From NCBI RefSeq assembly GCF_030063145.1, contig NZ_JASISM010000002.1, forward strand, positions 62,001 through 126,000: a stretch of 64,000 nt of DNA. The letters run 5' to 3'. Each line of letters begins with the position of its first letter. Within the stretch, counting starts at the first letter, position 1. Shown piece by piece: positions 1-64,000 of this stretch. A program made the position numbers and the translations under genes. The DNA comes from Cryobacterium sp. PH31-L1 (GTDB lineage Bacteria; Actinomycetota; Actinomycetes; Actinomycetales; Microbacteriaceae). The notes under the pieces were generated by a model, which saw nothing but the letters and a program-made list of their open reading frames with translations, did not search any database and was not told where the DNA came from.

Positions 1-193
1 GGTGCAGCCACCAACGCGCCGCGCCGCCGAGCGGGCGGACTCCGTCGGATTGCTCGTCGAGCAGGTAGAGGGCCACAATCGGCTGCCCCTGCTCTATCGC
101 CGCCTGCAGGGCTGGATGGTCGGCAACCCGCAGATCGTCGCGAAACCACACGACGACGGGCCCGACGTGGTCGGCTATCTGATCTGAAGTCAT
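1..193 (-). CDS. Deoxyribodipyrimidine photolyase, N-terminal part (truncated by window edge)
   Basis: Only the first 64 codons lie in the window. The reverse-strand translation from the ATG at 193 reads VVVWFRDDLRVADHPALQAA and continues to GGAARWWLH. That is the N-terminal Rossmann-like antenna domain typical of the photolyase/cryptochrome family, whose members use light to repair cyclobutane pyrimidine dimers with FAD as cofactor. A GAGGAG ribosome binding site stands 6 bases before the ATG. The FAD-binding C-terminal domain is outside the window, so photolyase versus cryptochrome cannot be decided. It is transcribed away from the secretion cluster that begins at 500. Confidence 0.85.
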   Translation of the reverse strand, partial: MTSDQIADHVGPVVVWFRDDLRVADHPALQAAIEQGQPIVALYLLDEQSDGVRPLGGAARWWLH

Positions 194-499
194 GCGGTCT
201 CCTCGTGAAACTCCAGTCTGGACCATGCCGCGGGCCAGACCAATTCGGAGGTAGAACGGTCTGTCGCGTCTGATCGACAACGAACTCGTCTACCTGCCCG
301 CATGTCGCTTTATCGTTGCATTCCTCCTGATTTTTCACGAAATGGTCCGATATACCTATTGATTTCAACTAATTCAGTATAGAAACGACATTTACCCTAA
401 ATCCCATTCTGGGGGTTATCGACGGACAGACAAATCTGTCTGTCCCACATAGTGTGTGTACCACTCGCCCCTGAGTCGATCTTCCGAAAGGTCTCCACT
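194..499. promoter_or_regulatory. AT-richer divergent intergenic region with an inverted repeat
   Basis: This 306-base stretch between the photolyase gene and the secretion cluster is clearly richer in A and T than its surroundings, as expected of promoters. A perfect inverted repeat, GGACAGAC-N6-GTCTGTCC, lies at 424-445, about 55 bases before the first exported-protein gene. It is a candidate operator or leader hairpin. No ORF in it looks real. Confidence 0.45.
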
Positions 500-1072
500 A
501 TGAACAAGCTTCTCGTTAGCGCTATCGCCGGTGCCGCCGGACTGACCCTGCTGTTCGGCGGCGCGGGAACGTTCGCGCTCTGGAATTCCAGTACGTCGGT
601 TGCCGGCGGAACGATCACCTCCGGCGCCCTGACGGTGGTCGACAACGCCGCCGCCGGCGTCTGGAAGAGCGGTGCCACTGAAATCACCCTGAGCACGTAC
701 AAGATCGTGCCCGGTGACGTCCTTACCTACACGAAGAAGGTTGACATCACGGCGACCGGCGACAACATGGTCGCGACTCTGGCCGTTGCTCCAGCGAGCA
801 TCACCGCCACGAGCGCAACCAACACCTTTGACGGGAAGCTCGCGAGCTACATCACCAAGAGCGCCCAAGTGTCGATCAGCGGCATAGGCATCACCGGTGC
901 CGGCCCGACGTACACGATCACACCGGCCGGTACCGGCGTTATCGCTCGCGCTGCAGTGGTTACCGTCACCCTGACGTTCCCCAAGAGCAACGTCCCAGGA
1001 GCTGAGAACGATGCCATGCTCGGCTCGGTCAACCTCGGCGCCCTCGCCGTGACCCTGACGCAGACCACCTAG
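500..1072 (+). CDS. Exported protein with SipW-type signal segment (camelysin/TasA-like)
   Basis: A 190-residue secreted protein. The start is the ATG at 500 (MNKLLVSAIAG), placed by GAAAGG 9 bases upstream; the frame stays open further upstream, but without a ribosome binding site. Residues 5-30 are a hydrophobic signal segment ending in GTFALWNSSTSVAGGTITSG. This is the hallmark of the alternate-signal family related to Bacillus TasA/camelysin, in which a SipW-type peptidase cleaves and a beta-rich fibre or adhesive protein is released. The rest is Thr/Ala/Val-rich and predicted to be beta sandwich, with no cysteines. A SipW-like peptidase is encoded downstream at 3101. The fibre-forming role is inferred from family membership. 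Confidence 0.8.
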   Translation: MNKLLVSAIAGAAGLTLLFGGAGTFALWNSSTSVAGGTITSGALTVVDNAAAGVWKSGATEITLSTYKIVPGDVLTYTKKVDITATGDNMVATLAVAPASITATSATNTFDGKLASYITKSAQVSISGIGITGAGPTYTITPAGTGVIARAAVVTVTLTFPKSNVPGAENDAMLGSVNLGALAVTLTQTT

Positions 1073-1088
1073 TTCTTCACCACCTCCT

Positions 1089-1145
1089 GCACCGCCCCTG
1101 GTGTGCCCATCACCCGACGATGGGCACCCCCGGGCGGTGCGATTT
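1089..1145 (+). terminator. Strong nested hairpin between first and second exported-protein genes
   Basis: The arms GCACCGCCC (1089-1097) and GGGCGGTGC (1132-1140) enclose a second pair, GTGCCCATC (1103-1111) and GATGGGCAC (1119-1127), followed by GATTTT. It looks like a partial terminator or an mRNA 3'-stabilising structure that would make the first gene the most abundant product. Confidence 0.65.
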
Positions 1146-1187
1146 TCCCTCCGGCTCCTCCGTTCGACCAGAAAGCGAGGTGATCAC

Positions 1188-1796
1188 ATGAAGACAGCCC
1201 GTGGACGCCACACCGCTTCGCCGGTCGAACGTCGTCGCCACCGTGCAGTGCCGACCCTGCGGCTACGCGCGCGGGCCTTGGTCTTGGCCGCAGCATCCAC
1301 TCTTCTGGCAGTCGTGCTGGCCACGACCGCTGCCGGCGGCACCTACGCCCTTCTGAATTCGAGTGCCGCCACCCCCGCGGCCACGATATCGTCGGGAACG
1401 GCCACGATGACAGTCTCGGCCCTCGCCCTTCCCGCCGTCGCCCTGTACCCGGGACTGGTGATTGCCGCCCCCGTCACCGTCACGAATACCGGTGACGTTC
1501 CATTGGCCGTGACCCGCTCCTCGCTCGTCGCGCCGGATGTCACTTCGGCCCTGTCCGATTCGCTCACCATCGGTCTAGCCGTCGTCGACAGCTCGGCTAC
1601 GTGCACGAGCGCGGTCATCCCCAGCACCAGCGGAACATTTGCCAGTGCGCCGTCGACGGCGGTGGGCCTGACGCTTGCTAAAGCCGAGTCCCGAACAGTA
1701 TGCGTGCTGGTCTCGCTGCCGGCGGGCGCCCCGAGTCTGAGCCAGTCGTCGTCCGCTGCCAACTTTTCCGTCGTCCTCACCGGGGTGCAGGCCTAA
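1188..1796 (+). CDS. Exported protein with SipW-type signal segment, second copy
   Basis: A 202-residue protein starting at the ATG at 1188, chosen because GCGAGG precedes it by 7 bases. The N-terminus is long and very basic (KTARGRHTASPVERRRHRA), followed by a hydrophobic stretch and the motif GGTYALLNSSAATPAATISSG. That is the same cleavage-region pattern as in the protein at 500. The mature part is a Ser/Thr/Ala/Val-rich beta domain with two cysteines near its middle and end. It shares its operon with the downstream lectin-like protein and the peptidase. The precise role is unknown; a structural surface role is inferred from context. Confidence 0.72.
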   Translation: MKTARGRHTASPVERRRHRAVPTLRLRARALVLAAASTLLAVVLATTAAGGTYALLNSSAATPAATISSGTATMTVSALALPAVALYPGLVIAAPVTVTNTGDVPLAVTRSSLVAPDVTSALSDSLTIGLAVVDSSATCTSAVIPSTSGTFASAPSTAVGLTLAKAESRTVCVLVSLPAGAPSLSQSSSAANFSVVLTGVQA

Positions 1797-1799
1797 ACC

Positions 1800-3101
1800 A
1801 TGACCCGCTCACGCCGCCAGGCTTTCGCTCGACCGAGAGGGCAGCGTCACACCGCAGCCCTGCTCGGCACGGTGCTCTTTCTCGTGCTCGCGGCGTCCGG
1901 CGCCTCCCATGCCGCCTGGACCACCGCGGCATCCACAGCCACCGGATCCGTGACCTCGGGCACGGTCAGCATCGCCCAATCCGGCTACGACCAGCTCAAA
2001 TTCGACTACTCGGCGAGCAGTCTGGTGACAACGAAACCCGTCACCGTGAGTAATGGCTCGGTGCCGTCGACGTACACACTCACACTCGCTGGCACGTCGG
2101 CGACGGCGGGCCTCGCCGCAGCGATCACGGTGACGACCTGGCCGGTCGCCTCCACCGCCCACTGCACCTCGTCGACGACCTTGCCCGGAAGCGAGACGGT
2201 GCGAACTTGGACGAACGGAACCACACTGACCGGTTCGGTCGCCGCAGGTTCGTCCGTTGTGTACTGCGTGCGCACCTCGATGTCATCACCCATTCCGGCT
2301 GCCTACGGCGGTGGCCAGGTTGCGGCCCGGCTCGACCTGACCGCCGCGGTCGGCGCGAACTGGAAGGCCGCCCCCGTCACTGTTGCCGTGGCCCAGACCG
2401 TGCCCGACAGGACTGCTCCGACCGCGCCGACCGGCCTGACATCGTCATCGACAACGGGTGCCGCCACCACACTCACCTGGACGGCGGCGACCGACAACGT
2501 TGGCATCGCCTCGTACCGCGTCTATCGCGACGGGGAGCGGGTCGGGCCGGACATCACCGGCAGAACCTATACCGATACCGGTCTCAATGTCGGCACAACC
2601 TACAGCTACACCGTCGACGCGCTCGACGCGGCCGGCAACTCCTCGACCATGTCATCGGCCGTCACTGCGACCACCAGCCAGTCACCGTCGTCGACCAGCT
2701 GGTACCGAGTCAAGAGTGGGGGCCTGTGCGTCACGGGTTCCGCCAACGCGAACGGACCCGTGACAGTGCAGGTATGCAACGAGTCGCTGACCACTCAGCT
2801 CTGGCAATATGACTTGGTCAACCAGAGCGATTACCTCATCAACTCGCAGGCAGCGGCCGGGCTGGCTTGGCAGCGCACCACCACGGCAGCTGTGGTGATG
2901 GCGACACGCAACACGCGTGACTCCAGCCAGCAGTGGGGCGGCACAGTGTCGGGAAACGGTTTGTACCAGTTCGTCATGCAAGTGAACAAAAACAAAACGG
3001 AATGCATCACGGTGCCGAGTTACACAGCCGGAACCGCGCTGCAGACGCAAAGCTGCAACGCCGGTAGCGCCCAGCAGTTCACATTGACGGCGGCGAACTG
3101 A
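1800..3101 (+). CDS. Exported SipW-type protein with FN3 and ricin-type beta-trefoil (lectin) domains
   Basis: A 433-residue protein that starts 3 bases after the preceding stop. Residues 1-55 form a basic N-terminus, a hydrophobic segment and HAAWTTAASTATGSVTSG, again the alternate-signal pattern. About residues 60-200 are a beta-rich domain. About 202-295 are a fibronectin type III domain (PTAPTGLTSS ... YRVYRDG ... YSYTVDALDAAGNSS). About 299-431 match a ricin B / CBM13-type trefoil, with GLCVTG, LWQYDL, QQW and QQF repeats. The combination suggests a fibre-associated protein that binds polysaccharide. Domain calls are by eye. The stop overlaps the peptidase start by one base, so the two are translationally coupled. 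Confidence 0.75.
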   Translation: MTRSRRQAFARPRGQRHTAALLGTVLFLVLAASGASHAAWTTAASTATGSVTSGTVSIAQSGYDQLKFDYSASSLVTTKPVTVSNGSVPSTYTLTLAGTSATAGLAAAITVTTWPVASTAHCTSSTTLPGSETVRTWTNGTTLTGSVAAGSSVVYCVRTSMSSPIPAAYGGGQVAARLDLTAAVGANWKAAPVTVAVAQTVPDRTAPTAPTGLTSSSTTGAATTLTWTAATDNVGIASYRVYRDGERVGPDITGRTYTDTGLNVGTTYSYTVDALDAAGNSSTMSSAVTATTSQSPSSTSWYRVKSGGLCVTGSANANGPVTVQVCNESLTTQLWQYDLVNQSDYLINSQAAAGLAWQRTTTAAVVMATRNTRDSSQQWGGTVSGNGLYQFVMQVNKNKTECITVPSYTAGTALQTQSCNAGSAQQFTLTAAN

Positions 3102-3679
3102 TGGGGCACGGTTCGAAGGGGGCCAGACCGACTGGACTGCTGCAAGCCCTGGGCCTGGCCGTCAGTGGTGCGCTGCTTCTTCTCGTGGTTATGCTGCTCG
3201 CTCTGCTGGTCATCGTGCCCAAGATCACGGGCGCAACCCCATTGACTGTACTGACGAGCTCAATGGAGCCACACCTGCCGCCCGGCACCATGATCGTGGT
3301 CGGCCCCGTCAACACCGACGACCTCGTAATCGGAGATGTCGCCACTTATCAGATTCACTCGGGCGAGCCGGCCGTTATCACCCACCGCATCACCGCGATC
3401 AGCTCATCCACGGACGGTAGCCGAAGATTTCAGTTTCAGGGAGACAACAACAGTCTTCCCGATCCGGACCTCGTGCTCTCCACCCAGATTCAGGGGCGAC
3501 TGTGGTATTTTTTTCCGCTGATCGGCCATGCAAACAACTTCGTCAACGGGGCGAGCCGAGCGGTGATCATTCCGGCCGTGGCCCTGGCGCTGCTCGGATA
3601 CTCGGCTGTAATGCTCGTCACCGGAGTCCGTGCCAGCCGCCGTCGTCCTCGCGGCGCCCATCGCCACTCGGCGGTCTGA
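3101..3679 (+). CDS. Signal peptidase I, SipW / ER type
   Basis: A 192-residue membrane peptidase. One transmembrane segment spans about residues 17-40. The nucleophile region is VLTSSMEPHLPPG, with predicted catalytic Ser54, and the second catalytic region is VITHRI, with His95. A Ser-His pair instead of the usual bacterial Ser-Lys pair is characteristic of the SipW/archaeal/ER subtype. QGDNN (box E-like) follows, and a second hydrophobic segment ends the protein. SipW-type enzymes process TasA/camelysin-like precursors, and three such precursors lie directly upstream in the same operon. The ATG overlaps the previous TGA by one base. Confidence 0.88.
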   Translation: MGHGSKGARPTGLLQALGLAVSGALLLLVVMLLALLVIVPKITGATPLTVLTSSMEPHLPPGTMIVVGPVNTDDLVIGDVATYQIHSGEPAVITHRITAISSSTDGSRRFQFQGDNNSLPDPDLVLSTQIQGRLWYFFPLIGHANNFVNGASRAVIIPAVALALLGYSAVMLVTGVRASRRRPRGAHRHSAV

Positions 3680-3682
3680 TCT

Positions 3683-4492
3683 ATGCAGCCGCGTGATACC
3701 CAGCCCCCTATTTGCGAATTCCGCGCACCTGGCCGTCGTCGTGGGCGCCTGCTTGGTGCCGTGGCCTCCGCGCTATTGCTGGCGCTCCCGATACTTGCCG
3801 GTGCGGCCGGGCCGGCATCTGCTGTCGAACCCGAATTCCTGTCAAGTGTTGCCCAGGCCAGCAACGCCCGGCTCGGCGACGTGCAGGTCAGCTCGGACGG
3901 CGCGCACTTCGCGAACAGTCTGCCGACCGATTTGTTCGACTCGTATGGGGCGATGATTCCGAAGGGGTCGATACGGGCGTCCCTGTGGATCCACAACCCG
4001 AGCGACCAGCCCGCGGTCGTGCGGGTGAGTCTGCGCAGTGCGGACGGGGCATCCGCTGGGCTGAATCAGTACCTCACCCTGGGCGTCACGACCCCTGCCG
4101 ACCCGACCGCGCCCACCGTGTCGTTCGCGGGCGACGCGAATTGTGCGGTGCTCGCGCCGGTTCAGCCGCTCGCCGCCGGCGCGACGCTGCGTGCCGAGGT
4201 CAGGGTCGACATGACGAATGTGACCGGGCTGACCGGGCAGAACGAGACGGCGAATCTGGGCCTCGTGGTGGCCCTGCGCGACGCGGTCGCTGGGCCGTTT
4301 TCGTCGTCGGCCTGCGCCGACACGGGTGTGTTCGTCGCAGTTCTGGGGGCTTCGTCCGCGGCGCCGCGGCCGGCCGCCCTTTCCGGCACCGGGGTTGACC
4401 TGCCCGTTCCCGCCATCGTCGGGGGCGTTCTTCTGCTGGGCCTCGGCGTGCTGTTGACGTTCCGCCGTCGCCGCGAACGGAACGAGAACTAG
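3683..4492 (+). CDS. Surface-anchored protein with C-terminal sorting-like signal
   Basis: A 269-residue protein starting 3 bases after the peptidase stop. A basic N-terminus (RAPGRRRGR) and hydrophobic stretch end in GPASAVEP, resembling an ordinary Sec signal peptide rather than the SipW type. The C-terminus reads ALSGTGVDLPVPAIVGG, then a hydrophobic segment, then FRRRRERNEN. This has the layout of a sortase signal (a pentapeptide like the actinobacterial LAxTG class, a membrane span and a positive tail), but the LSGTG match is imperfect, so a plain membrane anchor is possible. It probably anchors or nucleates the products of the upstream genes at the cell envelope; that role is inferred. 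Confidence 0.65.
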   Translation: MQPRDTQPPICEFRAPGRRRGRLLGAVASALLLALPILAGAAGPASAVEPEFLSSVAQASNARLGDVQVSSDGAHFANSLPTDLFDSYGAMIPKGSIRASLWIHNPSDQPAVVRVSLRSADGASAGLNQYLTLGVTTPADPTAPTVSFAGDANCAVLAPVQPLAAGATLRAEVRVDMTNVTGLTGQNETANLGLVVALRDAVAGPFSSSACADTGVFVAVLGASSAAPRPAALSGTGVDLPVPAIVGGVLLLGLGVLLTFRRRRERNEN

Positions 4493-4536
4493 ATCTCAGC
4501 CGCCCTCGACTGGCGGGCAGCGGATGCCGATGCCCG

Positions 4537-5514
4537 CTACGAGACGCGCAGCACGATCTTGCCGCGAATGTGACCCTCCTCGATCAGTCGGTGTGCCGCA
4601 GCGCCGTCGGCGAGTTCGAACACCGCGTCGACGTGCACCCGCACGGTTCCCGTGTCGAGGAGTTTCGAGATCTCGTCGAGGGCTCGGGCGTCGGGGGACA
4701 CCTTGAAACCTGTCGCGCGGCGACCGGCGGCTGCGGCATCCGCTGCCATGGAGGGCCAGCTGCCGGTCGGCGCATTCACGAGCAGGCCGCCCGGGCGCAG
4801 CGCGGCCAGGGATCGGGTGCCGGTGTCATCGTGCACATTACCGATGAGGTCGATCACCGAGTCGACGTCGCGGGCCTCGTCTTCGAAGCGCGTGGTCGTG
4901 TAGTCGATGACCTCGTCGGCACCGAGCTCGCGCAGAAAGTCGAGATTGTGGGTGGATCCGGTGGCGATGACGTGGGCGCCGAGAACGCGGGCGAACTGTA
5001 CCGCGAAGTGACCGACGCCGCCGCTGGCGGCGTGCACGAGCATCCGCTGCCCGGGGGCCGCCCCGGCAAGCCTCACCATGCCCCACGCGGTGAGGGCGGC
5101 GACCGGTACTGCGGCAGCTTCGGCGTGGCTGAGTCGGGCCGGCTTGTGTGCGACGCTCATGCTCGATACTGAGACGTATTCGGCGAAGCTGCCGCCGGTG
5201 CGCGGCACTCGGCCCATGCCGAAGACCGCATCACCGGGCTGCAGCGGTGACGCCTCGAATGCCGCGCGCACGACGATGCCGCTGAAATCGTTGCCGAGAA
5301 TGGTCGGGTAGTTTTCGATCGCGGCGGCGACGCCCTTGCCGGAGCGGGTCTTGGCGTCGATCGGGTTGAGCCCGGCGGCAACGACCTTCACGAGAACCTC
5401 GTCGGAAATCTGACGCGGAAGCGGCCTCTCAGCCAGGTGCAAGACCTCGGGATCGCCGGTCTCGTCAATGACGAGGGCGCGCATGGTCGGCGGAAGTTCG
5501 AAGTCGGTAGCCAT
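4537..5514 (-). CDS. Zinc-independent quinone oxidoreductase-like MDR family protein
   Basis: A 325-residue member of the medium-chain dehydrogenase/reductase superfamily, NADPH:quinone reductase type. Visible features are MRALVIDETGDPEVLHLAER, the GroES-like N-terminal domain with AAGLNPIDAKTRSG and LGNDFSGIV, and the nucleotide-binding motif HAASGGVGHFAVQFARVLGA. The cysteine and histidine zinc ligands of alcohol dehydrogenases are absent. It would use NAD(P)H to reduce quinones or enones. The start is the ATG at 5514 after GAGGG; an in-frame ATG at 5523 is an alternative. It stands alone, facing the surface-protein gene. The substrate is unknown. Confidence 0.8.
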   Translation of the reverse strand: MATDFELPPTMRALVIDETGDPEVLHLAERPLPRQISDEVLVKVVAAGLNPIDAKTRSGKGVAAAIENYPTILGNDFSGIVVRAAFEASPLQPGDAVFGMGRVPRTGGSFAEYVSVSSMSVAHKPARLSHAEAAAVPVAALTAWGMVRLAGAAPGQRMLVHAASGGVGHFAVQFARVLGAHVIATGSTHNLDFLRELGADEVIDYTTTRFEDEARDVDSVIDLIGNVHDDTGTRSLAALRPGGLLVNAPTGSWPSMAADAAAAGRRATGFKVSPDARALDEISKLLDTGTVRVHVDAVFELADGAAAHRLIEEGHIRGKIVLRVS

Positions 5515-5548
5515 GACCCTCATTCTGCTGCATCCAGCTCGCCCAACT

Positions 5549-5618
5549 CTTTCCGGGCCCGGGCCCGGAAAGCGGGCCCATGCTAGATCATGGGCCCAGC
5601 GACCGGGCCTGGGCCCGG
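5549..5618. repeat. GGGCCC-rich intergenic palindrome, copy 1
   Basis: A perfect 24-base palindrome centred on two GGGCCC blocks (5549-5572) is followed by a stem of GGGCCCATG and CATGGGCCC around CTAGAT (5574-5597), then a third GGGCC-rich stem ending near 5618. The middle stem recurs unchanged at 20802-20825, and a diverged copy lies at 25169-25225. It sits just past the end of the YqaJ gene, so it may act in transcription termination or mRNA protection. Confidence 0.8.
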
Positions 5619-5642
5619 TCATGAAGAAAGAGGGGAGCGGGG

Positions 5643-6299
5643 CTAGCGGCGGGCCTGCTGGTCGAGGTTGTCGATCAGGGCGTTGGCCAGGCCCACCAGA
5701 ATCGCGATCTGGTCTTCGTCGCGTTCGATCCAGCGACATTCGGGCGCCGCGGAAACCGGCACGAAATCGAGGTGCTCTTCCCAGACCAGCAGCGTGCGAT
5801 CGGCGCCGAGTACGTACTGCTGCCACCACACCTGCCGCAGATAGCTGCGCGGAATGCTGCGCCACGGCTTGCTCGTGGTCTTGATCTCGGCCAGGTGTAA
5901 ATCTGCACCGATTACGCCGACCCCGTCGGGCGTGGCCAGATGCCGCGGATGCGAGAGCGACCGAAACAGGTTCGTGCTTGGTTCGATGCCGTAGTTCTCC
6001 AGCACCCACGCGGCGATGACCGGTTCCCGGGCCCGACCATGGTCGGTGTAGCTGTTGCCGGAGAAGCTCGTGCCGTGCATTTTGTCGTGCGCCGCGTTCA
6101 CGATGGACTTCGGGGTCGACAGCTTGGCGACATCCGTTGCCGTAATGCCCTGGTTGCGGGCCCGCAACCACGCAACGCGATCGTTCGAGTCGGCGACAAT
6201 GCGCAGGGTGTGCGGTGCCGGCGGCGGTACCAGAACGGATGCCGCGGGGTGCGCCGAAGGCTGATCCAGGTCGAACAGGGACAGCGTGGAATTCGGCAC
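5643..6299 (-). CDS. YqaJ-type viral recombinase family nuclease
   Basis: A 218-residue protein, taking the GTG at 6299 as start (VPNSTLSLFDLDQP). AGAGGA directly abuts this codon, which is unusually close, so the start is uncertain. The frame runs further upstream, but that extension would overlap the lipoprotein promoter. The PD-(D/E)xK nuclease layout is visible: SFSGNSYTDHGRAREPVIAAW, LATPDGV, GADLHLAEIKTTSK (the D...ExK core) and YLRQVWWQQYVLGA. YqaJ relatives are lambda-exonuclease-like enzymes, usually encoded in phages beside a RecT annealase. No phage genes are adjacent, so this is a chromosomal stand-alone copy of unknown role. Confidence 0.78.
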   Translation of the reverse strand: MPNSTLSLFDLDQPSAHPAASVLVPPPAPHTLRIVADSNDRVAWLRARNQGITATDVAKLSTPKSIVNAAHDKMHGTSFSGNSYTDHGRAREPVIAAWVLENYGIEPSTNLFRSLSHPRHLATPDGVGVIGADLHLAEIKTTSKPWRSIPRSYLRQVWWQQYVLGADRTLLVWEEHLDFVPVSAAPECRWIERDEDQIAILVGLANALIDNLDQQARR

Positions 6300-6477
6300 T
6301 CCTCTATTGTGTGCCCGCGCGCACGGTCGGCGCGCCACCGCCACGGGGAGCCGCGGGATCGGAGGCCGCCAATCGCCTACCCGGCGGAGGTCGCGCATCC
6401 GCTCGCGGTGAGAATCGTTATCGCGAAGAGACCTGGCTTCGCTAGCCTGAAGGAACGGCAACCAATCGGGGGAACAC

Positions 6478-7593
6478 ATGAAGCAGTACCCAGTTCGATG
6501 CGCGCTCGCCGGGGCCGCCACGCTGGCCCTGCTGCTCAGCGGATGCGCCGGCCTACCCGGCTACCCCGACGCCACCGATGCCCCCGTCGCGCAGCTCGTC
6601 GCCGGCGTCGACTGCCAGGCGCCCAACCTCGGCGATGCCGTGCCGATCTTTCCGGACGGCCAATCGACCCAGACCGATCTGACCGTCACACACCCCGACG
6701 CCCCGGAGCCCGGCAGGGTGCCCGTCGATTTCGAACCGGTCGCCGCCTCCCTCTGCACCTTCTATGGCAGCCTCGACGACGAGCAAGGCCGCTGGTCGGC
6801 CGTGACCGTCGAGACCCGAAAGGGCGACTTCGGCCGGCTGCTGTCGGCGCTCGCCCAACCCAACGACCAACCCGGACTCAACCAGGCCTGCACCGCCGAC
6901 ATGGAGCTCGTGCCGGAGCTGTGGCTGGAGAACGCCGCAGGCGAAGCCATGCGGGCAGCCTGGCCGCGCACGGCGTGCAGGAAGACCAAGCCGGCGACTG
7001 CGAAAGCCCTCGAGAAGCTTGAGCTGACCGACACGGTGAAACTGCCGCTCGTGCTGCAGATCGCCCGCCCCGCTCTCGACGCCGGCTGCACCATGAGCAC
7101 CGGAACCCCCGAACAGTCGCAGTTGTTCGGCACGACCGGCCTGCAGACCTACACCACCCAAATCGGGCAGGACCCTGAACCGATTTCGGTGCCGCCCGCC
7201 GAAATCCCCTCCTACGCCGGCGTCGACGGCGCGAGCGTCTGTATCTACACGGTTGACCCGGTCACCGAACCCGACCTCAGCGAACTCGAATCCATCGAGG
7301 GTTTCGACGACGACATGCTCGGCTCGATGCTGACCGTCGGGTCGGGCACCTTCACCAGCGCGACTACCCTTGAAGCGGATGCCGCAGCGCTACTGCCCTC
7401 CGCAGCATCCGCTTTGCAAGCGCCCGCGTGCGCGATTGAGCCCACCCGGTTCGCGGTGCTCTGGCCCGAACGGGCCGGAACCCGGCTCGACACTCCGATC
7501 CAGGTCGAGCTCGACGGCTGCCAGCGACTCTTCGTTCCGGCGAGCAACCCGCTCGTGCCCGCGCCGGCCTTACTGGCGGCCCTGATCGGCTAA
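6478..7593 (+). CDS. Putative lipoprotein of unknown function
   Basis: A 371-residue protein. The N-terminus MKQYPVRCALAGAATLALLLSGCAG has a clear lipobox (LLSGC), so it should be lipidated at Cys23 and anchored outside the membrane. GGGGGAA precedes the ATG at 6478 by 5 bases. The mature protein is acidic and contains several spaced cysteines, as in secreted proteins with disulfide bonds. No known domain is recognised. It lies just upstream of the two-component system at 7662, separated by 68 bases, so it could be a sensory partner or an unrelated gene. Confidence 0.8.
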   Translation: MKQYPVRCALAGAATLALLLSGCAGLPGYPDATDAPVAQLVAGVDCQAPNLGDAVPIFPDGQSTQTDLTVTHPDAPEPGRVPVDFEPVAASLCTFYGSLDDEQGRWSAVTVETRKGDFGRLLSALAQPNDQPGLNQACTADMELVPELWLENAAGEAMRAAWPRTACRKTKPATAKALEKLELTDTVKLPLVLQIARPALDAGCTMSTGTPEQSQLFGTTGLQTYTTQIGQDPEPISVPPAEIPSYAGVDGASVCIYTVDPVTEPDLSELESIEGFDDDMLGSMLTVGSGTFTSATTLEADAAALLPSAASALQAPACAIEPTRFAVLWPERAGTRLDTPIQVELDGCQRLFVPASNPLVPAPALLAALIG

Positions 7594-7661
7594 GGCCGGC
7601 CACAGGCATCCGAGGGCGCGCTCATAGGGCGTTCATAGACAACTGCCGGATACTCATCAGA

Positions 7662-8408
7662 ATGAGCACACGTGAGAGCACCCACACCGGCCATGGCCCG
7701 CGCCTGACCAAAGCCGATGGCAGCGCCATTAGGGTTCTGGTCGTTGACGACGAACCCACCCTCACCGATCTGCTCTCCATGGCTTTGCGCTACGAGGGCT
7801 GGGAGGTGCGCACCGCCGGTGAAGGCCGCCAGGCGCTCACCATCGCCCGCGAATTCCGGCCGGACGCCATCGTGCTCGACATCATGCTGCCCGACATTGA
7901 CGGACTGCAGGTGTTGCAGCGGGTGCGCGCCGACGGCTACGAGACACCCGTGCTCTTTCTCACCGCCAAGGACTCGCTGGACGACCGCATCGCCGGGCTC
8001 ACCGCGGGCGGCGACGACTACGTCACCAAGCCGTTCAGCCTTGAGGAGGTGGTCGCCCGACTGCGCGGCCTCATCCGCCGCTCCACCCTCGCCGTGGCCG
8101 ACTCGACCGACCCGCGCATCACCGTGGGAGACCTCACCCTTGACGAAGACAGCTACGAGGTCTTCCGCGACGGTGACGCCATCGAACTGACCGCCACCGA
8201 ATTCGAACTGCTGCGCTTTCTCATGCGCAACCCACGTCGGGTGCTCAGCAAAGCTCAGATTCTCGACCGGGTCTGGAGCTACGACTTCGGCGGCAAATCG
8301 AGCGTCGTCGAGATCTACATCTCCTACCTGCGTAAAAAGATCGATGCCGGCCGCGAGCCGATGATTCACACGGTGCGCGGCGCCGGCTACATGCTGAAAA
8401 CTGCCTAA
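7662..8408 (+). CDS. OmpR/PhoB-family response regulator
   Basis: A 248-residue regulator. The receiver domain spans about residues 24-140, with the acidic pair Asp29/Asp30 (LVVDDEP), phospho-acceptor Asp73 (VLDIMLP) and Lys123 (TKPFS). The winged-helix DNA-binding domain follows, with ELTATEFELLRFLMRNPRRV and a final VRGAGYML. It would be phosphorylated by the histidine kinase encoded next, whose ATG overlaps its TAA by one base. An Arg/His/Thr-rich N-terminal extension of about 20 residues precedes the receiver; a later start is possible. The signal is unknown. Confidence 0.92.
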   Translation: MSTRESTHTGHGPRLTKADGSAIRVLVVDDEPTLTDLLSMALRYEGWEVRTAGEGRQALTIAREFRPDAIVLDIMLPDIDGLQVLQRVRADGYETPVLFLTAKDSLDDRIAGLTAGGDDYVTKPFSLEEVVARLRGLIRRSTLAVADSTDPRITVGDLTLDEDSYEVFRDGDAIELTATEFELLRFLMRNPRRVLSKAQILDRVWSYDFGGKSSVVEIYISYLRKKIDAGREPMIHTVRGAGYMLKTA

Positions 8409-9913
8409 TGGCCAAGCGGATGCCGCGCCGCCGACCTCGCTCGCCCTGGACCCTGCAGCGTCGCCTCGTGCTCACCGTGGTCGGGCTGCTCGCCCTCGTG
8501 AGCATCACGATCGGCGTGGTGAGCGTGGTCATCCTGCGCGCCTCGCTGCTCGATCGCCTCGACGTGCAACTCGCCTCGGCCGCCGACCGCTCCGGAGCCG
8601 TCCTCGGCGGCGACAACGACGGGGACCGCCCCGGCGACAACCCCGGCAGCAGCTATTTCGGCAGCCCAACCGCCAACAGCATTCTCAGCGGCCCGGCCCA
8701 ACCCCCCGGGCTGCTCGCCCTGGTCTACGACGGATCGAGCATCACCACCGGCTACACCGACGACCAGAGCGGCGCCATCGAAGAACTCTCCGCTCAGCAG
8801 GTACAACAGCTCGCCGACCACGTTAACCAGCCGGGCAGCGTCACCGTGAACCTCGGCGGCGAACTCGGCGACTATCGTGTGCAAGCCGAAACGTCCCGCA
8901 GCGGCACCCTCTACCTCGTTGGTCTGCCGCTGTCCGGCGTCGCGGCCACGGCCGCCCAGCTGGCCCTGATCATCACGTTCGTCTCGCTCGCCGGTCTCAT
9001 CGTGGTGGCCATTATCGCGGCCTGGGTCGTTCGCCTCGCCCTGCGCCCGCTGCAACGCGTCACCGCGACGGCCACCCGGGTTGCGCAACTCCCCCTCGAC
9101 CAGGGCGAAGTCTCCCTGGACGACCGGGTCCCGGCCGGCGATACCGACCCGCGCACCGAGGTAGGCCGAGTCGGCGCGGCGCTCAACCGCATGCTCGAGC
9201 ACGTCGACCTCGCCCTCGAAGCGCGACAGCAGAGCGAGCGCAAGGTTCGGCAGTTCGTCGCCGACGCGAGCCACGAGCTGCGCACGCCGTTGGCGTCTAT
9301 CCGTGGGTACTCCGAACTCACCCGGCGCAGCGGCCAGGAGCTGCCGCCCGATGCCATCCACGCGCTCGGCCGCATCGAAAGCGAGTCGGTGCGCATGACC
9401 GGCCTGGTGGAAGACCTGCTGCTGCTCGCCCGCCTCGACGAGGGCCGCGAACTCGAAATGGAACCGGTCGACCTCACCATGCTGCTCGTCGACGCCGTGA
9501 GCGACGCCCACGCTGCCGGCCGCGACCATGTCTGGGACCTCGACCTGCCCGAAGAACCGATCGAGGCGATCGGCGACGAACCGCGTCTCCGCCAGGTCAT
9601 CACCAATCTGCTCGCCAACGCTCGACTGCACACGGATGCCGGCACCACGGTGGTCGTGGACCTCGCCGCCGTTGGCGACCGGGCCGTCATCACCGTCACC
9701 GACAACGGTCCCGGCATCCCCGAAGACCTGCGAAGCACCCTGTTCGAACGGTTCGCCCGCGGCGACAGCTCACGCTTTCGCGGAACCGGCAGCACCGGCC
9801 TCGGACTGGCTATCGTGGCAGCGGTCGTCGCCGCACACCATGGCGATGTCTCGGTCGACAGCGTTCCAGGTCGCACCCAGTTTCGGGTCGAACTGCCCCT
9901 GGCCACGCACTAG
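8408..9913 (+). CDS. Membrane sensor histidine kinase
   Basis: A 501-residue kinase paired with the upstream regulator. A basic N-terminus leads into TM1 (about 20-42), an extracellular loop rich in Gly/Asp/Ser, TM2 (about 180-205), a HAMP segment, then the HisKA box DASHELRTPLASIRGYSEL with phospho-acceptor His289. The ATPase domain has the N box NLLANARLH, the G1 box DNGPGIP, the F box LFERFARGD and the G2 box GTGSTGLGLAIV. All kinase residues look intact. The sensor loop has no recognisable ligand domain, so the stimulus is unknown. Confidence 0.92.
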   Translation: MAKRMPRRRPRSPWTLQRRLVLTVVGLLALVSITIGVVSVVILRASLLDRLDVQLASAADRSGAVLGGDNDGDRPGDNPGSSYFGSPTANSILSGPAQPPGLLALVYDGSSITTGYTDDQSGAIEELSAQQVQQLADHVNQPGSVTVNLGGELGDYRVQAETSRSGTLYLVGLPLSGVAATAAQLALIITFVSLAGLIVVAIIAAWVVRLALRPLQRVTATATRVAQLPLDQGEVSLDDRVPAGDTDPRTEVGRVGAALNRMLEHVDLALEARQQSERKVRQFVADASHELRTPLASIRGYSELTRRSGQELPPDAIHALGRIESESVRMTGLVEDLLLLARLDEGRELEMEPVDLTMLLVDAVSDAHAAGRDHVWDLDLPEEPIEAIGDEPRLRQVITNLLANARLHTDAGTTVVVDLAAVGDRAVITVTDNGPGIPEDLRSTLFERFARGDSSRFRGTGSTGLGLAIVAAVVAAHHGDVSVDSVPGRTQFRVELPLATH

Positions 9914-9971
9914 GCGTATCGGCCAGGGCGGCGCCGGATCGACCTCGCGCCCCCTCATTTCATTGCTCGAC

Positions 9972-10100
9972 CCGTGAGTTCCAAGCGTCGAGCCGTGGGT
10001 CTCGACTCGTTTAGGGTGAAAACGGGGGTGTAAAACGGGGGTGTAAAACGGGGGTGAAACTCACGGCTCGACGAAGTCTCGCGACGAAACTCACGGCTCG
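9972..10100. repeat. Convergent intergenic region with tandem and dispersed short repeats
   Basis: A 13-base unit, AAAACGGGGGTGT, is repeated three times in tandem at 10019-10056 (last copy incomplete). The 15-base sequence GAAACTCACGGCTCG occurs twice, at 10056-10070 and 10086-10100, and a partly complementary CCGTGAGTTC lies at 9972-9981. The region lies between the convergent kinase and MarR genes and may contain a bidirectional terminator. No ORF is credible. Confidence 0.75.
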
Positions 10101-10123
10101 GCGCCAAGTCAGAAGCGGTGGAC

Positions 10124-10585
10124 CTAGTCGGGCTCGTTCAGCCGTTCCAACAGGGTGGCGAACTGGTCGAGATCGGCGGGAGTCCACCGGCTGAGTCGCC
10201 GATGCACCAGGGCTTTACGGTTGCGGCGAACCTCGGCCAGTTTCTCCGTGGCGAGCGGCGTTAAGGCCAGAAATCGAGCCCTCCCATCGAGCGGATCAAC
10301 CCTGGTCTCCACGAGCCCAAGCGAGCAGAGCAGCTTGGCCTGGCGGCTGATCATGCTGCGGTCCACCGCGAGCACATCCGCAACGACGCTGGCATGGGAT
10401 TCGCCGCGCCGTGCGAGTACGCGCAGGAGCGCGAGTCCAAACGGTTCGAGGGTCGGGTCGATCACGGCAGCGGTCGACCGTGTGCTGGCTCGAATATTGG
10501 CGGCCAGCATGGCCATCTGCGCCTCGACGCGGGCGAGCTCGAGGGTATCGCCATCCACGCTGGGCCGCTCGATCAGCTCATTCAT
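10124..10585 (-). CDS. MarR-family transcriptional regulator
   Basis: A 153-residue regulator. The winged helix is visible in LRVLARRGESHASVVADVLAVDRSMISRQ, with the wing VDPLDGRARFLALT, the D-x-R-x-x-x-L-x-LT signature of MarR proteins. It starts at the second of two adjacent ATG codons, 6 bases after GGGGAG, and overlaps the end of the upstream exporter gene. The pair is therefore one operon, and the regulator probably represses the exporter until a ligand binds. Paired TTGA-N6-TCAA sites in front of the exporter (12331-12372) are the likely binding sites. Confidence 0.88.
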   Translation of the reverse strand: MNELIERPSVDGDTLELARVEAQMAMLAANIRASTRSTAAVIDPTLEPFGLALLRVLARRGESHASVVADVLAVDRSMISRQAKLLCSLGLVETRVDPLDGRARFLALTPLATEKLAEVRRNRKALVHRRLSRWTPADLDQFATLLERLNEPD

Positions 10586-12314
10586 CATGAGCTCCCCGGG
10601 TTGCGGGTGTTGGGGCCAGCCCGGCCGGCGGCAGGCCAGCGGATGCCGCACTCACCTCCACAAGAATGTCCTGCACGTCGTCCCCCTCGCGGTGAAAGGC
10701 CAAGTCTGCCGCAACGGTAGCCGGTACTGCTGCCGGCACCAGGGCCGTATCGCGCGCCCGGTCGATTCCGTTCTCCGTGCCGAGCGGATGATTCGGCAGC
10801 AGCGACACCGTGATCAGGGTCACCAGGGCCAGCGGCGCGCTGATCAGAAAGATTGTGCCGACGCCGGAACCGTAGGCGGCTTCGACGATGATGCGCAGCA
10901 CGTCGGGCAGTTGGTTGACCTGCGGAATGACGCCGTCACCGAGCAGGCGCCCGGCATCCGCTTGATTGGCCGGGCTGAGCCCGCCAATGCCGGTGGTGAT
11001 CTGGGCCGCGACAACGCTGCCCAGGATGGACCCCATCACCGAGACCCCGACCGCGCCGCCGAGGCTGCGGAAGAAGGTCACCGAGCTCGTGGCCACGCCG
11101 AGGTGCCGTACTTCAACGGTGTTCTGTACGACCAGAACGAGGTTCTGCATGACCATGCCCACGCCGGCGCCGAGGATGAACATGTAGACGCCGACGAAGA
11201 CGAGGCTCGTGTGCACATCGAGGGTGCCGAGAAGCGTGGTGCCGACGAGCATGAGCACGGAGCCGGAGACCATGATCGATTTCCAGGTGCCACGCCGACT
11301 GATCACGGTGCCGAACAGCGTCGAGGAGATGAGCAGGCCGCCCATCATGGGTATGGTCAGCAGGCCCGACTGGGTGGGGGTGGCGCCGCGGGCGAGCTGC
11401 ATGTACTGACTGAGAAAGACCGAGGTGCCGAACAGGGAGACTCCCACCGCGAGGCTCGCGATGGCCCCGAGGCCGAAGGTGCGGTTGCGAAACAGGCTGA
11501 GCGGAATGATCGGTTCGGTGGCGCGAAATTCCACGATGATCGCCAGGGCCAGCAGAACGACGGCACCGATAACCATGGCCCACGAGGTCAGTGACAGCCA
11601 CTCGAACTGGGTGCCGGCCAGGGTCACCCAGATCAGCAGCAGCGAGACGCCGCTCGTGATCAGTGCGGCACCGAGGTAGTCGATGCGCACGACCCGCTTC
11701 ACCCTGGCCGGCAGGTGCAGGGTGCGCTGCAGCAGCACGATGGCGACGATTGCCACCGGAAGGGCGATGAAGAAATTCCAGCGCCAGCCGAAGGCATCCG
11801 TCACGACGCCGCCGAGCAGCGGGCCACCGATCGTGCCAAGGGCCATGACCGCGCCGAACAGGCCGGCGTAGCGGCCGCGCTCACGCGGGCTGATGATGTC
11901 GGCCATGATGATCTGGCTGAGGGCGACCAGGCCGCCGGCGCCGAGACCCTGCAGTACCCGGAAGGCGATGAGCGTTCCCGCGTCCTGCGATAACCCGGCG
12001 AGCGCGCTGCCGATCACGAACACGGCGAGGGCGAGCTGTATGAGAAGTTTGCGGTTGAACAGGTCGGCGAATTTGCCCCAGATCGGCGTACTCACCGTGG
12101 TCGCCAGAAGTGTGGCCGTGACCACCCAGGTATAGGCCGACTGCGAGCCCTTGAGATCGCTGAGAATGAGTGGCAGAGACGTACTGACCACAGTGTTGGC
12201 CAGGATCGACACGAACATGCCCAGCAGCAGTCCCGACAGCGCTTCGAGTACCTGGCGGTGGCTCATTGAACCCTCGGTGACCGGTTCCCGAACAGTACGG
12301 CTGGCGCGACTCAT
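10578..12314 (-). CDS. MFS drug-efflux transporter, DHA2 / EmrB-QacA family (14 TM)
   Basis: A 578-residue integral membrane protein with about 14 hydrophobic segments. Family motifs seen are GKFADLFNRK (motif A), the GRYAGLFGAV/GGPLLGGVVTD region (motif C) and LSQIIMADIISPRERGR. It would exchange protons for toxic compounds across the membrane. The start is the ATG at 12314, set by an excellent AAGGAG 5 bases upstream; the frame extends 10 codons further with no binding site. The C-terminal 60 residues are Ala/Pro-rich and probably cytoplasmic. It is co-transcribed with the MarR gene. The substrate cannot be told. Confidence 0.9.
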   Translation of the reverse strand: MSRASRTVREPVTEGSMSHRQVLEALSGLLLGMFVSILANTVVSTSLPLILSDLKGSQSAYTWVVTATLLATTVSTPIWGKFADLFNRKLLIQLALAVFVIGSALAGLSQDAGTLIAFRVLQGLGAGGLVALSQIIMADIISPRERGRYAGLFGAVMALGTIGGPLLGGVVTDAFGWRWNFFIALPVAIVAIVLLQRTLHLPARVKRVVRIDYLGAALITSGVSLLLIWVTLAGTQFEWLSLTSWAMVIGAVVLLALAIIVEFRATEPIIPLSLFRNRTFGLGAIASLAVGVSLFGTSVFLSQYMQLARGATPTQSGLLTIPMMGGLLISSTLFGTVISRRGTWKSIMVSGSVLMLVGTTLLGTLDVHTSLVFVGVYMFILGAGVGMVMQNLVLVVQNTVEVRHLGVATSSVTFFRSLGGAVGVSVMGSILGSVVAAQITTGIGGLSPANQADAGRLLGDGVIPQVNQLPDVLRIIVEAAYGSGVGTIFLISAPLALVTLITVSLLPNHPLGTENGIDRARDTALVPAAVPATVAADLAFHREGDDVQDILVEVSAASAGLPPAGLAPTPATRGAHDE

Positions 12315-12330
12315 GCGACTCCTTAAGTGA

Positions 12331-12375
12331 TTGACAGCTATCAACGATAGGTGAGTAGTTGATGGGTGTCAACTA
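12331..12375. promoter_or_regulatory. Two MarR-type operator-like palindromes
   Basis: TTGACAGCTATCAA (12331-12344) and TTGATGGGTGTCAA (12359-12372) share the form TTGA-N6-TCAA, and their centres are 28 bases apart. The second extends to TAGTTGA-N6-TCAACTA (12356-12375). They lie 17 and 45 bases before the exporter start and fit a MarR dimer site. The assignment is inferred. Confidence 0.7.
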
Positions 12376-12395
12376 GTTAAGCGGATGCCATCGAT

Positions 12396-12424
12396 TTGCG
12401 CGCGTCCGAATGGTGCCGTACAGT
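12396..12424 (+). promoter_or_regulatory. Predicted promoter of the rplJ-rplL operon
   Basis: TTGCGC and TACAGT are separated by 17 bases. Transcription would begin near 12431, giving a leader of about 200 bases, the usual arrangement for the ribosomal protein L10 operon. Confidence 0.5.
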
Positions 12425-12551
12425 AAACCTCAGCCACAGACCGCCGGTTGCTGCGCTATGTCGAAAGACACGAGTGCAGACGAAGGTTCATTCACGTGAA
12501 CGGCCCGCGCAGGTGTTCGAAGTTTTGTTACAGTCTTTTGGATTGTTCCCC

Positions 12552-12582
12552 AAGCTCCGGCGCCCTGCGCTGGAGCTTTTTT
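12552..12582 (+). terminator. Attenuator-like intrinsic terminator in the rplJ leader
   Basis: AAGCTCCGGCGC pairs with GCGCTGGAGCTT around a 3-base loop (one G-T pair) and is followed by TTTTTT. It lies 50 bases before the rplJ ATG with no upstream same-strand gene to terminate, so it probably controls rplJL read-through. L10 leaders are known sites of autoregulation by the L10-L12 complex. Confidence 0.7.
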
Positions 12583-12632
12583 CATGTCTGCGCCCCGGGC
12601 TACCCGGCACATGATTATTAATGAGGAGCACC

Positions 12633-13148
12633 ATGGCGAACAAGGAAGCAACGGTCGCCGAGCTTACGGAGAAATTCGAAAGCTCGACCGCCGTTCTGCT
12701 CACCGAGTACCGCGGTCTCACTGTTGCGCAGCTCAAGAGCCTGCGTAAGTCCATCAGTGAGGACGCCACGTACGCCGTGGTAAAGAACACGCTCACCAAG
12801 ATTGCGGCCAACAAGGCCGGCATCACCTCGTTCGACGAGGAACTTGTCGGTCCGTCCGCTATCGCCTTCGTGCACGGAGACCCCGTCGCCGTCGCGAAGA
12901 CCCTGCGTGCCTTTACCAAGGCAAACCCTCTCCTGGTGGTAAAGGGCGGTTACTTTGACGGTAACCCGCTCACCGCAGCGGAGGTTGGCAAGCTTGCCGA
13001 CCTCGAGTCCCGCGAGGTGCTGCTGGCCAAGCTGGCCGGCGCCTTCAAGGCATCGCTGTTCGGAGCCGCTTATCTCTTCCAGGCACCGCTGTCGAAGGCT
13101 GTTCGCACCATCGACGCGCTGCGTGAGAAGCAGGAGTCCGCGAACTAG
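12633..13148 (+). CDS. rplJ: 50S ribosomal protein L10
   Basis: A 171-residue protein matching the L10 family from [18 protein letters not shown] through [18 protein letters not shown] and [13 protein letters not shown]10 binds 23S rRNA at the base of the ribosomal stalk and carries L7/L12 dimers on its C-terminal helix. The start is the ATG at 12633, with GAGGAG 6 bases upstream; in-frame codons before it are not preceded by a binding site. rplL follows 54 bases later in the same operon. Expression is probably controlled through the structured leader at 12430-12632. Confidence 0.97.
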
Positions 13149-13202
13149 GCACCTGCCTGGTTCACGGTTCACGGATTTTTAAGAAACTAATAGGAGTACA
13201 TC

Positions 13203-13586
13203 ATGGCAAAGCTTTCCACTGAAGACCTGCTTGAGCAGTTCAAGGGCCTGACCCTCATCGAGCTCTCCGAGTTCGTCAAGGCGTTCGAGGAGACCTTCGA
13301 GGTCACCGCAGCCGCTCCCGTCGCCGCTGCCGGAGCCGCTGGCCCCGCCGCTGCTGCTGAAGAGGTCGAAGAGCAGACCGCGTTCGACGTCATCCTTGAC
13401 GCCGTTGGCGACAAGAAGATCCAGGTCATCAAGGTTGTGCGCGAGCTCACCAGCCTGGGCCTCGGCGAGGCCAAGGCCGTTGTCGATGGCGCGCCGAAGG
13501 CCGTCCTCGAGGGCGTTGCCAAGGACGCTGCCGAGAAGGCCAAGGCTTCCCTCGAAGAGGCCGGCGCAACCGTTACCCTCAAGTAA
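13203..13586 (+). CDS. rplL: 50S ribosomal protein L7/L12
   Basis: A 127-residue acidic protein of the usual length. The N-terminal dimerisation domain ([24 protein letters not shown]) is followed by an Ala/Gly-rich hinge and the C-terminal factor-binding domain ([21 protein letters not shown] ... [19 protein letters not shown]). L7/L12 forms the mobile stalk that recruits and stimulates translational GTPases. AGGAG stands 6 bases before the ATG. A terminator follows at 13654. Confidence 0.98.
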
Positions 13587-13653
13587 TCTGCGCCCTTCGC
13601 GGGGCATTGATTGAGGTGTAGCCGACCGGCTCTCGGGCCGATCAGCGCTCAAA

Positions 13654-13688
13654 GGGCGTCGTTTCCATACGGAAACGGCGCCTCTTTT
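13654..13688 (+). terminator. Intrinsic terminator after rplL
   Basis: GGGCGTCGTTTCC pairs with GGAAACGGCGCC around a 4-base loop, followed by TCTTTT. It ends the rplJL transcript and lies just before the convergent LacI gene. Confidence 0.85.
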
Positions 13689-13712
13689 CGTCGTCGGCAG
13701 ACCGCCGGACCA

Positions 13713-14729
13713 TCAAATCGCCCGGGCGCGCGGTGCACTCGTGCTCGACCGAATGACCAGATTAGTCGGAAGCACTGTCGGTTCTCCCGCAGCGCTGCGG
13801 GTTGCGAGTTCAGCGAGCAGGGTGCGCACGGCGAGTTCACCCTGGGCGCGCGGATGCTGCGCGAGAGTTGTGAGGCGAAACATCTCGGCATAGGGATGAT
13901 CGTCGATGCCGATCACGCTCAGCTCGGTCGGAACCCGGATCCCCAGCTCGCGCGCCGCCAGGATGAGCCCGAATGCGATCTCGTCGCTCGCCGCGAAGAT
14001 CGCGGTCGGTCGGCGCCGCGGGTCGCCGAGCACCGCCAGTCCCCGCGCGTAGCCGCCGGGCATCGAGAACTCGCAGGCGTAGAAGCATCCGCTCACGGCC
14101 AGCCCTGCGGCCAGCATCGCCGCCTGAAAGCCCCGCAGTCGATTGCGGTGCACATGAAAGTCCATCTCGTCGATCTGGCTGCCGCCCACGTGCACGATGT
14201 CGCGGTGCCCCAAGCTGAGTAGGTGCTCGGTAGCCAGTCGGGCCGCGGCCACGTCATCGATCTCGATCGTCGGAACGCCCCGGATCGGTCCGCCGATACC
14301 GACGAGCGGGCGGCCGAGACGGTGCAGGTGATCGACCTCCTGGTCGCTGAGGGCCACGCCGACCGAGATTATGCCGTCGAATCGTTTACGGGCCAGAAAG
14401 AAATCGAAGACCCGGTCGCGCTCAGGGGACTCCGGCGGCAGGTTGTACAGGGTCATGTCGTAGCCCTGAGTGAGCAGCGACTGTTCCAGGCTTTCGAGGA
14501 CCTCGCTGAAGAACCATCGGCTGATGAACGGAATGATCACACCAACGCTCTGGGTGCGCCCCGTCACCAGACTCGCCGCGTTGGGTGACGCGACGTAACC
14601 GATTTCGCGGGCGGCCGCTACGACCTTCTCGCGCGTCTCTGCCGAGACGTAGCCGCGGCCGCTGAGCGCCCGGCTGGCCGTTGCTTTGGCCACGCCGGCG
14701 AGTCGGGCGACATCGCCGATTGCGCTCAT
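13713..14729 (-). CDS. LacI-family repressor of the alpha-glucoside transporter
   Basis: A 338-residue regulator. The N-terminal HTH is SAIGDVARLAGVAKATASRA plus LSGRGYVSAETRE, and a periplasmic-binding-protein-like effector domain follows (SVGVIIPFISRWFF ... ELSVIGIDDHPYAEMF). It starts at the ATG at 14729 after GGAGGG; longer in-frame extension runs through the tandem repeat at 15001 and is rejected. It is divergent from the transporter genes at 15177. Two GGAACCGGTTCC palindromes between them are the expected operators, so the protein probably represses both itself and the importer until a sugar binds. Confidence 0.9.
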   Translation of the reverse strand: MSAIGDVARLAGVAKATASRALSGRGYVSAETREKVVAAAREIGYVASPNAASLVTGRTQSVGVIIPFISRWFFSEVLESLEQSLLTQGYDMTLYNLPPESPERDRVFDFFLARKRFDGIISVGVALSDQEVDHLHRLGRPLVGIGGPIRGVPTIEIDDVAAARLATEHLLSLGHRDIVHVGGSQIDEMDFHVHRNRLRGFQAAMLAAGLAVSGCFYACEFSMPGGYARGLAVLGDPRRRPTAIFAASDEIAFGLILAARELGIRVPTELSVIGIDDHPYAEMFRLTTLAQHPRAQGELAVRTLLAELATRSAAGEPTVLPTNLVIRSSTSAPRARAI

Positions 14730-14782
14730 GTGCCCTCCGTCTGTGGGATTTATGCGTTCAGAATAGCGCGCTCCGCGACAGT

Positions 14783-14940
14783 ATGGAACCGGTTCCATGA
14801 AGGTCCTTGATTTTCCGGCGGCTTCGTCGATAAAATCTGGTACCCGCCGGAATTGAACTCGATATCTTTGCCATTCCGTTATGTTTGCGGACTTGCTATC
14901 GCTAAACGGGTGTCGTACTTTATGGTCTGGAACCGGTTCC
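14783..14940. promoter_or_regulatory. Two LacI-type operators, GGAACCGGTTCC
   Basis: ATGGAACCGGTTCCAT lies at 14783-14798 and GGAACCGGTTCC at 14929-14940. Both are perfect palindromes in the divergent region between the LacI gene and the transporter, 144 bases apart centre to centre, which suits repression by looping. They carry the central CG of classic LacI/GalR sites. Confidence 0.85.
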
Positions 14941-15000
14941 CGAATTCCTGTCAGAAGTGTGCGTTGCCCCAGACGCAAGCGGCGCAATCCAGCACGACCC

Positions 15001-15160
15001 GATCCGGCACCACTCGATCTGCACCACTCGATCCGGCACCACTCGATCTGCACCACTCGATCCGGCACCACTCGATCTGCACCACTCGATCCGGCACCAC
15101 ACGATCTGCACCACTCGATCCGGCACCACACGATCTGCACCACTCGATCCGGCACCACTC
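15001..15160. repeat. 29-bp tandem repeat in the leader of the alpha-glucoside importer
   Basis: Five full units start at 15001, 15030, 15059, 15088 and 15117, and a half unit starts at 15146. Each unit is GATCCGGCACCACTC followed by GATCTGCACCACTC, so it is itself a near-duplicate of 14-15 bases. Units 4 and 5 differ by one base (CACTC to CACAC). The array stops 16 bases before the importer ATG, just ahead of its ribosome binding site. Because 29 is not a multiple of 3, both strands stay open in several frames, giving spurious ORFs. Confidence 0.95.
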
Positions 15161-15176
15161 AATGAGGAGAAACAAG

Positions 15177-16496
15177 ATGCGGCCTTCCCTGCACCGTCGA
15201 ATTACAGCACCGATCGCATTCGCGGCGATCGCTGGTCTGGCCCTGGCCGGTTGTTCCGGCGGTCCCGGTGCCACCACCGCCGATTCGGGCGCCAAGGGCG
15301 ACGGCGTCGTCACCGTCTACGGCACGATCGCCGACACTGAAGCCCAACTGCTCGAAGAGTCCTGGGCCGGGTGGGAGAAAGACAATAACATCGACATCCA
15401 GTACGAGTCGTCGAAGGAATTCGAATCCCAGATCTCCATCCGCGCCCAGGGCGGTAATGCGCCCGACATCGCGATCTTCCCGCAGCCCGGGCTTATGAAG
15501 GACCTCGCGTCGCGCGGATTCCTCAAGGCCGCACCCGACGCGGTTGCGGCCAACGTCGACAAGAATTGGTCCGCCGACTGGAAGGCCTACGGCACGTCGG
15601 ACGGCACACTCTACGGGGCTCCGCTCATGGCCAGCGTCAAGGGCTTCGTCTGGTATTCGCCGGCAAAGTTCAAGGAGTGGGGCGTTGAAGTTCCCACCAC
15701 CTGGGACGAACTGCTCGCCGTGACCAAGACCATTCAGGAGAAGACCGGCAAAGCGCCCTGGTGCGCCGGCTTCGGCTCCGGCGACGCCACCGGCTGGCCG
15801 GGAACCGACTGGGTTGAAGACCTCGTGCTGCGCCAGGCTGGCGCTGAGACCTACGACAAGTGGGTGGCCAACGAAATCCCCTTCACCGACCCGGCCATCA
15901 AGAGTGCTTTCGATTCCCTTGGCGAGATCCTGCTCAACCCGGCCTATGTGAATGCCGGTTTCGGTGACGTCAAGTCGATCAACAGCACCCCGTTCGGTGA
16001 CGTGGCCACGCCCGTCTCCGATAGCTCCTGCGCGCTGACCCACCAGGCCTCCTTCTTCGACGGCTTCATCACGGATGCCGGCGGAACCGTTGGTCCTGAC
16101 GCCGACGTGTGGGCCTTCATCACGCCGTCCGTCAAGGCCGGCGGCCAGGCGGTCACCGGTGGTGGCGAGATCGTCGGAGCCTTCTCCGATGACGCCGACA
16201 CCCAGAAGGTGCTCGAGTACCTCTCCAGCGCGGACTGGGCCAACAGCCGGGTCAAGCTCGGCGGCGTGATCAGCGCTAACAAGGGCCTCGACCCCGCGAG
16301 TGCATCGAGCCCCATTCTGCAGGAAGCCATCAAGACCCTGCAGGACCCGGACACCACCTTCCGTTTCGACGCCTCCGACCTGATGCCGGGTGCTGTGGGA
16401 TCGGGAACCTTCTGGAAGGGTATGGTCGCCTGGATCAATGGCACGTCCACCGACGAAGTGCTCACGAGCATCGAAGCGGGCTGGCCGAGCAACTAG
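15177..16496 (+). CDS. ABC transporter substrate-binding lipoprotein (AglE-like, alpha-glucosides)
   Basis: A 439-residue lipoprotein. The signal peptide ends in the lipobox LALAGC, and the mature protein begins SGGPGATTADSG. The body follows the extracellular sugar-binding family 1 pattern (VTVYGTIADTEAQLLEESWAGW, APDIAIFPQPG, YGAPLMASVKGFVWYSPAKF) and resembles alpha-glucoside binders such as AglE. The start at 15177 is fixed by GAGGAG 8 bases upstream; the ATG at 15162 has none. Permease genes follow. No ATPase gene is in the cluster, so a shared MsiK-type ATPase encoded elsewhere is likely. Specificity is inferred. Confidence 0.85.
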   Translation: MRPSLHRRITAPIAFAAIAGLALAGCSGGPGATTADSGAKGDGVVTVYGTIADTEAQLLEESWAGWEKDNNIDIQYESSKEFESQISIRAQGGNAPDIAIFPQPGLMKDLASRGFLKAAPDAVAANVDKNWSADWKAYGTSDGTLYGAPLMASVKGFVWYSPAKFKEWGVEVPTTWDELLAVTKTIQEKTGKAPWCAGFGSGDATGWPGTDWVEDLVLRQAGAETYDKWVANEIPFTDPAIKSAFDSLGEILLNPAYVNAGFGDVKSINSTPFGDVATPVSDSSCALTHQASFFDGFITDAGGTVGPDADVWAFITPSVKAGGQAVTGGGEIVGAFSDDADTQKVLEYLSSADWANSRVKLGGVISANKGLDPASASSPILQEAIKTLQDPDTTFRFDASDLMPGAVGSGTFWKGMVAWINGTSTDEVLTSIEAGWPSN

Positions 16497-16521
16497 CGAG
16501 TTCCCGTTACTTAGGCATAAC

Positions 16522-16563
16522 CACGGTGTGCCGCCCGCTTCAATAATCGGGCGGCACACCGTG
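16522..16563 (+). terminator. 16-bp perfect hairpin after the binding-protein gene
   Basis: CACGGTGTGCCGCCCG pairs fully with CGGGCGGCACACCGTG around a 10-base loop. It has no T-tract, so it is more likely a partial terminator or 3' mRNA shield that raises binding-protein output over the permeases. Confidence 0.8.
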
Positions 16564-16646
16564 CGCTATCGGTGTACGTTATCGGTACGAATTCACCGCT
16601 TCTCGGGCGATCACCAGGGTCCATTGTCGTACTCGAAAGGTTTCAG

Positions 16647-17780
16647 ATGTCCGCGTTCTTCTCCTGGTTGGCGCAGTTACCCGCGCTGGCGCAAGTCCCC
16701 ATCGTCATCCTGGCTTTTGGTGTCGTCGTCGGCGCCATCCTCTTCTTCGTCGAGATCGCCCCGCGCTCCGGCCGCCTGTACACGATCATCCGTCTCGCCG
16801 TCTGTGTTCTGGCTCCGTTGCTGATCCTGCTCATCGCCAACTCGTATACCTGGGCGATCATCGGCGCCGGTGTCCTCGGCCTCGGCTTCTTCTACCTGGA
16901 TTACCGGTCCCGCAAGGGCGCCGGCTACCTGTTCCAGCTAGTCGGATTTCTCGCCCCGGCCGTGCTCCTGCTCGCTATCGGCCTGGTCATTCCCACCATT
17001 CAAACCACGGTGCAGGCCTTCATGAGCGCTCGTGGTGACCGGTTCGTGGGCTTCGAGAACTTCGCCTGGATCTTCACCCAGCCCGAGAACGTGCGCATCG
17101 TGCTCAACACGATCGTCTGGGTGCTCATAGTTCCGACAATCTCCACCATCGCCGGCCTGGCCTACGCGGTGTTCATCGACAAGAGTCGCGGTGAGAAATA
17201 CTTCAAGATTCTGGTCTTCATGCCGATGGCGATCTCGCTCGTGGGAGCATCCATTATTTGGCGGTTCGTGTACACCGCCCGCCCGGCCGACCAGGATCAG
17301 ATCGGCCTGCTCAACCAACTCGTCGTTCTGTTCGGCGGCCAGCCGGTCGACTTTCTCTCCGTCTCCCCGTTCAACACCCTGTTTCTGATCGTCATCCTCA
17401 TCTGGGTGCAGACCGGATTCGCCATGGTCGTGCTGTCGGCCGCTATCAAGGGTGTGCCGACCGAGCAGATGGAAGCCGCAGAACTCGACGGCACCAATGC
17501 CTGGCAACAGTTTGTGAACGTGACGGTGCCCGGCATCCGCAGCGCCCTCGTTGTTGTGCTGACCACGATCTCCATCGTGTCACTCAAGGTCTTCGACATC
17601 GTGCGCACCACGACCGCAGGCTCGAACGAGACCAGCGTCGTCGCCAACGAGATGTACACGCAGTTCAAGAACTTCGAGCAGGGCCGCTCTGCCGCGTTCG
17701 CGCTGGTGCTGTTCCTGCTCGTTCTCCCCATCGTGGTCTACAACGCCCGCCAGATTAAGAAGCAGAGGGAAATCCGATGA
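16647..17780 (+). CDS. Sugar ABC transporter permease (AglF-like)
   Basis: A 377-residue membrane protein with about eight hydrophobic segments, two of them in an N-terminal extension of about 90 residues typical of AglF/MalF-like permeases. The cytoplasmic EAA loop reads EAAELDGTNAWQQFVNVTVP, the contact site for the ATPase. The start is the ATG at 16647 after AAAGG; upstream in-frame codons fall in the intergenic hairpin region. It overlaps the next permease by ATGA. With the binding protein at 15177 and permease at 17777 it forms an importer lacking its own ATPase. Confidence 0.88.
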   Translation: MSAFFSWLAQLPALAQVPIVILAFGVVVGAILFFVEIAPRSGRLYTIIRLAVCVLAPLLILLIANSYTWAIIGAGVLGLGFFYLDYRSRKGAGYLFQLVGFLAPAVLLLAIGLVIPTIQTTVQAFMSARGDRFVGFENFAWIFTQPENVRIVLNTIVWVLIVPTISTIAGLAYAVFIDKSRGEKYFKILVFMPMAISLVGASIIWRFVYTARPADQDQIGLLNQLVVLFGGQPVDFLSVSPFNTLFLIVILIWVQTGFAMVVLSAAIKGVPTEQMEAAELDGTNAWQQFVNVTVPGIRSALVVVLTTISIVSLKVFDIVRTTTAGSNETSVVANEMYTQFKNFEQGRSAAFALVLFLLVLPIVVYNARQIKKQREIR

Positions 17781-18751
17781 GCGCGGTCATGCCCGTAGAA
17801 CTTCCGCTCGACACCCAGGCCAAGCGTCAGTTACGCCGAGGTGAACGTCGCCTGGAATCGACCATTGCCCGCAAGACGAAGAAACGTCTGACCAGCCGCG
17901 GAGCCACTATCGGTGCGCTCATCATTGCCGTGCTGTGGTCGATCCCCACCCTCGGCCTGCTGGTCTCGTCGTTCCGCCCCGCCCAGCAGGTGCGCACCAC
18001 CGGCTGGTGGACTATCTTCACCAACACCGGGGTCACCTTCGACAACTACACAACGGCCTTGGCGGCGGGCAACAGCCAGCTCAACCTGGCCGGGGCGTTC
18101 ATCAATTCGATCGCGATCACCCTGCCGGCCACGCTTATCCCGTTGATGGTCGCGAGCCTCGCCGCCTACGCCTTCGCCTGGATCGACTTCCGCGGTAAGA
18201 ACATAATGTTCATCGGCGTGTTCGCGTTGCAGATCGTGCCGATCCAGATGGCGCTTGTGCCCCTGCTTCAGTTCTTCTCCGGTGGCACCATCTTCGGGTA
18301 CCCGGTGGTGCAGGCACTCAACCCCGGGAGCGGCTATTCCCAGGTGTGGATCGCCCACACCATGTTCGCTCTGCCGCTGGCCATCTACCTGCTGCACAAC
18401 TTCGTCTCGGAGATTCCGAGCGAAGTCATCGAGGCCGCCCGCGTGGACGGCGCCGGCCACGGGCAGATCTTCTTCCGCATCGTGCTGCCGCTGACCATGC
18501 CGGCCATCGCGTCGATCGCCATCTTCCAGTTTCTCTGGGTCTGGAACGACCTGCTGGTTGCGCTGATCTTCGCCGACGGCGCCGTCGCGCCCATGACCAA
18601 GCTCCTGGCCGAGCTCTCCGGTGCCCGCGGGCAGGACTGGCATCTCCTCACGGCCGGTGCATTCCTGTCGATTCTGGTGCCGCTGATCGTGTTCTTCTCG
18701 CTACAACGCTTCTTCGTGCGCGGCCTGCTCGCCGGGTCGACGAAGGGCTAG
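17777..18751 (+). CDS. Sugar ABC transporter permease (AglG-like)
   Basis: A 324-residue permease with six hydrophobic segments after a basic cytoplasmic N-terminus (RRGERRLESTIARKTKKR). The EAA motif is EVIEAARVDGAGHGQIFFRI. It is the MalG-type partner of the permease encoded just upstream and starts inside that gene's stop (ATGA). A GC-rich hairpin follows at 18768. The alpha-glucoside substrate is inferred from similarity in layout to agl operons; no glucosidase gene is next to it. Confidence 0.88.
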   Translation: MSAVMPVELPLDTQAKRQLRRGERRLESTIARKTKKRLTSRGATIGALIIAVLWSIPTLGLLVSSFRPAQQVRTTGWWTIFTNTGVTFDNYTTALAAGNSQLNLAGAFINSIAITLPATLIPLMVASLAAYAFAWIDFRGKNIMFIGVFALQIVPIQMALVPLLQFFSGGTIFGYPVVQALNPGSGYSQVWIAHTMFALPLAIYLLHNFVSEIPSEVIEAARVDGAGHGQIFFRIVLPLTMPAIASIAIFQFLWVWNDLLVALIFADGAVAPMTKLLAELSGARGQDWHLLTAGAFLSILVPLIVFFSLQRFFVRGLLAGSTKG

Positions 18752-18767
18752 CAGGCGGATTTTCGAG

Positions 18768-18810
18768 AGAACGGATGCCCGTGGCCGGCCCGGCCGCGGG
18801 CATCCGTTCT
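18768..18810 (+). terminator. Hairpin after the alpha-glucoside permease
   Basis: AGAACGGATGCCCG pairs with CGGGCATCCGTTCT, and the GGCCGGCCCGGCC loop can extend the stem. It has no T-tract. The stem contains the GGATGC motif that is frequent in this genome. Confidence 0.7.
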
Positions 18811-18842
18811 GCCGGGTCACCGGCGACGTTTAGAGTGAATGC

Positions 18843-20762
18843 ATGAGTGGAATGCACGGCGCCCCTGGTCACGGCCCGCGGCAGCAGGCGGGCATCGAAC
18901 GCCCGCGCAAACGGGTCAGCGGAGCGGATGCTGCGGCGCAGCGTGCCGAGAACGCGCTCGCCCCGCGCATCCCGCACCTGCTCGCTCGAATCGGTGCACT
19001 GTTCGCCCCGCATCGCAGCACGCTCATCGTCACCGTCGTGCTCGTCTTGGTCAGCGCCGCTCTATCGGTCGTGCCGCCGCTGCTCACCCAGCGCGCGTTC
19101 GATGACGGGCTGTTTCCGGCCGGCGGCGCGCCCCCCAACCTGTCGGTGCTCGGGGTTCTCGTGGCTCTGATGCTCGGTGTCTTCCTGGTCAATGCGCTGC
19201 TCGGCGTCTGGCAGACCTGGCTAACGGCGAGCGTCGGCAACCAGGTCATGGGCGCCCTGCGCGTGCGCCTGTTCACCCACCTGCAGGCGATGGAGCTGAG
19301 CTTCTTCACCAAGACCAAGACCGGGGTGATCCAGTCACGGCTGCAGAACGACGTCGGCGGAGTCGCGACCGTGCTGACCAACACCATCTCGAGCATTCTG
19401 GGCAATACCGTGACCGTGATCGCCGCGTTCGTGGCCATGCTGCTGCTCAACTGGCAGCTGACCATAGTGGCCGTCGTGCTCATGCCGATTCTGGTATTCG
19501 CCCAACGCCGCGTCGGCCAGGTGCGGGCGCGCATCGCCGGCAAGACGCAGGAGTCGCTGTCGGACATGACCGCCATCACGCAGGAGACCCTGAGTGTGTC
19601 TGGCATTCTGCTGTCGAAGAGTTTCACCCGGCAGCAGAACGAGATCGATCGGTATGCAGAGGAGAACCGCAACCAGGTGCGGCTGCAGGTGAGCCAGCAG
19701 ATGAGCGGCCAGTGGTTCTTCGCCACGGTGAGCGTGTTCCTGTCGGCGATTCCGGCGATCGTCTACCTGGTGGCCGGCGCCCTCATGTTCAACGGCACCA
19801 CGGATGTCACGCCCGGCACGATCGTGGCGTTCACGACCGTGCAGGCGCGGCTCATCTTTCCGCTACTCGGCCTCATGCGCGTTGCACTCGACCTGCAGAC
19901 CTCGTCTGCGCTGTTTGCGCGCATCTTTGAATACCTCGACCTGAAGCCGGCGATCAGCGACAAGCCCGATGCCGCTCTGGTGCCGTCTGTCGGTTCTGAG
20001 CGCGGTCGGGTCGAGTTCGACCGGGTGCGCTTCAACTATCCGGATGCCGGTGGTGACGCCCGCCCGACCCTAGACGACGTGTCACTAATAATCGAGCCGG
20101 GGCAGTTCGCCGCCTTCGTCGGACCGTCCGGCGCCGGCAAGACCACGGTGTCGTACCTGATTCCTCGCTTCTATGAAGTTTCGGACGGCCGGGTACTGTT
20201 TTCCGGCCTCGACGTGCGCAACCTGCAGCAGGAATCGCTCGTCTCGCACATCGGCATCGTGAGCCAGGAGACCTACCTGTTCCACGCAACGATCGCCGAG
20301 AACCTTCGCTACGCCAAGCCGGAGGCGACGGATGCCGAGCTCGTCGCGGCCGCGCGCGCCGCGAACATCCACGACACGATCGACTCGTTTCCCGAGAAGT
20401 ACGACACCATGGTGGGGGAGCGCGGCTACCGACTCTCCGGCGGTGAGAAACAGCGCATCGCTATCGCCCGGGTGCTGCTGAAGGACCCGCCCGTGCTCAT
20501 CCTCGACGAGGCCACGAGCGCGCTCGACTCCATCTCCGAGAGCGTGGTGCAGTCCGCCCTCGACACGGCCAGCCACGGCCGCACCACCATCGCGATCGCC
20601 CACCGCCTGTCGACCATCGTCGATGCCGACGTGATCTTCGTCGTCTCCGAGGGCCGCATCGTCGAGCGGGGCACGCACGCCGAGCTGCTCACCCGAGGCC
20701 AGGTTTATGCGTCCCTATACGCTCGCCAAATCACCTCCGATTCCCCCGCTCCGGCCCCCTAA
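18843..20762 (+). CDS. ABC exporter, fused transmembrane and ATPase domains
   Basis: A 639-residue half-transporter of the ABCB/MsbA-like type. Six hydrophobic segments (about residues 55-330) are followed by the nucleotide-binding domain with Walker A GPSGAGKTT (about residue 428), Q-loop SQETYLFH, signature LSGGEKQRIAIAR, Walker B VLILDEATSALD and the H-loop in AIAHRL. All ATPase residues look intact. It probably acts as a homodimer exporting lipids, peptides or drugs. The ATG at 18843 has only a weak binding site; ATG at 18852 is an alternative. No partner gene is adjacent. Confidence 0.9.
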   Translation: MSGMHGAPGHGPRQQAGIERPRKRVSGADAAAQRAENALAPRIPHLLARIGALFAPHRSTLIVTVVLVLVSAALSVVPPLLTQRAFDDGLFPAGGAPPNLSVLGVLVALMLGVFLVNALLGVWQTWLTASVGNQVMGALRVRLFTHLQAMELSFFTKTKTGVIQSRLQNDVGGVATVLTNTISSILGNTVTVIAAFVAMLLLNWQLTIVAVVLMPILVFAQRRVGQVRARIAGKTQESLSDMTAITQETLSVSGILLSKSFTRQQNEIDRYAEENRNQVRLQVSQQMSGQWFFATVSVFLSAIPAIVYLVAGALMFNGTTDVTPGTIVAFTTVQARLIFPLLGLMRVALDLQTSSALFARIFEYLDLKPAISDKPDAALVPSVGSERGRVEFDRVRFNYPDAGGDARPTLDDVSLIIEPGQFAAFVGPSGAGKTTVSYLIPRFYEVSDGRVLFSGLDVRNLQQESLVSHIGIVSQETYLFHATIAENLRYAKPEATDAELVAAARAANIHDTIDSFPEKYDTMVGERGYRLSGGEKQRIAIARVLLKDPPVLILDEATSALDSISESVVQSALDTASHGRTTIAIAHRLSTIVDADVIFVVSEGRIVERGTHAELLTRGQVYASLYARQITSDSPAPAP

Positions 20763-20777
20763 CCTCGCCCTCTCTCT

Positions 20778-20843
20778 TGTCCGGGCCCGGGCCCGGACAC
20801 TGGGCCCATGCTAGATCATGGGCCCAGTTGCCGAAGGTGGGCC
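20778..20843. repeat. GGGCCC-rich intergenic palindrome, copy 2
   Basis: TGTCCGGGCCC and its exact complement form a 22-base palindrome at 20778-20799. The stem GGGCCCATG-CTAGAT-CATGGGCCC at 20802-20825 is identical to copy 1, and CCGAAGGTGGGCCCGG follows, shared with copy 3. It lies between convergent gene ends. Confidence 0.85.
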
Positions 20844-20872
20844 CGGGGCGGCGGGTGCGCGGCGAAGGCGGA

Positions 20873-21577
20873 CTACGAGCGGGCGGCGAGCATGCTGGTC
20901 ATGAGGTCGATCTCGGACTTCTGGCTCAGGACCACGGCGGTCGCGAAGGCCCGCACCGTCGCGTTGGTGCTTCGGTCGAGCACCGCATCGGCCATCTCGA
21001 TGGCGCCCTGGTGATGAGCGATCATGATGACGAGAAACTGCCGCTCAGCTTCCACACCGGCTGCCGCGGTGAGCGCCGTAATCTGCGCCGGCGTCGCCAG
21101 CCCCGGCATCGGTTCTCCCATCCGGTGCGCGGCGTCGGATCCAGCAGTGTGGGATGCGTCGTGCGACTCCCCGGCCAGGGTTGGCCGCGTCATCCAGGTC
21201 ATCGATGGTTCGGGGGAGAACTGCGGCAGGTCCCAGACGGCGAGCCACCCGGCCATCTGCCCGCTCTGCTTGGCCTGCGTCGTGGCGATGTCGTAGGCCA
21301 GCAGCCGCACCGGTGCATCCTCGGTGCGATCGCGAACAATTAGGGCGAGTTCGACTCCCTGATCGTGGTGCACCTGCATGTCCCGGGCGAAGCCGGCTTC
21401 GGCGCTCGTCGTGTCCGGCGTGGCGTCCGCGATGGTGCTGAGCCGCCCCGCTGAGAAAGCCACGGCGCCCACGACGAGCGCTGTGACGATCACCGTGGCG
21501 ACTATGAAAAGAGTGCGACGCCGGCGTGAGGGGTGAGCATCCGCTGTGGGGGCGGATTGCGGGTTGTCAGCGGTCAC
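20873..21577 (-). CDS. DUF305 family membrane-anchored protein
   Basis: A 234-residue protein. A basic N-terminus (PSRRRRTLF) and one membrane span (about 22-45) are followed by an extracytoplasmic DUF305 domain with FARDMQVHHDQGVELALIV and VIMIAHHQGAIEMADAVL, the paired His motifs of the ferritin-like DUF305 fold. The family is often near copper and metal homeostasis genes, but its reaction is not established. It starts with GTG at 21577, 13 bases after the DUF3105 gene upstream, so the two form an operon. Two further His-rich spots (ESHDASHTAGSDAAHR) may also bind metal. Confidence 0.88.
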   Translation of the reverse strand: MTADNPQSAPTADAHPSRRRRTLFIVATVIVTALVVGAVAFSAGRLSTIADATPDTTSAEAGFARDMQVHHDQGVELALIVRDRTEDAPVRLLAYDIATTQAKQSGQMAGWLAVWDLPQFSPEPSMTWMTRPTLAGESHDASHTAGSDAAHRMGEPMPGLATPAQITALTAAAGVEAERQFLVIMIAHHQGAIEMADAVLDRSTNATVRAFATAVVLSQKSEIDLMTSMLAARS

Positions 21578-21590
21578 GTGGTCGTGCGTT

Positions 21591-22271
21591 CTAGGAGACC
21601 TTGCCGGGGGCGTCGATCGCGCCCGTGCACGGTGCAGTGTTTTCGGGAACGTTGACGCTCTTCCAGAATTCGGTGAAGAACTCGCCGATGCGGGGGTCGT
21701 CGGCGCTGTCCACCTGCAGCTGCGCGTTCCAACCGCTCAGCACGATCGGTGCGGGGATGCCGTCAAACGGCGAGAGGATGACGAAGGTCGAGGGTAGCGC
21801 GGCCTTCAGCGTTTCGAGCTCGGCGTTGGAGAGCGATGGGTCGTAGGTGACCCAGATTGCGCCGTGCTCGAGGGAGTGCACGGCGTTCTCGTCGGGAACT
21901 GACTGGTCGTAGACACCGCAGTTGAGCCAAGCCGGGTTGTGTTCGCCGCCGGCGGGCGGAGTCTGCTCGTAGGTGACGGCGGTCTCGACGTGGCTGGCCG
22001 TGTTGCTGAACGTCTCGACGCCGTCGATCGTCGACGCGTCCCCCGCGCCTCCGCCCGCGTAGTTTGCGGCCTTCGGGGTGAGCACGAAAGCAGCGACGAT
22101 GAGCGCGATGATCGCAACCACGGCCACCGCGCCGCCGACGATGCCGATCAGGCGGTTGCGCTTGCCGCGTTTTTGCTGGCGGTGATATTCCTCCAGCTTT
22201 TTCGTGCGCTTTGCGGCGCGTTCCTGCTTGAGCGACGCTTGGTTTACGGGGGAACCGGGCTGGGGGGTCAC
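21591..22271 (-). CDS. DUF3105 family membrane-anchored protein
   Basis: A 226-residue protein with a very basic cytoplasmic N-terminus (KQERAAKRTKKLEEYHRQQ), one membrane span (about 40-63) and an external DUF3105 domain. HVETAVTYEQTPPAGGEHNPAW, NCGVYDQSVPDENAVHSLEHG and WVTYDP are visible; the conserved His and Cys residues suggest metal binding. It starts with GTG at 22271 after AGAGAGG. DUF3105 and DUF305 genes are commonly neighbours in actinobacteria. The function is unknown. Confidence 0.88.
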   Translation of the reverse strand: MTPQPGSPVNQASLKQERAAKRTKKLEEYHRQQKRGKRNRLIGIVGGAVAVVAIIALIVAAFVLTPKAANYAGGGAGDASTIDGVETFSNTASHVETAVTYEQTPPAGGEHNPAWLNCGVYDQSVPDENAVHSLEHGAIWVTYDPSLSNAELETLKAALPSTFVILSPFDGIPAPIVLSGWNAQLQVDSADDPRIGEFFTEFWKSVNVPENTAPCTGAIDAPGKVS

Positions 22272-22385
22272 GAGGGCCTCTCTGTTGGAGCTGCTTCTAT
22301 TCGAACGTATCAGTCACCCCTGTGGCTTCCCCGATGCCGCTCTCACAGTTATTTCTCAGGCTGGTCGGCGGCTCTCGGCTCCAGA

Positions 22386-22391
22386 TAGAGT
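22386..22391 (+). promoter_or_regulatory. Predicted -10 element of the leaderless cbs-metB transcript
   Basis: TAGAGT ends 6 bases before the GTG of the cysteine leader peptide, so transcription would start at or beside that codon. The -35 region is poorly defined. Confidence 0.5.
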
Positions 22392-22397
22392 GGATGC

Positions 22398-22433
22398 GTG
22401 CCCGTTCATTCGTCGTGTTGCTGCTGTCCCTAG
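22398..22433 (+). CDS. Cysteine-rich leader peptide MPVHSSCCCCP (candidate attenuator)
   Basis: GTG CCC GTT CAT TCG TCG, then four consecutive cysteine codons (TGT TGC TGC TGT), CCC and TAG. No ribosome binding site precedes it, but a -10-like TAGAGT ends at 22391, so the mRNA probably starts at the GTG (leaderless). Poly-cysteine leaderless peptides are known in mycobacteria as sensors that couple cysteinyl-tRNA supply to expression of sulfur genes downstream. Here the downstream genes are cbs and metB, which make and use cystathionine. A possible hairpin (GCGCGT-GTTTGA-ACGCGC) lies at 22485-22502. Confidence 0.6.
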   Translation: MPVHSSCCCCP

Positions 22434-22539
22434 CCGACCCTCCACGAATCCGTTCGGCCGCCGTTCGGTGTGCAACCCGAGGCCGCGCGTGTTTGAACGC
22501 GCTCGGCTCGACCCTGCTGCTTGACCAAAGGACTTCCCC

Positions 22540-23904
22540 ATGAAAATCGCAGACACCATTCTTGACCTCATCGGTGACACCCCGTTGGTGAAACTCCACA
22601 AGGTCACCGACGGGCTCACCGCGACGGTGCTCGTGAAGCTCGAATACCTGAACCCGGGCGGTTCGGCGAAGGACCGCATCGCGGTGCGTATCATCGACGC
22701 CGCTGAGAGCGAGGGCCTTCTCAAACCCGGCGGCACGATCGTCGAACCGACGTCGGGCAACACCGGAGTGGGCCTGGCCCTGGTGGCCCAGCAGCGCGGC
22801 TACAAGTGCGTGTTCGTGCTTCCCGACAAGGTCGGCGAAGACAAACGCAACGTGCTCACGGCGTACGGCGCCGAGATCGTCGTGACACCGACATCCGTTG
22901 CCCCCGAAGATCCCGAGTCGTACTACAGCGTCTCCGACCGGCTGGCCCGCGACATTCCGGGCGCGTTCAAGCCCAATCAGTACTTCAACCCGAACGGCCC
23001 GCTCAGTCACTACGAGACGACCGGCCCGGAGATTTGGCGCGACACCGACGGCACGGTCACCCACTTCGTGGCCGGCGTCGGCACCGGTGGCACCATCACC
23101 GGAACCGGCCGCTACCTGCGCGAGGTGTCGAATAACGCCGTACGCATCATCGGCGCCGACCCTGTGGGCTCGGTCTACTCCGGTGGCACCGGCCGACCCT
23201 ACCTAGTAGAGGGCGTCGGCGAGGACTTCTGGCCGGGCGCCTACGACCCCACGGTCGTGCACGAGGTGATCGCCGTCTCCGATGCCGACTCCTTCGCGAT
23301 GACCCGCCGGCTCGCCCTCGAAGAGGGAATCCTGGTCGGCGGTTCGAGCGGAATGGCCGTCGTGGCCGCCCTGCGCGCCGCGGAAAAGCTCGGCCCCGAC
23401 GACACGATCGTGGTGCTGCTGCCCGACGGCGGTCGCGGCTACCTCGGCAAGATCTTCAACGACGGGTGGATGCGCAGCTACGGATTCAGCAACGCCCCCG
23501 CCGGTCACACCGTCGCCAACCTGCTCGAATCGAAGACGGGGAGCCTGCCGGCCCTGGTTTACGTGCACCCGAGTGACACCGTGCACGATGCGATCGAAAC
23601 CATGACCAGCAAGGGTGTGTCGCAGCTGCTCGTGCTGAGCGCCAAGCCGCCCGTCGTCATGGGCGAGGTGCTCGGCGCCGTCGATGAGCGGGCCCTCATG
23701 AACCTGGTCTTCGCCGGAGACGCCAAGCTCACCGACCGCATCGGCTCGATCGTCGGCGACGGCCTGCCGCTCATCGGCGTCAACGAGCCGGTCGCTGCCG
23801 CGCGTTCCGCCTTCGCCGAGCACGACGCGCTGCTCGTGACCGACGGCGGCAAACCGCTCGGTGTCATCACCCGCCACGACCTGCTCAGCTACCTGAGCGC
23901 ATAA
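22540..23904 (+). CDS. cbs: Cystathionine beta-synthase
   Basis: A 454-residue PLP enzyme that condenses serine (or O-acetylserine) with homocysteine, or makes cysteine. The PLP lysine is predicted as Lys44 (NPGGSAKDRIAVR), with the phosphate-binding loop EPTSGNTGVGLA and GTGGTITGTGRYL. Residues about 330-454 form two CBS domains (VHPSDTVHDAIETMTSKGVSQL ... VTDGGKPLGVITRHDLL), the regulatory module of full-length CBS and absent from plain cysteine synthases. AAAGGA stands 7 bases before the ATG. metB follows 20 bases later, and the Cys leader at 22398 probably controls both. Confidence 0.92.
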   Translation: MKIADTILDLIGDTPLVKLHKVTDGLTATVLVKLEYLNPGGSAKDRIAVRIIDAAESEGLLKPGGTIVEPTSGNTGVGLALVAQQRGYKCVFVLPDKVGEDKRNVLTAYGAEIVVTPTSVAPEDPESYYSVSDRLARDIPGAFKPNQYFNPNGPLSHYETTGPEIWRDTDGTVTHFVAGVGTGGTITGTGRYLREVSNNAVRIIGADPVGSVYSGGTGRPYLVEGVGEDFWPGAYDPTVVHEVIAVSDADSFAMTRRLALEEGILVGGSSGMAVVAALRAAEKLGPDDTIVVLLPDGGRGYLGKIFNDGWMRSYGFSNAPAGHTVANLLESKTGSLPALVYVHPSDTVHDAIETMTSKGVSQLLVLSAKPPVVMGEVLGAVDERALMNLVFAGDAKLTDRIGSIVGDGLPLIGVNEPVAAARSAFAEHDALLVTDGGKPLGVITRHDLLSYLSA

Positions 23905-23924
23905 TTTCTACAGAGGGAGCACCC

Positions 23925-25064
23925 ATGAACTTCGACACGATCGCCATCCATGCCGGTCAGGAATTCGATCCGACCACCGGCGCTGTCATTCCGCCGATCT
24001 ACCAGACCTCCACTTACGTGCAGGACGGCATCAGCAACCTGCGCGGTGGCTACGAGTACAGTCGCGGCGGCAACCCCACCCGTACCGTGCTCGAAATCCT
24101 GCTGGCCGCCCTCGAAGGAGGCAAGCACGGCCTATCGTTTGCCAGTGGACTCGCCGCGGAGGACACCATCCTGCGCGCCATCCTGGCGCCCGGCGACCAC
24201 GTCGTGCTCGGCAACGATGTCTACGGAGGAACCCACCGGCTCATCAACCAGGTGCACGCTGCCTGGGGGGTGCTCAACACCACCGTCGAGATGAGCGATC
24301 TCGCGGCGGTCGAGGCGGCCATCCGCCCGGAGACGAAGATCCTCTGGGTGGAGACACCGAGCAACCCGCTCATGAAGATCAGTGACATTGCGGCGCTCGC
24401 CGAGATCGCGCACCGGCACGGCGTGGTCGCGATCGTCGACAACACCTTTGCGTCACCGGCGCTGCAGCATCCGCTTGAATTCGGCGCTGACGTTGTGGTG
24501 CACTCCACCACAAAGTATCTCGGCGGCCACTCCGACGTGCTTGGCGGTGCCCTCATCATCAACGACGACGAGCTGTACGCGAAAGCCCAGTTTCTGCAGT
24601 TCGCGGCCGGTCCGGTGTCTGCTCCGCTCGACTCCTGGCTCACGGTGCGCGGCATCAAGACGCTCTCGGTGCGCATGGAACGGCATTGCAAGAACGCCCA
24701 GGCCATCGCCGAATACCTCGACGGCCACCCCGCGATCGCCGCGGTCTACTACCCCGGACTGCCCGGCCACCCCGGCCACGACCTCGCCAAGAAGCAGATG
24801 TCCGGCTTCGGCGGAATGATCTCCGTCGCGTTCGTCGGTGGCGCGGCCGCCGCGCGCCTGTTCGCCGAGTCGATGCACCTGTTCCAGCTGGCCGAATCGC
24901 TCGGCGGCGTCGAGTCGCTCGTGAACTACCCCTCCGAAATGACGCACGCCTCGGTGCGCGGCACCGAGTTGGAGGTTCCCGACAACATCGTGCGCCTGTC
25001 CGTCGGCATCGAGGACGTCGCCGACCTCATCGCCGACCTCGAGGCCGCCCTTCCCCGCGCCTGA
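23925..25064 (+). CDS. metB: Cystathionine gamma-synthase / gamma-lyase
   Basis: A 379-residue member of the Cys/Met-metabolism PLP family. It has IAIHAGQEFDPTTGAVIPPIYQTSTY at the N-terminus, YEYSRGGNPTR, and the PLP lysine Lys197 in STTKYLGGHSD. SLGGVESLVNYPSEMTHAS near the end is typical of gamma-synthase/lyase proteins. Together with cbs it would run transsulfuration between homocysteine and cysteine. Synthase and lyase cannot be separated by sequence alone; the pairing with cbs favours a reverse (lyase) direction, as in many actinobacteria. GAGGG precedes the ATG. Confidence 0.9.
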   Translation: MNFDTIAIHAGQEFDPTTGAVIPPIYQTSTYVQDGISNLRGGYEYSRGGNPTRTVLEILLAALEGGKHGLSFASGLAAEDTILRAILAPGDHVVLGNDVYGGTHRLINQVHAAWGVLNTTVEMSDLAAVEAAIRPETKILWVETPSNPLMKISDIAALAEIAHRHGVVAIVDNTFASPALQHPLEFGADVVVHSTTKYLGGHSDVLGGALIINDDELYAKAQFLQFAAGPVSAPLDSWLTVRGIKTLSVRMERHCKNAQAIAEYLDGHPAIAAVYYPGLPGHPGHDLAKKQMSGFGGMISVAFVGGAAAARLFAESMHLFQLAESLGGVESLVNYPSEMTHASVRGTELEVPDNIVRLSVGIEDVADLIADLEAALPRA

Positions 25065-25168
25065 CTCCGCGTGCATTAGGGACGAGGCCCGGGCCCCGTC
25101 CGGAACGGCGACGGGTTCGCGGGGTTTCATCGTTTCAGCGTCGGGACCCGGTGCGGGCTCGTCGGTAT

Positions 25169-25225
25169 CGGGCCCACCTTCGGGAACTGGGCCCACGATT
25201 GATCATGGTCACCGGGCCCGGAAAG
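25169..25225. repeat. GGGCCC-rich intergenic palindrome, copy 3 (inverted, diverged)
   Basis: Read on the minus strand this contains GGGCCCAGTTCCCGAAGGTGGGCCC, matching copy 2 (20822-20845) except for one base, preceded by CATGATC. Further GC-rich palindromic sequence begins at about 25084. It lies between the convergent ends of metB and the shikimate dehydrogenase-like gene. Confidence 0.7.
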
Positions 25226-25236
25226 TAATGGGGTGG

Positions 25237-26055
25237 TCAGGGCTCTCGGGAGAAGGCGGCGGCGCGGCGCACCTGGTCGGGAGTGGGGCGGATGCCGGTG
25301 TAGAGGAAGAACTGCTCCTCAGCCTGCAACGCCACGACCTCGGCGCCGGTGATGACCGGCTTACCGAGAGCGCGCGCGGCCAGGATGAGTGGCGTCTCAG
25401 CCGGGGAGGCCACCACGTCGAAGACCGTGCTCGCCGCCGCGATGGCCGCGGCCGGGAACGACACCGCGTCGGCGTCATCACCGCCGGTCATGCCCACCGG
25501 GGTGACATTGACGATCAGGCCGGCGGTGAGCGCGCCCACCTCGGGCGCCCACTCGTAGCCGTAGAGTGCGGCCAGGGCGCGGCCGGTGACCTCGTTGCGC
25601 GCCACGATCGTTCCCCGAGCGAATCCTGCATCGTGCAGGGCTGCCGCGACGGCCTTCGCCATGCCGCCGCTGCCGCGCACGAGCACCGTCAGGGTGTTCG
25701 GCACCGCGTGTTCGGCCAGCAGGCGCTGCACGGCCGAATAGTCGGTGTTGTACGCGGTCAGGTGGCCGTCGTCGTTCACGATGGTGTTGACTGAGTCGAT
25801 AGCGGACGCCGAGGCATCCATCTCGTCGATGAGCGCGATGACGTCTTCCTTGTAGGGCATCGACACCGCACAGCCGCGGATGCCGAGGCCGCGCACACCA
25901 GCGATGGCGTCGTTCAGGCTGGCCGGCGCGAAGGCCTTATAGATGAAGTTCAGGCCCAACTCCTCATAGAGGTAGTTGTGGAACCGCGTGCCCAGGTTGC
26001 TCGGCCGGGCCGACAACGAAATGCACAGGGTCATGTCTTTGTTCAGAATGGGCAT
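25237..26055 (-). CDS. Shikimate 5-dehydrogenase-like protein
   Basis: A 272-residue protein of the shikimate/quinate dehydrogenase family, which reduces 3-dehydroshikimate with NADPH. The substrate domain has ISLSARPSNLGTRFHN, VSMPYKEDVIALID and NTIVNDDGHLTAYNTDYSAVQ, with the catalytic Lys in PYKED and the Asp in NTDY. The cofactor loop is VRGSGGMAKAVAAALHDAGF, in place of the usual GAGGA. The first motif (SARPSN) departs from the SxSP of AroE, so this is probably a paralogue with a different substrate. The start is the ATG at 26055, with no clear binding site; leaderless translation is possible. Confidence 0.8.
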   Translation of the reverse strand: MPILNKDMTLCISLSARPSNLGTRFHNYLYEELGLNFIYKAFAPASLNDAIAGVRGLGIRGCAVSMPYKEDVIALIDEMDASASAIDSVNTIVNDDGHLTAYNTDYSAVQRLLAEHAVPNTLTVLVRGSGGMAKAVAAALHDAGFARGTIVARNEVTGRALAALYGYEWAPEVGALTAGLIVNVTPVGMTGGDDADAVSFPAAAIAAASTVFDVVASPAETPLILAARALGKPVITGAEVVALQAEEQFFLYTGIRPTPDQVRRAAAFSREP

Positions 26056-26209
26056 GCGTATATTGTGACGTGTTCTCGGAGCCCCCGGATTGGTCCCGGC
26101 CCGGTCGCAACAATCCAACGACCTGACAGACAGGTTTAACGGGCCACTTATGGTGGGGTGTCAGAAGAAGCGGGCCCTGTGAGAAACTCCCCGCTGGGCG
26201 CAAACCACG

Positions 26210-27076
26210 TCAGGAAGGCGTGTGTTGCGGTTGCATCACGGCGAGGCCGGCCTCCCGAAAAGGCGCGAGCGCAGCGCTGTCCGCCGCGGTATCCGTGACC
26301 AGGGTGTCAAAGGAGCGAAGTGGCCCGACCTGGCCGAGGTGTACCTGGCCGAGCTTGGAGGCGTCGGCCACGATGATGGAGCGGGTCGCCGCCGCGAGCA
26401 TGAGCTTCTTGGTGCCCGCCTCGGGCAGGTTGATGTTCGTGACGCCGTGCTCGGCATCTACACCATTGCAGCCGATGAAGGCTAGGTCAGCGTGCACCTG
26501 GCTGAGCACGGAGGAGGCGAGTGGTTCCACGAGCGAGTGCTGACGCGGGCGCAGGGAACCGCCGGTCACGATCACGGTGAAGCGGGGGATGGCTGGCTCG
26601 AGCTCGAGTGCGATGCTCAGCCCGTTCGTGATAATCACTACGTCGGTCAATTCTTGGCGGGCCACGAGGGCACGGGCGATCGCGAGGGTGGTCGAACCAA
26701 CGTCGAGGATGACGCTCTGCCCGGTTGAGACAAGGCCGGCCGCGAGCGAGCCAATTTGTTGCTTGGGTATGACGGACGAAGCGAGTGCCTGTTCGAAGGA
26801 GGACTCGATTATTGGCTGCCCTGAAGAGCCTCGGGCGAGCACTGCCCCGCCGTGTACGCGTTGGACCGCTCCTGCAGTTTCGAGCGCATCGAGATCCGCT
26901 CTGGCCGTGACACCGGACACGCCAAAAGTCTCACGCAATTCGCGAACCCGCACGAAACCGCGTTCGTCGATGAGCCTGTGGATCTGCTCGCGCCTGACGG
27001 GCCCCGGTAGCCCGTCGCGGTCGGGGGAAATCGACGGTGCGGTCGTCGGGCTCTGCAGGGGTTCAATGAAAGCCAT
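26210..27076 (-). CDS. DeoR-family regulator, probably of the galactose genes
   Basis: A 288-residue protein. The N-terminal DeoR HTH reads RREQIHRLIDERGFVRVREL and FGVSGVTARADLDALETAG. The C-terminal sugar-phosphate sensor (DeoRC) has ILDVGSTTLAIARAL, ITNGLSIALEL and ADLAFIGCNGVDAEHGVTN. It is divergent from galT-galK, 86 bases away, and CTTTC-AATTC-GAAAG lies between them, so it probably represses that operon. GGAGG is only one base from the ATG, an unusually short spacing. Its effector would be a sugar phosphate. Confidence 0.88.
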   Translation of the reverse strand: MAFIEPLQSPTTAPSISPDRDGLPGPVRREQIHRLIDERGFVRVRELRETFGVSGVTARADLDALETAGAVQRVHGGAVLARGSSGQPIIESSFEQALASSVIPKQQIGSLAAGLVSTGQSVILDVGSTTLAIARALVARQELTDVVIITNGLSIALELEPAIPRFTVIVTGGSLRPRQHSLVEPLASSVLSQVHADLAFIGCNGVDAEHGVTNINLPEAGTKKLMLAAATRSIIVADASKLGQVHLGQVGPLRSFDTLVTDTAADSAALAPFREAGLAVMQPQHTPS

Positions 27077-27104
27077 GCCTCCATTTTTACTTATTTCGCT
27101 ATTT

Positions 27105-27119
27105 CTTTCAATTCGAAAG
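27105..27119. promoter_or_regulatory. Candidate operator of the DeoR-type regulator
   Basis: The perfect inverted repeat CTTTC-AATTC-GAAAG lies midway between the divergent DeoR and galT genes, in an unusually AT-rich 86-base spacer with further TTTCG/GGAAAG half-sites nearby. Confidence 0.55.
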
Positions 27120-27162
27120 TCTCTGGTTTCGGAAAGTAAAATAAGATACGGTAGGAACCGCC

Positions 27163-28368
27163 ATGAGAAACGCAGATTTCATTGCCGACGCCGGCATAGC
27201 TCGACAGCAGCACACCCTGGCCGACGGTCGAGACCTCTTCTACTTCGACGATCCCGGCACCACGCTGTTGCCGGATCGGGCCGCCGATGTGCGCGAACTC
27301 GATCAGCGCCCCGCCACTGCCGGCATGCGGCAGGACCCACTGAGCGCGGAATGGGTGTCGATCGCTGCCGCCCGGCAAAACCGGGTGTTCCTGCCGCCGG
27401 CGCACCTCGACCCGCTGGCGCCGTCAACCCCGGACAATCCGTCCGAGGTGCCCAGCAACTATGACGTGGTGGTCTTCGAGAACAAGACCCCGTCTTTCGG
27501 CCCGCTACTAACGGATGCCGACGCCCCGGCCGGCCTCGCGGATCTCGCCACAATCGGTCTGGGACGAACCCGCACGTCCGTTGGACGCTGTGAGGTCGTC
27601 TGCTTCAGCCCCGAGAACGAGGGTTCGTTCGCGAGCCTCTCGACCACTCGTGCTCGCACGGTGATTGAGGCGTGGGCTGAGCGCACGCACGCACTGTCGC
27701 GTCTGCCCGGCATCGAGCAAGTCTTCCCCTTCGAGAATCGCGGCGAGGCGATCGGCGTGACCCTGCGGCATCCGCACGGCCAGATCTATGCATATCCTTA
27801 CGTGACCCCGCGCACGCGGCAGCTGATCGAGTCGCTCGACGTCTATGGGCCGACGTTGTTCGCGGACATCCTGACCTTTGAACAGGCCGGTGACCGTGTC
27901 GTTTTGAGAGGGTCGTATTGGACTGCTTTTGTTCCCTTCGCGGCTCGTTGGCCGATCGAAGTGCATATGCTCCCGAACCGGCACGTGCCTGACTTCGCCG
28001 CCACCACCCTCGCAGAGCGCGACGAACTGGCGGTGCTGTACCGGCGCCTTCTGCGTGGAATTGACGCCATCTACTCGACGCCGACCCCGTACATTGGAGC
28101 CTGGCACCAGGCACCCGTACACGTCCGGCGCTCGGAGATTCGACTGATGCTGCAGGTGACGAGCCCGCGTCGGGCCGAGGACAAGCTCAAGTACCTCGCG
28201 GGGTCGGAAGCCGCGATGGGGGCCTGGATCGCCGATGTCACCCCCGAACGGGCCGCGAGTACGATTCGCGCGGCGATCGAGCGGGCCGACGCAGCGGATG
28301 CCGCGGTATCCGCTGCCGCAACTTCACCCGCCCGCGCAGCGACCCCGGAGAAGCCCCAACATGACTGA
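27163..28368 (+). CDS. galT: Galactose-1-phosphate uridylyltransferase
   Basis: A 401-residue enzyme of the Leloir pathway that exchanges UDP-glucose and galactose-1-phosphate. The catalytic motif HPHGQIYAYPY is present; the first His of HPH is the expected uridylylation site neighbour, and the second is the nucleophile. PFENRGEAIGVTLRHPHG, GSYWTAFVPFAARWPIEVHMLP and GAWHQAPVH follow the family order. A C-terminal Ala-rich tail of about 30 residues makes it longer than the usual 350. GGTAGGAA precedes the ATG. It overlaps galK by 8 bases and is presumably controlled by the divergent DeoR gene. Confidence 0.95.
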   Translation: MRNADFIADAGIARQQHTLADGRDLFYFDDPGTTLLPDRAADVRELDQRPATAGMRQDPLSAEWVSIAAARQNRVFLPPAHLDPLAPSTPDNPSEVPSNYDVVVFENKTPSFGPLLTDADAPAGLADLATIGLGRTRTSVGRCEVVCFSPENEGSFASLSTTRARTVIEAWAERTHALSRLPGIEQVFPFENRGEAIGVTLRHPHGQIYAYPYVTPRTRQLIESLDVYGPTLFADILTFEQAGDRVVLRGSYWTAFVPFAARWPIEVHMLPNRHVPDFAATTLAERDELAVLYRRLLRGIDAIYSTPTPYIGAWHQAPVHVRRSEIRLMLQVTSPRRAEDKLKYLAGSEAAMGAWIADVTPERAASTIRAAIERADAADAAVSAAATSPARAATPEKPQHD

Positions 28369-29521
28369 CCTTTGCAGCAGTGCGAGAGCAGGATTTGAGG
28401 CCCGGTTCGCTCGCGCGCCGGACGGACTCTGGTCGGCCCCCGGTCGGGTCAACCTGATCGGCGAGCATACCGACTACAACGAGGGATTCGTGCTGCCTCT
28501 CGCGATCGACCGGCGCACGATTGTTGCTCTTGCTCCGCGCGGCGACCGGCTGATGCGAGTCGCGAGTTCCTTCTCGGAGCGGACCGTCGAGCTTGGACTG
28601 GACGACCTCATCCCGCAAAATCTGGCCGACTGGTCGGCCTACCCGCTCGGCATAGCCTGGGCGCTCGGGCAATTCGGCGCCGACCTCGGCGCGGTGACCG
28701 GTTTCGAAGCGTACATCGTCTCCGACGTGCCGGTCGGTGCCGGCCTGTCATCGTCCGCTGCGATCGAGTGCGCCGTGGCGGTTGCCCTGAACGACCTCTG
28801 GCAGCTCGGTCTCGAGCGGCCCACCCTCGCACTGGCCGGGCAGCTCGCCGAAAACCAGGTAGTCGGCGCACCCACGGGAATCATGGACCAGTCTGCGTCG
28901 CTGCTCGGTCGCGTCGATGCCGTCGTGTTCCTGGACTGTCGGAGTCTGCACGCCGAGGTCATTGCGTTGGGTCTTGACAAGGCCGGTCTCGACCTGCTGA
29001 TCATCGACAGTCAGGTGAGCCACGCCCACTCAACCGGCGGGTATGCCTCACGCCGAGCATCCTGCGAGCTCGGTGCGCGACTGATGGGCGTGCCGGCCCT
29101 TCGTGATTTGGGGGTCAGTGACCTCGCCAGGGCGGCCGAGCTGCTCGATGACGAGACCTTTCGCCGGGTGCGTCACATCGTGACGGAGAATCAGCGCGTT
29201 CTGGAAACAGTGCAGACGCTCCGCGAGCAGGGGCCGACCGCGATCGGTGCCCTGCTGGATGCCTCGCACGTGTCGATGCGGGACGACTTTAAAATCTCCG
29301 TTCCCGAACTTGACCTCGCCGTCGAGACCGCGCGCGCGGCCGGTGCCATCGGCGCCCGTATGACGGGCGGCGGGTTTGGCGGTGCCGCGATCGCGCTCAT
29401 TCCCAGCGCACTGCGCCCCGTCGTAGAGGCCGCGGTGGGCGCCGCGTTCACCGCGCGGGGCTACGTCGCCCCGGTCATGTTCGCGGTTCGGGCAGCGGAT
29501 GGAGCGCACAAAGTGGAGTAG
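28361..29521 (+). CDS. galK: Galactokinase
   Basis: A 386-residue GHMP kinase that phosphorylates galactose at C1. The galactokinase signature GRVNLIGEHTDYNEGFVLP is at about residues 28-46, the ATP-binding loop VPVGAGLSSSAAIECAV at about 122-138 and the third GHMP motif MTGGGFGGAAIAL near 330. The start is the ATG at 28361 inside the end of galT; the frame stays open 42 codons upstream but only within galT. galE is not in the window. Confidence 0.95.
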   Translation: MTDLCSSARAGFEARFARAPDGLWSAPGRVNLIGEHTDYNEGFVLPLAIDRRTIVALAPRGDRLMRVASSFSERTVELGLDDLIPQNLADWSAYPLGIAWALGQFGADLGAVTGFEAYIVSDVPVGAGLSSSAAIECAVAVALNDLWQLGLERPTLALAGQLAENQVVGAPTGIMDQSASLLGRVDAVVFLDCRSLHAEVIALGLDKAGLDLLIIDSQVSHAHSTGGYASRRASCELGARLMGVPALRDLGVSDLARAAELLDDETFRRVRHIVTENQRVLETVQTLREQGPTAIGALLDASHVSMRDDFKISVPELDLAVETARAAGAIGARMTGGGFGGAAIALIPSALRPVVEAAVGAAFTARGYVAPVMFAVRAADGAHKVE

Positions 29522-29574
29522 CTGGCTGATCGAGCCACCTCCCGCATAGAGTTGTCGACCGCCAGAAAGCCAGC

Positions 29575-29642
29575 ATGTGACTGTCACATCTGTCGTGCGC
29601 CGGGCCATAATGGGGTGGGTCGCAATTGTGACCGTGCACATT
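29575..29642. promoter_or_regulatory. Operator-like palindromes before the LacI-type arabinose regulator
   Basis: ATGTGACTGTCACAT (29575-29589) and ATTGTGACCGTGCACATT (29625-29642) resemble AATGTGACCGTTCACATT in front of araB (30789-30806). The second site is 12 bases before the regulator start. They suggest autoregulation by an AraR-like LacI protein. Confidence 0.7.
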
Positions 29643-29654
29643 CCAATAGGGGTG

Positions 29655-30680
29655 ATGGTGTCCGAGAACCTGCCGACGGGGCGTGCCCCGAGCATTCGCG
29701 ACGTGGCACGTCTAGCCGGGGTCTCGCACCAGACTGTGTCGCGCGTGCTCAACGCCCACCCCAGCATTCGGGAATCGACCAAACTGCGCGTTCAGCAGGT
29801 AATTGACGACCTGCAATACCGACCGAACAGCGCCGCACGGGCTCTGGTCAAGGGGCAATCCCGCACGATCGGCGTGCTGTCGGCAATGAGCGCGGAATAC
29901 GGCCCGGCGAGCAGTATTGCGGCGATCCAGGATGCTGCCAGGGAGGCTGGATACTTCGTGAACACGGCCAACCTCTCGCGAGGCGAGCCCTCGTCCATTC
30001 AGGCTGCCGTTGACCACCTGATGGACCAGTCGGTGGAGGGCATCGTCGTCATCGCACCCCAGGTGCGGGTCATTGAAGCCATCGAAAAGCTGTCCATCGC
30101 TGTGCCGTATGTGACGCTGCAGTCCACCGGTGTTGCAGATAGGCACGCCCTTTCTGTGGACCAGATAGCTGGCGCCCGCCTCGCCACCCGACATCTCATC
30201 GACCTCGGACACCGCAGCATCTATCACCTCGCCGGACCGCAGGACTGGATCGAGGCTGAGGCGCGCATGCGCGGATTCCTCGAGGAAATGGGGGCCAATG
30301 ACGTCCCAACCACCGCGCCAATCCTGGGCGACTGGACCGCCAGCTTCGGATACCATGCCGGGCGCGAGCTGCTCCGTGTGCGCGATTTCACTGCCATTTT
30401 CTCGTCCAACGACCAGATGGCGCTCGGGCTGATGCACGCTATCCGCGACGCCGGGCTCGATATTCCGCACGACGTGAGCATCGTTGGATTCGACGACATT
30501 CCTGAGGCCGCACACTTCTGGCCGCCGCTCACCACGGTGCGCCAGGACTTCGCCGAGCTCGGACGTCGCTGCATCGCCCTGCTCCTGGCAAACATCACCG
30601 GTGGGGAGAACGAAGCTTCGTCCAGCTCTCTCATCCCCGAGCTCGTGGTGCGGTCGTCCACTGCCCCGCCCGCGTGGTAG
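29655..30680 (+). CDS. LacI-family regulator of L-arabinose genes (AraR-like)
   Basis: A 341-residue protein. HTH: APSIRDVARLAGVSHQTVSR, then VLNAHPSIRESTKLRVQQVI. Effector domain: RTIGVLSAMSAEYGPASSIAAIQ ... VSIVGFDDIPEAAHFWPPLTTVRQDF. The start is taken as the ATG at 29655, though the GTG at 29658 has better spacing from AGGGG, and longer in-frame codons would bury both operators. It lies directly upstream of araB-araD-araA on the same strand, and the same palindrome occurs before both genes. It therefore probably represses the arabinose operon until L-arabinose binds. Confidence 0.87.
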   Translation: MVSENLPTGRAPSIRDVARLAGVSHQTVSRVLNAHPSIRESTKLRVQQVIDDLQYRPNSAARALVKGQSRTIGVLSAMSAEYGPASSIAAIQDAAREAGYFVNTANLSRGEPSSIQAAVDHLMDQSVEGIVVIAPQVRVIEAIEKLSIAVPYVTLQSTGVADRHALSVDQIAGARLATRHLIDLGHRSIYHLAGPQDWIEAEARMRGFLEEMGANDVPTTAPILGDWTASFGYHAGRELLRVRDFTAIFSSNDQMALGLMHAIRDAGLDIPHDVSIVGFDDIPEAAHFWPPLTTVRQDFAELGRRCIALLLANITGGENEASSSSLIPELVVRSSTAPPAW

Positions 30681-30749
30681 CGGCCAGTCGGACGTCCCTG
30701 CGCTCGCTAGCCCATTGCAGCGCCGTTACCCAAACGAGATAAAAGGGTA

Positions 30750-30806
30750 TTGACAGGCCAATCGAGTGTGCGGCAAAGTGAACTCATCAATGTGACCGTT
30801 CACATT
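30750..30806 (+). promoter_or_regulatory. araB promoter and operator
   Basis: TTGACA (30750-30755) and the weak CAAAGT (30774-30779) are 18 bases apart, and the perfect palindrome AATGTGACCGTTCACATT (30789-30806) lies just downstream, where a bound repressor would block transcription. The rest of 30681-30882 has no gene. Confidence 0.65.
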
Positions 30807-30882
30807 TCGATGACCAAGGGCACTCCATCGCGACGGGACGTCGCCGTGCCTTCGCACCACAATCGACATAGGAGTCAATTTC

Positions 30883-32616
30883 GTGACCACCGCGCCCAGC
30901 CCATTCACCGGAGAATCGGTCAACCCTGCAGCAAGCGCTGCGGCGGTGGCTGACGCCGAGTCTTACGTCATCGGCGTCGACTACGGCACTCTCTCGGGCC
31001 GGGCCGTGGTCGTACGCGTCTCTGATGGCGTCGAGCTGGGCTCCTCCGTGCTGGATTATCCCCACGCGGTAATGGACACGACCCTCGCCGCGACCGGTGA
31101 GGCGCTTCCGCCCGAGTGGGCACTCCAGGTGCCCGCGGACTACGTGGCCGTGTTGCAAAGTGCGGTTCCGGCCGCGGTCGCAAACGCTGGCATCGACCCA
31201 TCTCGCGTCATCGGAATCGGAACCGACTTCACTGCATGCACGATGGTTCCTGTACTTGCCGACGGCACGCCGCTCAACGAGCTCGCCGAATACGCGGGCC
31301 GCCCGCACGCATATGTGAAGCTCTGGCGTCATCATGCAGCGCAGGGCCAGGCCGATCGCATCAACGACCTCGCTTTCGAGCGAGGCGAGAGCTGGCTGCC
31401 GCGTTACGGCGGGCTGATCTCGAGCGAATGGGAATTCGCCAAGGGACTTCAGCTTCTCGAGGAAGACCCCGAGCTCTACAACCGCATGGACCACTGGGTC
31501 GAAGCCGCCGACTGGATCGTCTGGCAGCTGACCGGGCGTTACCTGCGTAATGCCTGCACTGCCGGTTACAAAGGCATCCTGCAGGATGGCCAGTACCCGA
31601 GCGAGGACTTCCTCGGCACGCTCAATCCCGCCTTTTCACGCTTTGCGCTCGACAAGGTGGCGCACGAGATCGGCCAGCTCGGCGCATCCGCTGGAGTGCT
31701 GTCCGCTGAGGCCGCGGGCTGGACCGGACTGCCCGAGGGAATTCACGTGGCTGTCGGCAACGTTGACGCTCACGTGACCGCGCCCGCAGCGCAGGCGGTG
31801 AACCCTGGCCAGATGGTGGCCATCATGGGCACTAGCACCTGCCACGTCATGAACTCCGATGCTCTAGCCGAGGTGCCTGGCATGTGTGGTGTCGTCGACG
31901 GCGGCATCATCTCCGGGCTGTACGGCTACGAAGCCGGGCAGAGCGGTGTCGGGGACATTTTCGCCTGGTATGTCAAGAACCAGGTGCCGGCCCGCTACGC
32001 CGATGAGGCGCGGGCCCTCGGCCGCAGTGTGCATGAGCACCTGACCGAGCTCTGCAAGGACCAGCCCGTTGGCGGCCACGGACTCGTGGCCCTCGATTGG
32101 CACAGCGGCAACCGTTCGGTGTTGGTCGACCACGAACTGTCCGGACTCGTCATCGGTACCACCCTGACGACACGGCCGGAAGAGGTTTACCGTGCGCTGC
32201 TCGAGGCAACCGCCTTCGGCACACGCACCATCGTGGAAACCTTCAATGCGAGCGGGGTACCGGTGACCGAATTCATCGTGGCCGGCGGCCTGCTGAAGAA
32301 CGCGTTCCTGATGCAGGCCTACAGCGACATTCTGCGTCTACCGATCAGCACCATCGCGAGCGACCAGGGCCCGGCGCTCGGTGCGGCCATCCACGCCGCA
32401 GTCGCTGCCGGAGCCTACCCCGACGTGCGCGCTGCGGGCGAGAAAATGGGCAAGCTGAACAAAAACGTGTATGTGCCCAACGAGGCTTCCGCGGTGGCGT
32501 ACGACGAGCTGTTCGAGGAATACACGCAGCTGCACGATTACTTCGGCCGTGGTGAGAACGACGTGATGCACCGTCTGAAGGCGCTCAGGCGCCGGGCTGC
32601 GGTGGTGGCAGCATGA
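30883..32616 (+). CDS. araB: Ribulokinase
   Basis: A 577-residue FGGY-family kinase that phosphorylates L-ribulose with ATP. IGVDYGTLSGRAVVVRVSDG at the N-terminus is the ATP/sugar-binding start typical of AraB. GIGTDFTACTMVPV, IMGTSTCHVMNS and FIVAGGLLKNAFLMQAYSDI follow. Length fits AraB (about 560-580). It starts with GTG at 30883, with AGGAG 8 bases upstream. It overlaps araD by ATGA and leads the araB-araD-araA operon, behind the AATGTGACCGTTCACATT operator. Confidence 0.95.
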   Translation: MTTAPSPFTGESVNPAASAAAVADAESYVIGVDYGTLSGRAVVVRVSDGVELGSSVLDYPHAVMDTTLAATGEALPPEWALQVPADYVAVLQSAVPAAVANAGIDPSRVIGIGTDFTACTMVPVLADGTPLNELAEYAGRPHAYVKLWRHHAAQGQADRINDLAFERGESWLPRYGGLISSEWEFAKGLQLLEEDPELYNRMDHWVEAADWIVWQLTGRYLRNACTAGYKGILQDGQYPSEDFLGTLNPAFSRFALDKVAHEIGQLGASAGVLSAEAAGWTGLPEGIHVAVGNVDAHVTAPAAQAVNPGQMVAIMGTSTCHVMNSDALAEVPGMCGVVDGGIISGLYGYEAGQSGVGDIFAWYVKNQVPARYADEARALGRSVHEHLTELCKDQPVGGHGLVALDWHSGNRSVLVDHELSGLVIGTTLTTRPEEVYRALLEATAFGTRTIVETFNASGVPVTEFIVAGGLLKNAFLMQAYSDILRLPISTIASDQGPALGAAIHAAVAAGAYPDVRAAGEKMGKLNKNVYVPNEASAVAYDELFEEYTQLHDYFGRGENDVMHRLKALRRRAAVVAA

Positions 32617-33323
32617 GCACCTATGGGCCCCGAATCGAGGTCGCGGTCGCCCGCGTTCGCGCAGAAATTACCCGACTGCACGCCGAATTGTTTCGCAGCG
32701 GTCTCGTAGTCTGGACCGGCGGAAACGTGTCTGGCCGCGTGCCGGGCGCCGACCTGTTTGTGATCAAGCCCAGCGGGGTCGACTACGCCGACCTGGCTCC
32801 GGAGAACATGATCCTCTGCGACCTCGGCGGCAACGTCATACAGGGCACGCCCGGAGCTGAGCGGTCACCGTCGAGCGACACCGCCGCGCATGCTTACGTC
32901 TACCGGAACATGCCGGACGTCGGGGGAGTCGTACACACGCACTCCACCTATGCAACGGCCTGGGCTGCCCGCAATGAAGCCATCCCGTGCGTGATCACTG
33001 CCATGGCCGACGAGTTCGGCGGCCCTATTCCGGTGGGACCGTTCGCCATCATCGGTGACGATTCGATCGGTCGCGGCATCGTGGAGACCCTCACCGGCCA
33101 CCGTTCGCGTGCCGTGCTGATGGCAAACCACGGTCCGTTCACGATCGGCAAAGACGCCCGCGACGCGGTGAAGGCTGCAGTGATGGTCGAAGACGTTGCT
33201 CGCACCGTGCAGCTGGCCCGTGCCGGCGGCGAGCTCGTTTCCATTCCGCAGGAGTCCATCGACGCCCTGTTCGACCGATACCAGAACGTCTACGGACAAG
33301 CACCGCAGGGAGCACTCAAGTAA
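32613..33323 (+). CDS. araD: L-ribulose-5-phosphate 4-epimerase
   Basis: A 236-residue class II aldolase-fold epimerase that converts L-ribulose-5-phosphate to D-xylulose-5-phosphate, the last step before the pentose phosphate pathway. [21 protein letters not shown] binds the substrate phosphate; [13 protein letters not shown] and [10 protein letters not shown] hold the three zinc-binding histidines. It overlaps both neighbours (ATGA with araB, one base with araA), so the three are co-translated. Confidence 0.95.
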
Positions 33324-34840
33324 TGGCATCTCTCACCACGACCCTCGACCACTATGAGGTCTGGTTCCTCACCGGAAGCCAGAACCTGTACGGCGCAGAA
33401 ACTCTGCGCCAGGTGGCCGAGCAGAGTCGGGAGATCGCGCGGGCGCTCGACACGTCGAGTGACGTACCGGTGAAGGTCGTCTGGAAGCCGGTGCTGAAGG
33501 ACTCCGAGTCCATCCGGCGGGCAGCCCTCGACGCCAACGCCGACGACCACGTCATCGGCCTGATTGCCTGGATGCACACGTTCTCCCCGGCCAAGATGTG
33601 GATCTCCGGCCTCGACGCGCTCACCAAGCCGCTGCTGCACCTGCACACCCAAGCCAACGTCGAACTGCCGTGGGCCGAGATCGACTTCGACTTCATGAAC
33701 CTCAACCAAGCCGCGCACGGCGACCGTGAATTCGGTTACATCCAGACCCGTCTTGGCGTGACCCGCAAGACCGTGGTTGGCCACGTGTCCAACCCGGCCG
33801 TGTCCGGCAGCATCGGCTCCTGGACCCGCGCCGCCGCCGGCTGGGCTGCGAGCCGCAGCATGAAACTCGCCCGCTTCGGTGACAACATGCGTTTTGTCGC
33901 CGTGACCGAGGGCGACAAGACCGAGGCCGAACTCCGCTTCGGCGTGCAGGTGAACACCTGGCCGGTAAATGAGCTTGCCGAGGCCGTGCAATCCACAACG
34001 GATGCCGCCATCGACACGTTGGTCGCCGAATACGACGACCTGTACGACGTGGTGCCTGAGCTGCGGAAGGGCGGCACACGCCACGAGTCGCTGCGCTACG
34101 GCGCCGCGATCGAACTGGGGCTCAAGAGCTTTCTCGAGGCCGGCGACTTCGACGCGTTCACGACAAGTTTCGAAGACCTCGGTGCCCTACGGCAGCTTCC
34201 GGGCCTTGCCGTGCAGCGTCTGATGGCACAGGGCTACGGTTTCGGCGCGGAAGGTGACTGGAAGACATCCGTTCTTGTGCGCGTTGCCAACGTGATGGGT
34301 TCGGGCCTTCCCGGCGGCGCCAGCCTGATGGAGGACTATACCTATGACCTCACTCCCGGCGCCGAGCTTATTCTCGGTGCGCACATGCTCGAGGTGAGCC
34401 CATCGCTCACCAGCGAGCGGCCGTCGCTGGAGATTCACCCGCTCGGCATCGGCGGTCGCGAAGACCCCGTTCGCCTGGTTTTCAACGCCGACCCAGGCCC
34501 CGCCGTGGTCGTGGCAATGAGCGACATGCGTGACCGGTTCCGTCTCGTCGCCAACGTGGTCGAGGTCGTTCAACCGACCGCGGCCCTGCCCAACCTGCCG
34601 GTCGGCCGCGCCGTCTGGCGCCCGGAACCCGACTTCGCCACATCTGCCGCCGCCTGGCTCACCGCCGGCGCTGCCCACCACACCGTGATGTCGACCGCCG
34701 TCGGCATCGAGGTGTTCCAAGATTTCGCCGAGATAGCTCGCACCGAGCTTCTCGTGATCGATAAGACCACCACCCAGCGTGATTTCTTGCGTGAGGTGCG
34801 ATGGAACCAGGCCTACTACCGATTGGCGCAAGGCCTGTAG
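33323..34840 (+). CDS. araA: L-arabinose isomerase
   Basis: A 505-residue enzyme converting L-arabinose to L-ribulose. [21 protein letters not shown] is the classic N-terminus. The metal and catalytic regions are [39 protein letters not shown] and [12 protein letters not shown], providing the expected two Glu and two His ligands. Full length for the family. It closes the araB-araD-araA operon; a sugar transporter cluster begins 105 bases later. Confidence 0.97.
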
Positions 34841-34877
34841 CAGGACCAGTTCGACCAGCTCTACTTCATCCGCCGAT

Positions 34878-34915
34878 TTGACATCATCGTTCACCGACCG
34901 ACTTGACATCATCGT
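34878..34915 (+). repeat. Direct repeat TTGACATCATCGT before the first sugar transporter
   Basis: TTGACATCATCGT occurs at 34878-34890 and again at 34903-34915, 25 bases apart, in the 105-base gap between araA and the binding-protein gene. Each begins with TTGACA, but no -10 lies at the right distance. It may be a regulator site or a duplicated promoter fragment. Confidence 0.6.
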
Positions 34916-34945
34916 CGATAACAAGAAATTTCGAAGGGAAACATA

Positions 34946-36070
34946 GTGAAAACACGGAAGGTCCTCATCGGCATTGCTGCCATTGGACTCGCACTCTCGC
35001 TCGCAGCCTGCTCGGGGGCGCGTGGTGGCTCAACCACCACGACCGACGCTGCGGGAGCCAACAAGGGAGCGCTCATCGGGGTGGCCATGCCCACCAAGAC
35101 CTCTGAGCGATGGATCAAAGACGGCGATGCCGTCAAGGCAGACCTCGAGGCGCTCGGCTACAAGGTCGACCTCGAGTATGCCGATGACAAAATCCCCACC
35201 CAGGTACAGCAGATCAGCAACATGCTCACCAAGGGCGCGAAAATTCTCATCATCGCCTCCATCGACGGCACGGCGCTGAGCGACCAGCTTGACCAGGCCG
35301 GCAAGTCCGGCGTCAAGGTGATCGCCTACGACCGCCTCATCAACGGCAACGCAAACGTGGACTACTACACGACCTTCGACAACTTCAAGGTGGGCGTAGA
35401 CCAGGCGACCAGCCTGCTCACCGGCCTCGGTGTGCTCGATTCCGCCGGCAAGGAAACCAGCGAGGCCGGGCCCTTCAACGTCGAGTTGTTCGCGGGAAGT
35501 CCTGACGACAACAACGCGACGTTCTTCTTCAACGGAGCAATGGAGACCCTGCAGCCGTACATCGACAAGGGTGTTCTCAACGTGAAGAGCGGCCAGACCG
35601 GTTTCACCCAGGTCGCCACGCTGCGCTGGGACCCCTCGACGGCGCAGAAGCGCATGCAGAACCTGATCGCCAGCACCTACTCGGACGGCAGCAAGGTTGA
35701 CGGCGTGCTGTCGCCGTACGACGGCCTGTCAATCGGAATCATCTCAGCCTTGACCAGCTCCGGCTACGCAGCGGATGCCCTGCCGGTCATCACAGGCCAG
35801 GACGCTGAGGCAGCGTCGGTCAAGTCGATCATCGCGGGCCAGCAGTACTCGACCATCTACAAGGACACCCGCCAGCTGGGTAAGGAAGCCGTGAAAATGG
35901 CCGACGAACTCCTCAACGGCAAGACTCCTGAGGTCAACGACACGAAGAGCTACAACAATAAGGTCAAAGATGTCCCGACCTTCCTGTTCCAGCCGACCGT
36001 GGTCACCGTTGACAACTACAAGTCAGTTCTCGTCGACAGCGGATATTACACCGAGGCAGACCTGAAGTAG
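34946..36070 (+). CDS. ChvE-like multiple-sugar-binding lipoprotein, first transporter
   Basis: A 374-residue lipoprotein. The lipobox is LSLAACSG; the mature protein follows the periplasmic sugar-binding pattern: [46 protein letters not shown] and [17 protein letters not shown]. ChvE-type proteins bind aldoses such as arabinose, galactose and xylose. It starts with GTG at 34946 after GAAGGG. It follows the arabinose operon directly, so L-arabinose is the likely ligand. A 12-bp hairpin separates it from the ATPase gene. Confidence 0.88.
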
Positions 36071-36096
36071 CAGCCAGTACAGTAACGCCAAACCAG

Positions 36097-36125
36097 CCGT
36101 GGCGGCGGCAACGCCGCCGCCACGG
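36097..36125 (+). terminator. Hairpin between binding protein and ATPase genes
   Basis: CCGTGGCGGCGG pairs exactly with CCGCCGCCACGG around a 5-base loop. With no T-tract it probably acts as a partial terminator or 3' stabiliser favouring the binding-protein message. Confidence 0.75.
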
Positions 36126-36157
36126 TCATCTCTCACCGCACGGAAGAAGGAGCAACG

Positions 36158-37696
36158 GTGACAACCAACATTCTCGAGATGCGTGGCATCACTAAGACGT
36201 TCCCCGGCGTCAAGGCGCTTCAGGACGTTTCCCTCGCGGTCGAACGCGGCCAGATCCACGCCATTTGTGGCGAGAATGGAGCTGGAAAATCCACCTTGAT
36301 GAAGGTGCTCAGTGGCGTGTACGCGCACGGCAGCTATGACGGTGAAATCGTCTTCGAAAATGAGACCGTTGCGTTCAAGTCGATCAACGAGTCCGAGGCT
36401 ACGGGGATCGTTATCATTCATCAGGAGCTGGCTCTCAGTCCCTATCTTTCCATCGCCGAGAACATCTACCTCGGTAATGAGCAGCAGAAAAACGGCTGGA
36501 TCGATTGGAACAAGACCAATCGCGAGGCGGCAATTCTGCTGGCCAGGGTCGGTTTAAAGGACAACCCCATCACCAAGGTGACCGACATCGGAGTCGGCAA
36601 ACAGCAGCTCGTCGAGATCGCCAAGGCGCTGTCCAAACAGGTCAAACTGCTCATCCTGGATGAGCCGACGGCCGCACTCAACGATGAGGATTCAGCGCAC
36701 CTCCTCGATCTGATCAAGCATCTCAAGGGCCAGGGGATCACATCGATCATCATCAGTCACAAGCTGAATGAGATCAAAGCGATCGCCGACAAGGTGACCA
36801 TCATTCGCGATGGCAAGACCATCGAAACCCTTAATATGCACACGGACGAAATCTCGGAGGAGCGCATCATCAAGGGAATGGTCGGTCGCGACCTCGGAAG
36901 CAGGTACCCGGACCATTCCTCCCAGATCGGTGAGGAAATTCTGCGCGTCGAGGACTGGACCGTATACCACCCCATGCACCACGATCGGATGGTCGTCAAG
37001 GGTGCGAATATTCACGTGAAATCCGGTGAGATCGTTGGAATCGCCGGCCTCATGGGTTCCGGGCGTACCGAACTGGCCATGAGCGTATTTGGGCACAGCT
37101 ATGGGGCCAAGATCTCGGGAAAAGTGTTCAAGAACGGCGTCCTGGTCAAGACCGATACAGTGTCGGCGGCTATCTCTCATGGCCTCGCCTATGCCACGGA
37201 AGACCGTAAGCACTACGGCCTCAACCTGATCGAGAACATTCAGCGCAACGTCTCCCTCGCCGCGCTGTACAAGCTCGCACGAAATGGGTGGGTCGATGCC
37301 AACCGCGAGGCGACAGTGGCCAAGGGTTTTCTCAAGAGCATGAACATCAAGGCACCCAACGTCGAGGCGATCACAGGAAAGCTTTCGGGCGGAAACCAGC
37401 AAAAGGTCGTGCTGTCGAAGTGGATGTTCTCCGATCCCGATGTACTCATCCTGGATGAACCCACCCGAGGTATCGATGTGGGCGCGAAATACGAAATCTA
37501 CGGAATCATCAACCGGCTGGCTGACGAGGGCAAGGGTGTCATCGTCATCTCCTCCGAACTGCCCGAACTGCTCGGAATCTGCGATCGGATTTATACCCTG
37601 GCTGAGGGCCGAATAACCGCGGACGTCCCGCGCAGTGAAGCCACAGCCGAATTTCTCATGCAACGAATGACCCAGGAAAGGGACAAGGAAAGCTGA
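36158..37696 (+). CDS. Sugar ABC transporter ATPase (GguA-like), first transporter
   Basis: A 512-residue protein with two fused ATPase domains, as in RbsA/MglA/GguA. N-terminal Walker A is GENGAGKST (about 40-48), with [13 protein letters not shown] and Walker [13 protein letters not shown]. The C-terminal half has a degenerate Walker A (LMGSGRTEL), [15 protein letters not shown] and [13 protein letters not shown]. It starts with GTG at 36158 after AAGGAG. Its third codon positions look richer in A and T than its neighbours, including its paralogue at 39233, which hints at a separate origin. It energises the permease at 37696. Confidence 0.92.
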
Positions 37697-38877
37697 TGAG
37701 TGCCTTCAGATCCTCACTCGACTATCTCGCCGGACAGCTGCGCCAGATTGGCCTGTTCATCGCTCTGATCGCGATCATCATCTTCTTCCAGGTGGCGACC
37801 TCCGGGATCACCCTGAAGCCGATCAACGTGTCGAACCTGATCGTGCAGAACAGCTACATCCTCATTCTTGCCGTCGGCATGGTCATGGTTATCATTGCCG
37901 GACACATCGACCTCTCGGTGGGCTCTGTCGTAGCTTTCGTCGGCGCCATGTCCGGGGTCATGATCACCCAATGGCACATTCCGTGGTGGGGAGCCATCAT
38001 CCTCTGTCTGATCGTGGGTGCGCTCGTAGGCATGTGGCAGGGATTCTGGATCGCATACTTCGGCATACCGGCATTCATCGTGACGCTCGCCGGAATGCTC
38101 ACCTTCCGCGGGCTCACCCAGATCGCACTGCAGAACCAGCAGATCTCGCCGTTCCCGGATGAATTCCGCGCGCTCGGAAGCGGCTTTCTGCCCGATCTGG
38201 GCGGAGGCACCAGCCTGCTGGAGCCGCTCACGGTGGGGCTGGGCGTGCTCGCGACGTTGCTGTTGGTGGCCCAGGGCATCCGTTCCCGTTTGGCACGCCA
38301 GAAGTACGACGTTGAAGACGAGCCGCTGGCCTGGTTCGTCTTGAAGCTTGCGTTCACCTCCGGACTGATCCTGCTGATCACCTTCCTGCTGGCGAGCTAT
38401 CGGGGCACCCCGATCGTGCTGGTCGTGCTCGGCGTGCTCATCGTCGGCTATTCCGCAGTGATGTCGCGCAGCGTGTTCGGACGCCACGTGTATGCCCTCG
38501 GTGGCAACCGGCAGGCGGCGGCGCTCTCGGGCGTCAAGACCAAGCGCGTCACGTTCCTGCTTTTCGTCAATATGGGAGTGATTGCCGCCCTCGCCGGTCT
38601 GGTCTTCACCGCGCAGCTCAACCTCGCCAACCCGAAGGCCGGTGACGGCTTCGAGCTCGACGCCATCGCCGCGGTCTTCATCGGAGGTGCGGCTGTCACG
38701 GGCGGTATCGGCACGGTCACCGGGGCGATCATCGGTGGACTGATCATCGGTATCCTCAACAACGGCATGTCGATTCTGGGCGTCGGTACGGAGTTCCAGC
38801 AGCTCATCAAGGGTCTTGTGCTGCTCGGTGCTGTGGCGTTTGACGTCTACAACAAGCGTCGCTCCGGAGGGCGCTGA
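37696..38877 (+). CDS. Sugar ABC transporter permease (GguB-like), first transporter
   Basis: A 393-residue permease with about ten hydrophobic segments, of the RbsC/XylH/GguB family. The family block [21 protein letters not shown] is at about residues 56-76, and [25 protein letters not shown] lies near the end. A hydrophilic loop (SRLARQKYDVEDEP) separates the halves. It overlaps the ATPase stop by one base. A GC-rich hairpin follows it, so the first transporter transcript probably ends here. Confidence 0.92.
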   Translation: MSAFRSSLDYLAGQLRQIGLFIALIAIIIFFQVATSGITLKPINVSNLIVQNSYILILAVGMVMVIIAGHIDLSVGSVVAFVGAMSGVMITQWHIPWWGAIILCLIVGALVGMWQGFWIAYFGIPAFIVTLAGMLTFRGLTQIALQNQQISPFPDEFRALGSGFLPDLGGGTSLLEPLTVGLGVLATLLLVAQGIRSRLARQKYDVEDEPLAWFVLKLAFTSGLILLITFLLASYRGTPIVLVVLGVLIVGYSAVMSRSVFGRHVYALGGNRQAAALSGVKTKRVTFLLFVNMGVIAALAGLVFTAQLNLANPKAGDGFELDAIAAVFIGGAAVTGGIGTVTGAIIGGLIIGILNNGMSILGVGTEFQQLIKGLVLLGAVAFDVYNKRRSGGR

Positions 38878-38901
38878 CGCACACGCCACCTTGACCATCC
38901 C

Positions 38902-38940
38902 CACGGGGGCCGGACCGCGCGAGCGGTTCGGCCCCCCGTG
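38902..38940 (+). terminator. GC-rich hairpin after the first sugar transporter
   Basis: CACGGGGGCCGGACCGC pairs with GCGGTTCGGCCCCCCGTG with one bulge and one G-T pair. There is no T-tract. Confidence 0.7.
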
Positions 38941-39232
38941 TGAGTTCGTTCGGCCGAGGTGGCGGGTCCGCACTCGAAGGTGCACAGCCCGGTGCCGGGG
39001 CTGAACGGCGTTATTCAAGCGTTATGGCCGGTCAATTGACACGTCCGTCGAGGGGGTGGAGCATTGCCCCGTTATGAACGTTCCTGAGTACTGTATAGGT
39101 ACATCAGTTTGAGGTTCGAGACAACGAGGTCAGAGCAGTGCACAATCCCCTATTCCCGCCCACTGCACCACAACTTCACTCCGGTTGCGACCCGGTGACC
39201 GGACAGCGGATGACCGGGTCGGGTGATTCCTG
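38941..39232 (+). promoter_or_regulatory. Probable promoter region of the second sugar transporter
   Basis: This gene-free stretch holds TTGACA at 39036-39041, the palindromic GAACGTTC near 39077, and TACTGTATAGGTAC around 39089-39103 that could contain a -10. CGTTAT occurs three times (about 39009, 39020 and 39069). The AATGTGACCGTTCACATT operator is not present, so control may differ from the araB operon. Confidence 0.4.
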
Positions 39233-40783
39233 ATGCCGTCGGATGCGATCATCCTGGAGATGCGGTCGATCACCAAAGAGTTTCCAGGCGTGAAGGCTCT
39301 ATCGAATGTGTCTCTGACGGTGCGTGCCGGAGAGATCCACGCGATCTGCGGCGAGAACGGCGCCGGCAAGTCCACCCTCATGAAGGTGCTCTCCGGGGTC
39401 TACCCGTACGGCACCTACTCGGGCGACATCATCTTCCAGGGCACCGAGATGCGGTTCAAGGACATCCGCTCGAGTGAAGCAGCCGGAATCGCCATCATCC
39501 ACCAGGAACTGGCCCTCATTCCTGAACTGTCTATCACCGAGAACATCTTCCTCGGCAACGAACCCACCAAGTGGGGCGCCATTGACTGGGTCGGCGCCAA
39601 GCGCACCGCCTTCGAACTGCTCGCCCGGGTCGGCCTGCGCGACGACCCGGACACCCTGATCAAGAACATTGGCGTCGGCAAGCAGCAGCTGGTCGAAATC
39701 GCCAAGGCGCTCAACAAATCGGTGAAGGTGCTCATCCTCGACGAACCGACGGCCGCGCTCAACGAATCCGACTCCCAGCACCTGCTCGACCTCATTCGCG
39801 GGCTCAAGGGTAAGGGCATCAGCTCGATCATGATCTCGCACAAGCTCAACGAGATCGAGCAGATCGCCGACTCGATCACCATCATCCGTGACGGCCGGGC
39901 CATTGAGACCCTGGATATCGCCGCCGACGGCGTCAACGAAGACCGCATCATTCGCGGCATGGTCGGCCGCAGCCTGGAGAGCCGGTTTCCCGACCGCACA
40001 CCTAAGATCGGCGAGGTATTCTTCGAGGTCCGCGATTGGACCGTGCAGCACCCGCAGGTCTCAGAACGGATGGTCGTGAAGGGATCCAACCTCACCGTGC
40101 GAACCGGTGAGATTGTCGGCATCGCCGGGCTCATGGGCGCCGGACGCACCGAGCTCGCCATGAGCATCTTCGGCCGCTCGTACGGCAACTACATCTCCGG
40201 CCAAATCTTCAAGGACGGCAAGGAGATCGAGCTGCGCAACGTAGGCGAGGCCATCGTCCACGGCCTCGCCTACGTGAGCGAAGACCGCAAAGCGCTCGGG
40301 CTGAACCTGCTCGACGACATCAAGCGTTCCATCGTCTCGGCCAAGCTCTCCAAAATCTCCGCGGGGCCAGTGGTCAACGATTCCAAGGAATACTCGATCG
40401 CCGAGGAATACCGCAAGAACCTACGCATCAAGACCCCCAACGTCGACATGGGCGTCGGCAAGCTGTCCGGCGGCAACCAGCAGAAGGTGGTGTTGGCCAA
40501 GTGGATGTTCACCGACCCCGACATCCTCATTCTGGACGAACCCACCCGCGGCATCGATGTCGGGGCGAAGTACGAGATATACGGAATCATCCAGGCGCTG
40601 GCCGCCCAAGGCAAGGGCGTGATCCTGATCTCGTCCGAGCTGCCGGAACTGCTCGGCCTGGCCGACCGCATTTACACGATCTTCGAGGGCGCCATCACCG
40701 ACTGCATAGACGGTGCCGATGCCGACCCGGAATCCCTGATGAAGAGCATGACCTCTGCCAAGAAGAAGGTGCGCAGCATATGA
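39233..40783 (+). CDS. Sugar ABC transporter ATPase (GguA-like), second transporter
   Basis: A 516-residue double ATPase, paralogous along its whole length to the one at 36158: both begin ILEMR-ITK-FPGVKAL and share [44 protein letters not shown] and [22 protein letters not shown] content and codon use match the genome better than the first copy. It starts with ATG at 39233; the binding site is weak. It overlaps the permease by ATGA. Together with 40780 and 42191 it forms a second full importer. Confidence 0.92.
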
Positions 40784-42117
40784 GCAGCAACACGGCTCCG
40801 ATAGACACGAAAAAGGACGAAGGACGCCGGTCGATCTTTGGCCGCGGCAAGAATAACCTGCGCCAGTTCGGCATCCTGTTCAGTCTCATCGCCATCATCG
40901 TTCTATTCCAGTTTCTGACGGATGGCCTCACACTATCCTCGGGCAACCTGATCAACCTGGTCAGCCAATATTCCTACATCCTCATCCTTGCCATCGGCAT
41001 GGTGATGGTGATCATCGCGGGTCACATCGACCTGTCGGTCGGTTCGGTCGCGGCGTTCTCCGGCATTGTCGTAGCGACCTCGATGTCAGAGTGGAATTTT
41101 CCGTGGCCGCTGGCCATTCTGTTCGGCCTACTGGTCGGCGCCGTGATCGGAGCCTGGCAGGGATTCTGGGTGGCCTACATCGGGGTTCCCGCCTTCATCG
41201 TGACCCTCGCCGGCATGCTCATCTTTCGCGGCGGCAACCAGTTCATCGGTAACGCCCAGACGGTGCCCGTGCCCGACGGCTTCACGCTGATCGGCGCCGG
41301 TTACCTTCCCGAGGTGGGCCCGGCCACCGGGTACAACAACCTCACCCTCGTACTCGGCTTTGTGATCGCCATCGCGATCGCCGTGCGCGAGTATCGGGCC
41401 CGGCAGGTACAGAAGACGATGCACTCCGAGATATCTCCGCTCTGGGCCAGCGTGCTCAAGGTCGGCCTTCTCGACGCGGTCGTCATCTACGCCACCTTCC
41501 TCTTCGCCGGCGGCCGGGTCGGCACGAGCTTCCCGGTGTCGGGCATCATCCTCGGCGTGCTCGTGTTGTTCTACAGCTTCGTCACCCGCAACACCATCAT
41601 TGGCCGCCACGTCTACGCGGTCGGTGGTAACAAACTCGCCGCCGAACTTTCCGGCGTCAACTCCCGGCGGGTGAACTTTCTCGTCATGATGAACATGTCG
41701 ATCCTGGCTTCGCTGGCCGGTATGATCTTCGTTGCTCGCGCCGGAGCATCCGGCCCGCAAGACGGGCTCAGCTGGGAACTCGACGCAATCGCCGCTGTGT
41801 TCATCGGCGGCGCCGCAGTGTCGGGCGGTATCGGCACCGTGATTGGCTCGATCGTCGGTGGCCTGGTCATGGCCGTTCTCAACAACGGGCTACAGCTTCT
41901 CGGCGTGGGTTCGGACCTGGTGCAGATCATCAAGGGTCTCGTGCTCCTTGTCGCCGTTGGCGTGGACGTCTGGAACAAAAGCCAGGGGCGGCCGTCGATT
42001 ATCGGCCTGCTCACCCGCAACCGCAAGGTATCCGACCCGCCGACCCCGCCGCCCGCAGTGCTCCCGGATGCCGGTACACCGGCCTCGGCGCGTCCCGCGG
42101 ACAACCCCACCAACTGA
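40780..42117 (+). CDS. Sugar ABC transporter permease (GguB-like), second transporter
   Basis: A 445-residue permease paralogous to the one at 37696, with the block [21 protein letters not shown] and [25 protein letters not shown]. It is longer because of a charged N-terminus ([17 protein letters not shown]) and a Pro-rich C-terminal tail of about 40 residues ([15 protein letters not shown]). The start is the ATG at 40780 overlapping the ATPase stop. Roughly ten hydrophobic segments are visible. It should import an aldose with the binding protein encoded next. Confidence 0.92.
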
Positions 42118-42190
42118 ACCCGGGACGTTCCTCGAACGCCATTGGTCTGCCTTTCCAATTCCCTCACCCAATGAACAGAAAGTGATTGAC

Positions 42191-43282
42191 ATGCGAAAAA
42201 TTCTCACGGTCACAGCGATCGCAGCGGTGGCGCTCATGGCGCTGTCCGGCTGCTCCAGCCGAGCGCCAGAGACGGCCGGTGGCAGCGATGCCGCAGCTGG
42301 ATTCGCGGCGGACTCCGTCATCGGCGTTGCCCTTCCCTCCAAGACGAGCGAGAACTGGGTACTGGCTGGTGGCCTGTTCGAAGACGGCCTCAAGGAAGCC
42401 GGGTTCAAGGGTGACGTGCAGTACGCCGGAGCCTCCACCACGGTGAAGGACCAGCAGGACCAGATCTCCGCCATGGTCACCAACGGTGCCAAGGTCATCA
42501 TCATCGGCGCCCAGGACGGCGGCCAGCTGGGCACGCAGGTCAAGGATGCCCACGACGCCGGCGCCATCGTCATCGCCTACGACCGCCTGATCCTGAACAC
42601 CGACAACGTCGACTACTACGTGGCCTTCGACAACTTCAAGGTGGGCGAGCTGCAGGGGCAGGCGCTGCTCGACGGCCTCGCTGCCAAGAAGCCCAACGGC
42701 CCGTACAACATCGAGCTGTTCTCGGGCAACTCCGCTGACGCCAACGCTCCGGTGTTCTTCAACGGCGCGATGAGCGTGCTGCAGCCGAAGATCGACGACG
42801 GAACACTCGTCGTCGCCTCGGGCCAGACCGACATCAAGCAGACCGCGACGGCCGACTGGAAGGCAGAAAACGCCCAGAGCCGCATGGACTCCCTGCTCAC
42901 CAGCACGTACGGCGACAAGGAACTCGACGGCGTGCTCTCGCCCAACGACACCCTCGCCCGCGCCATAATCACCTCGGTGAAGGCCGCTGGCAAGCCGATC
43001 CCGGTGGTCACCGGCCAGGATTCCGAAGTGGAGTCCGTCAAGTCGATCATGGCGGGGGAGCAGTACTCCACCATCAACAAGGACACCCGTCTTCTCGTTG
43101 CCCAGGCCATCGACATGGTCAAGGCCCTGCAGACCGGCGGTACACCCGAGACGAACGACGACACCTACGACAACGGCAACAAGGTGGTGCCGGCCTACCT
43201 CATTCCTCCGGTGATCGTCACCAAGGAGAATGCCGCTGAGGCCTACGCCAACGACCCGAACCTGGAGCCGCTGACCAAGTAG
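42191..43282 (+). CDS. ChvE-like sugar-binding lipoprotein, second transporter
   Basis: A 363-residue lipoprotein with lipobox LMALSGCSS and the same family blocks as the protein at 34946: [62 protein letters not shown] and PVVTGQDSEVESVKSI. In this cluster it comes last, whereas in the first transporter it comes first. The ATG at 42191 follows AGAAAGTGA. A clear terminator follows at 43312. The ligand is probably a pentose or galactose. Confidence 0.9.
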   Translation: MRKILTVTAIAAVALMALSGCSSRAPETAGGSDAAAGFAADSVIGVALPSKTSENWVLAGGLFEDGLKEAGFKGDVQYAGASTTVKDQQDQISAMVTNGAKVIIIGAQDGGQLGTQVKDAHDAGAIVIAYDRLILNTDNVDYYVAFDNFKVGELQGQALLDGLAAKKPNGPYNIELFSGNSADANAPVFFNGAMSVLQPKIDDGTLVVASGQTDIKQTATADWKAENAQSRMDSLLTSTYGDKELDGVLSPNDTLARAIITSVKAAGKPIPVVTGQDSEVESVKSIMAGEQYSTINKDTRLLVAQAIDMVKALQTGGTPETNDDTYDNGNKVVPAYLIPPVIVTKENAAEAYANDPNLEPLTK

Positions 43283-43311
43283 AGCGCACGCATCCGCCGT
43301 TAGCCAGCCTG

Positions 43312-43350
43312 ACGGGCCGGTCTCCACACCTGTGGGGGCCGGCCCGTTTT
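43312..43350 (+). terminator. Intrinsic terminator of the second sugar transporter
   Basis: ACGGGCCGG pairs with CCGGCCCGT, with a smaller CCACA/TGTGG stem inside, and TTTT follows. Confidence 0.85.
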
Positions 43351-43406
43351 GTCGATACTGCGCTCGTGAAGCGGATGCCGGCGGCGGCCGTTACGACACG
43401 CCGCCG

Positions 43407-43528
43407 GAGATTCCACAGGCAAAATAATGTTCCGAGCGGTGCCTGTGGATAACCCCGCGCAGTTCCGCGGAATGTCGGCGGTTTTGCGACGGGGGACTGT
43501 GGGCAAGGTGTGGAATCTCGGTGGATAA
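43407..43528. promoter_or_regulatory. DnaA-box-like sites and long inverted repeat upstream of nrdH
   Basis: TGTGGATAA at 43444-43452 is the exact complement of the consensus DnaA box TTATCCACA; GGTGGATAA at 43520-43528 differs by one base. GAGATTCCACA (43407-43417) and TGTGGAATCTC (43509-43519) form an 11-base inverted repeat around them. DnaA boxes are known to tune nrd expression in E. coli; a similar role here is inferred. Confidence 0.65.
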
Positions 43529-43544
43529 CTTCACAAATGTAATT

Positions 43545-43588
43545 ACTGCATGTAGTGGCTATTGAGCGTGACGATCACTAGATGTAGT
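43545..43588. promoter_or_regulatory. Pair of NrdR-box-like sites
   Basis: ACTGCATGTAGT (43545-43556) and ACTAGATGTAGT (43577-43588) are 32 bases apart, about three helical turns, the spacing typical of paired NrdR boxes before ribonucleotide reductase genes. The remaining leader to nrdH (43589-43751) is AT-rich and gene-free. Confidence 0.75.
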
Positions 43589-43751
43589 ATTGAAACTCTA
43601 GTCAGGCACTACAGCCAGACAGTAAACTTGCTCATTTTGAACGACGATTTCTGACGAATACTCGCCGGGAATCGAAGAGTTTCATCGAACATACTTGCGA
43701 AGTATGTCGAACAGTTTTAGACTTGACCTGCCAAGAAGAAAGGCCATAACC

Positions 43752-43985
43752 ATGGCAATCACCGTTTACACGAAGCCCTCCTGCGTGCAGTGCACGGCCA
43801 CCTACCGTGCCCTCGACAACAAGGGCATCGAGTATGAGGTGCTCGACCTCTCGGTCGACGAAAACGCCCTCGAAGCCGTCAAGGCATTGGGCTACCTGCA
43901 GGCGCCCGTCGTGATCACCGACGAAGAGCACTGGTCGGGCTTTCGTCCCGACAAGATCAACGCACTCGCCGTGCGCCTCGCGTAG
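43752..43985 (+). CDS. nrdH: NrdH glutaredoxin-like redoxin
   Basis: A 77-residue thioredoxin-fold protein, the electron donor of class Ib ribonucleotide reductase. The redox motif is CVQC ([19 protein letters not shown]), and the C-terminal WSGFRPDKI is the NrdH signature region. The start is the ATG at 43752 with AAAGG upstream; 19 further in-frame codons are rejected. It heads the nrdH-nrdI-nrdE-nrdF order. Confidence 0.96.
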
Positions 43986-43989
43986 CCAG

Positions 43990-44037
43990 CACCAGTACTG
44001 GTCAACACCGGTACTGGTCAACACCAGTACTCGCCAC
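43990..44037. repeat. 16-bp tandem repeat between nrdH and nrdI
   Basis: CACCAGTACTGGTCAA (43990), CACCGGTACTGGTCAA (44006) and CACCAGTACTCGCCAC (44022) are consecutive 16-base units, with a fourth trace, CACCGGTAC, to about 44046. Each contains the palindrome ACCAGTACTGGT or a variant, so the RNA could fold into alternative hairpins. Confidence 0.85.
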
Positions 44038-44089
44038 CACCGGTACGCCCCTGCCGCAACCTGTCGACCGACCAGAATCGCCAAACCAG

Positions 44090-44494
44090 ATGACTGACAT
44101 CGTGTACTTCTCGAGCACCTCGGGCAACACCCGTCGGTTCGTCGAGAAACTCGGTCGGTCAGCAGCACGCATTCCCCTTCATGCGCGCGAGGAACCCCTC
44201 GTCGCCAATGAGCCGTTCGTGCTCTGCGTGCCCACCTACGGTGGCGGCAGTGTGGGCGGGGCAGTGCCCAAGCAAGTCATCAAGTTTTTGAACAACGAGA
44301 CCAATCGGTCGTTGATACGCGGCGTCATCGGCGCCGGCAACATGAATTTCGGTACGGCCTACTGCCTGGCCGGCGACATCATCGCCGCCAAGTGCAAGGT
44401 GCCCCACCTCTATCGCTTCGAAGTATTTGGAACACCGGATGATGTGCGCATCGTTCACGACGGATTGGAAGAATTTTGGAAACAACAGCCGTGA
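44090..44494 (+). CDS. nrdI: NrdI flavodoxin-like protein
   Basis: A 134-residue flavodoxin-like protein that supplies oxidant for assembling the dimanganese-tyrosyl radical cofactor of Nrd[20 protein letters not shown] binds FMN phosphate; CVPTYGGG and [18 protein letters not shown] are family blocks. Normal length. Its TGA overlaps the nrdE start by GTGA. Confidence 0.96.
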
Positions 44495-46629
44495 AGATCA
44501 CGCCCATTGACGCACCGTCGGGCATGGACTACCACTCGCTCAACGCGATGCTCAACCTGTATGGCCCCAATGGGGAGATCCAGTTCGACAAGGACCGCGA
44601 GGCTGCCCGTGAGTTCTTCCTGCAGCACGTCAACCAGAACACCGTGTTCTTTCACTCGCTGCGCGAACGCCTCGACTACCTGGTCGAGAAGGAATACTAC
44701 GAACAGGCTGTACTCGACCAGTACTCGTTCGAGTTCATCACGAGCCTGAACGACCTCGCATACTCCAAAAAGTTTCGTTTTCAGAGCTTCCTCGGTGCCT
44801 TCAAGTACTACACCTCGTACACGCTGAAGACCTTCGACGGCAAGCGTTACCTGGAGCGCTTCGAAGACCGGGTCGTCATGACCGCACTGGGGCTCGCCTC
44901 CGGTGACGAGAGGCTCGCCGTCGCCCTGGTCGAAGAGATCATCGCCGGCCGCTTCCAGCCCGCAACTCCCACCTTCTTGAACTCCGGCAAGGCCCAGCGC
45001 GGCGAACTCGTCTCGTGCTTCCTGCTGCGCATCGAAGACAATATGGAGTCGATCTCGCGCGGCATCAACTCCTCCCTGCAGCTCTCCAAGCGCGGCGGCG
45101 GTGTGGCGCTGCTGCTCAGCAACATTCGCGAGGCCGGCGCGCCGATCAAGCAGATCGAGAACCAGTCCAGCGGCATCATCCCCGTGATGAAGCTGCTCGA
45201 AGACTCCTTCAGCTACGCCAACCAGCTCGGTGCCCGCCAGGGTGCCGGCGCGGTCTACCTGCACGCGCACCACCCCGACATCATGCGTTTTCTCGACACC
45301 AAGCGTGAGAACGCTGACGAGAAGATTCGCATCAAGACTCTCTCGCTCGGTGTCGTCATTCCCGACATCACGTTTGAGCTGGCCAAGAACGACGAGTGGA
45401 TGTACCTCTTCTCGCCCTACGACGTGGAGCGCGTTTACGGCGTGCCGTTCGCCGATATCTCGGTGACCGAGAAGTACCACGAGATGGTGGACAACCCCCG
45501 AATCAAGAAGTCCAAGATGAAGGCGCGCGAGTTTTTCCAGACCCTCGCCGAGATTCAGTTCGAGTCGGGCTACCCGTACATCATGTTTGAAGACACGGTC
45601 AACGCGGCCAACCCGATCAAGGGCCGCATCAACATGTCCAACCTGTGCTCCGAGATTCTGCAGGTGAACACCCCGACCACCTATAACGAAGACCTGTCGT
45701 ACAACGAGATCGGCAAGGACATCTCGTGCAACCTCGGGTCGATGAACATCGCCCTCGCGATGGATTCCGGGGACCTCGGTCGCACCGTCGACGCCGCCAT
45801 TCGCGGCCTCAATGCGGTGTCCGAGCAGAGCCACATCAGCTCGGTTCGTTCGATCGAAGACGGCAACGACCGCTCGCACGCCATCGGCCTGGGCCAGATG
45901 AACCTGCACGGCTACCTCGCCCGCGAGCGTGTCTACTACGGCAGTGACGAGAGCATCGACTTCACCAACATCTACTTCTACACGGTGTTGTTCCACGCCC
46001 TGCGCGCCTCGAACGCCATCGCCATGGAACGCGGCCGCACCTTCGAGGGCTTCGAAGATTCCGCCTACGCCTCGGGCGCATTCTTCGACAAGTACACCGA
46101 TCAGGTTTGGGAGCCGGCCACGGCCCGCGGCGCCGAACTCTTCAGCCAGGCTGGGGTGTCGATTCCGACGCAGGCCGACTGGATCGCGCTGAAGGCATCC
46201 GTTATGGCTCACGGGATCTACAACCAGAACCTGCAGGCCGTGCCGCCGACCGGATCGATCTCGTACATCAACAACTCGACCGCGTCGATTCACCCGATCG
46301 CGGCGAAGATCGAGATTCGCAAGGAAGGTAAGCTCGGCCGCGTCTACTACCCGGCGCCGTTCATGACGAACGACAACACCGAGTTCTACCAGGATGCCTA
46401 CGAGATCGGCGCCGAGAAGATCATCGACGTGTATGCCGCGGCAACGCAGCACGTTGACCAGGGACTCTCGCTCACGCTGTTCTTCAAGGACACCGCGACG
46501 ACCCGCGACATCAACCGCGCTCAGATCTACGCGTGGAAAAAGGGCATCAAGACGATCTACTACATTCGCCTGCGCCAGATGGCCCTCGAGGGCACCGAAA
46601 TTGAGGGTTGCGTTTCCTGTGCGTTATGA
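44491..46629 (+). CDS. nrdE: Class Ib ribonucleotide reductase alpha subunit
   Basis: A 712-residue catalytic subunit that reduces ribonucleoside diphosphates. The start is taken as the GTG at 44491 overlapping the nrdI stop; a TTG at 44476 is possible. Family blocks include [62 protein letters not shown] and [13 protein letters not shown]. The active-site Cys pair flanks these, with the radical Cys in NLCSEI. The C-terminal tail EGCVSCAL carries the cysteine pair that NrdH re-reduces. There is no ATP-cone, as usual for class Ib. Confidence 0.97.
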
Positions 46630-46675
46630 GTGAGTTCGCTGAACGAATGCTGAAGTAAGAAACCGTTGGTCGAAT

Positions 46676-46749
46676 TCTCGACAAGCTCGATCCAAGGCTT
46701 TCCATCGAGACCGCCAAATGAATGCCGTGGCGGTCTCGACAAGCTCGAC
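46676..46749. repeat. TCGACAAGCTCGA-type intergenic repeat between nrdE and nrdF
   Basis: TCTCGACAAGCTCGA occurs at about 46676-46690 and again at about 46734-46748. Between them TCGAGACCGCCA (46705-46716) and TGGCGGTCTCGA (46728-46739) form a 12-base perfect hairpin. The layout (two direct copies flanking an inverted repeat in a 206-base gap) resembles a small mobile or REP-like element, inserted inside an otherwise tightly packed operon. Confidence 0.7.
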
Positions 46750-46790
46750 CAGCGCTTGGCTGGGTTTCGCACACCGGCACCGACGAGTAA

Positions 46791-47810
<1,020 letters not shown>

Positions 47811-47830
47811 CCAGCCACTGCCGTTCAGAG

Positions 47831-47860
47831 AAGGCCCCCGAGAAAACTCTCGGGGGCCTT
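47831..47860. terminator. Bidirectional terminator after nrdF
   Basis: AAGGCCCCCGAGA pairs exactly with TCTCGGGGGCCTT around a 4-base loop; the next gene (hepT) is convergent. Confidence 0.88.
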
Positions 47861-47914
47861 AACCGTCGGCGGAGTTGATCGGAACGTCACACAATCGGCG
47901 TGACGTTTTTGTTG

Positions 47915-48247
47915 TCAGGAAGACAGCCGAGCTGTGAGGCGTTCCGTGGCTTCGAGTAGGGCGGGAATGTCATTCCTGGCGGTGTTGCTAAGGATCGAGT
48001 GCGTTGTGTCGAAGTAGCGGTGCGCGAGGTGATCACGCAGTCGGGCGATCTCGCTCCAGGGGATGGTGGGTTCGAGCTCTCGGGTGCCGACGGTCAGATC
48101 CTTCGTCGCCTCCCCGATCTCGATCAGCCGCATGCGGATGGCATCGAAGATCAGGTCCTCTGCGGCATCCGAACGGCTTAGGTAGTCCGCGATCGCCAGA
48201 CACGCCACGCGGATGTCGTCGACGCGTTCTCGATCGGAACGGCTCAC
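47915..48247 (-). CDS. hepT: HepT-type toxin (HEPN ribonuclease) of a type VII toxin-antitoxin pair
   Basis: A 110-residue HEPN protein. The active-site motif R-x4-H-x-Y is present as RDHLAHRY (Arg71, His76, Tyr78); in studied HepT proteins Arg and His cut RNA and the Tyr is AMPylated by the partner to silence the toxin. ERVDDIRVACLAIADYL and RLIEIGEATKDLT are usual HepT helices. It starts with GTG at 48247, overlapping the stop of the antitoxin gene by GTGA, so the antitoxin is translated first. Activity is predicted, not shown. Confidence 0.87.
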   Translation of the reverse strand: MSRSDRERVDDIRVACLAIADYLSRSDAAEDLIFDAIRMRLIEIGEATKDLTVGTRELEPTIPWSEIARLRDHLAHRYFDTTHSILSNTARNDIPALLEATERLTARLSS

Positions 48248-48744
48248 AAGGGCCTCGACTCGGTCAATACCGTCTGGGCAATGCGCGGCTTGAGACTATT
48301 CGCCGGCACAATATCAACGGGCACTCCCAAGATGCGCTCGGACTCGCTTTGGAGCCGGGCCAAGCCAAACAGACCGACGCCCGCGTCTAGGTCCACGAGC
48401 AGGTCCACGTCGCTGGTGGCCGTGTCAGCGCCGCGGGCGACGCTACCGAACACGCGAACATTGCTCGCCCCGAGTTCACCGAGCCGGGCCACCAGTTCGT
48501 CGCGATGGGTGGCCAGCAAGTTCTGGTGTGCTGACGACATCGGCCGAGGCGTGAGCGCCAGCTCAAGCTGGAACCCAGTGGACAGCACGAGACGCTGAAG
48601 GGTGGTCAGGGCGGGTTCTCGCTTACCGGCCTCGTACGCACTGATCACACTCTGCGTGACTCCAGCGCTTGCACCCAACTGAGCCTGCGTGAGACCGGCC
48701 CGTAGCCGGGCCTGCAGAAGAATGGATGCTGCGGATGTCGACAT
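48244..48744 (-). CDS. mntA: XRE HTH-MNT nucleotidyltransferase fusion, HepT antitoxin
   Basis: A 166-residue two-domain protein. Residues about 5-62 form an XRE-type HTH (LQARLRAGLTQAQLGASAGV, VISAYEAGKREPALTTLQRL). Residues about 72-166 form a minimal nucleotidyltransferase with the GSx10DxD motif: Gly100-Ser101 and Asp112-x-Asp114 (GSVARGADTATSDVDLLVD). MntA enzymes transfer AMP to the HepT tyrosine. The fusion would let one protein repress its own promoter and neutralise the toxin. The start is the ATG at 48744; upstream in-frame codons lie beyond the predicted -10 TATACT. Confidence 0.85.
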   Translation of the reverse strand: MSTSAASILLQARLRAGLTQAQLGASAGVTQSVISAYEAGKREPALTTLQRLVLSTGFQLELALTPRPMSSAHQNLLATHRDELVARLGELGASNVRVFGSVARGADTATSDVDLLVDLDAGVGLFGLARLQSESERILGVPVDIVPANSLKPRIAQTVLTESRPL

Positions 48745-48750
48745 GGGCAC

Positions 48751-48772
48751 AGTATAGCGTTTTGTCGATACT
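48751..48772 (-). promoter_or_regulatory. Promoter/operator of the MNT-HepT operon
   Basis: AGTAT and ATACT flank a 12-base spacer; on the minus strand TATACT ends about 8 bases before the ATG and would serve as -10. The fused XRE domain is the obvious candidate to bind the palindrome. The transcript would be leaderless or nearly so. Confidence 0.5.
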
Positions 48773-48861
48773 AGCGGAAGGGTCGGGCTGGTTGGACCGT
48801 CGATGACCGGAGAGCGGACGTACGATGGCGGTTTCAGGCACGATGATTCGGGAGGGTCGCC

Positions 48862-49377
48862 ATGGTACAGGTACGCGTTCTCGGGGTTGCGATCGACAGC
48901 GAGGGCCAGCACATCATCCTACTTAAACCGGTCAGAAAGCCGCAGGCCGTTGGACACGTGCTGGCGATTGTGGTGGGGGAGCAGGAGGCGACTTCCACGC
49001 TGATCGCCCTCAGTGGTGAGACGCCGCCACGACCGTTGTCGCACGATCTGATGAAGACGCTGATCGACACTGTTGGCGCCCACTTCGAGCGAGTCGACGT
49101 CACCCGCATCGACCAAGGAATCTTTTACGCCGAAATCACTCTTGGCTCTGCGACCGGTTCATTCGTGCTCGATGCCCGGCCCTCGGATTCCATCGCACTC
49201 GCTCTGCGCGCCGGAGCGCCGATCTTCGTCGACGACGACGTCCTGCAGGCCGAGGGCATTCCCGCCGCGATGGTTGAATCTGGAGGCAACGTGGAGGAGG
49301 CAGCTGACCGGGAGCAATCGCTCGACGAATTCAAAGATTTTCTGGAGCACGTCGACCCGGAAGACTTTCAAAGCTGA
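48862..49377 (+). CDS. Bifunctional nuclease family protein (DUF151)
   Basis: A 171-residue protein of the DUF151/bifunctional nuclease family. VLGVAIDSEGQHIILLKP, LAIVVGEQEATSTLIALSGE, SHDLMKTLIDTVGAHFERVDV and the most conserved block DARPSDSIALALRAGAPIFV are all visible. The C-terminal tail is acidic (EEAADREQSLDEFKDFLEHVDPEDF). Plant and thermophile members degrade DNA and RNA; the bacterial role is not settled. It is divergent from the toxin-antitoxin operon. GGGAGGG precedes the ATG. Confidence 0.9.
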   Translation: MVQVRVLGVAIDSEGQHIILLKPVRKPQAVGHVLAIVVGEQEATSTLIALSGETPPRPLSHDLMKTLIDTVGAHFERVDVTRIDQGIFYAEITLGSATGSFVLDARPSDSIALALRAGAPIFVDDDVLQAEGIPAAMVESGGNVEEAADREQSLDEFKDFLEHVDPEDFQS

Positions 49378-49412
49378 TGCCGCCCGCGGTCGCCCGAGCA
49401 CTATGTTCGGTT

Positions 49413-50084
49413 CTATTGGCCGGATGCCGCGGCCCGCGCCGCGTCGGCGGCGCGCTGCGCCCACTTCGGCACATCGCCATAGCGCTGGAAGGGAACCAGT
49501 CGACCGGCTGCGCTATCGGCGATGAGCTGTGCCAGCCGTCGTTCGCGGGTGGCCTCCTGCTTCGCGGTGAGCGCCCAGTGGGTGACCTGGCGGCGGTACG
49601 TCGCGGTGGCTGCCGCCCAGAAAGCGGCTGCAGCGGGGTTCGCTGTCAGCCGCGCCGCTGCCTCTGCGGGCAGCTCTTGGTCGGGATTTTCGTGAGAGTA
49701 AATACCCGATCTATCCTCACGCCGGCGCGCGAAGGCGGCGATGCCGACCTCGCGCATCCGCCCCTCCGCGGTGAGCTTCTCTACTAACGCGATGTTGACG
49801 CTCGACCAGATGCTTGCGGGCTTGCGCGGTGTCCACCGTTGGCGCCGAGCATCCTCATCAATGCGCTGAGACACCGAATCGATCCAGCCGAAGCACAGCG
49901 CTTCGGGGACGGCCTGGTCCCAGGTGAGCCCGCCGTCGGGTACGTGCTTCTTGAAGAGGCCCATCCAGAGTTCCGACTGGGTGGCATGGTTCACCTCGAG
50001 CCAGGCGCGAAACTCCTCGGGCGTGGCGAAGAAGATCGCCGGCCGCTCTGGCGTGCCGCCCGGAGTGCCGATCGTCTTCGTCAT
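49413..50084 (-). CDS. YdeI/OmpD-associated family protein
   Basis: A 223-residue cytoplasmic protein of the YdeI family. FATPEEFRAWLEVNHATQSELWMGLFKKH, LTWDQAVPEALCFGWIDSVSQRI and RWTPRKPASIWSSVNIALVEKL are its typical blocks. The family has been linked to stress and antimicrobial peptide tolerance, but its biochemical role is unknown. The ATG at 50084 is chosen over an extended frame without a binding site. No operon partner. Confidence 0.87.
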   Translation of the reverse strand: MTKTIGTPGGTPERPAIFFATPEEFRAWLEVNHATQSELWMGLFKKHVPDGGLTWDQAVPEALCFGWIDSVSQRIDEDARRQRWTPRKPASIWSSVNIALVEKLTAEGRMREVGIAAFARRREDRSGIYSHENPDQELPAEAAARLTANPAAAAFWAAATATYRRQVTHWALTAKQEATRERRLAQLIADSAAGRLVPFQRYGDVPKWAQRAADAARAAASGQ

Positions 50085-50166
50085 GGCCTGAGTCTGCCAG
50101 AACGCGGGCCAAATCGGTGGCAACGAACACTGGTGCAATCACGTCGCCTGGGACTATCGTGACGGC

Positions 50167-51546
50167 GTGCCCGCTGGTGTGCTCAACGCTCGGAGCGCTC
50201 ACGCCGCCGGCGTGCAGCGCCTTCTGCGGAGCTATCGCGGCGTCCCGGCAACGTCCCCGATTCGACTGGCCAAGCGCACCTCGAACCTGTTCCGAACCCG
50301 CGCGAAGACCGGGGCGACAGGACTCGATGCGTCCGGCCTGACCGGCGTCATCTCAGTGGATGCTGCGGCGCAAACGGCCGACGTGGCTGGCATGTGCACC
50401 TATGACGAGCTCGTCGCCGAGACGATGCGTTCCGGGTTGGTGCCGTTGGTCGTGCCGCAACTAAAGACCATCACCCTCGGCGGTGCGGTCACCGGGCTCG
50501 GCATCGAGTCGACCTCGTTCCGCAACGGCCTGCCCCACGAGTCGGTGCTGGAACTGGACATTCTCACCGGCGCCGGGGAGGTGCTCACCGCTTCATCGAG
50601 CGAGAACACCGAGCTGTACCGTGCCTTCCCCAACTCCTACGGAACCCTGGGCTACGCGGTACGTCTCCGTATTGAACTTGAACCGGTCAAGCCGTTTGTC
50701 GCTCTCACCCACGTGCGGTTCCACTCGCTGGCCGACCTGGTCGCCGCAATGGACGGCATCGTGGCCACCGGCAGCCTCGACGGCGTCGCCGTCGACTTTC
50801 TCGACGGCGTGGTGTTCAGCGCCGACGAAAGCTACCTCTGCGCGGGCAGACAGACCAGCGCACCCGGCCCGGTCAGTGACTACACCGGCCAACAGGTCTA
50901 CTACCGCTCCATCCGGCACGAGCGCGGCGTGACAACCGACCGTCTGACGATCCACGACTACTTGTGGCGCTGGGACACGGACTGGTTCTGGTGCTCTGAG
51001 GCGTTTGGCGCGCAGCATCCGCTTTTTCGTCGGTTCTGGCCCGCGCGCTTTCGCCGCAGCAGCTTCTACGCCACGCTGATGCGAATCGAACAGCGGTTCC
51101 ACCTTGGCGATCGCATTGAGAAACTGCACGGCAAGTCGCCCCGCGAGCGGGTGGTACAAGACGTCGAGATGCCGCTTGACCGGTGCACGGAATTTCTGGA
51201 TTGGTTCCTCGAGACCGTACCGATCGCTCCAATTTGGCTGTGCCCGCTGCGCTTGAGAGCCGACGATCGCTGGCCGCTCTACCCGATGCGACCGCGACAG
51301 AGTTACGTGAACGTCGGGTTCTGGTCGACAGTGCCGGTGGGGCAGGTCGAGGGCGAGACGAACCGGTTGATCGAACGCAAGGTTGACGACCTTCACGGGC
51401 ACAAGTCGCTCTACTCCGACTCCTATTACTCGCGGGAGGAGTTCGACGAACTCTACGGCGGAGACGTCTACCGGGCCGCGAAGAAGCGGTACGATCCCGA
51501 TTCCCGGCTTCTCGACCTCTATTCGAAGGCGGTGCAACGACAATGA
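50167..51546 (+). CDS. bfaA: FAD-dependent oxidoreductase, BfaA/TmsA-like (10-methylene fatty acyl reductase)
   Basis: A 459-residue FAD-linked oxidase-type protein. The FAD-binding domain has GLIPLVVPQLKTITLGGA-like sequence (here SGLVPLVVPQLKTITLGGAV) followed by GLGIESTSFRNGLPHESVLE, close to the DIMINUTO/delta24-sterol reductase branch. The C-terminal part has YVNVGFWSTVP and DPDSRLLDLYSKAV. It overlaps by ATGA a cyclopropane-synthase-like methyltransferase. This pair is known in actinobacteria as BfaA-BfaB (TmsA-TmsB), which convert oleoyl chains to 10-methylstearoyl (tuberculostearic) chains: the methyltransferase adds a methylene, and this enzyme reduces it. GTG start at 50167, weak binding site. 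Confidence 0.8.
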   Translation: MPAGVLNARSAHAAGVQRLLRSYRGVPATSPIRLAKRTSNLFRTRAKTGATGLDASGLTGVISVDAAAQTADVAGMCTYDELVAETMRSGLVPLVVPQLKTITLGGAVTGLGIESTSFRNGLPHESVLELDILTGAGEVLTASSSENTELYRAFPNSYGTLGYAVRLRIELEPVKPFVALTHVRFHSLADLVAAMDGIVATGSLDGVAVDFLDGVVFSADESYLCAGRQTSAPGPVSDYTGQQVYYRSIRHERGVTTDRLTIHDYLWRWDTDWFWCSEAFGAQHPLFRRFWPARFRRSSFYATLMRIEQRFHLGDRIEKLHGKSPRERVVQDVEMPLDRCTEFLDWFLETVPIAPIWLCPLRLRADDRWPLYPMRPRQSYVNVGFWSTVPVGQVEGETNRLIERKVDDLHGHKSLYSDSYYSREEFDELYGGDVYRAAKKRYDPDSRLLDLYSKAVQRQ

Positions 51547-52856
51547 CGACGTTCAAGGATCGTGAGACGGATGCCCCGGCCGGCAAGTTCACGCTCGCCC
51601 AGGTCCTGGAGATTCTGGCTGGGGGCCGCCTCCCGGTGAGCTTCACCGCCTACGACGGGAGTACGGCGGGACCGCCGGACGCGCCTTTCAGGCTGGACTT
51701 ACTCGCCCCGCGCGGCACGACCTACCTCGCGACCGGCCGCGGCGACCTCGGCCTGGCCCGGGCCTATATTGCCGGCGATCTCGCCCTGAACGGGGTTCAC
51801 CCCGGCGATCCGTACGAGCTCCTCAAAGCGCTCGCCGACAGCCTAGAGTTCACTCGGCCACCGGCGCGCATGATGGTGGACATCATCCGATCCATCGGTG
51901 TCAGACAGTTGCGCCCGATCAGCCCGCCGCCGGAAGAAGCGCAGGCCCGATGGCGGCGCGTCGCCAGCGGGCTGCGGCACAGCAAGACCCGTGACGCCGA
52001 CGCGATCCACCACCACTACGACGTGTCTAACAGGTTCTACGAGTGGGTGCTCGGGCCATCGATGACCTACACCTGCGCCTGCTATCCAGACAGCGACGCC
52101 TCCCTCGACGAGGCGCAGGAGAACAAGTACCGGCTCGTGTTCGAAAAGCTGCGGCTGAACCCCGGCGACATGTTGCTCGATGTGGGGTGCGGCTGGGGCG
52201 GCATGGTGCGCTACGCCGCGCGCCGCGGTATCCGCGCTACCGGTGTGACGCTGTCGCGAGAGCAGGGCGCGTGGGCGCAGCGGGCCATCGTCGACGAGGG
52301 CCTGAGCGATCTGGCAGACGTTCGTTTCGGTGACTACCGTGACATCACCGAAAGCGGATTTGACGCGGTGTCGTCCATTGGGCTGCTCGAGCACATCGGT
52401 GTGCACAACTATTCGTCCTACTTCGGCTTTCTCCAGGCCAGGCTGCGCCCCGGAGGGTTGTTGCTCAATCACTGCATCACCCGGCCGGAAAACCGCACCG
52501 AGCCGGCGACCCGCGGCTTCATCGATCGCTACGTCTTTCCCGACGGCGAGCTCACCGGCTCGGGCCGGATCATCAGCGAGGCGCAGGATGTGGGCCTGGA
52601 GGTGCTGCACGAGGAAAACCTACGCCAGCACTATGCGCTGACGCTGCGCGACTGGTGCGCCAACCTGGTCGAGCATTGGGACGAGGCGGTCGAGGAGGTC
52701 GGGCTCCCCACCGCAAAGGTGTGGGGGCTGTATATGGCGGGCTCGAGGCTCGGGTTCGAGAGCAATGGGATCCAGCTGCACCAGGTACTGATGACCAGGC
52801 CCGACGAACTTGGCCGTGTCGGCGAACTGCCGTTGCGGCCATGGTGGACGCCGTAA
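51543..52856 (+). CDS. bfaB: SAM-dependent fatty acyl methyltransferase, BfaB/TmsB-like
   Basis: A 437-residue member of the cyclopropane-fatty-acyl-phospholipid synthase family. An N-terminal lipid-binding domain precedes the SAM-binding core: HHYDVSNRFYEWVLGPSMTYTCACY, MLLDVGCGWGGMVRYAARRG (SAM motif I), GLLEHIGVHNYSSYF and GGLLLNHCI. It would methylate the double bond of membrane oleoyl chains. Its overlap with the FAD oxidoreductase gene indicates 10-methyl branched acids rather than cyclopropane as final product; this is inferred from the known BfaAB/TmsAB systems. Confidence 0.87.
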   Translation: MTTFKDRETDAPAGKFTLAQVLEILAGGRLPVSFTAYDGSTAGPPDAPFRLDLLAPRGTTYLATGRGDLGLARAYIAGDLALNGVHPGDPYELLKALADSLEFTRPPARMMVDIIRSIGVRQLRPISPPPEEAQARWRRVASGLRHSKTRDADAIHHHYDVSNRFYEWVLGPSMTYTCACYPDSDASLDEAQENKYRLVFEKLRLNPGDMLLDVGCGWGGMVRYAARRGIRATGVTLSREQGAWAQRAIVDEGLSDLADVRFGDYRDITESGFDAVSSIGLLEHIGVHNYSSYFGFLQARLRPGGLLLNHCITRPENRTEPATRGFIDRYVFPDGELTGSGRIISEAQDVGLEVLHEENLRQHYALTLRDWCANLVEHWDEAVEEVGLPTAKVWGLYMAGSRLGFESNGIQLHQVLMTRPDELGRVGELPLRPWWTP

Positions 52857-53179
52857 CCGGTGGGAAAACGGTTCAAGGCGCGGCGGCACCTCACGGAAGA
52901 TCACGGCGAGGTTTTTGCCGTCGTCGCGGCGACGGGCTGGGGTTGCCGCGTCGAGGAAGTCGTCAACGGAGGCATCCGTCGGCTGTCTAAGTCTCGGCCA
53001 TGGCCCCAGTATTGCGTGTGCTCGCCTTCGGCGCCGTGGATTGGCTGGCTATTTCAACAGCCCAGTAGAGCGGATGCTCGCCGCTCACAGCGCGTGCGCT
53101 CCACACAGCTGCTGCAGGTTTCAGCGGATAGGGTTCAACCAGGAGTCAGCTCCCGTTTCACGTGATTGGAGAATGCACC
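52857..53179. other. Gene-poor gap after bfaB
   Basis: A frame beginning with GTG at 52860 runs 101 codons, but it has no family resemblance and no good binding site. No repeat, terminator with T-tract or RNA gene is recognised here. Confidence 0.4.
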
Positions 53180-53362
53180 ATGGCCCAAAACCCCAAACAG
53201 AGCAACAAGGTCGCACGAGCAGCCAGCTCAGGGGGCAGAAATGCCCGGTTCAGCGCTGCAGCGGACACTGCCGCTGCGCGGGCGCGGGCACTGACGGCCC
53301 GAACCCTCGAGGCCCGGGCCCGTGCGGCTCGGAGTGCTGACGACAAAAAGCCCGACCAGTAG
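53180..53362 (+). CDS. Small Ala/Arg-rich basic protein, unknown
   Basis: A 60-residue protein (MAQNPKQSNKVARAASSGGR, then many Ala-Arg steps such as ARARALTARTLEARARAARS, ending DDKKPDQ). GGAGAATG precedes the ATG at a good distance. The composition is low in complexity and strongly helical, as in small nucleic-acid-binding or stress proteins. The opposite strand is also open, so the evidence for coding is modest. It lies alone between bfaB and the convergent MBL gene. Confidence 0.5.
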   Translation: MAQNPKQSNKVARAASSGGRNARFSAAADTAAARARALTARTLEARARAARSADDKKPDQ

Positions 53363-53376
53363 CCTCGCGAATTCAG

Positions 53377-54141
53377 TCAGTGCTCGGTGCGCAGGTAGAC
53401 CAGCTGCGCTGTCACGGAGGCCTCGGCGGCAAACCGCACCGCGGCATCCGTTTGGGCGTAGACGAGATCGGTGACCTGCGCCACGGTCGCTGTGGAACCG
53501 AGTTCACCCAGCGCGGCGCGCACCTGATCGAGACGCTCGTGGCGGTGAGCCAGGTAGGCCATGCAGATGGCCGCGAGGTCGGGCAGAACCGGGCCATGCG
53601 CCGGCAGAACCGTGGCTGGCCCGAGCGCGCGCAGGTTCTCGAGCGACGCCAGATAGTCGGCGAGGCTGGCGTCGACGATCGACGTACCGCGGCCGAGAAC
53701 GGTGTCGCCGGTGAGTACAGAGCCGGCCATGCCGTCGCCCGGCAGGTGCAGGCAGACCGAGTCGTCGGTGTGGCCGGGGGTGGCGAGAACACGGATGCTG
53801 GTGCCAGCGACCGAGAGCAGCTCCCCGTCGCTGAGCGGGTCACCACCCACGCAATAGGCCGCATCGAACGCTCGAACCGGGGCGCCGGAGAGCTCGGCGA
53901 AACGAACGCTGGCCGCCGTGTGGTCGGCGTGCCGGTGGGTGATCAGCACGAGTTCCACCCGACCGGCGGCGGCGAGGGCCGCGAGGTGGCCCTGGTCAAG
54001 CGGCCCCGGGTCAACCACGACGATGCCGCTCGAGTCGGGCGCTCGGATGAGATAGCTGTTGGTGCCGTCGAGCGTCATCGGCCCGGCGTTGGGTGCGAGC
54101 AGGCTGCGGGTGAGCGGGCTCGTGCGCATAATGGCGGGCAT
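53377..54141 (-). CDS. MBL-fold metallo-hydrolase
   Basis: A 254-residue metallo-beta-lactamase-fold enzyme with the metal-binding motif HRHADH (ITHRHADHTAAS), a second His in TPGHTDDS, Asp in TGDTVLG and a final His in PAHGPV. The N-terminus (NAGPMTLDGTNSYLI) and C-terminal helical region resemble LACTB2-like hydrolases, which act on RNA or thioesters. The substrate cannot be told. The start is the ATG at 54141; an ATG four codons in is also possible. Confidence 0.88.
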   Translation of the reverse strand: MPAIMRTSPLTRSLLAPNAGPMTLDGTNSYLIRAPDSSGIVVVDPGPLDQGHLAALAAAGRVELVLITHRHADHTAASVRFAELSGAPVRAFDAAYCVGGDPLSDGELLSVAGTSIRVLATPGHTDDSVCLHLPGDGMAGSVLTGDTVLGRGTSIVDASLADYLASLENLRALGPATVLPAHGPVLPDLAAICMAYLAHRHERLDQVRAALGELGSTATVAQVTDLVYAQTDAAVRFAAEASVTAQLVYLRTEH

Positions 54142-54205
54142 GACAGGCAGCCTACTGCCGCAATCGGCGGCGCCTCCGTCTGAAAGCGCCGCCGATTGAC
54201 GCTGG

Positions 54206-55261
54206 TTACGGGTGAACGATGATCTTGACCGCGGTCTCGTTGTGGTTGATCAGGGTGTCGAAGCCCTGGGTGATCAGGTCATCGAGGGCGATGCGGCCGG
54301 TGATGAACGGGGCAAGCTTGACCCGGCCGTCCTGCACGAGCTTGATCGTGGCGGGGTGGTCGCGCACGTAGGCGATCGTTCCGCGCAGGTCGATCTCCTT
54401 GAGCACCAGCTTCTGCATGTCGATGCTGGCTGGCTTGCCCCAGATCGACACGTTCACGATGACGCCGGCAGGACGTACCGCGTCGAACAGCTGGTTCAGC
54501 ACAACATTCACGCTCGTGCACTCGAAGCAGACGTCAGCTCCGTTGCCGCCGGTGAGTTCGTGCACCCGGGCGACGACGTCTTCTTTGCTGGGGTCGAGCA
54601 CGTGATCGGCCACCCCGGTGACCCGAGCCTTCTCCTTGCGAGCCTCGCTGAGCTCGGACATGATCACGGTCAAGCCCTCGGCCTTGAGCACGGCGGCGAC
54701 GAGCAGGCCGATCGGACCGGCCCCGCCGATGAGGGCGACATCGCCGGCCTTGGCGCCACTGCGCACGAAGGCGTGGTGGGCAACGGAGAGCGGCTCGATG
54801 AGCGCGGCCTCGTCCAGGGGGATATCGCCGATCGCGTGCACCCAGCGGCGGTCGACGACGACCTTCTCGCTGAGTCCGCCACCTCCACCGGCCAGGCCGA
54901 TGAAGCCCATCTTCGTGCACAGGTGGTAGTTGCCAGCCAGGCAGGGAGCGCATTCGTTGCAGACGAAATAGGGTTCGACCACGACGTTGTCGCCGACCGC
55001 GAGGTCGGTCACACCCTCGCCGAGCGCGGTGACGGTGCCGGAGAACTCGTGCCCGAGCGTGACCGGTTCTTCTTCGTGCGAGAGCGGGTGAGGGTGTCCC
55101 TCGGCCGGAATGAAGATCGGCCCTTCGAGGTACTCGTGCAGGTCGGTTCCGCAGATTCCGCACCAGGCGACGTCGATGGCGACGGCTCCCGGTCGAAGTT
55201 CGGGTGCGGGGATGTCCTCGATGCGAATGTCTGCCGGGCCGTGAAAACGAGCTGCCTTCAT
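54206..55261 (-). CDS. Zinc alcohol dehydrogenase, (R,R)-butanediol dehydrogenase-like
   Basis: A 351-residue MDR enzyme. Catalytic zinc ligands are expected in WCGICGTDLHEYL and LGHEFSG, and the structural zinc in CNECAPCLAGNYHLC. The NAD-binding motif is LIGGAGPIGLLVAAVL. The segment GPIFIPAEGHPHPLSHEEEPVTLGHE after the first motif is characteristic of (R,R)-2,3-butanediol dehydrogenases, which interconvert acetoin and butanediol with NAD. It stands alone, divergent from the Nudix gene. The ATG at 55261 lies 12 bases after AAGGAG. Confidence 0.88.
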   Translation of the reverse strand: MKAARFHGPADIRIEDIPAPELRPGAVAIDVAWCGICGTDLHEYLEGPIFIPAEGHPHPLSHEEEPVTLGHEFSGTVTALGEGVTDLAVGDNVVVEPYFVCNECAPCLAGNYHLCTKMGFIGLAGGGGGLSEKVVVDRRWVHAIGDIPLDEAALIEPLSVAHHAFVRSGAKAGDVALIGGAGPIGLLVAAVLKAEGLTVIMSELSEARKEKARVTGVADHVLDPSKEDVVARVHELTGGNGADVCFECTSVNVVLNQLFDAVRPAGVIVNVSIWGKPASIDMQKLVLKEIDLRGTIAYVRDHPATIKLVQDGRVKLAPFITGRIALDDLITQGFDTLINHNETAVKIIVHP

Positions 55262-55414
55262 GATGCTTCACTACTCCTTGCACCGAAACAGCGACCGTAC
55301 CCTCGTGGCACCGGCGATACGCTTCGGCGTACTTTCAGCCTACTGGCCGGGGCGCCGCGAATATCGGACGTTAGGGTGGATCACACTGCACGACCCGATA
55401 CCAAAGGACCGGCG

Positions 55415-56146
55415 ATGACGAACGACACCGAACCAGCGCCCCTGGGAGTCGCGGCGACCGTCGTTCTGTTGCGTGACAGTTCCGCCGGGCCCGAAGTGCT
55501 GCTGCTCGAACGCCCCCGCCACCGCGGTTCGTTCGCCGGCGCCTGGGTGTTTCCGGGCGGCGGCGTCGACCAGGGTGATCGCCGGCAAGCGGATGCCGCA
55601 GCGCCGGCCGACGACGCCGGTTCGGTCTCGCGCACCGAGGCCGCCGAACAGCTCGCCGCACGTCGGGCCGCCGTGCGCGAGGTGCGCGAAGAGACCGGGC
55701 TCGACGTCGCGCCGGACTCTCTCGTAGCCACGGCGCTCTGGGTTCCGCCGTCGAGTGCCCCGAAGCGGCTACGCACCTGGTTCTACCTCACGACGGCGCC
55801 GCCCGGCACCATCGAGCTCGCCGAAGACGAAGTCATCGATTACGCCTGGCTGCGGCCGGAAGCGGCGCTGTCGCGGCACGCATCCGCTCAGATGACCCTG
55901 GTCGCGCCGACCTGGGTGACCCTGCACGGGCTGCAGGGGTATGGGACGGTGGCCGAAATCGTGGCCAGTGCCGGGCAGCGCGGGCTGGCGCACTACGAAA
56001 CCCGGCTTGGCGCGAACGAGCGCGGGCCGGCGCTGTTCTGGGCGGGAGACGTTGCCTACGCCGATGACGCGCTCGCCGAGCGGGATGGCGGGCGGCACCG
56101 TCTCGAAATCGGCCAGGTGCCTTGGGTGTACAGCGTTCGCGAGTGA
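55415..56146 (+). CDS. Nudix hydrolase
   Basis: A 243-residue protein. The Nudix box is GGGVDQGD...AAVREVREETGLDV, interrupted by an insert of about 35 residues rich in Ala, Asp and Arg (RRQADAAAPADDAGSVSRTE) between the first glycine and the REVREETG part. Such inserts occur in the NUDT19-like branch, whose members split acyl-CoA. ERPRHRGSFAGAWVFPGG and TWFYLTTAPPGTIEL support this. AAAGGA precedes the ATG at 55415. The substrate is inferred only loosely. Confidence 0.85.
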   Translation: MTNDTEPAPLGVAATVVLLRDSSAGPEVLLLERPRHRGSFAGAWVFPGGGVDQGDRRQADAAAPADDAGSVSRTEAAEQLAARRAAVREVREETGLDVAPDSLVATALWVPPSSAPKRLRTWFYLTTAPPGTIELAEDEVIDYAWLRPEAALSRHASAQMTLVAPTWVTLHGLQGYGTVAEIVASAGQRGLAHYETRLGANERGPALFWAGDVAYADDALAERDGGRHRLEIGQVPWVYSVRE

Positions 56147-56151
56147 CCTTC

Positions 56152-56294
56152 TCAGTACCAGTTGTGGGTCTCGGAGTGCGCCCAGGCCCCGCAGGGGGTG
56201 CCGTAGCGGGAGGCGAGCCGGACTCGCGCTGCCACCGGGAGACCAGGGTAGGTCAGCTCGGCGCCGCCCAGGCTTGTACCGCGCGCGTGCTGGC
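56152..56294 (-). pseudogene. Remnant of a lytic transglycosylase-like gene (C-terminal end)
   Basis: In a frame different from the adjacent secreted-protein gene, the minus strand encodes RYGTPCGAWAHSETHNWY and a stop at 56152. RYG-PC-AWAH----WY is the usual end of actinobacterial transglycosylase-fold proteins. Nothing upstream in this frame continues the family: the same bases are occupied by the gene at 56295. It is therefore probably a deletion or frameshift relic. Only the last 20 or so codons are convincing. Confidence 0.5.
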
Positions 56295-57221
56295 TCACGG
56301 TGTGGGAAGCAGCGACGGCACGCGGCAGCCCTGGCCGCCGACGAAGTTCAGGCAGTCGTCGAACAGCACCGAGAACGGTTCGAGGGTGGAATCGCCGAAC
56401 CAGGCGTTGTAGAACAGCCAGAAATTGAGGTTGCCGTAGGTCGAGCATCCGTCGCCCTCCTCGCCGGCATTCGCGACGGCGACCGGGTTGGGCTGGTACG
56501 GCGTGTAGTTGTACAGGTTGGCGGTAGCCTGGTTTTTGATGGCGACGGTGGAGGCCCCGCACTCGGCGTTGGGGTTGAAGCCCACGTCGACGCTGCCGAT
56601 CTGGAACGCCCGGTCGGGCTCCTGGGTGTACTGCCGAAACTGCCAGGCGGCGTTGTAGACCTGATTGAAGAAGCCGAAGTACTGGGCGTCGCAGTCCGCG
56701 GTATCCGGGCAACCGTAGCCGGTCGCACGCAGATAACCGGATGCGCTCGGCCGGGTCAGCAGGGACTGCTCCTTTTGCAGAAGCACCAGCAGGACCTCTG
56801 GGCTGATCGTGCAGGCCGCCGCGATCTTCGTGATGATGCGGGCGGCCGTTTCGTTCTCAGCGCCGGGATAGGGCAGGCAGTGCCCGTCGCCCTTGGCCGG
56901 CTGGCTGGTTGTGGTCTCGCGGTACTCCCAGAGGCACGGCACACCGTCGCTCGGCCGGCAGGAGCGAGCCTCGAGAAAGTCCTGGATGCCGCTCTCGGTG
57001 AGGGCGTCCGGGTTGAAGAAGTTGTAATCGCTGATGATGAGGCCGGGGTCGAAGGTGGCCGGGTCGATCGGGGTGGGGTCGGTGGCGTCCACCGCTGCAC
57101 CGGTTGGGGCGGCTGTGGCTGGCGAGGTCGGGCTGGCGATGAGCGTCGCCGCGAGCCCGAGGAGGGCCACTCCCGTCGCGAGAACGCGCAGGGAGCGGCG
57201 GGACAGCGCAAAGGTGCTCAT
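56295..57221 (-). CDS. Secreted protein of unknown function, Cys-rich
   Basis: A 308-residue protein. A signal peptide (SRRSLRVLATGVALLGLAAT) ends near ATAAPTG. The mature part has at least eight cysteines and the segments GLIISDYNFFNPDALTESGI, CTISPEVLLVLLQKEQSLLT and AWQFRQYTQEPDRAFQIG. Similar proteins in Microbacteriaceae are sometimes labelled hemagglutinin, without proof. The helix LLVLLQKEQSL with its Glu is reminiscent of the catalytic helix of lysozyme-like folds, so cell-wall hydrolysis is possible; the transglycosylase relic just downstream may mean the original gene was longer. Confidence 0.7.
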   Translation of the reverse strand: MSTFALSRRSLRVLATGVALLGLAATLIASPTSPATAAPTGAAVDATDPTPIDPATFDPGLIISDYNFFNPDALTESGIQDFLEARSCRPSDGVPCLWEYRETTTSQPAKGDGHCLPYPGAENETAARIITKIAAACTISPEVLLVLLQKEQSLLTRPSASGYLRATGYGCPDTADCDAQYFGFFNQVYNAAWQFRQYTQEPDRAFQIGSVDVGFNPNAECGASTVAIKNQATANLYNYTPYQPNPVAVANAGEEGDGCSTYGNLNFWLFYNAWFGDSTLEPFSVLFDDCLNFVGGQGCRVPSLLPTP

Positions 57222-57250
57222 ATCAAAACCCTAACCGGGCTAGGCCGGCC

Positions 57251-57387
57251 CGCGGCACCTGCGGGAGCCGGGCATCCGCTCGTCGCGGCACCTCTGCGCG
57301 AGCCGGGCAGTAGTTGCTCGCGGCACTCCTTCTAGAACCGGGCACTCGTTCCTAGGGGGGCCGCCATCTTCAAGGAGTGCCGCGAGC
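57251..57387. repeat. Degenerate triple repeat and 16-bp inverted repeat in a divergent promoter region
   Basis: Three loosely repeated blocks, each beginning CGCGGCAC and containing GCCGGGCA or ACCGGGCA, start at 57251, 57284 and 57319 (33-35 bases apart). GCTCGCGGCACTCCTT (57316-57331) is exactly complementary to AAGGAGTGCCGCGAGC (57372-57387). The gap (57222-57485) separates two divergent genes. Confidence 0.7.
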
Positions 57388-57485
57388 TCGCCCAGCGGTT
57401 CCGGCCGCACCGACCGACGCGATCCGGGCCATTCGCGGCCGGTCGGGGTACGGTGGCGACACCTGGCGTGCACCGAGGAGGCCCC

Positions 57486-57842
57486 ATGACCATCAATCAT
57501 TTGCTCGCCGTCGTTCCGGTGGCCGATTTTGAGGCCGCACACCGCTGGTACGAACGACTCATCGGCCGCCCGGCCGACAACGCTCCCATGGCTGGCCTGC
57601 TCGTGGAATGGCGGGTGACCGAGAACGGATGGCTGCAGCTCACGCACGATCCGGCCCGCGCCGGCACCGGTCTGCTCAATTTCGCCGTCGATGACTTGCT
57701 GGCGCACCTCGCCGCAGTGCACGGTCGCGGGCTGGCGCCGGGCGAGATCGTGCAGGCGAACAAAGGCGTGCAGCTCTCCACCATTGTCGACCCGGAGGGC
57801 AACACGATCACTTTCATCGGGCACTTTCGCCAGGTCTATTAG
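57486..57842 (+). CDS. VOC (glyoxalase/bleomycin resistance) family protein
   Basis: A 118-residue single-module VOC protein. HLLAVVPVADFEAAHRWYERLIG at the start and STIVDPEGNTITFIG at the end are the paired beta-alpha-beta motifs. The first metal His is replaced in context by LLAVVPV, so the metal site is uncertain. GAGGAGG lies 4 bases before the ATG at 57486. Substrate unknown; members include glyoxalases, dioxygenases and drug-binding proteins. Confidence 0.82.
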   Translation: MTINHLLAVVPVADFEAAHRWYERLIGRPADNAPMAGLLVEWRVTENGWLQLTHDPARAGTGLLNFAVDDLLAHLAAVHGRGLAPGEIVQANKGVQLSTIVDPEGNTITFIGHFRQVY

Positions 57843-57949
57843 CCCTGTTTCTGCCTGCGCGGTAGCTACGCCGCTGCGCGCGAGGCGAAACTGGGGCGCA
57901 CTGGCGCAGGTCCCGCGCACCGGCGCAGCCGGGCGCGGGCGGCGACCGG

Positions 57950-58813
57950 TCAGGCGGACGGCGCGGGGATGACCACCATGGGCGACTGGATGTTCAGCAC
58001 GATCGAGTGGCTCACCGACCCGAGCAGCAGTTTCGAGATGCCCTTCTGTCCGTGGTCGCCCACGACGAGCAGCGCAGCGCCACGGGCGGCGTCGAGCAGC
58101 GCCGATTGTGGGGCTCCCCGAACGAGGGAGGCCCGAATGACGAGCGACGGAAAGCGGCGAGAGACGGCCAGCAGAGATTCGTCGAGGATGCGCCGATGGG
58201 AGGTCTCGAGCGACTGGAGGAACCGGGCGTCGGGTTCGGTCGTGTCGCGCCAGACCAGCGGTTCCTGCCAGGCGTGGATCGCGTGCAGTTCTTGACCGGT
58301 GCGGTCGGCCTCCTCGGCGGCGAAGTCGGCGGCGGCATTCGACGCGGCCGAGCCGTCGATGCCGACCACGATGCCCGAGTGAGGTTTGTTGTCACCCTGC
58401 GGGATGATTGCGATCGGTCCGTTGGCCGAACCGGCCAGCCTGGCCCCCATCGACCATTCGTAGCGCAGGGTCGACCCGCGGCGGCGGTGCGTTCCGACCA
58501 CGACGAGGGTGTCGGCCCCGCTCAGGGCGCGCAGTTCGGTGATCGGGTCGCCGGAGCGCAGATCGGCATTCACGGTTAGATCGGGGTATTTTGCCCTCAC
58601 CCGGTCTGCGTCGTCCTTGAGTATCTCGCGGGCGCGCACCGTGGTGGATTCCTCGGTAAAGTAATCAGCCGACGACACGGTGCGATCGAGGATGCGCACC
58701 AGATTGAGTTCGCCGTGGTTGCTGCGGGCGAGCGACCAGTCGAGGGCTGCCCTGGCGGGTTCCGACCCGTCCCAGGCAACCACCGTCTGGCTCCGTGTGA
58801 GCGTGTGTGTCAT
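57950..58813 (-). CDS. Universal stress protein, tandem two-domain
   Basis: A 287-residue protein made of two UspA domains. Domain 1 starts VVAWDGSEPARAALDW, domain 2 GIVVGIDGSAASNAAADF. ATP-binding signatures are VVGTHRRRGSTLRYEWSMGA in the first and VVGDHGQKGISKLLLGSVSH in the second, the latter a good G-x2-G-x9-G-S match. In mycobacteria such proteins belong to the hypoxia-induced DosR regulon. A DosR-box-like site lies 100 bases upstream (58913-58926). AAGGGA precedes the ATG. Confidence 0.92.
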   Translation of the reverse strand: MTHTLTRSQTVVAWDGSEPARAALDWSLARSNHGELNLVRILDRTVSSADYFTEESTTVRAREILKDDADRVRAKYPDLTVNADLRSGDPITELRALSGADTLVVVGTHRRRGSTLRYEWSMGARLAGSANGPIAIIPQGDNKPHSGIVVGIDGSAASNAAADFAAEEADRTGQELHAIHAWQEPLVWRDTTEPDARFLQSLETSHRRILDESLLAVSRRFPSLVIRASLVRGAPQSALLDAARGAALLVVGDHGQKGISKLLLGSVSHSIVLNIQSPMVVIPAPSA

Positions 58814-58912
58814 GAGAAAATCCCTTCTTCGGGGCGGGCCACGAGCGGGAATGTCGTGTGATCGTCACCAACGAGTGTTCTTCACGTTAGCCGTCGGCGG
58901 CACCCCCGAGTA

Positions 58913-58926
58913 GGGCCTTAAGCCCC
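58913..58926 (-). promoter_or_regulatory. DosR-box-like site upstream of the universal stress protein gene
   Basis: On the minus strand GGGGCTTAAGGCCC, close to GGGACTTTCGGCCC and GGGACTTCCGGCCC found at 60664 and 60710. It fits the GGGACTWWAGTCCC-type DosR core loosely. Confidence 0.55.
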
Positions 58927-58938
58927 ATCCCGAGTGAT

Positions 58939-59499
58939 TCAGGCGGTGCTGATTAAGCCCGTGAACGGATGCTGCGGCCCGGGCACCGACCGCTCCCGCA
59001 GCATGGTGCCCCACGCCTCGGCGCGGCGCACCTCGCCCGGCACCAGCGCGATGCTCTTGTTCACCAGAAAACTCGTCGCGTCGGCGATGACGTCGGCCCC
59101 GGCGGCGAGCAGGTTCTTGCCGATGCTCTTGGCGGCGTGCCCGGTCAGCAGGATCGGGCCCTCCTGCCGGGTGTCGAACGCCGCAGCGCGGCAGGCCAGC
59201 CCGTTCAGGGACGCGAGCCATTCGCGCACGCCGGAGCCGGCGGCATTCGCTTCGAGGTGCAGGGTGTGCTGGGGCGTGACGGCGGCGTCGATCGCGCCCT
59301 GACGGGTGCTCGGTCGGCTCATGCCGTGCACGTGGGTGGGGCCGCCGACCACGAGCAGGTCGACCTGCGACAGGTCAACGCCCGCGGCCTGATTCGTGGG
59401 CACGAGGATCACTTCGGCCGGGGCCAGGCCGCGCCCGATCGCCTCGGCGATGAGACGAGTGTTGCCGTACATCGATTCGTAGACGATCAGGGCGCGCAT
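58939..59499 (-). CDS. Flavodoxin-domain protein
   Basis: A 186-residue protein. The FMN phosphate loop is VYESMYGNTRLIAEAIGRGL, followed by VDLLVVGGPTHVHGM, the second flavodoxin block. The C-terminal half (AAKSIGKNLLAAGADVIADATSFLVNKS) also fits flavodoxin-like proteins of actinobacteria. It probably carries electrons or senses redox state. GGAGG precedes the ATG. It begins 26 bases after the alcohol dehydrogenase gene and shares its operon. Confidence 0.88.
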   Translation of the reverse strand: MRALIVYESMYGNTRLIAEAIGRGLAPAEVILVPTNQAAGVDLSQVDLLVVGGPTHVHGMSRPSTRQGAIDAAVTPQHTLHLEANAAGSGVREWLASLNGLACRAAAFDTRQEGPILLTGHAAKSIGKNLLAAGADVIADATSFLVNKSIALVPGEVRRAEAWGTMLRERSVPGPQHPFTGLISTA

Positions 59500-59525
59500 G
59501 AAACCTCCAGGCAGTGGACGCGGAA

Positions 59526-60581
59526 CTAGCGGGAAATGATGACCTTGAGGGCCTTGGTTTCGGCCGCGCGGCCGAAAGTGTCATAGGCCTCGAGGAACTG
59601 GTCGAAACTGAAGTGGTGCGTGACGAGTTTCTCTGCGGCCAGCTTCTTGCTCGCGACGAGCTTCAGCAGCATCTTCGTGGTGTTGGCGTTGACCAGGCCC
59701 ATGCTGATGTTGATGTTCTGGATCCACAGGTTCTCCAGGTGCAGGTCGACCGCTTTACCGTGCACGCCCACGTTGGCGACGTTGCCGCCGGGGCGCACGA
59801 TCTCGGTGGCCATCGTGAACGTCTGGGGGATGCCGACGGCTTCGATGGCGACGTCGACGCCGGCGCCGTCGGTGAGCGCGAGAACCTGTTCCTTCCAATC
59901 CGCTGCGCCGGAGACGACCGTGTCGGTGGCGCCGAAGTCGCGGGCCCGTTCGAGGCGGTTTTCGTCGAGGTCGATGGCGATGATGCTCGCGGCGCCGTAG
60001 AGGCCGGCGGTGGCGATGGCGGCCAGTCCCACCGGACCGGCGCCGATCACGGCGACGACATCGCCGGGCTTGACCCGGCCGTACTGCACGCCGATTTCAA
60101 AACCGGTCGGCAGGATGTCGCTGAGCATGACGCCCTGGTCGTCACTGACGCCCTCGGGCAGCTTGTGCAGGGAGTTGTCGGCGTAGGGAACGCGCACGAA
60201 CTCGGCCTGGGTACCGTCGATGAGGTGGCCGAAGACCCAGCCGATGCCGGAGGCGCCCTCGTCGCCGAGGCAGTGCGAGTACAGCCCGTTGCTGCAATTG
60301 CTGCAGTGGCCGCAGCTCTTGATGCAGGAGATGATGACCCGGTCGCCTACCGTGAGGTTGCTCACCGCTGAGCCGACCTCGGTGATCGTGCCGACGCCCT
60401 CGTGGCCGAGGATGCGCCCGACCGTCACGGCGGGCACATCACCCTTGAGAATGTGCAGGTCCGTGCCGCAGATCGTGGTGGTATCCACGCGCACGATGGC
60501 ATCCGTCGAACTGTGCAGCTTCGGGTCGGGAACCTCGGTCCAGCTCTTTCGACCGGGACCGCCATAAACCAATGCCTTCAC
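59526..60581 (-). CDS. Zinc-dependent alcohol dehydrogenase
   Basis: A 351-residue MDR enzyme. Catalytic zinc region TTICGTDLHILKGDVP and LGHEGVGTI; structural zinc region CIKSCGHCSNCSNGLYSHC; nucleotide loop VIGAGPVGLAAIATAGLYGA. The proline-free spacing before Asp (DLDENRLE) suggests NAD preference. The GTG start at 60581 is set by AAGGAG 7 bases upstream; 37 in-frame codons before it cover the regulatory sites and are rejected. It leads an operon with the flavodoxin gene and has a DosR-like box about 90 bases upstream, suggesting use during oxygen limitation. Confidence 0.9.
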   Translation of the reverse strand: MKALVYGGPGRKSWTEVPDPKLHSSTDAIVRVDTTTICGTDLHILKGDVPAVTVGRILGHEGVGTITEVGSAVSNLTVGDRVIISCIKSCGHCSNCSNGLYSHCLGDEGASGIGWVFGHLIDGTQAEFVRVPYADNSLHKLPEGVSDDQGVMLSDILPTGFEIGVQYGRVKPGDVVAVIGAGPVGLAAIATAGLYGAASIIAIDLDENRLERARDFGATDTVVSGAADWKEQVLALTDGAGVDVAIEAVGIPQTFTMATEIVRPGGNVANVGVHGKAVDLHLENLWIQNINISMGLVNANTTKMLLKLVASKKLAAEKLVTHHFSFDQFLEAYDTFGRAAETKALKVIISR

Positions 60582-60663
60582 GGGTATCTCCTTGATTCTT
60601 ACAATGTGGGCGGGCAGAAGACCCGTCAGAACTACGCTAAGACCGACGGGCCGAGGGCGACTA

Positions 60664-60723
60664 GGGCCGAAAGTCCCGCCCTGTGCGGCCACAGATTGGG
60701 CACCTAATCGGGACTTCCGGCCC
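60664..60723. promoter_or_regulatory. Pair of divergent DosR-box-like sites
   Basis: GGGCCGAAAGTCCC at 60664-60677 (minus strand GGGACTTTCGGCCC) and GGGACTTCCGGCCC at 60710-60723 differ by a single base when read in the same sense. One faces the alcohol dehydrogenase operon, the other the universal stress protein gene at 60836. Confidence 0.7.
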
Positions 60724-60835
60724 TACTTGTTGCAACCCGCTGCTGACAGGATGAGTGTGAGGCGATGGGGCATCAGCTCCGCGCTCGTGGCGGGGGACTC
60801 CACTGCTGCGACCTGATCAAGAACGAGGTAGAGCA

Positions 60836-61690
60836 ATGAACCGGATGATTGTGGTTGGCATCGACGATTCGGCCGCCGGCGAGACCGCCCTCGCGTGGGC
60901 CATGGCCCGCGCTGAGAGAGTCAAGAGCCCGGTGACGCTCATGCACACCGTGTACGAAACCTGGCTGGCCGATGGCTACGGCTACTACGACTCCATCCTC
61001 GACGCCGAGAAGAAGCTGCTCACCGAAGCCGGCGCCCGCGCCGTGGCCCTCGCCCCCGGCGTCACCACCCACACCGAACTGCGCACCGGCAGCGCACCGC
61101 GCGTGCTGAGCGAACTCTCGAAAGACGCCGACCTCGTCGTCGTCGGAACCGACCAGAAGGGCCGCGTCGAGGGCGAACTGTTCGGCAGCGTGAGCCTACA
61201 GATCGCCGCGCTGGCTACCTGCCCGGTCGCCGTGATTCCCTCCCTGCCCGAGACCGAGAGAACCGGCGTCTACGTCGGCGTCGACGGCTCGGCCGACTCG
61301 CTGACCGCCGTGGCGTTCGCCGCCGCCGAGGCCGACCGCACCGGCCAGGAGCTGTATGCCCTCTACGCGGTGCACCTGCCGAATCGTCGCGTTCTGCGCA
61401 GCATTCCGGCCGACGCCGTGACCGAGCGCATGGAGGAGGAGCGCGTTGTGCTCGCCGAGTCTGTCGCCGGCCTCACCACGCAGTACCCTGACCTCGTGGT
61501 GCACCAGGTTCTGGAGACCGACGAATCGCCGGCCCGCGCACTCGTTGCGGCCGCGCAGCACGCCCAGTTGCTCGTCGTCGGCAGTCGCGGACGGGGCTCG
61601 CTGCAGCGCCTGCTCATGGGTTCGGTCAGCCACGAAGTGCTGCTGCACATCTCCTGCCCGACAATTGTCACCAGAACCACCCATAAGTAG
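60836..61690 (+). CDS. Universal stress protein, tandem two-domain
   Basis: A 284-residue protein with two UspA domains starting MIVVGIDDSAAGETALAW and GVYVGVDGSADSLTAVAF. The ATP-binding loop of domain 2 is VVGSRGRGSLQRLLMGSVSH, a full G-x2-G-x9-G-S match; domain 1 has VVGTDQKGRVEGELFGSVSL. It is paralogous to the protein at 57950. A DosR-box-like site lies 113 bases before the ATG. The sensor kinase gene follows 63 bases later. Confidence 0.92.
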   Translation: MNRMIVVGIDDSAAGETALAWAMARAERVKSPVTLMHTVYETWLADGYGYYDSILDAEKKLLTEAGARAVALAPGVTTHTELRTGSAPRVLSELSKDADLVVVGTDQKGRVEGELFGSVSLQIAALATCPVAVIPSLPETERTGVYVGVDGSADSLTAVAFAAAEADRTGQELYALYAVHLPNRRVLRSIPADAVTERMEEERVVLAESVAGLTTQYPDLVVHQVLETDESPARALVAAAQHAQLLVVGSRGRGSLQRLLMGSVSHEVLLHISCPTIVTRTTHK

Positions 61691-61738
61691 GTTCACTACC
61701 ACCAAGTCATGCCAAGGTTAGATCACCGGACGGCATGA

Positions 61739-64000
<2,262 letters not shown>

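Follow-up and report, generated by a model that had tools for sequence, protein, structure and literature searches.

A conserved five-gene cluster

The window analysed here, a stretch of 64,000 nucleotides from Cryobacterium sp. PH31-L1, a cold-living, soil-type bacterium, carries at positions 500-4492 five open frames, separated by 115, 3, 0 (a one-base overlap) and 3 bases (Table 1). These five genes are a real and conserved cluster: the set gene 1-gene 2-gene 3-(gene 5)-gene 4 recurs in 80 loci, this one and 79 found by a GTDB scan, which are related and not independent of one another. A simple scan, too simple to count as evidence of absence, gave no sigma-70-like promoter. A second SipW-type pair is found just upstream of the window, and a third SipW-type cluster about 140 kb away, beyond it.

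Table 1. Position and proposed assignment of the genes and of the stem-loop.
Feature	Position	Strand	Length or place	Assignment
Gene 1	500..1072	+	190 aa	TIGR04089 alternate-signal protein, proposed major (shaft) subunit
Stem-loop	1088..1141	+	directly 3' of gene 1	proposed partial terminator or 3' stabiliser raising gene 1 over genes 2-5
Gene 2	1188..1796	+	202 aa	proposed minor subunit, alternate signal, Cys pair
Gene 3	1800..3101	+	433 aa	alternate signal, N-terminal beta-sandwich, FN3, ricin-type lectin; proposed sugar-binding end
Gene 4	3101..3679	+	192 aa	Ser/His signal peptidase
Gene 5	3683..4492	+	269 aa	ordinary signal peptide, beta-sandwich, LSGTG + TM + Arg tail; proposed wall-linked base

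With NCBIfam TIGR04089 (exp_by_SipW_III, an alternate-type signal peptide domain family), gene 1 has a score of 128.6 bits (cut-off 60); this family names one protein only, not the cluster, and does not match genes 2 and 3. No whole-protein NCBIfam family scored over its cut-off with genes 2, 3 or 5, gene 5 matching an anchor domain only. TIGR04089 is present in 83 of the 199 genomes of the host family, Microbacteriaceae, and in 7 of 396 sampled across the host phylum. Among the 199 family genomes, 52 have both gene 1 and gene 5, 31 gene 1 only, one gene 5 only and 115 neither (Fisher p 9×10−25, with genomes treated without correction for relatedness and gene 5 calls split at 80 bits, a value picked after the list had been inspected). 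The two genes lie at most 8 kb apart in 51 of the 52 genomes carrying both. Gene starts in relatives were assigned by script, and the alignments used 76 of 80 rows for gene 1, 45 of 47 for gene 5 and 65 of 76 for gene 3, after removal of near-duplicates and of rows of extreme length, and 39 of 69 for gene 2.

A Ser/His signal peptidase and its predicted clients

The first-pass annotation had read gene 4 as a signal peptidase with Ser54 and His95 in place of a Ser/Lys pair. Both residues were found (codons 3260-3262 and 3383-3385), in the motifs TSSMEP and ITHRI, followed by a conserved GD; the serine is kept in 77 of 78 homologues, and the histidine and the aspartate in all 78. The protein scores 71.2 bits with TIGR02228 (cut-off 51.85), as a Ser/His signal peptidase I, and resembles eukaryotic SEC11 (SEC11A, 7p2p, E 5.8×10−8). 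Its score with the Bacillus SipW model NF046067 is 69.8 bits, below the cut-off of 190; we take Bacillus SipW to have a Ser/His site as well. Compared to SEC11 and the archaeal signal peptidase I, gene 4 differs in being encoded beside its likely substrates, in a genome that also has a Ser/Lys enzyme, the C31 peptidase, whose arrangement was assigned by eye.

Predicted cleavage falls between A26 and L27-W28 in gene 1, between A54 and L55 in gene 2, and between A38 and A39-W40 in gene 3. It had been claimed that the three precursors share one xTxALxNSS-x-TSG cleavage region. Judged by eye, this holds to the letter for gene 1 and nearly so for gene 2 (SSG for TSG), but not for gene 3, where the region reads SHA-AWTTAASTATGSVTSG with the cut after SHA. 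Few relatives have the literal motif, even when T or S is allowed ahead of SG (1/80 for gene 1, 5/71 for gene 2, 0/76 for gene 3). A more relaxed pattern, in which a hydrophobic stretch precedes A-x-[W/F/Y/L] and this in turn [S/T/A]G, occurs in 75/80, 58/71 and 52/76 of them, against 6/78 for gene 4, 0/47 for gene 5 and 16/2136 for other open frames of the same loci; the choice of residues at +2 (W, F, Y, L) is imposed by the pattern itself, which was adopted post hoc, after an earlier expression that gave 6/71 for gene 2 and 20/2136 for the background.

The peptidase is found near gene 1 in 78 of the 80 loci, and the two others (L114 and L130) both end at a contig edge. This, together with a TIGR04088 cognate-SipW signal in gene 1 (21.4 bits, cut-off 19), makes it very improbable, in our opinion, that a housekeeping Ser/Lys peptidase processes these products as ordinary Sec or wall proteins and that the neighbouring enzyme has other clients, even though the genome does hold a Ser/Lys peptidase and two other SipW-type clusters. 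The sequences give good support to a dedicated Ser/His signal peptidase with three alternate-signal clients.

A strong hairpin after gene 1

The stem-loop downstream of gene 1 (-42 kcal/mol, z -5.95) corresponded to no Rfam family at gathering score. A stem score of at least 12 was reached after gene 1 in 48 of the 80 loci, and after genes 2, 3, 4 and 5 in 2/71, 6/74, 3/76 and 0/47 loci respectively. Simple base shuffles of the downstream stretches gave such stems in 0/80 cases for gene 1, and 2, 2, 0 and 1 times for genes 2 to 5. In a second set, the median z was -2.8 after gene 1, compared to -0.06 to -0.5 after the other genes. The recurrence of this hairpin suggests that one subunit may be produced in excess.

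Resemblance of gene 1 to TasA

No cysteine is present in gene 1 in any of the 80 loci, a property that TasA presumably shares. The predicted model has a pLDDT of 82.5, with residues 1-15 and 17-36 below 50. Foldseek gave no match at E ≤ 0.001 for this model; the TasA fibre 8aur ranked second (E 7.8×10−3), with a probability of 0.94, the highest among the 50 matches listed. With VIA, TasA came at rank 23 (Z 4.6, rmsd 5.8, 142 residues aligned), together with chaperone-usher pilins and unrelated folds, while the best and third matches were cannula subunits (CanA, 7uii, Z 5.8, and 9h8b, Z 5.5), all these Z values of 4.6-5.8 being within the noise range stated by the tool. The cannula matches would fit subunits that form a sheet or a tube (a coat, S-layer-like or cannula-like) instead of a thin fibre. 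We find this improbable, as their Z values are those of noise and the top Foldseek probability goes to the TasA fibre.

Residues A26, W28, P71, G72 and Q188 are invariant in the 76 aligned gene 1 sequences. In TasA, as far as the cited texts describe it, F29, P62, Q232 and F200 form a "proline box" (PMC10151520), and the donor strand, 28-38, begins at the mature N-terminus (PMC9674648; PMC10151520). The invariant W at mature +2, P71 of a Pro-Gly pair and the C-terminal Q188 of gene 1 recall three of these four box residues, and a counterpart of F200 was not located.

Against the Camelysin/TasA Pfam family PF12389, genes 1 and 2 score 11.2 and 11.4 bits, below the gathering cut-off of 22.5, and no match at E ≤ 0.001 was found in the host genome. 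A camelysin signal appeared at E ≤ 10 in 40 of 76 gene 1 members (best 2.5×10−4). Camelysin was absent from the 25 of 48 families listed after signal peptides had been trimmed from the gene 1 relatives, and for this reason we dropped the weak matches as a proof of homology. In the PDB, TasA was not drawn by the mature gene 1 profile, whose matches were limited to clumping factor A (0.18) and EchA1 (0.78), both unconvincing; an S-layer protein drawn by the profile with signal (E 8.2) was likewise discarded. The "TasA-like" surface fibre proposed initially has in its favour the Foldseek rank of TasA and weak PDB matches of gene 2 (see below), but all of these are sub-threshold. The likeness to TasA, as judged from sequence and model, is suggestive and lies below strict cut-offs.

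A sandwich domain common to genes 2, 3 and 5

Genes 2, 3 and 5 have one beta-sandwich domain in common, each with a cysteine pair absent from gene 1. The closest relation is that of gene 2 with the N-terminal domain of gene 3 (hhalign 99.5%, E 8×10−23), followed by genes 2 and 5 (E 1.5×10−8), then genes 3 and 5 and genes 1 and 2 (both E 3×10−5); matches of gene 1 with genes 3 and 5 are poor (5% and 19%), reversed-profile controls gave at most 1.5% probability, and signal residues remained in part of the gene 2 and gene 3 rows compared. Mature gene 2 homologues contain two cysteines in 65 of 69 cases and three in the other 4, and gene 5 contains two in 47/47 (residues 36-215 searched), here Cys154 and Cys211. 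TapA likewise has a disulfide-bonded Ig domain, according to the cited text (PMC10151520).

When the gene 2 profile was run against the PDB (177,635 sequences), AbpX of archaeal bundling pili (two sequences, E 0.019 and 0.05) and TasA (two sequences, E 0.11 and 0.13) took 4 of the best 6 places, with weak E-values. The proline of the gene 2 YPG motif aligns with P62 of TasA (alignment with 5of1, numbering inferred from the 234-residue 8aur chain), a match by alignment that concerns gene 2 only.

The description of gene 3 as an FN3-ricin protein proved correct: Pfam fn3 (32.9 bits, residues 209-289) and Ricin_B_lectin (37.4 bits, residues 298-432) are both over their cut-offs, and a lectin-bearing subunit is well supported by the sequence. 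Among the 65 homologues scanned, 34 have Ricin_B_lectin and 31 fn3.

Gene 5 as a candidate anchor

The C-terminus of gene 5, LSGTG-VDLPVPAIVGGVLLLGLGVLLTF-RRRR, with LSGTG at 4379-4393, combines an LxxTG motif, a TM segment and an arginine tail, and scores 16.3 bits (E 0.012) with NCBIfam LPXTG_anchor TIGR01167, passing the cut-off of 15.9 by just 0.4 bits. The C-terminally anchored partner noticed at the outset is well supported by the sequence. At E ≤ 0.1, LPXTG_anchor matches 14 of 45 gene 5 homologues, and the related Microco_LAVTG model 19 of 45. A C-terminal hydrophobic segment is present in 46/47; it is preceded by L..TG in 24/47 and by any ...TG in 34/47. The remaining 13 of 47 tails have no TG motif, and therefore many may be held by the membrane only. 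Gene 5 of C. luteum is without the usual tail. The genome was found to contain one sortase gene; co-occurrence with sortase is uninformative, because such a gene is present in 184 of the 199 genomes of the family, and was not kept as evidence.

The gene 5 model is a sandwich with a C-terminal helix (242-267). Its structural matches, set aside as those of a generic Ig/PapD/MSP-like sandwich, were the PorA N-terminal domain (best, Z 9.3), Caf1M (8.8) and WxLIP (8.2), and TasA is not among the matches listed. Against the PDB, the gene 5 profile gave nothing below E 0.25, the matches being mostly TM segments. A median of 7 residues separates the last [AVGST]xA from the core (46/47 measured), leaving little room for a donor strand.

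The sequence of gene 5 fits the anchoring role assigned to it, but the gene is absent from 31 of the 78 peptidase-bearing clusters (3 of these 31 end at a contig edge at most 1.4 kb from the peptidase), and no substitute LPXTG-like anchored protein was found nearby in them. A wall-linked base is therefore not essential. The missing gene 5 would also suit a system in which the peptidase genuinely acts on three clients but these, instead of polymerising, make up a lectin complex or matrix, soluble or loosely attached, with gene 5 as one docking point. The system is indeed known here from genes alone, TasA is a weak match of the gene 1 model, and a ricin-type domain is carried by 34 of 65 gene 3 homologues. 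We nevertheless hold this alternative to be rather unlikely: the hairpin found after gene 1 in 48/80 loci suggests one subunit in excess, gene 1 has invariant residues reminiscent of the TasA interface, and the mature gene 1 N-terminus is loose in the model.

A model for fibre assembly

We lean slightly towards the view that this operon encodes a TasA-type surface fibre, with gene 1 as the shaft, gene 3 as the lectin end and gene 5 as the anchored base. Three secreted beta-sandwich subunits bearing SipW-type signal peptides would be cut before x-[W/L] by the dedicated Ser/His membrane peptidase, freeing the mature N-terminus. The loose N-terminal segment of gene 1 could then be inserted as a donor strand in the subunit that follows, the shaft being built by polymerisation of gene 1, and the hairpin may hold its transcript in excess of those of the minor subunits. 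Genes 3 and 2, with their related domain, probably disulfide-locked, would be strand donors placed at, or starting, one end, where the lectin domain may bind sugars. Gene 5, of related fold and with an ordinary signal but without N-terminal extension, could accept the last donor strand as the base, with the C-terminal tail keeping it on the surface, possibly through sortase and LSGTG in the present host. The most complete version, a Gram-positive donor-strand pilus of defined polarity and covalent wall base, in which the first strand comes from the lectin subunit, the Cys-free subunit forms the polymer and the last strand is taken up by a paralogue that lacks a strand of its own and is linked by sortase, is put forward much more tentatively, as a possibility that we doubt.

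As far as the cited texts go, tapA-sipW-tasA of Bacillus subtilis shares with this cluster a dedicated signal peptidase and a minor subunit with a disulfide, here predicted from the cysteine pairs, and gene 1 recalls TasA in the aromatic residue at +2 of the mature N-terminus, as well as in a proline and a glutamine that lie at the TasA interface (PMC9674648, PMC10151520). Whereas B. subtilis has TasA and TapA, four sandwich subunits are predicted here, one bearing a lectin and one a paralogue with a sorting-signal tail; a hairpin follows the major gene, and the peptidase is far below the Bacillus SipW model. The sipW-tasA/calY/CapP region of Bacillus cereus is similar in uniting several TasA-like subunits with an accessory protein, and forms heterofilaments; no lectin or LPXTG partner is among the parts described in the cited texts (PMC13082335, PMC4292775). 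Its authors call it sortase-independent, and report a helical AlphaFold model, not a sandwich, for the CapP N-domain (PMC13082335). AbpX and CanA, the best matches of the gene 2 profile and of the gene 1 model, are both archaeal, and the similarity is weak in both cases. To our knowledge, neither has an anchor or a lectin. The CanA N-terminus touches other protomers within the cannula, as described in the cited text (PMC12326000).

In the open-access PMC literature (titles and abstract starts among the matches listed, paywalled work being outside the scope), no paper describing a SipW-type cluster in Microbacteriaceae was found, and "SipW-dependent-type signal peptide" led to Bacillus papers only. 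If the proposed fibre is real, it would reveal a way of giving a TasA-like fibre a tip and of fastening it to the wall. Since some of the paralogues have a donor and others do not, the polarity of assembly would be directly testable. Such a pilus would join the principle of the TasA matrix fibre to sortase anchoring, without usher or pilin sortase, in a large environmental family of actinobacteria, and many Microbacteriaceae would share one type of adhesive fibre, readable from their genomes, on which we found no paper.

Gene order and occurrence in the Microbacteriaceae

Successive genes are separated by 115, 3, 0 and 3 bases, the 0 standing for an overlap of one base between genes 3 and 4; this spacing fits a single operon whose one large gap lies behind gene 1. 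Gene 1 scored 128.6 bits on the NCBIfam model TIGR04089 (cut-off 60) and also matched TIGR04088, the cognate-SipW signal (21.4 bits, cut-off 19); its Cryobacterium luteum counterpart is 92% identical over residues 1-184. No NCBIfam match was obtained for gene 2 up to E 1. Gene 3 matched the Pfam families fn3 and Ricin_B_lectin, both above cut-off, and gene 5 matched LPXTG_anchor (16.3 bits, cut-off 15.9) and no further Pfam or NCBIfam family above cut-off.

Genes of the cluster in the window (bases 62001-126000 of a 518-kb contig, in a genome of 3.66 Mb)
Feature	Position	Strand	Type
gene 1	500-1072	+	open frame
gene 2	1188-1796	+	open frame
gene 3	1800-3101	+	open frame
gene 4	3101-3679	+	open frame
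gene 5	3683-4492	+	open frame

Of 199 genomes from the host's family, 83 contain TIGR04089 (82 above cut-off), and a sample of 396 genomes across the phylum had it in only 7 (2 above cut-off), three of these seven belonging to the host's own family, the host among them. Two of three other sampled genomes of the host genus (G141 and G193) gave no match; the cluster therefore comes and goes inside one genus. Gene 5, scored as present when its profile reached at least 80 bits, a split of our own, occurred together with gene 1 in 52 of the 199 genomes; 1 genome had gene 5 without gene 1, 31 had gene 1 without gene 5, and 115 lacked both (Fisher p 9e-25, an optimistic value as the genomes are related). 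The two genes were at most 8 kb apart in 51 of the 52.

Loci were collected by a pattern scan of GTDB genomes, which is no census: the best 80 of 188 were kept, giving 79 loci. These come from Cryobacterium, Herbiconiux, Agreia, Microbacterium, Curtobacterium, Salinibacterium, Clavibacter, Frigoribacterium, Naasia, Leifsonia and others, and include one record titled Arachnia and one Acidobacteria MAG, both of which would presumably fall outside the family. With the host's own locus added, all 80 members of this set (hereafter the retained loci, always the best 80 of 188) have gene 1, and 78 have the peptidase. Gene 5 was recognised in 48, and 47 gene 5 rows were left once each open frame was assigned to its best family. 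The sequences of both loci lacking the peptidase (L114 and L130) end shortly after gene 1. In 44 of 47 retained loci gene 5 lies ahead of gene 4; the order is reversed in C. luteum, C. glaciale and the host. Some genomes carry extra copies of gene 1, or a pair of adjacent, nearly complete clusters (L049 and L120).

Precursor signals and the peptidase

The first-pass annotation had read one motif, xTxALxNSS..TSG, in three precursors. This observation stands, with one correction needed: taken literally, the motif is found in gene 1, has SSG replacing TSG in gene 2, and is absent from gene 3. A looser pattern, picked after an initial search pattern had failed to recover gene 2, is common to genes 1 to 3 in the retained loci (75 of 80, 58 of 71 and 52 of 76, respectively) and rare elsewhere (gene 5, 0 of 47; gene 4, 6 of 78; other open frames of the same loci, 16 of 2136). 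MAFFT alignments of genes 1 and 3, which are independent of this pattern, have Trp at the predicted mature position +2 in all 76 gene 1 sequences and, for gene 3, in 97% of 65. At the same position, gene 2 has Leu in 51, Trp in 17 and Tyr in 1 of 69 sequences, the pattern itself requiring W, F, Y or L there.

Gene 4 scored 71.2 bits on TIGR02228, the archaeal signal peptidase I model (cut-off 51.85), and 69.8 bits on the Bacillus SipW model, below the cut-off of 190; against the PDB it matched human SEC11A (E 5.8e-8). All 78 of its homologues in the retained loci keep the His and the GD Asp, and 77 keep the Ser. Since peptidase similarity in the sole Ser exception, a Clavibacter michiganensis record (L133, 11035-11930), is split across two overlapping open frames, this gene may be broken or misread. 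The host C31 peptidase, read by eye, has the Ser/Lys form.

Two additional SipW-type clusters were seen on the host contig. One is a pair directly upstream of the window (L001:4508-5188 and ~5230-5775, contig 59.5-60.8 kb), made of a precursor with AYFSDTAQ downstream of a hydrophobic stretch and a Ser/His-type peptidase (68.5 bits on TIGR02228); a gene on the opposite strand, which we take to be photolyase-like, separates it from genes 1 to 5. The other lies on the minus strand (L160:2440-5047, contig about 203.4-206.0 kb) and comprises two TIGR04088 precursors, a peptidase slightly below the TIGR02228 cut-off (49.5 bits) and another small protein, the fourth, in which AHWTDATF stands downstream of a hydrophobic stretch.

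A common domain and its possible relation to TasA

Profiles of sequences trimmed at the predicted cleavage site were compared with each other. Genes 2 and 3 matched at 99.5% (E 8e-23), 2 and 5 at 95.5% (E 1.5e-8), and 3 and 5 at 72% (E 3e-5); gene 1 matched gene 2 at 72% (E 3e-5), limited to its first 64 columns, and reached 19% with gene 5 and 5% with gene 3, reversed controls giving at most 1.5%. On these scores, genes 2, 3 and 5 have one sandwich domain in common, to which gene 1 belongs less surely. Cysteines divide the genes along the same line in the retained loci: mature gene 1 has none in 80 of 80, whereas two are found in 65 of 69 gene 2 sequences (three in 4), in 70 of 76 gene 3 N-domains (three in 5, none in 1) and in 47 of 47 gene 5 sequences. 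Genes 1 and 2 both have an invariant PG and a C-terminal Gln; the Gln is kept in 91% of gene 3 and the Pro in 98% of gene 5.

The gene 1 model, built from 76 sequences, had a pLDDT of 82.5. Ten-residue blocks from residue 41 on averaged 76-98, and residues 1-15 and 17-36 were below 50; in this model of the monomer the mature N-terminus is therefore loose. Foldseek gave no PDB match at E <= 0.001; the TasA fibre 8aur came second (E 7.8e-3), with the top probability of 0.94 among the 50 matches listed. With VIA, the CanA cannula reached Z 5.8 and TasA Z 4.6 across 142 residues at rank 23, interspersed with pilins and unrelated sandwiches, and Z values below 8 can be chance. The gene 5 model (pLDDT 78.6) is a sandwich followed by a C-terminal helix, 242-267, with generic Ig/PapD/MSP-like neighbours. 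When the gene 2 profile was searched against 177,635 PDB sequences, AbpX (0.019, 0.05) and TasA (0.11, 0.13) made up four of the top six, the other two being a sialidase (0.025) and CEP192 (0.12). The gene 2-TasA alignment spans the SGT motif and PG, up to N-x-G.

According to Roske et al. (PMC10151520), mature TasA begins at residue 28, and F29, P62, Q232 and F200 make up a conserved element of the fibre interface called the 'proline box'. Boehning et al. (PMC9674648) place the TasA donor strand at residues 28-38. Numbering the 234 residues of 8aur as 28-261, the PG proline falls on residue 62. Gene 1 invariants include W28 (+2), P71-G72 and Q188, and their correspondence to the proline box, in which only the proline is placed by alignment and F200 was not located, is suggestive, not a proof.

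Proposed anchor and lectin end

Among gene 5 homologues of the retained loci, 46 of 47 have a C-terminal hydrophobic segment, preceded by L..TG in 24 of 47, by any ...TG in 34, and by neither in 13. A median of only 7 residues separates the last [AVGST]xA from the core (46 of 47 measured); most gene 5 proteins are therefore without the donor segment by which one subunit would slot into the next. Gene 3, the proposed lectin end, has a hydrophobic C-terminal tail in only 1 of 76 by hydropathy, and 34 of 65 homologues carry Ricin_B_lectin and 31 of 65 fn3 (retained loci). Counting against a fixed anchor are 31 peptidase-bearing retained loci without gene 5, near which no replacement was found, 3 of the 31 ending within 1.4 kb of the peptidase. 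The C. luteum gene 5 (L073:12335-13009) keeps LSGTG, but the short tail that follows is of another kind and lacks the Arg run, which gives the look of a damaged anchor.

A hairpin after gene 1

The stretch 1088-1141 has a folding energy of -42 kcal/mol (z -5.95). Counting stems with a score of at least 12 within 90 bases of the stop, 48 of the 80 retained loci have one after gene 1, compared with 2 of 71, 6 of 74, 3 of 76 and 0 of 47 after genes 2, 3, 4 and 5, and with 0 of 80 when the gene 1 stretches were shuffled. A second locus set gave a median z of -2.8 after gene 1 (46 stretches) versus -0.06 to -0.5 after the other genes. Because stem sequences vary between loci, compared by eye, the hairpin would fit a terminator-like or stabilising element. 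Of the grounds for regarding gene 1 as the probable bulk subunit, this hairpin is the simplest.

Our best reading is that genes 1 to 5 specify a predicted TasA-like fibre, whose component parts all belong to known kinds. No paper in the open-access literature searched combined all three of its features: a subunit bearing a lectin domain, a paralogue that lacks the donor segment but has a sorting tail, and a hairpin conserved behind gene 1.
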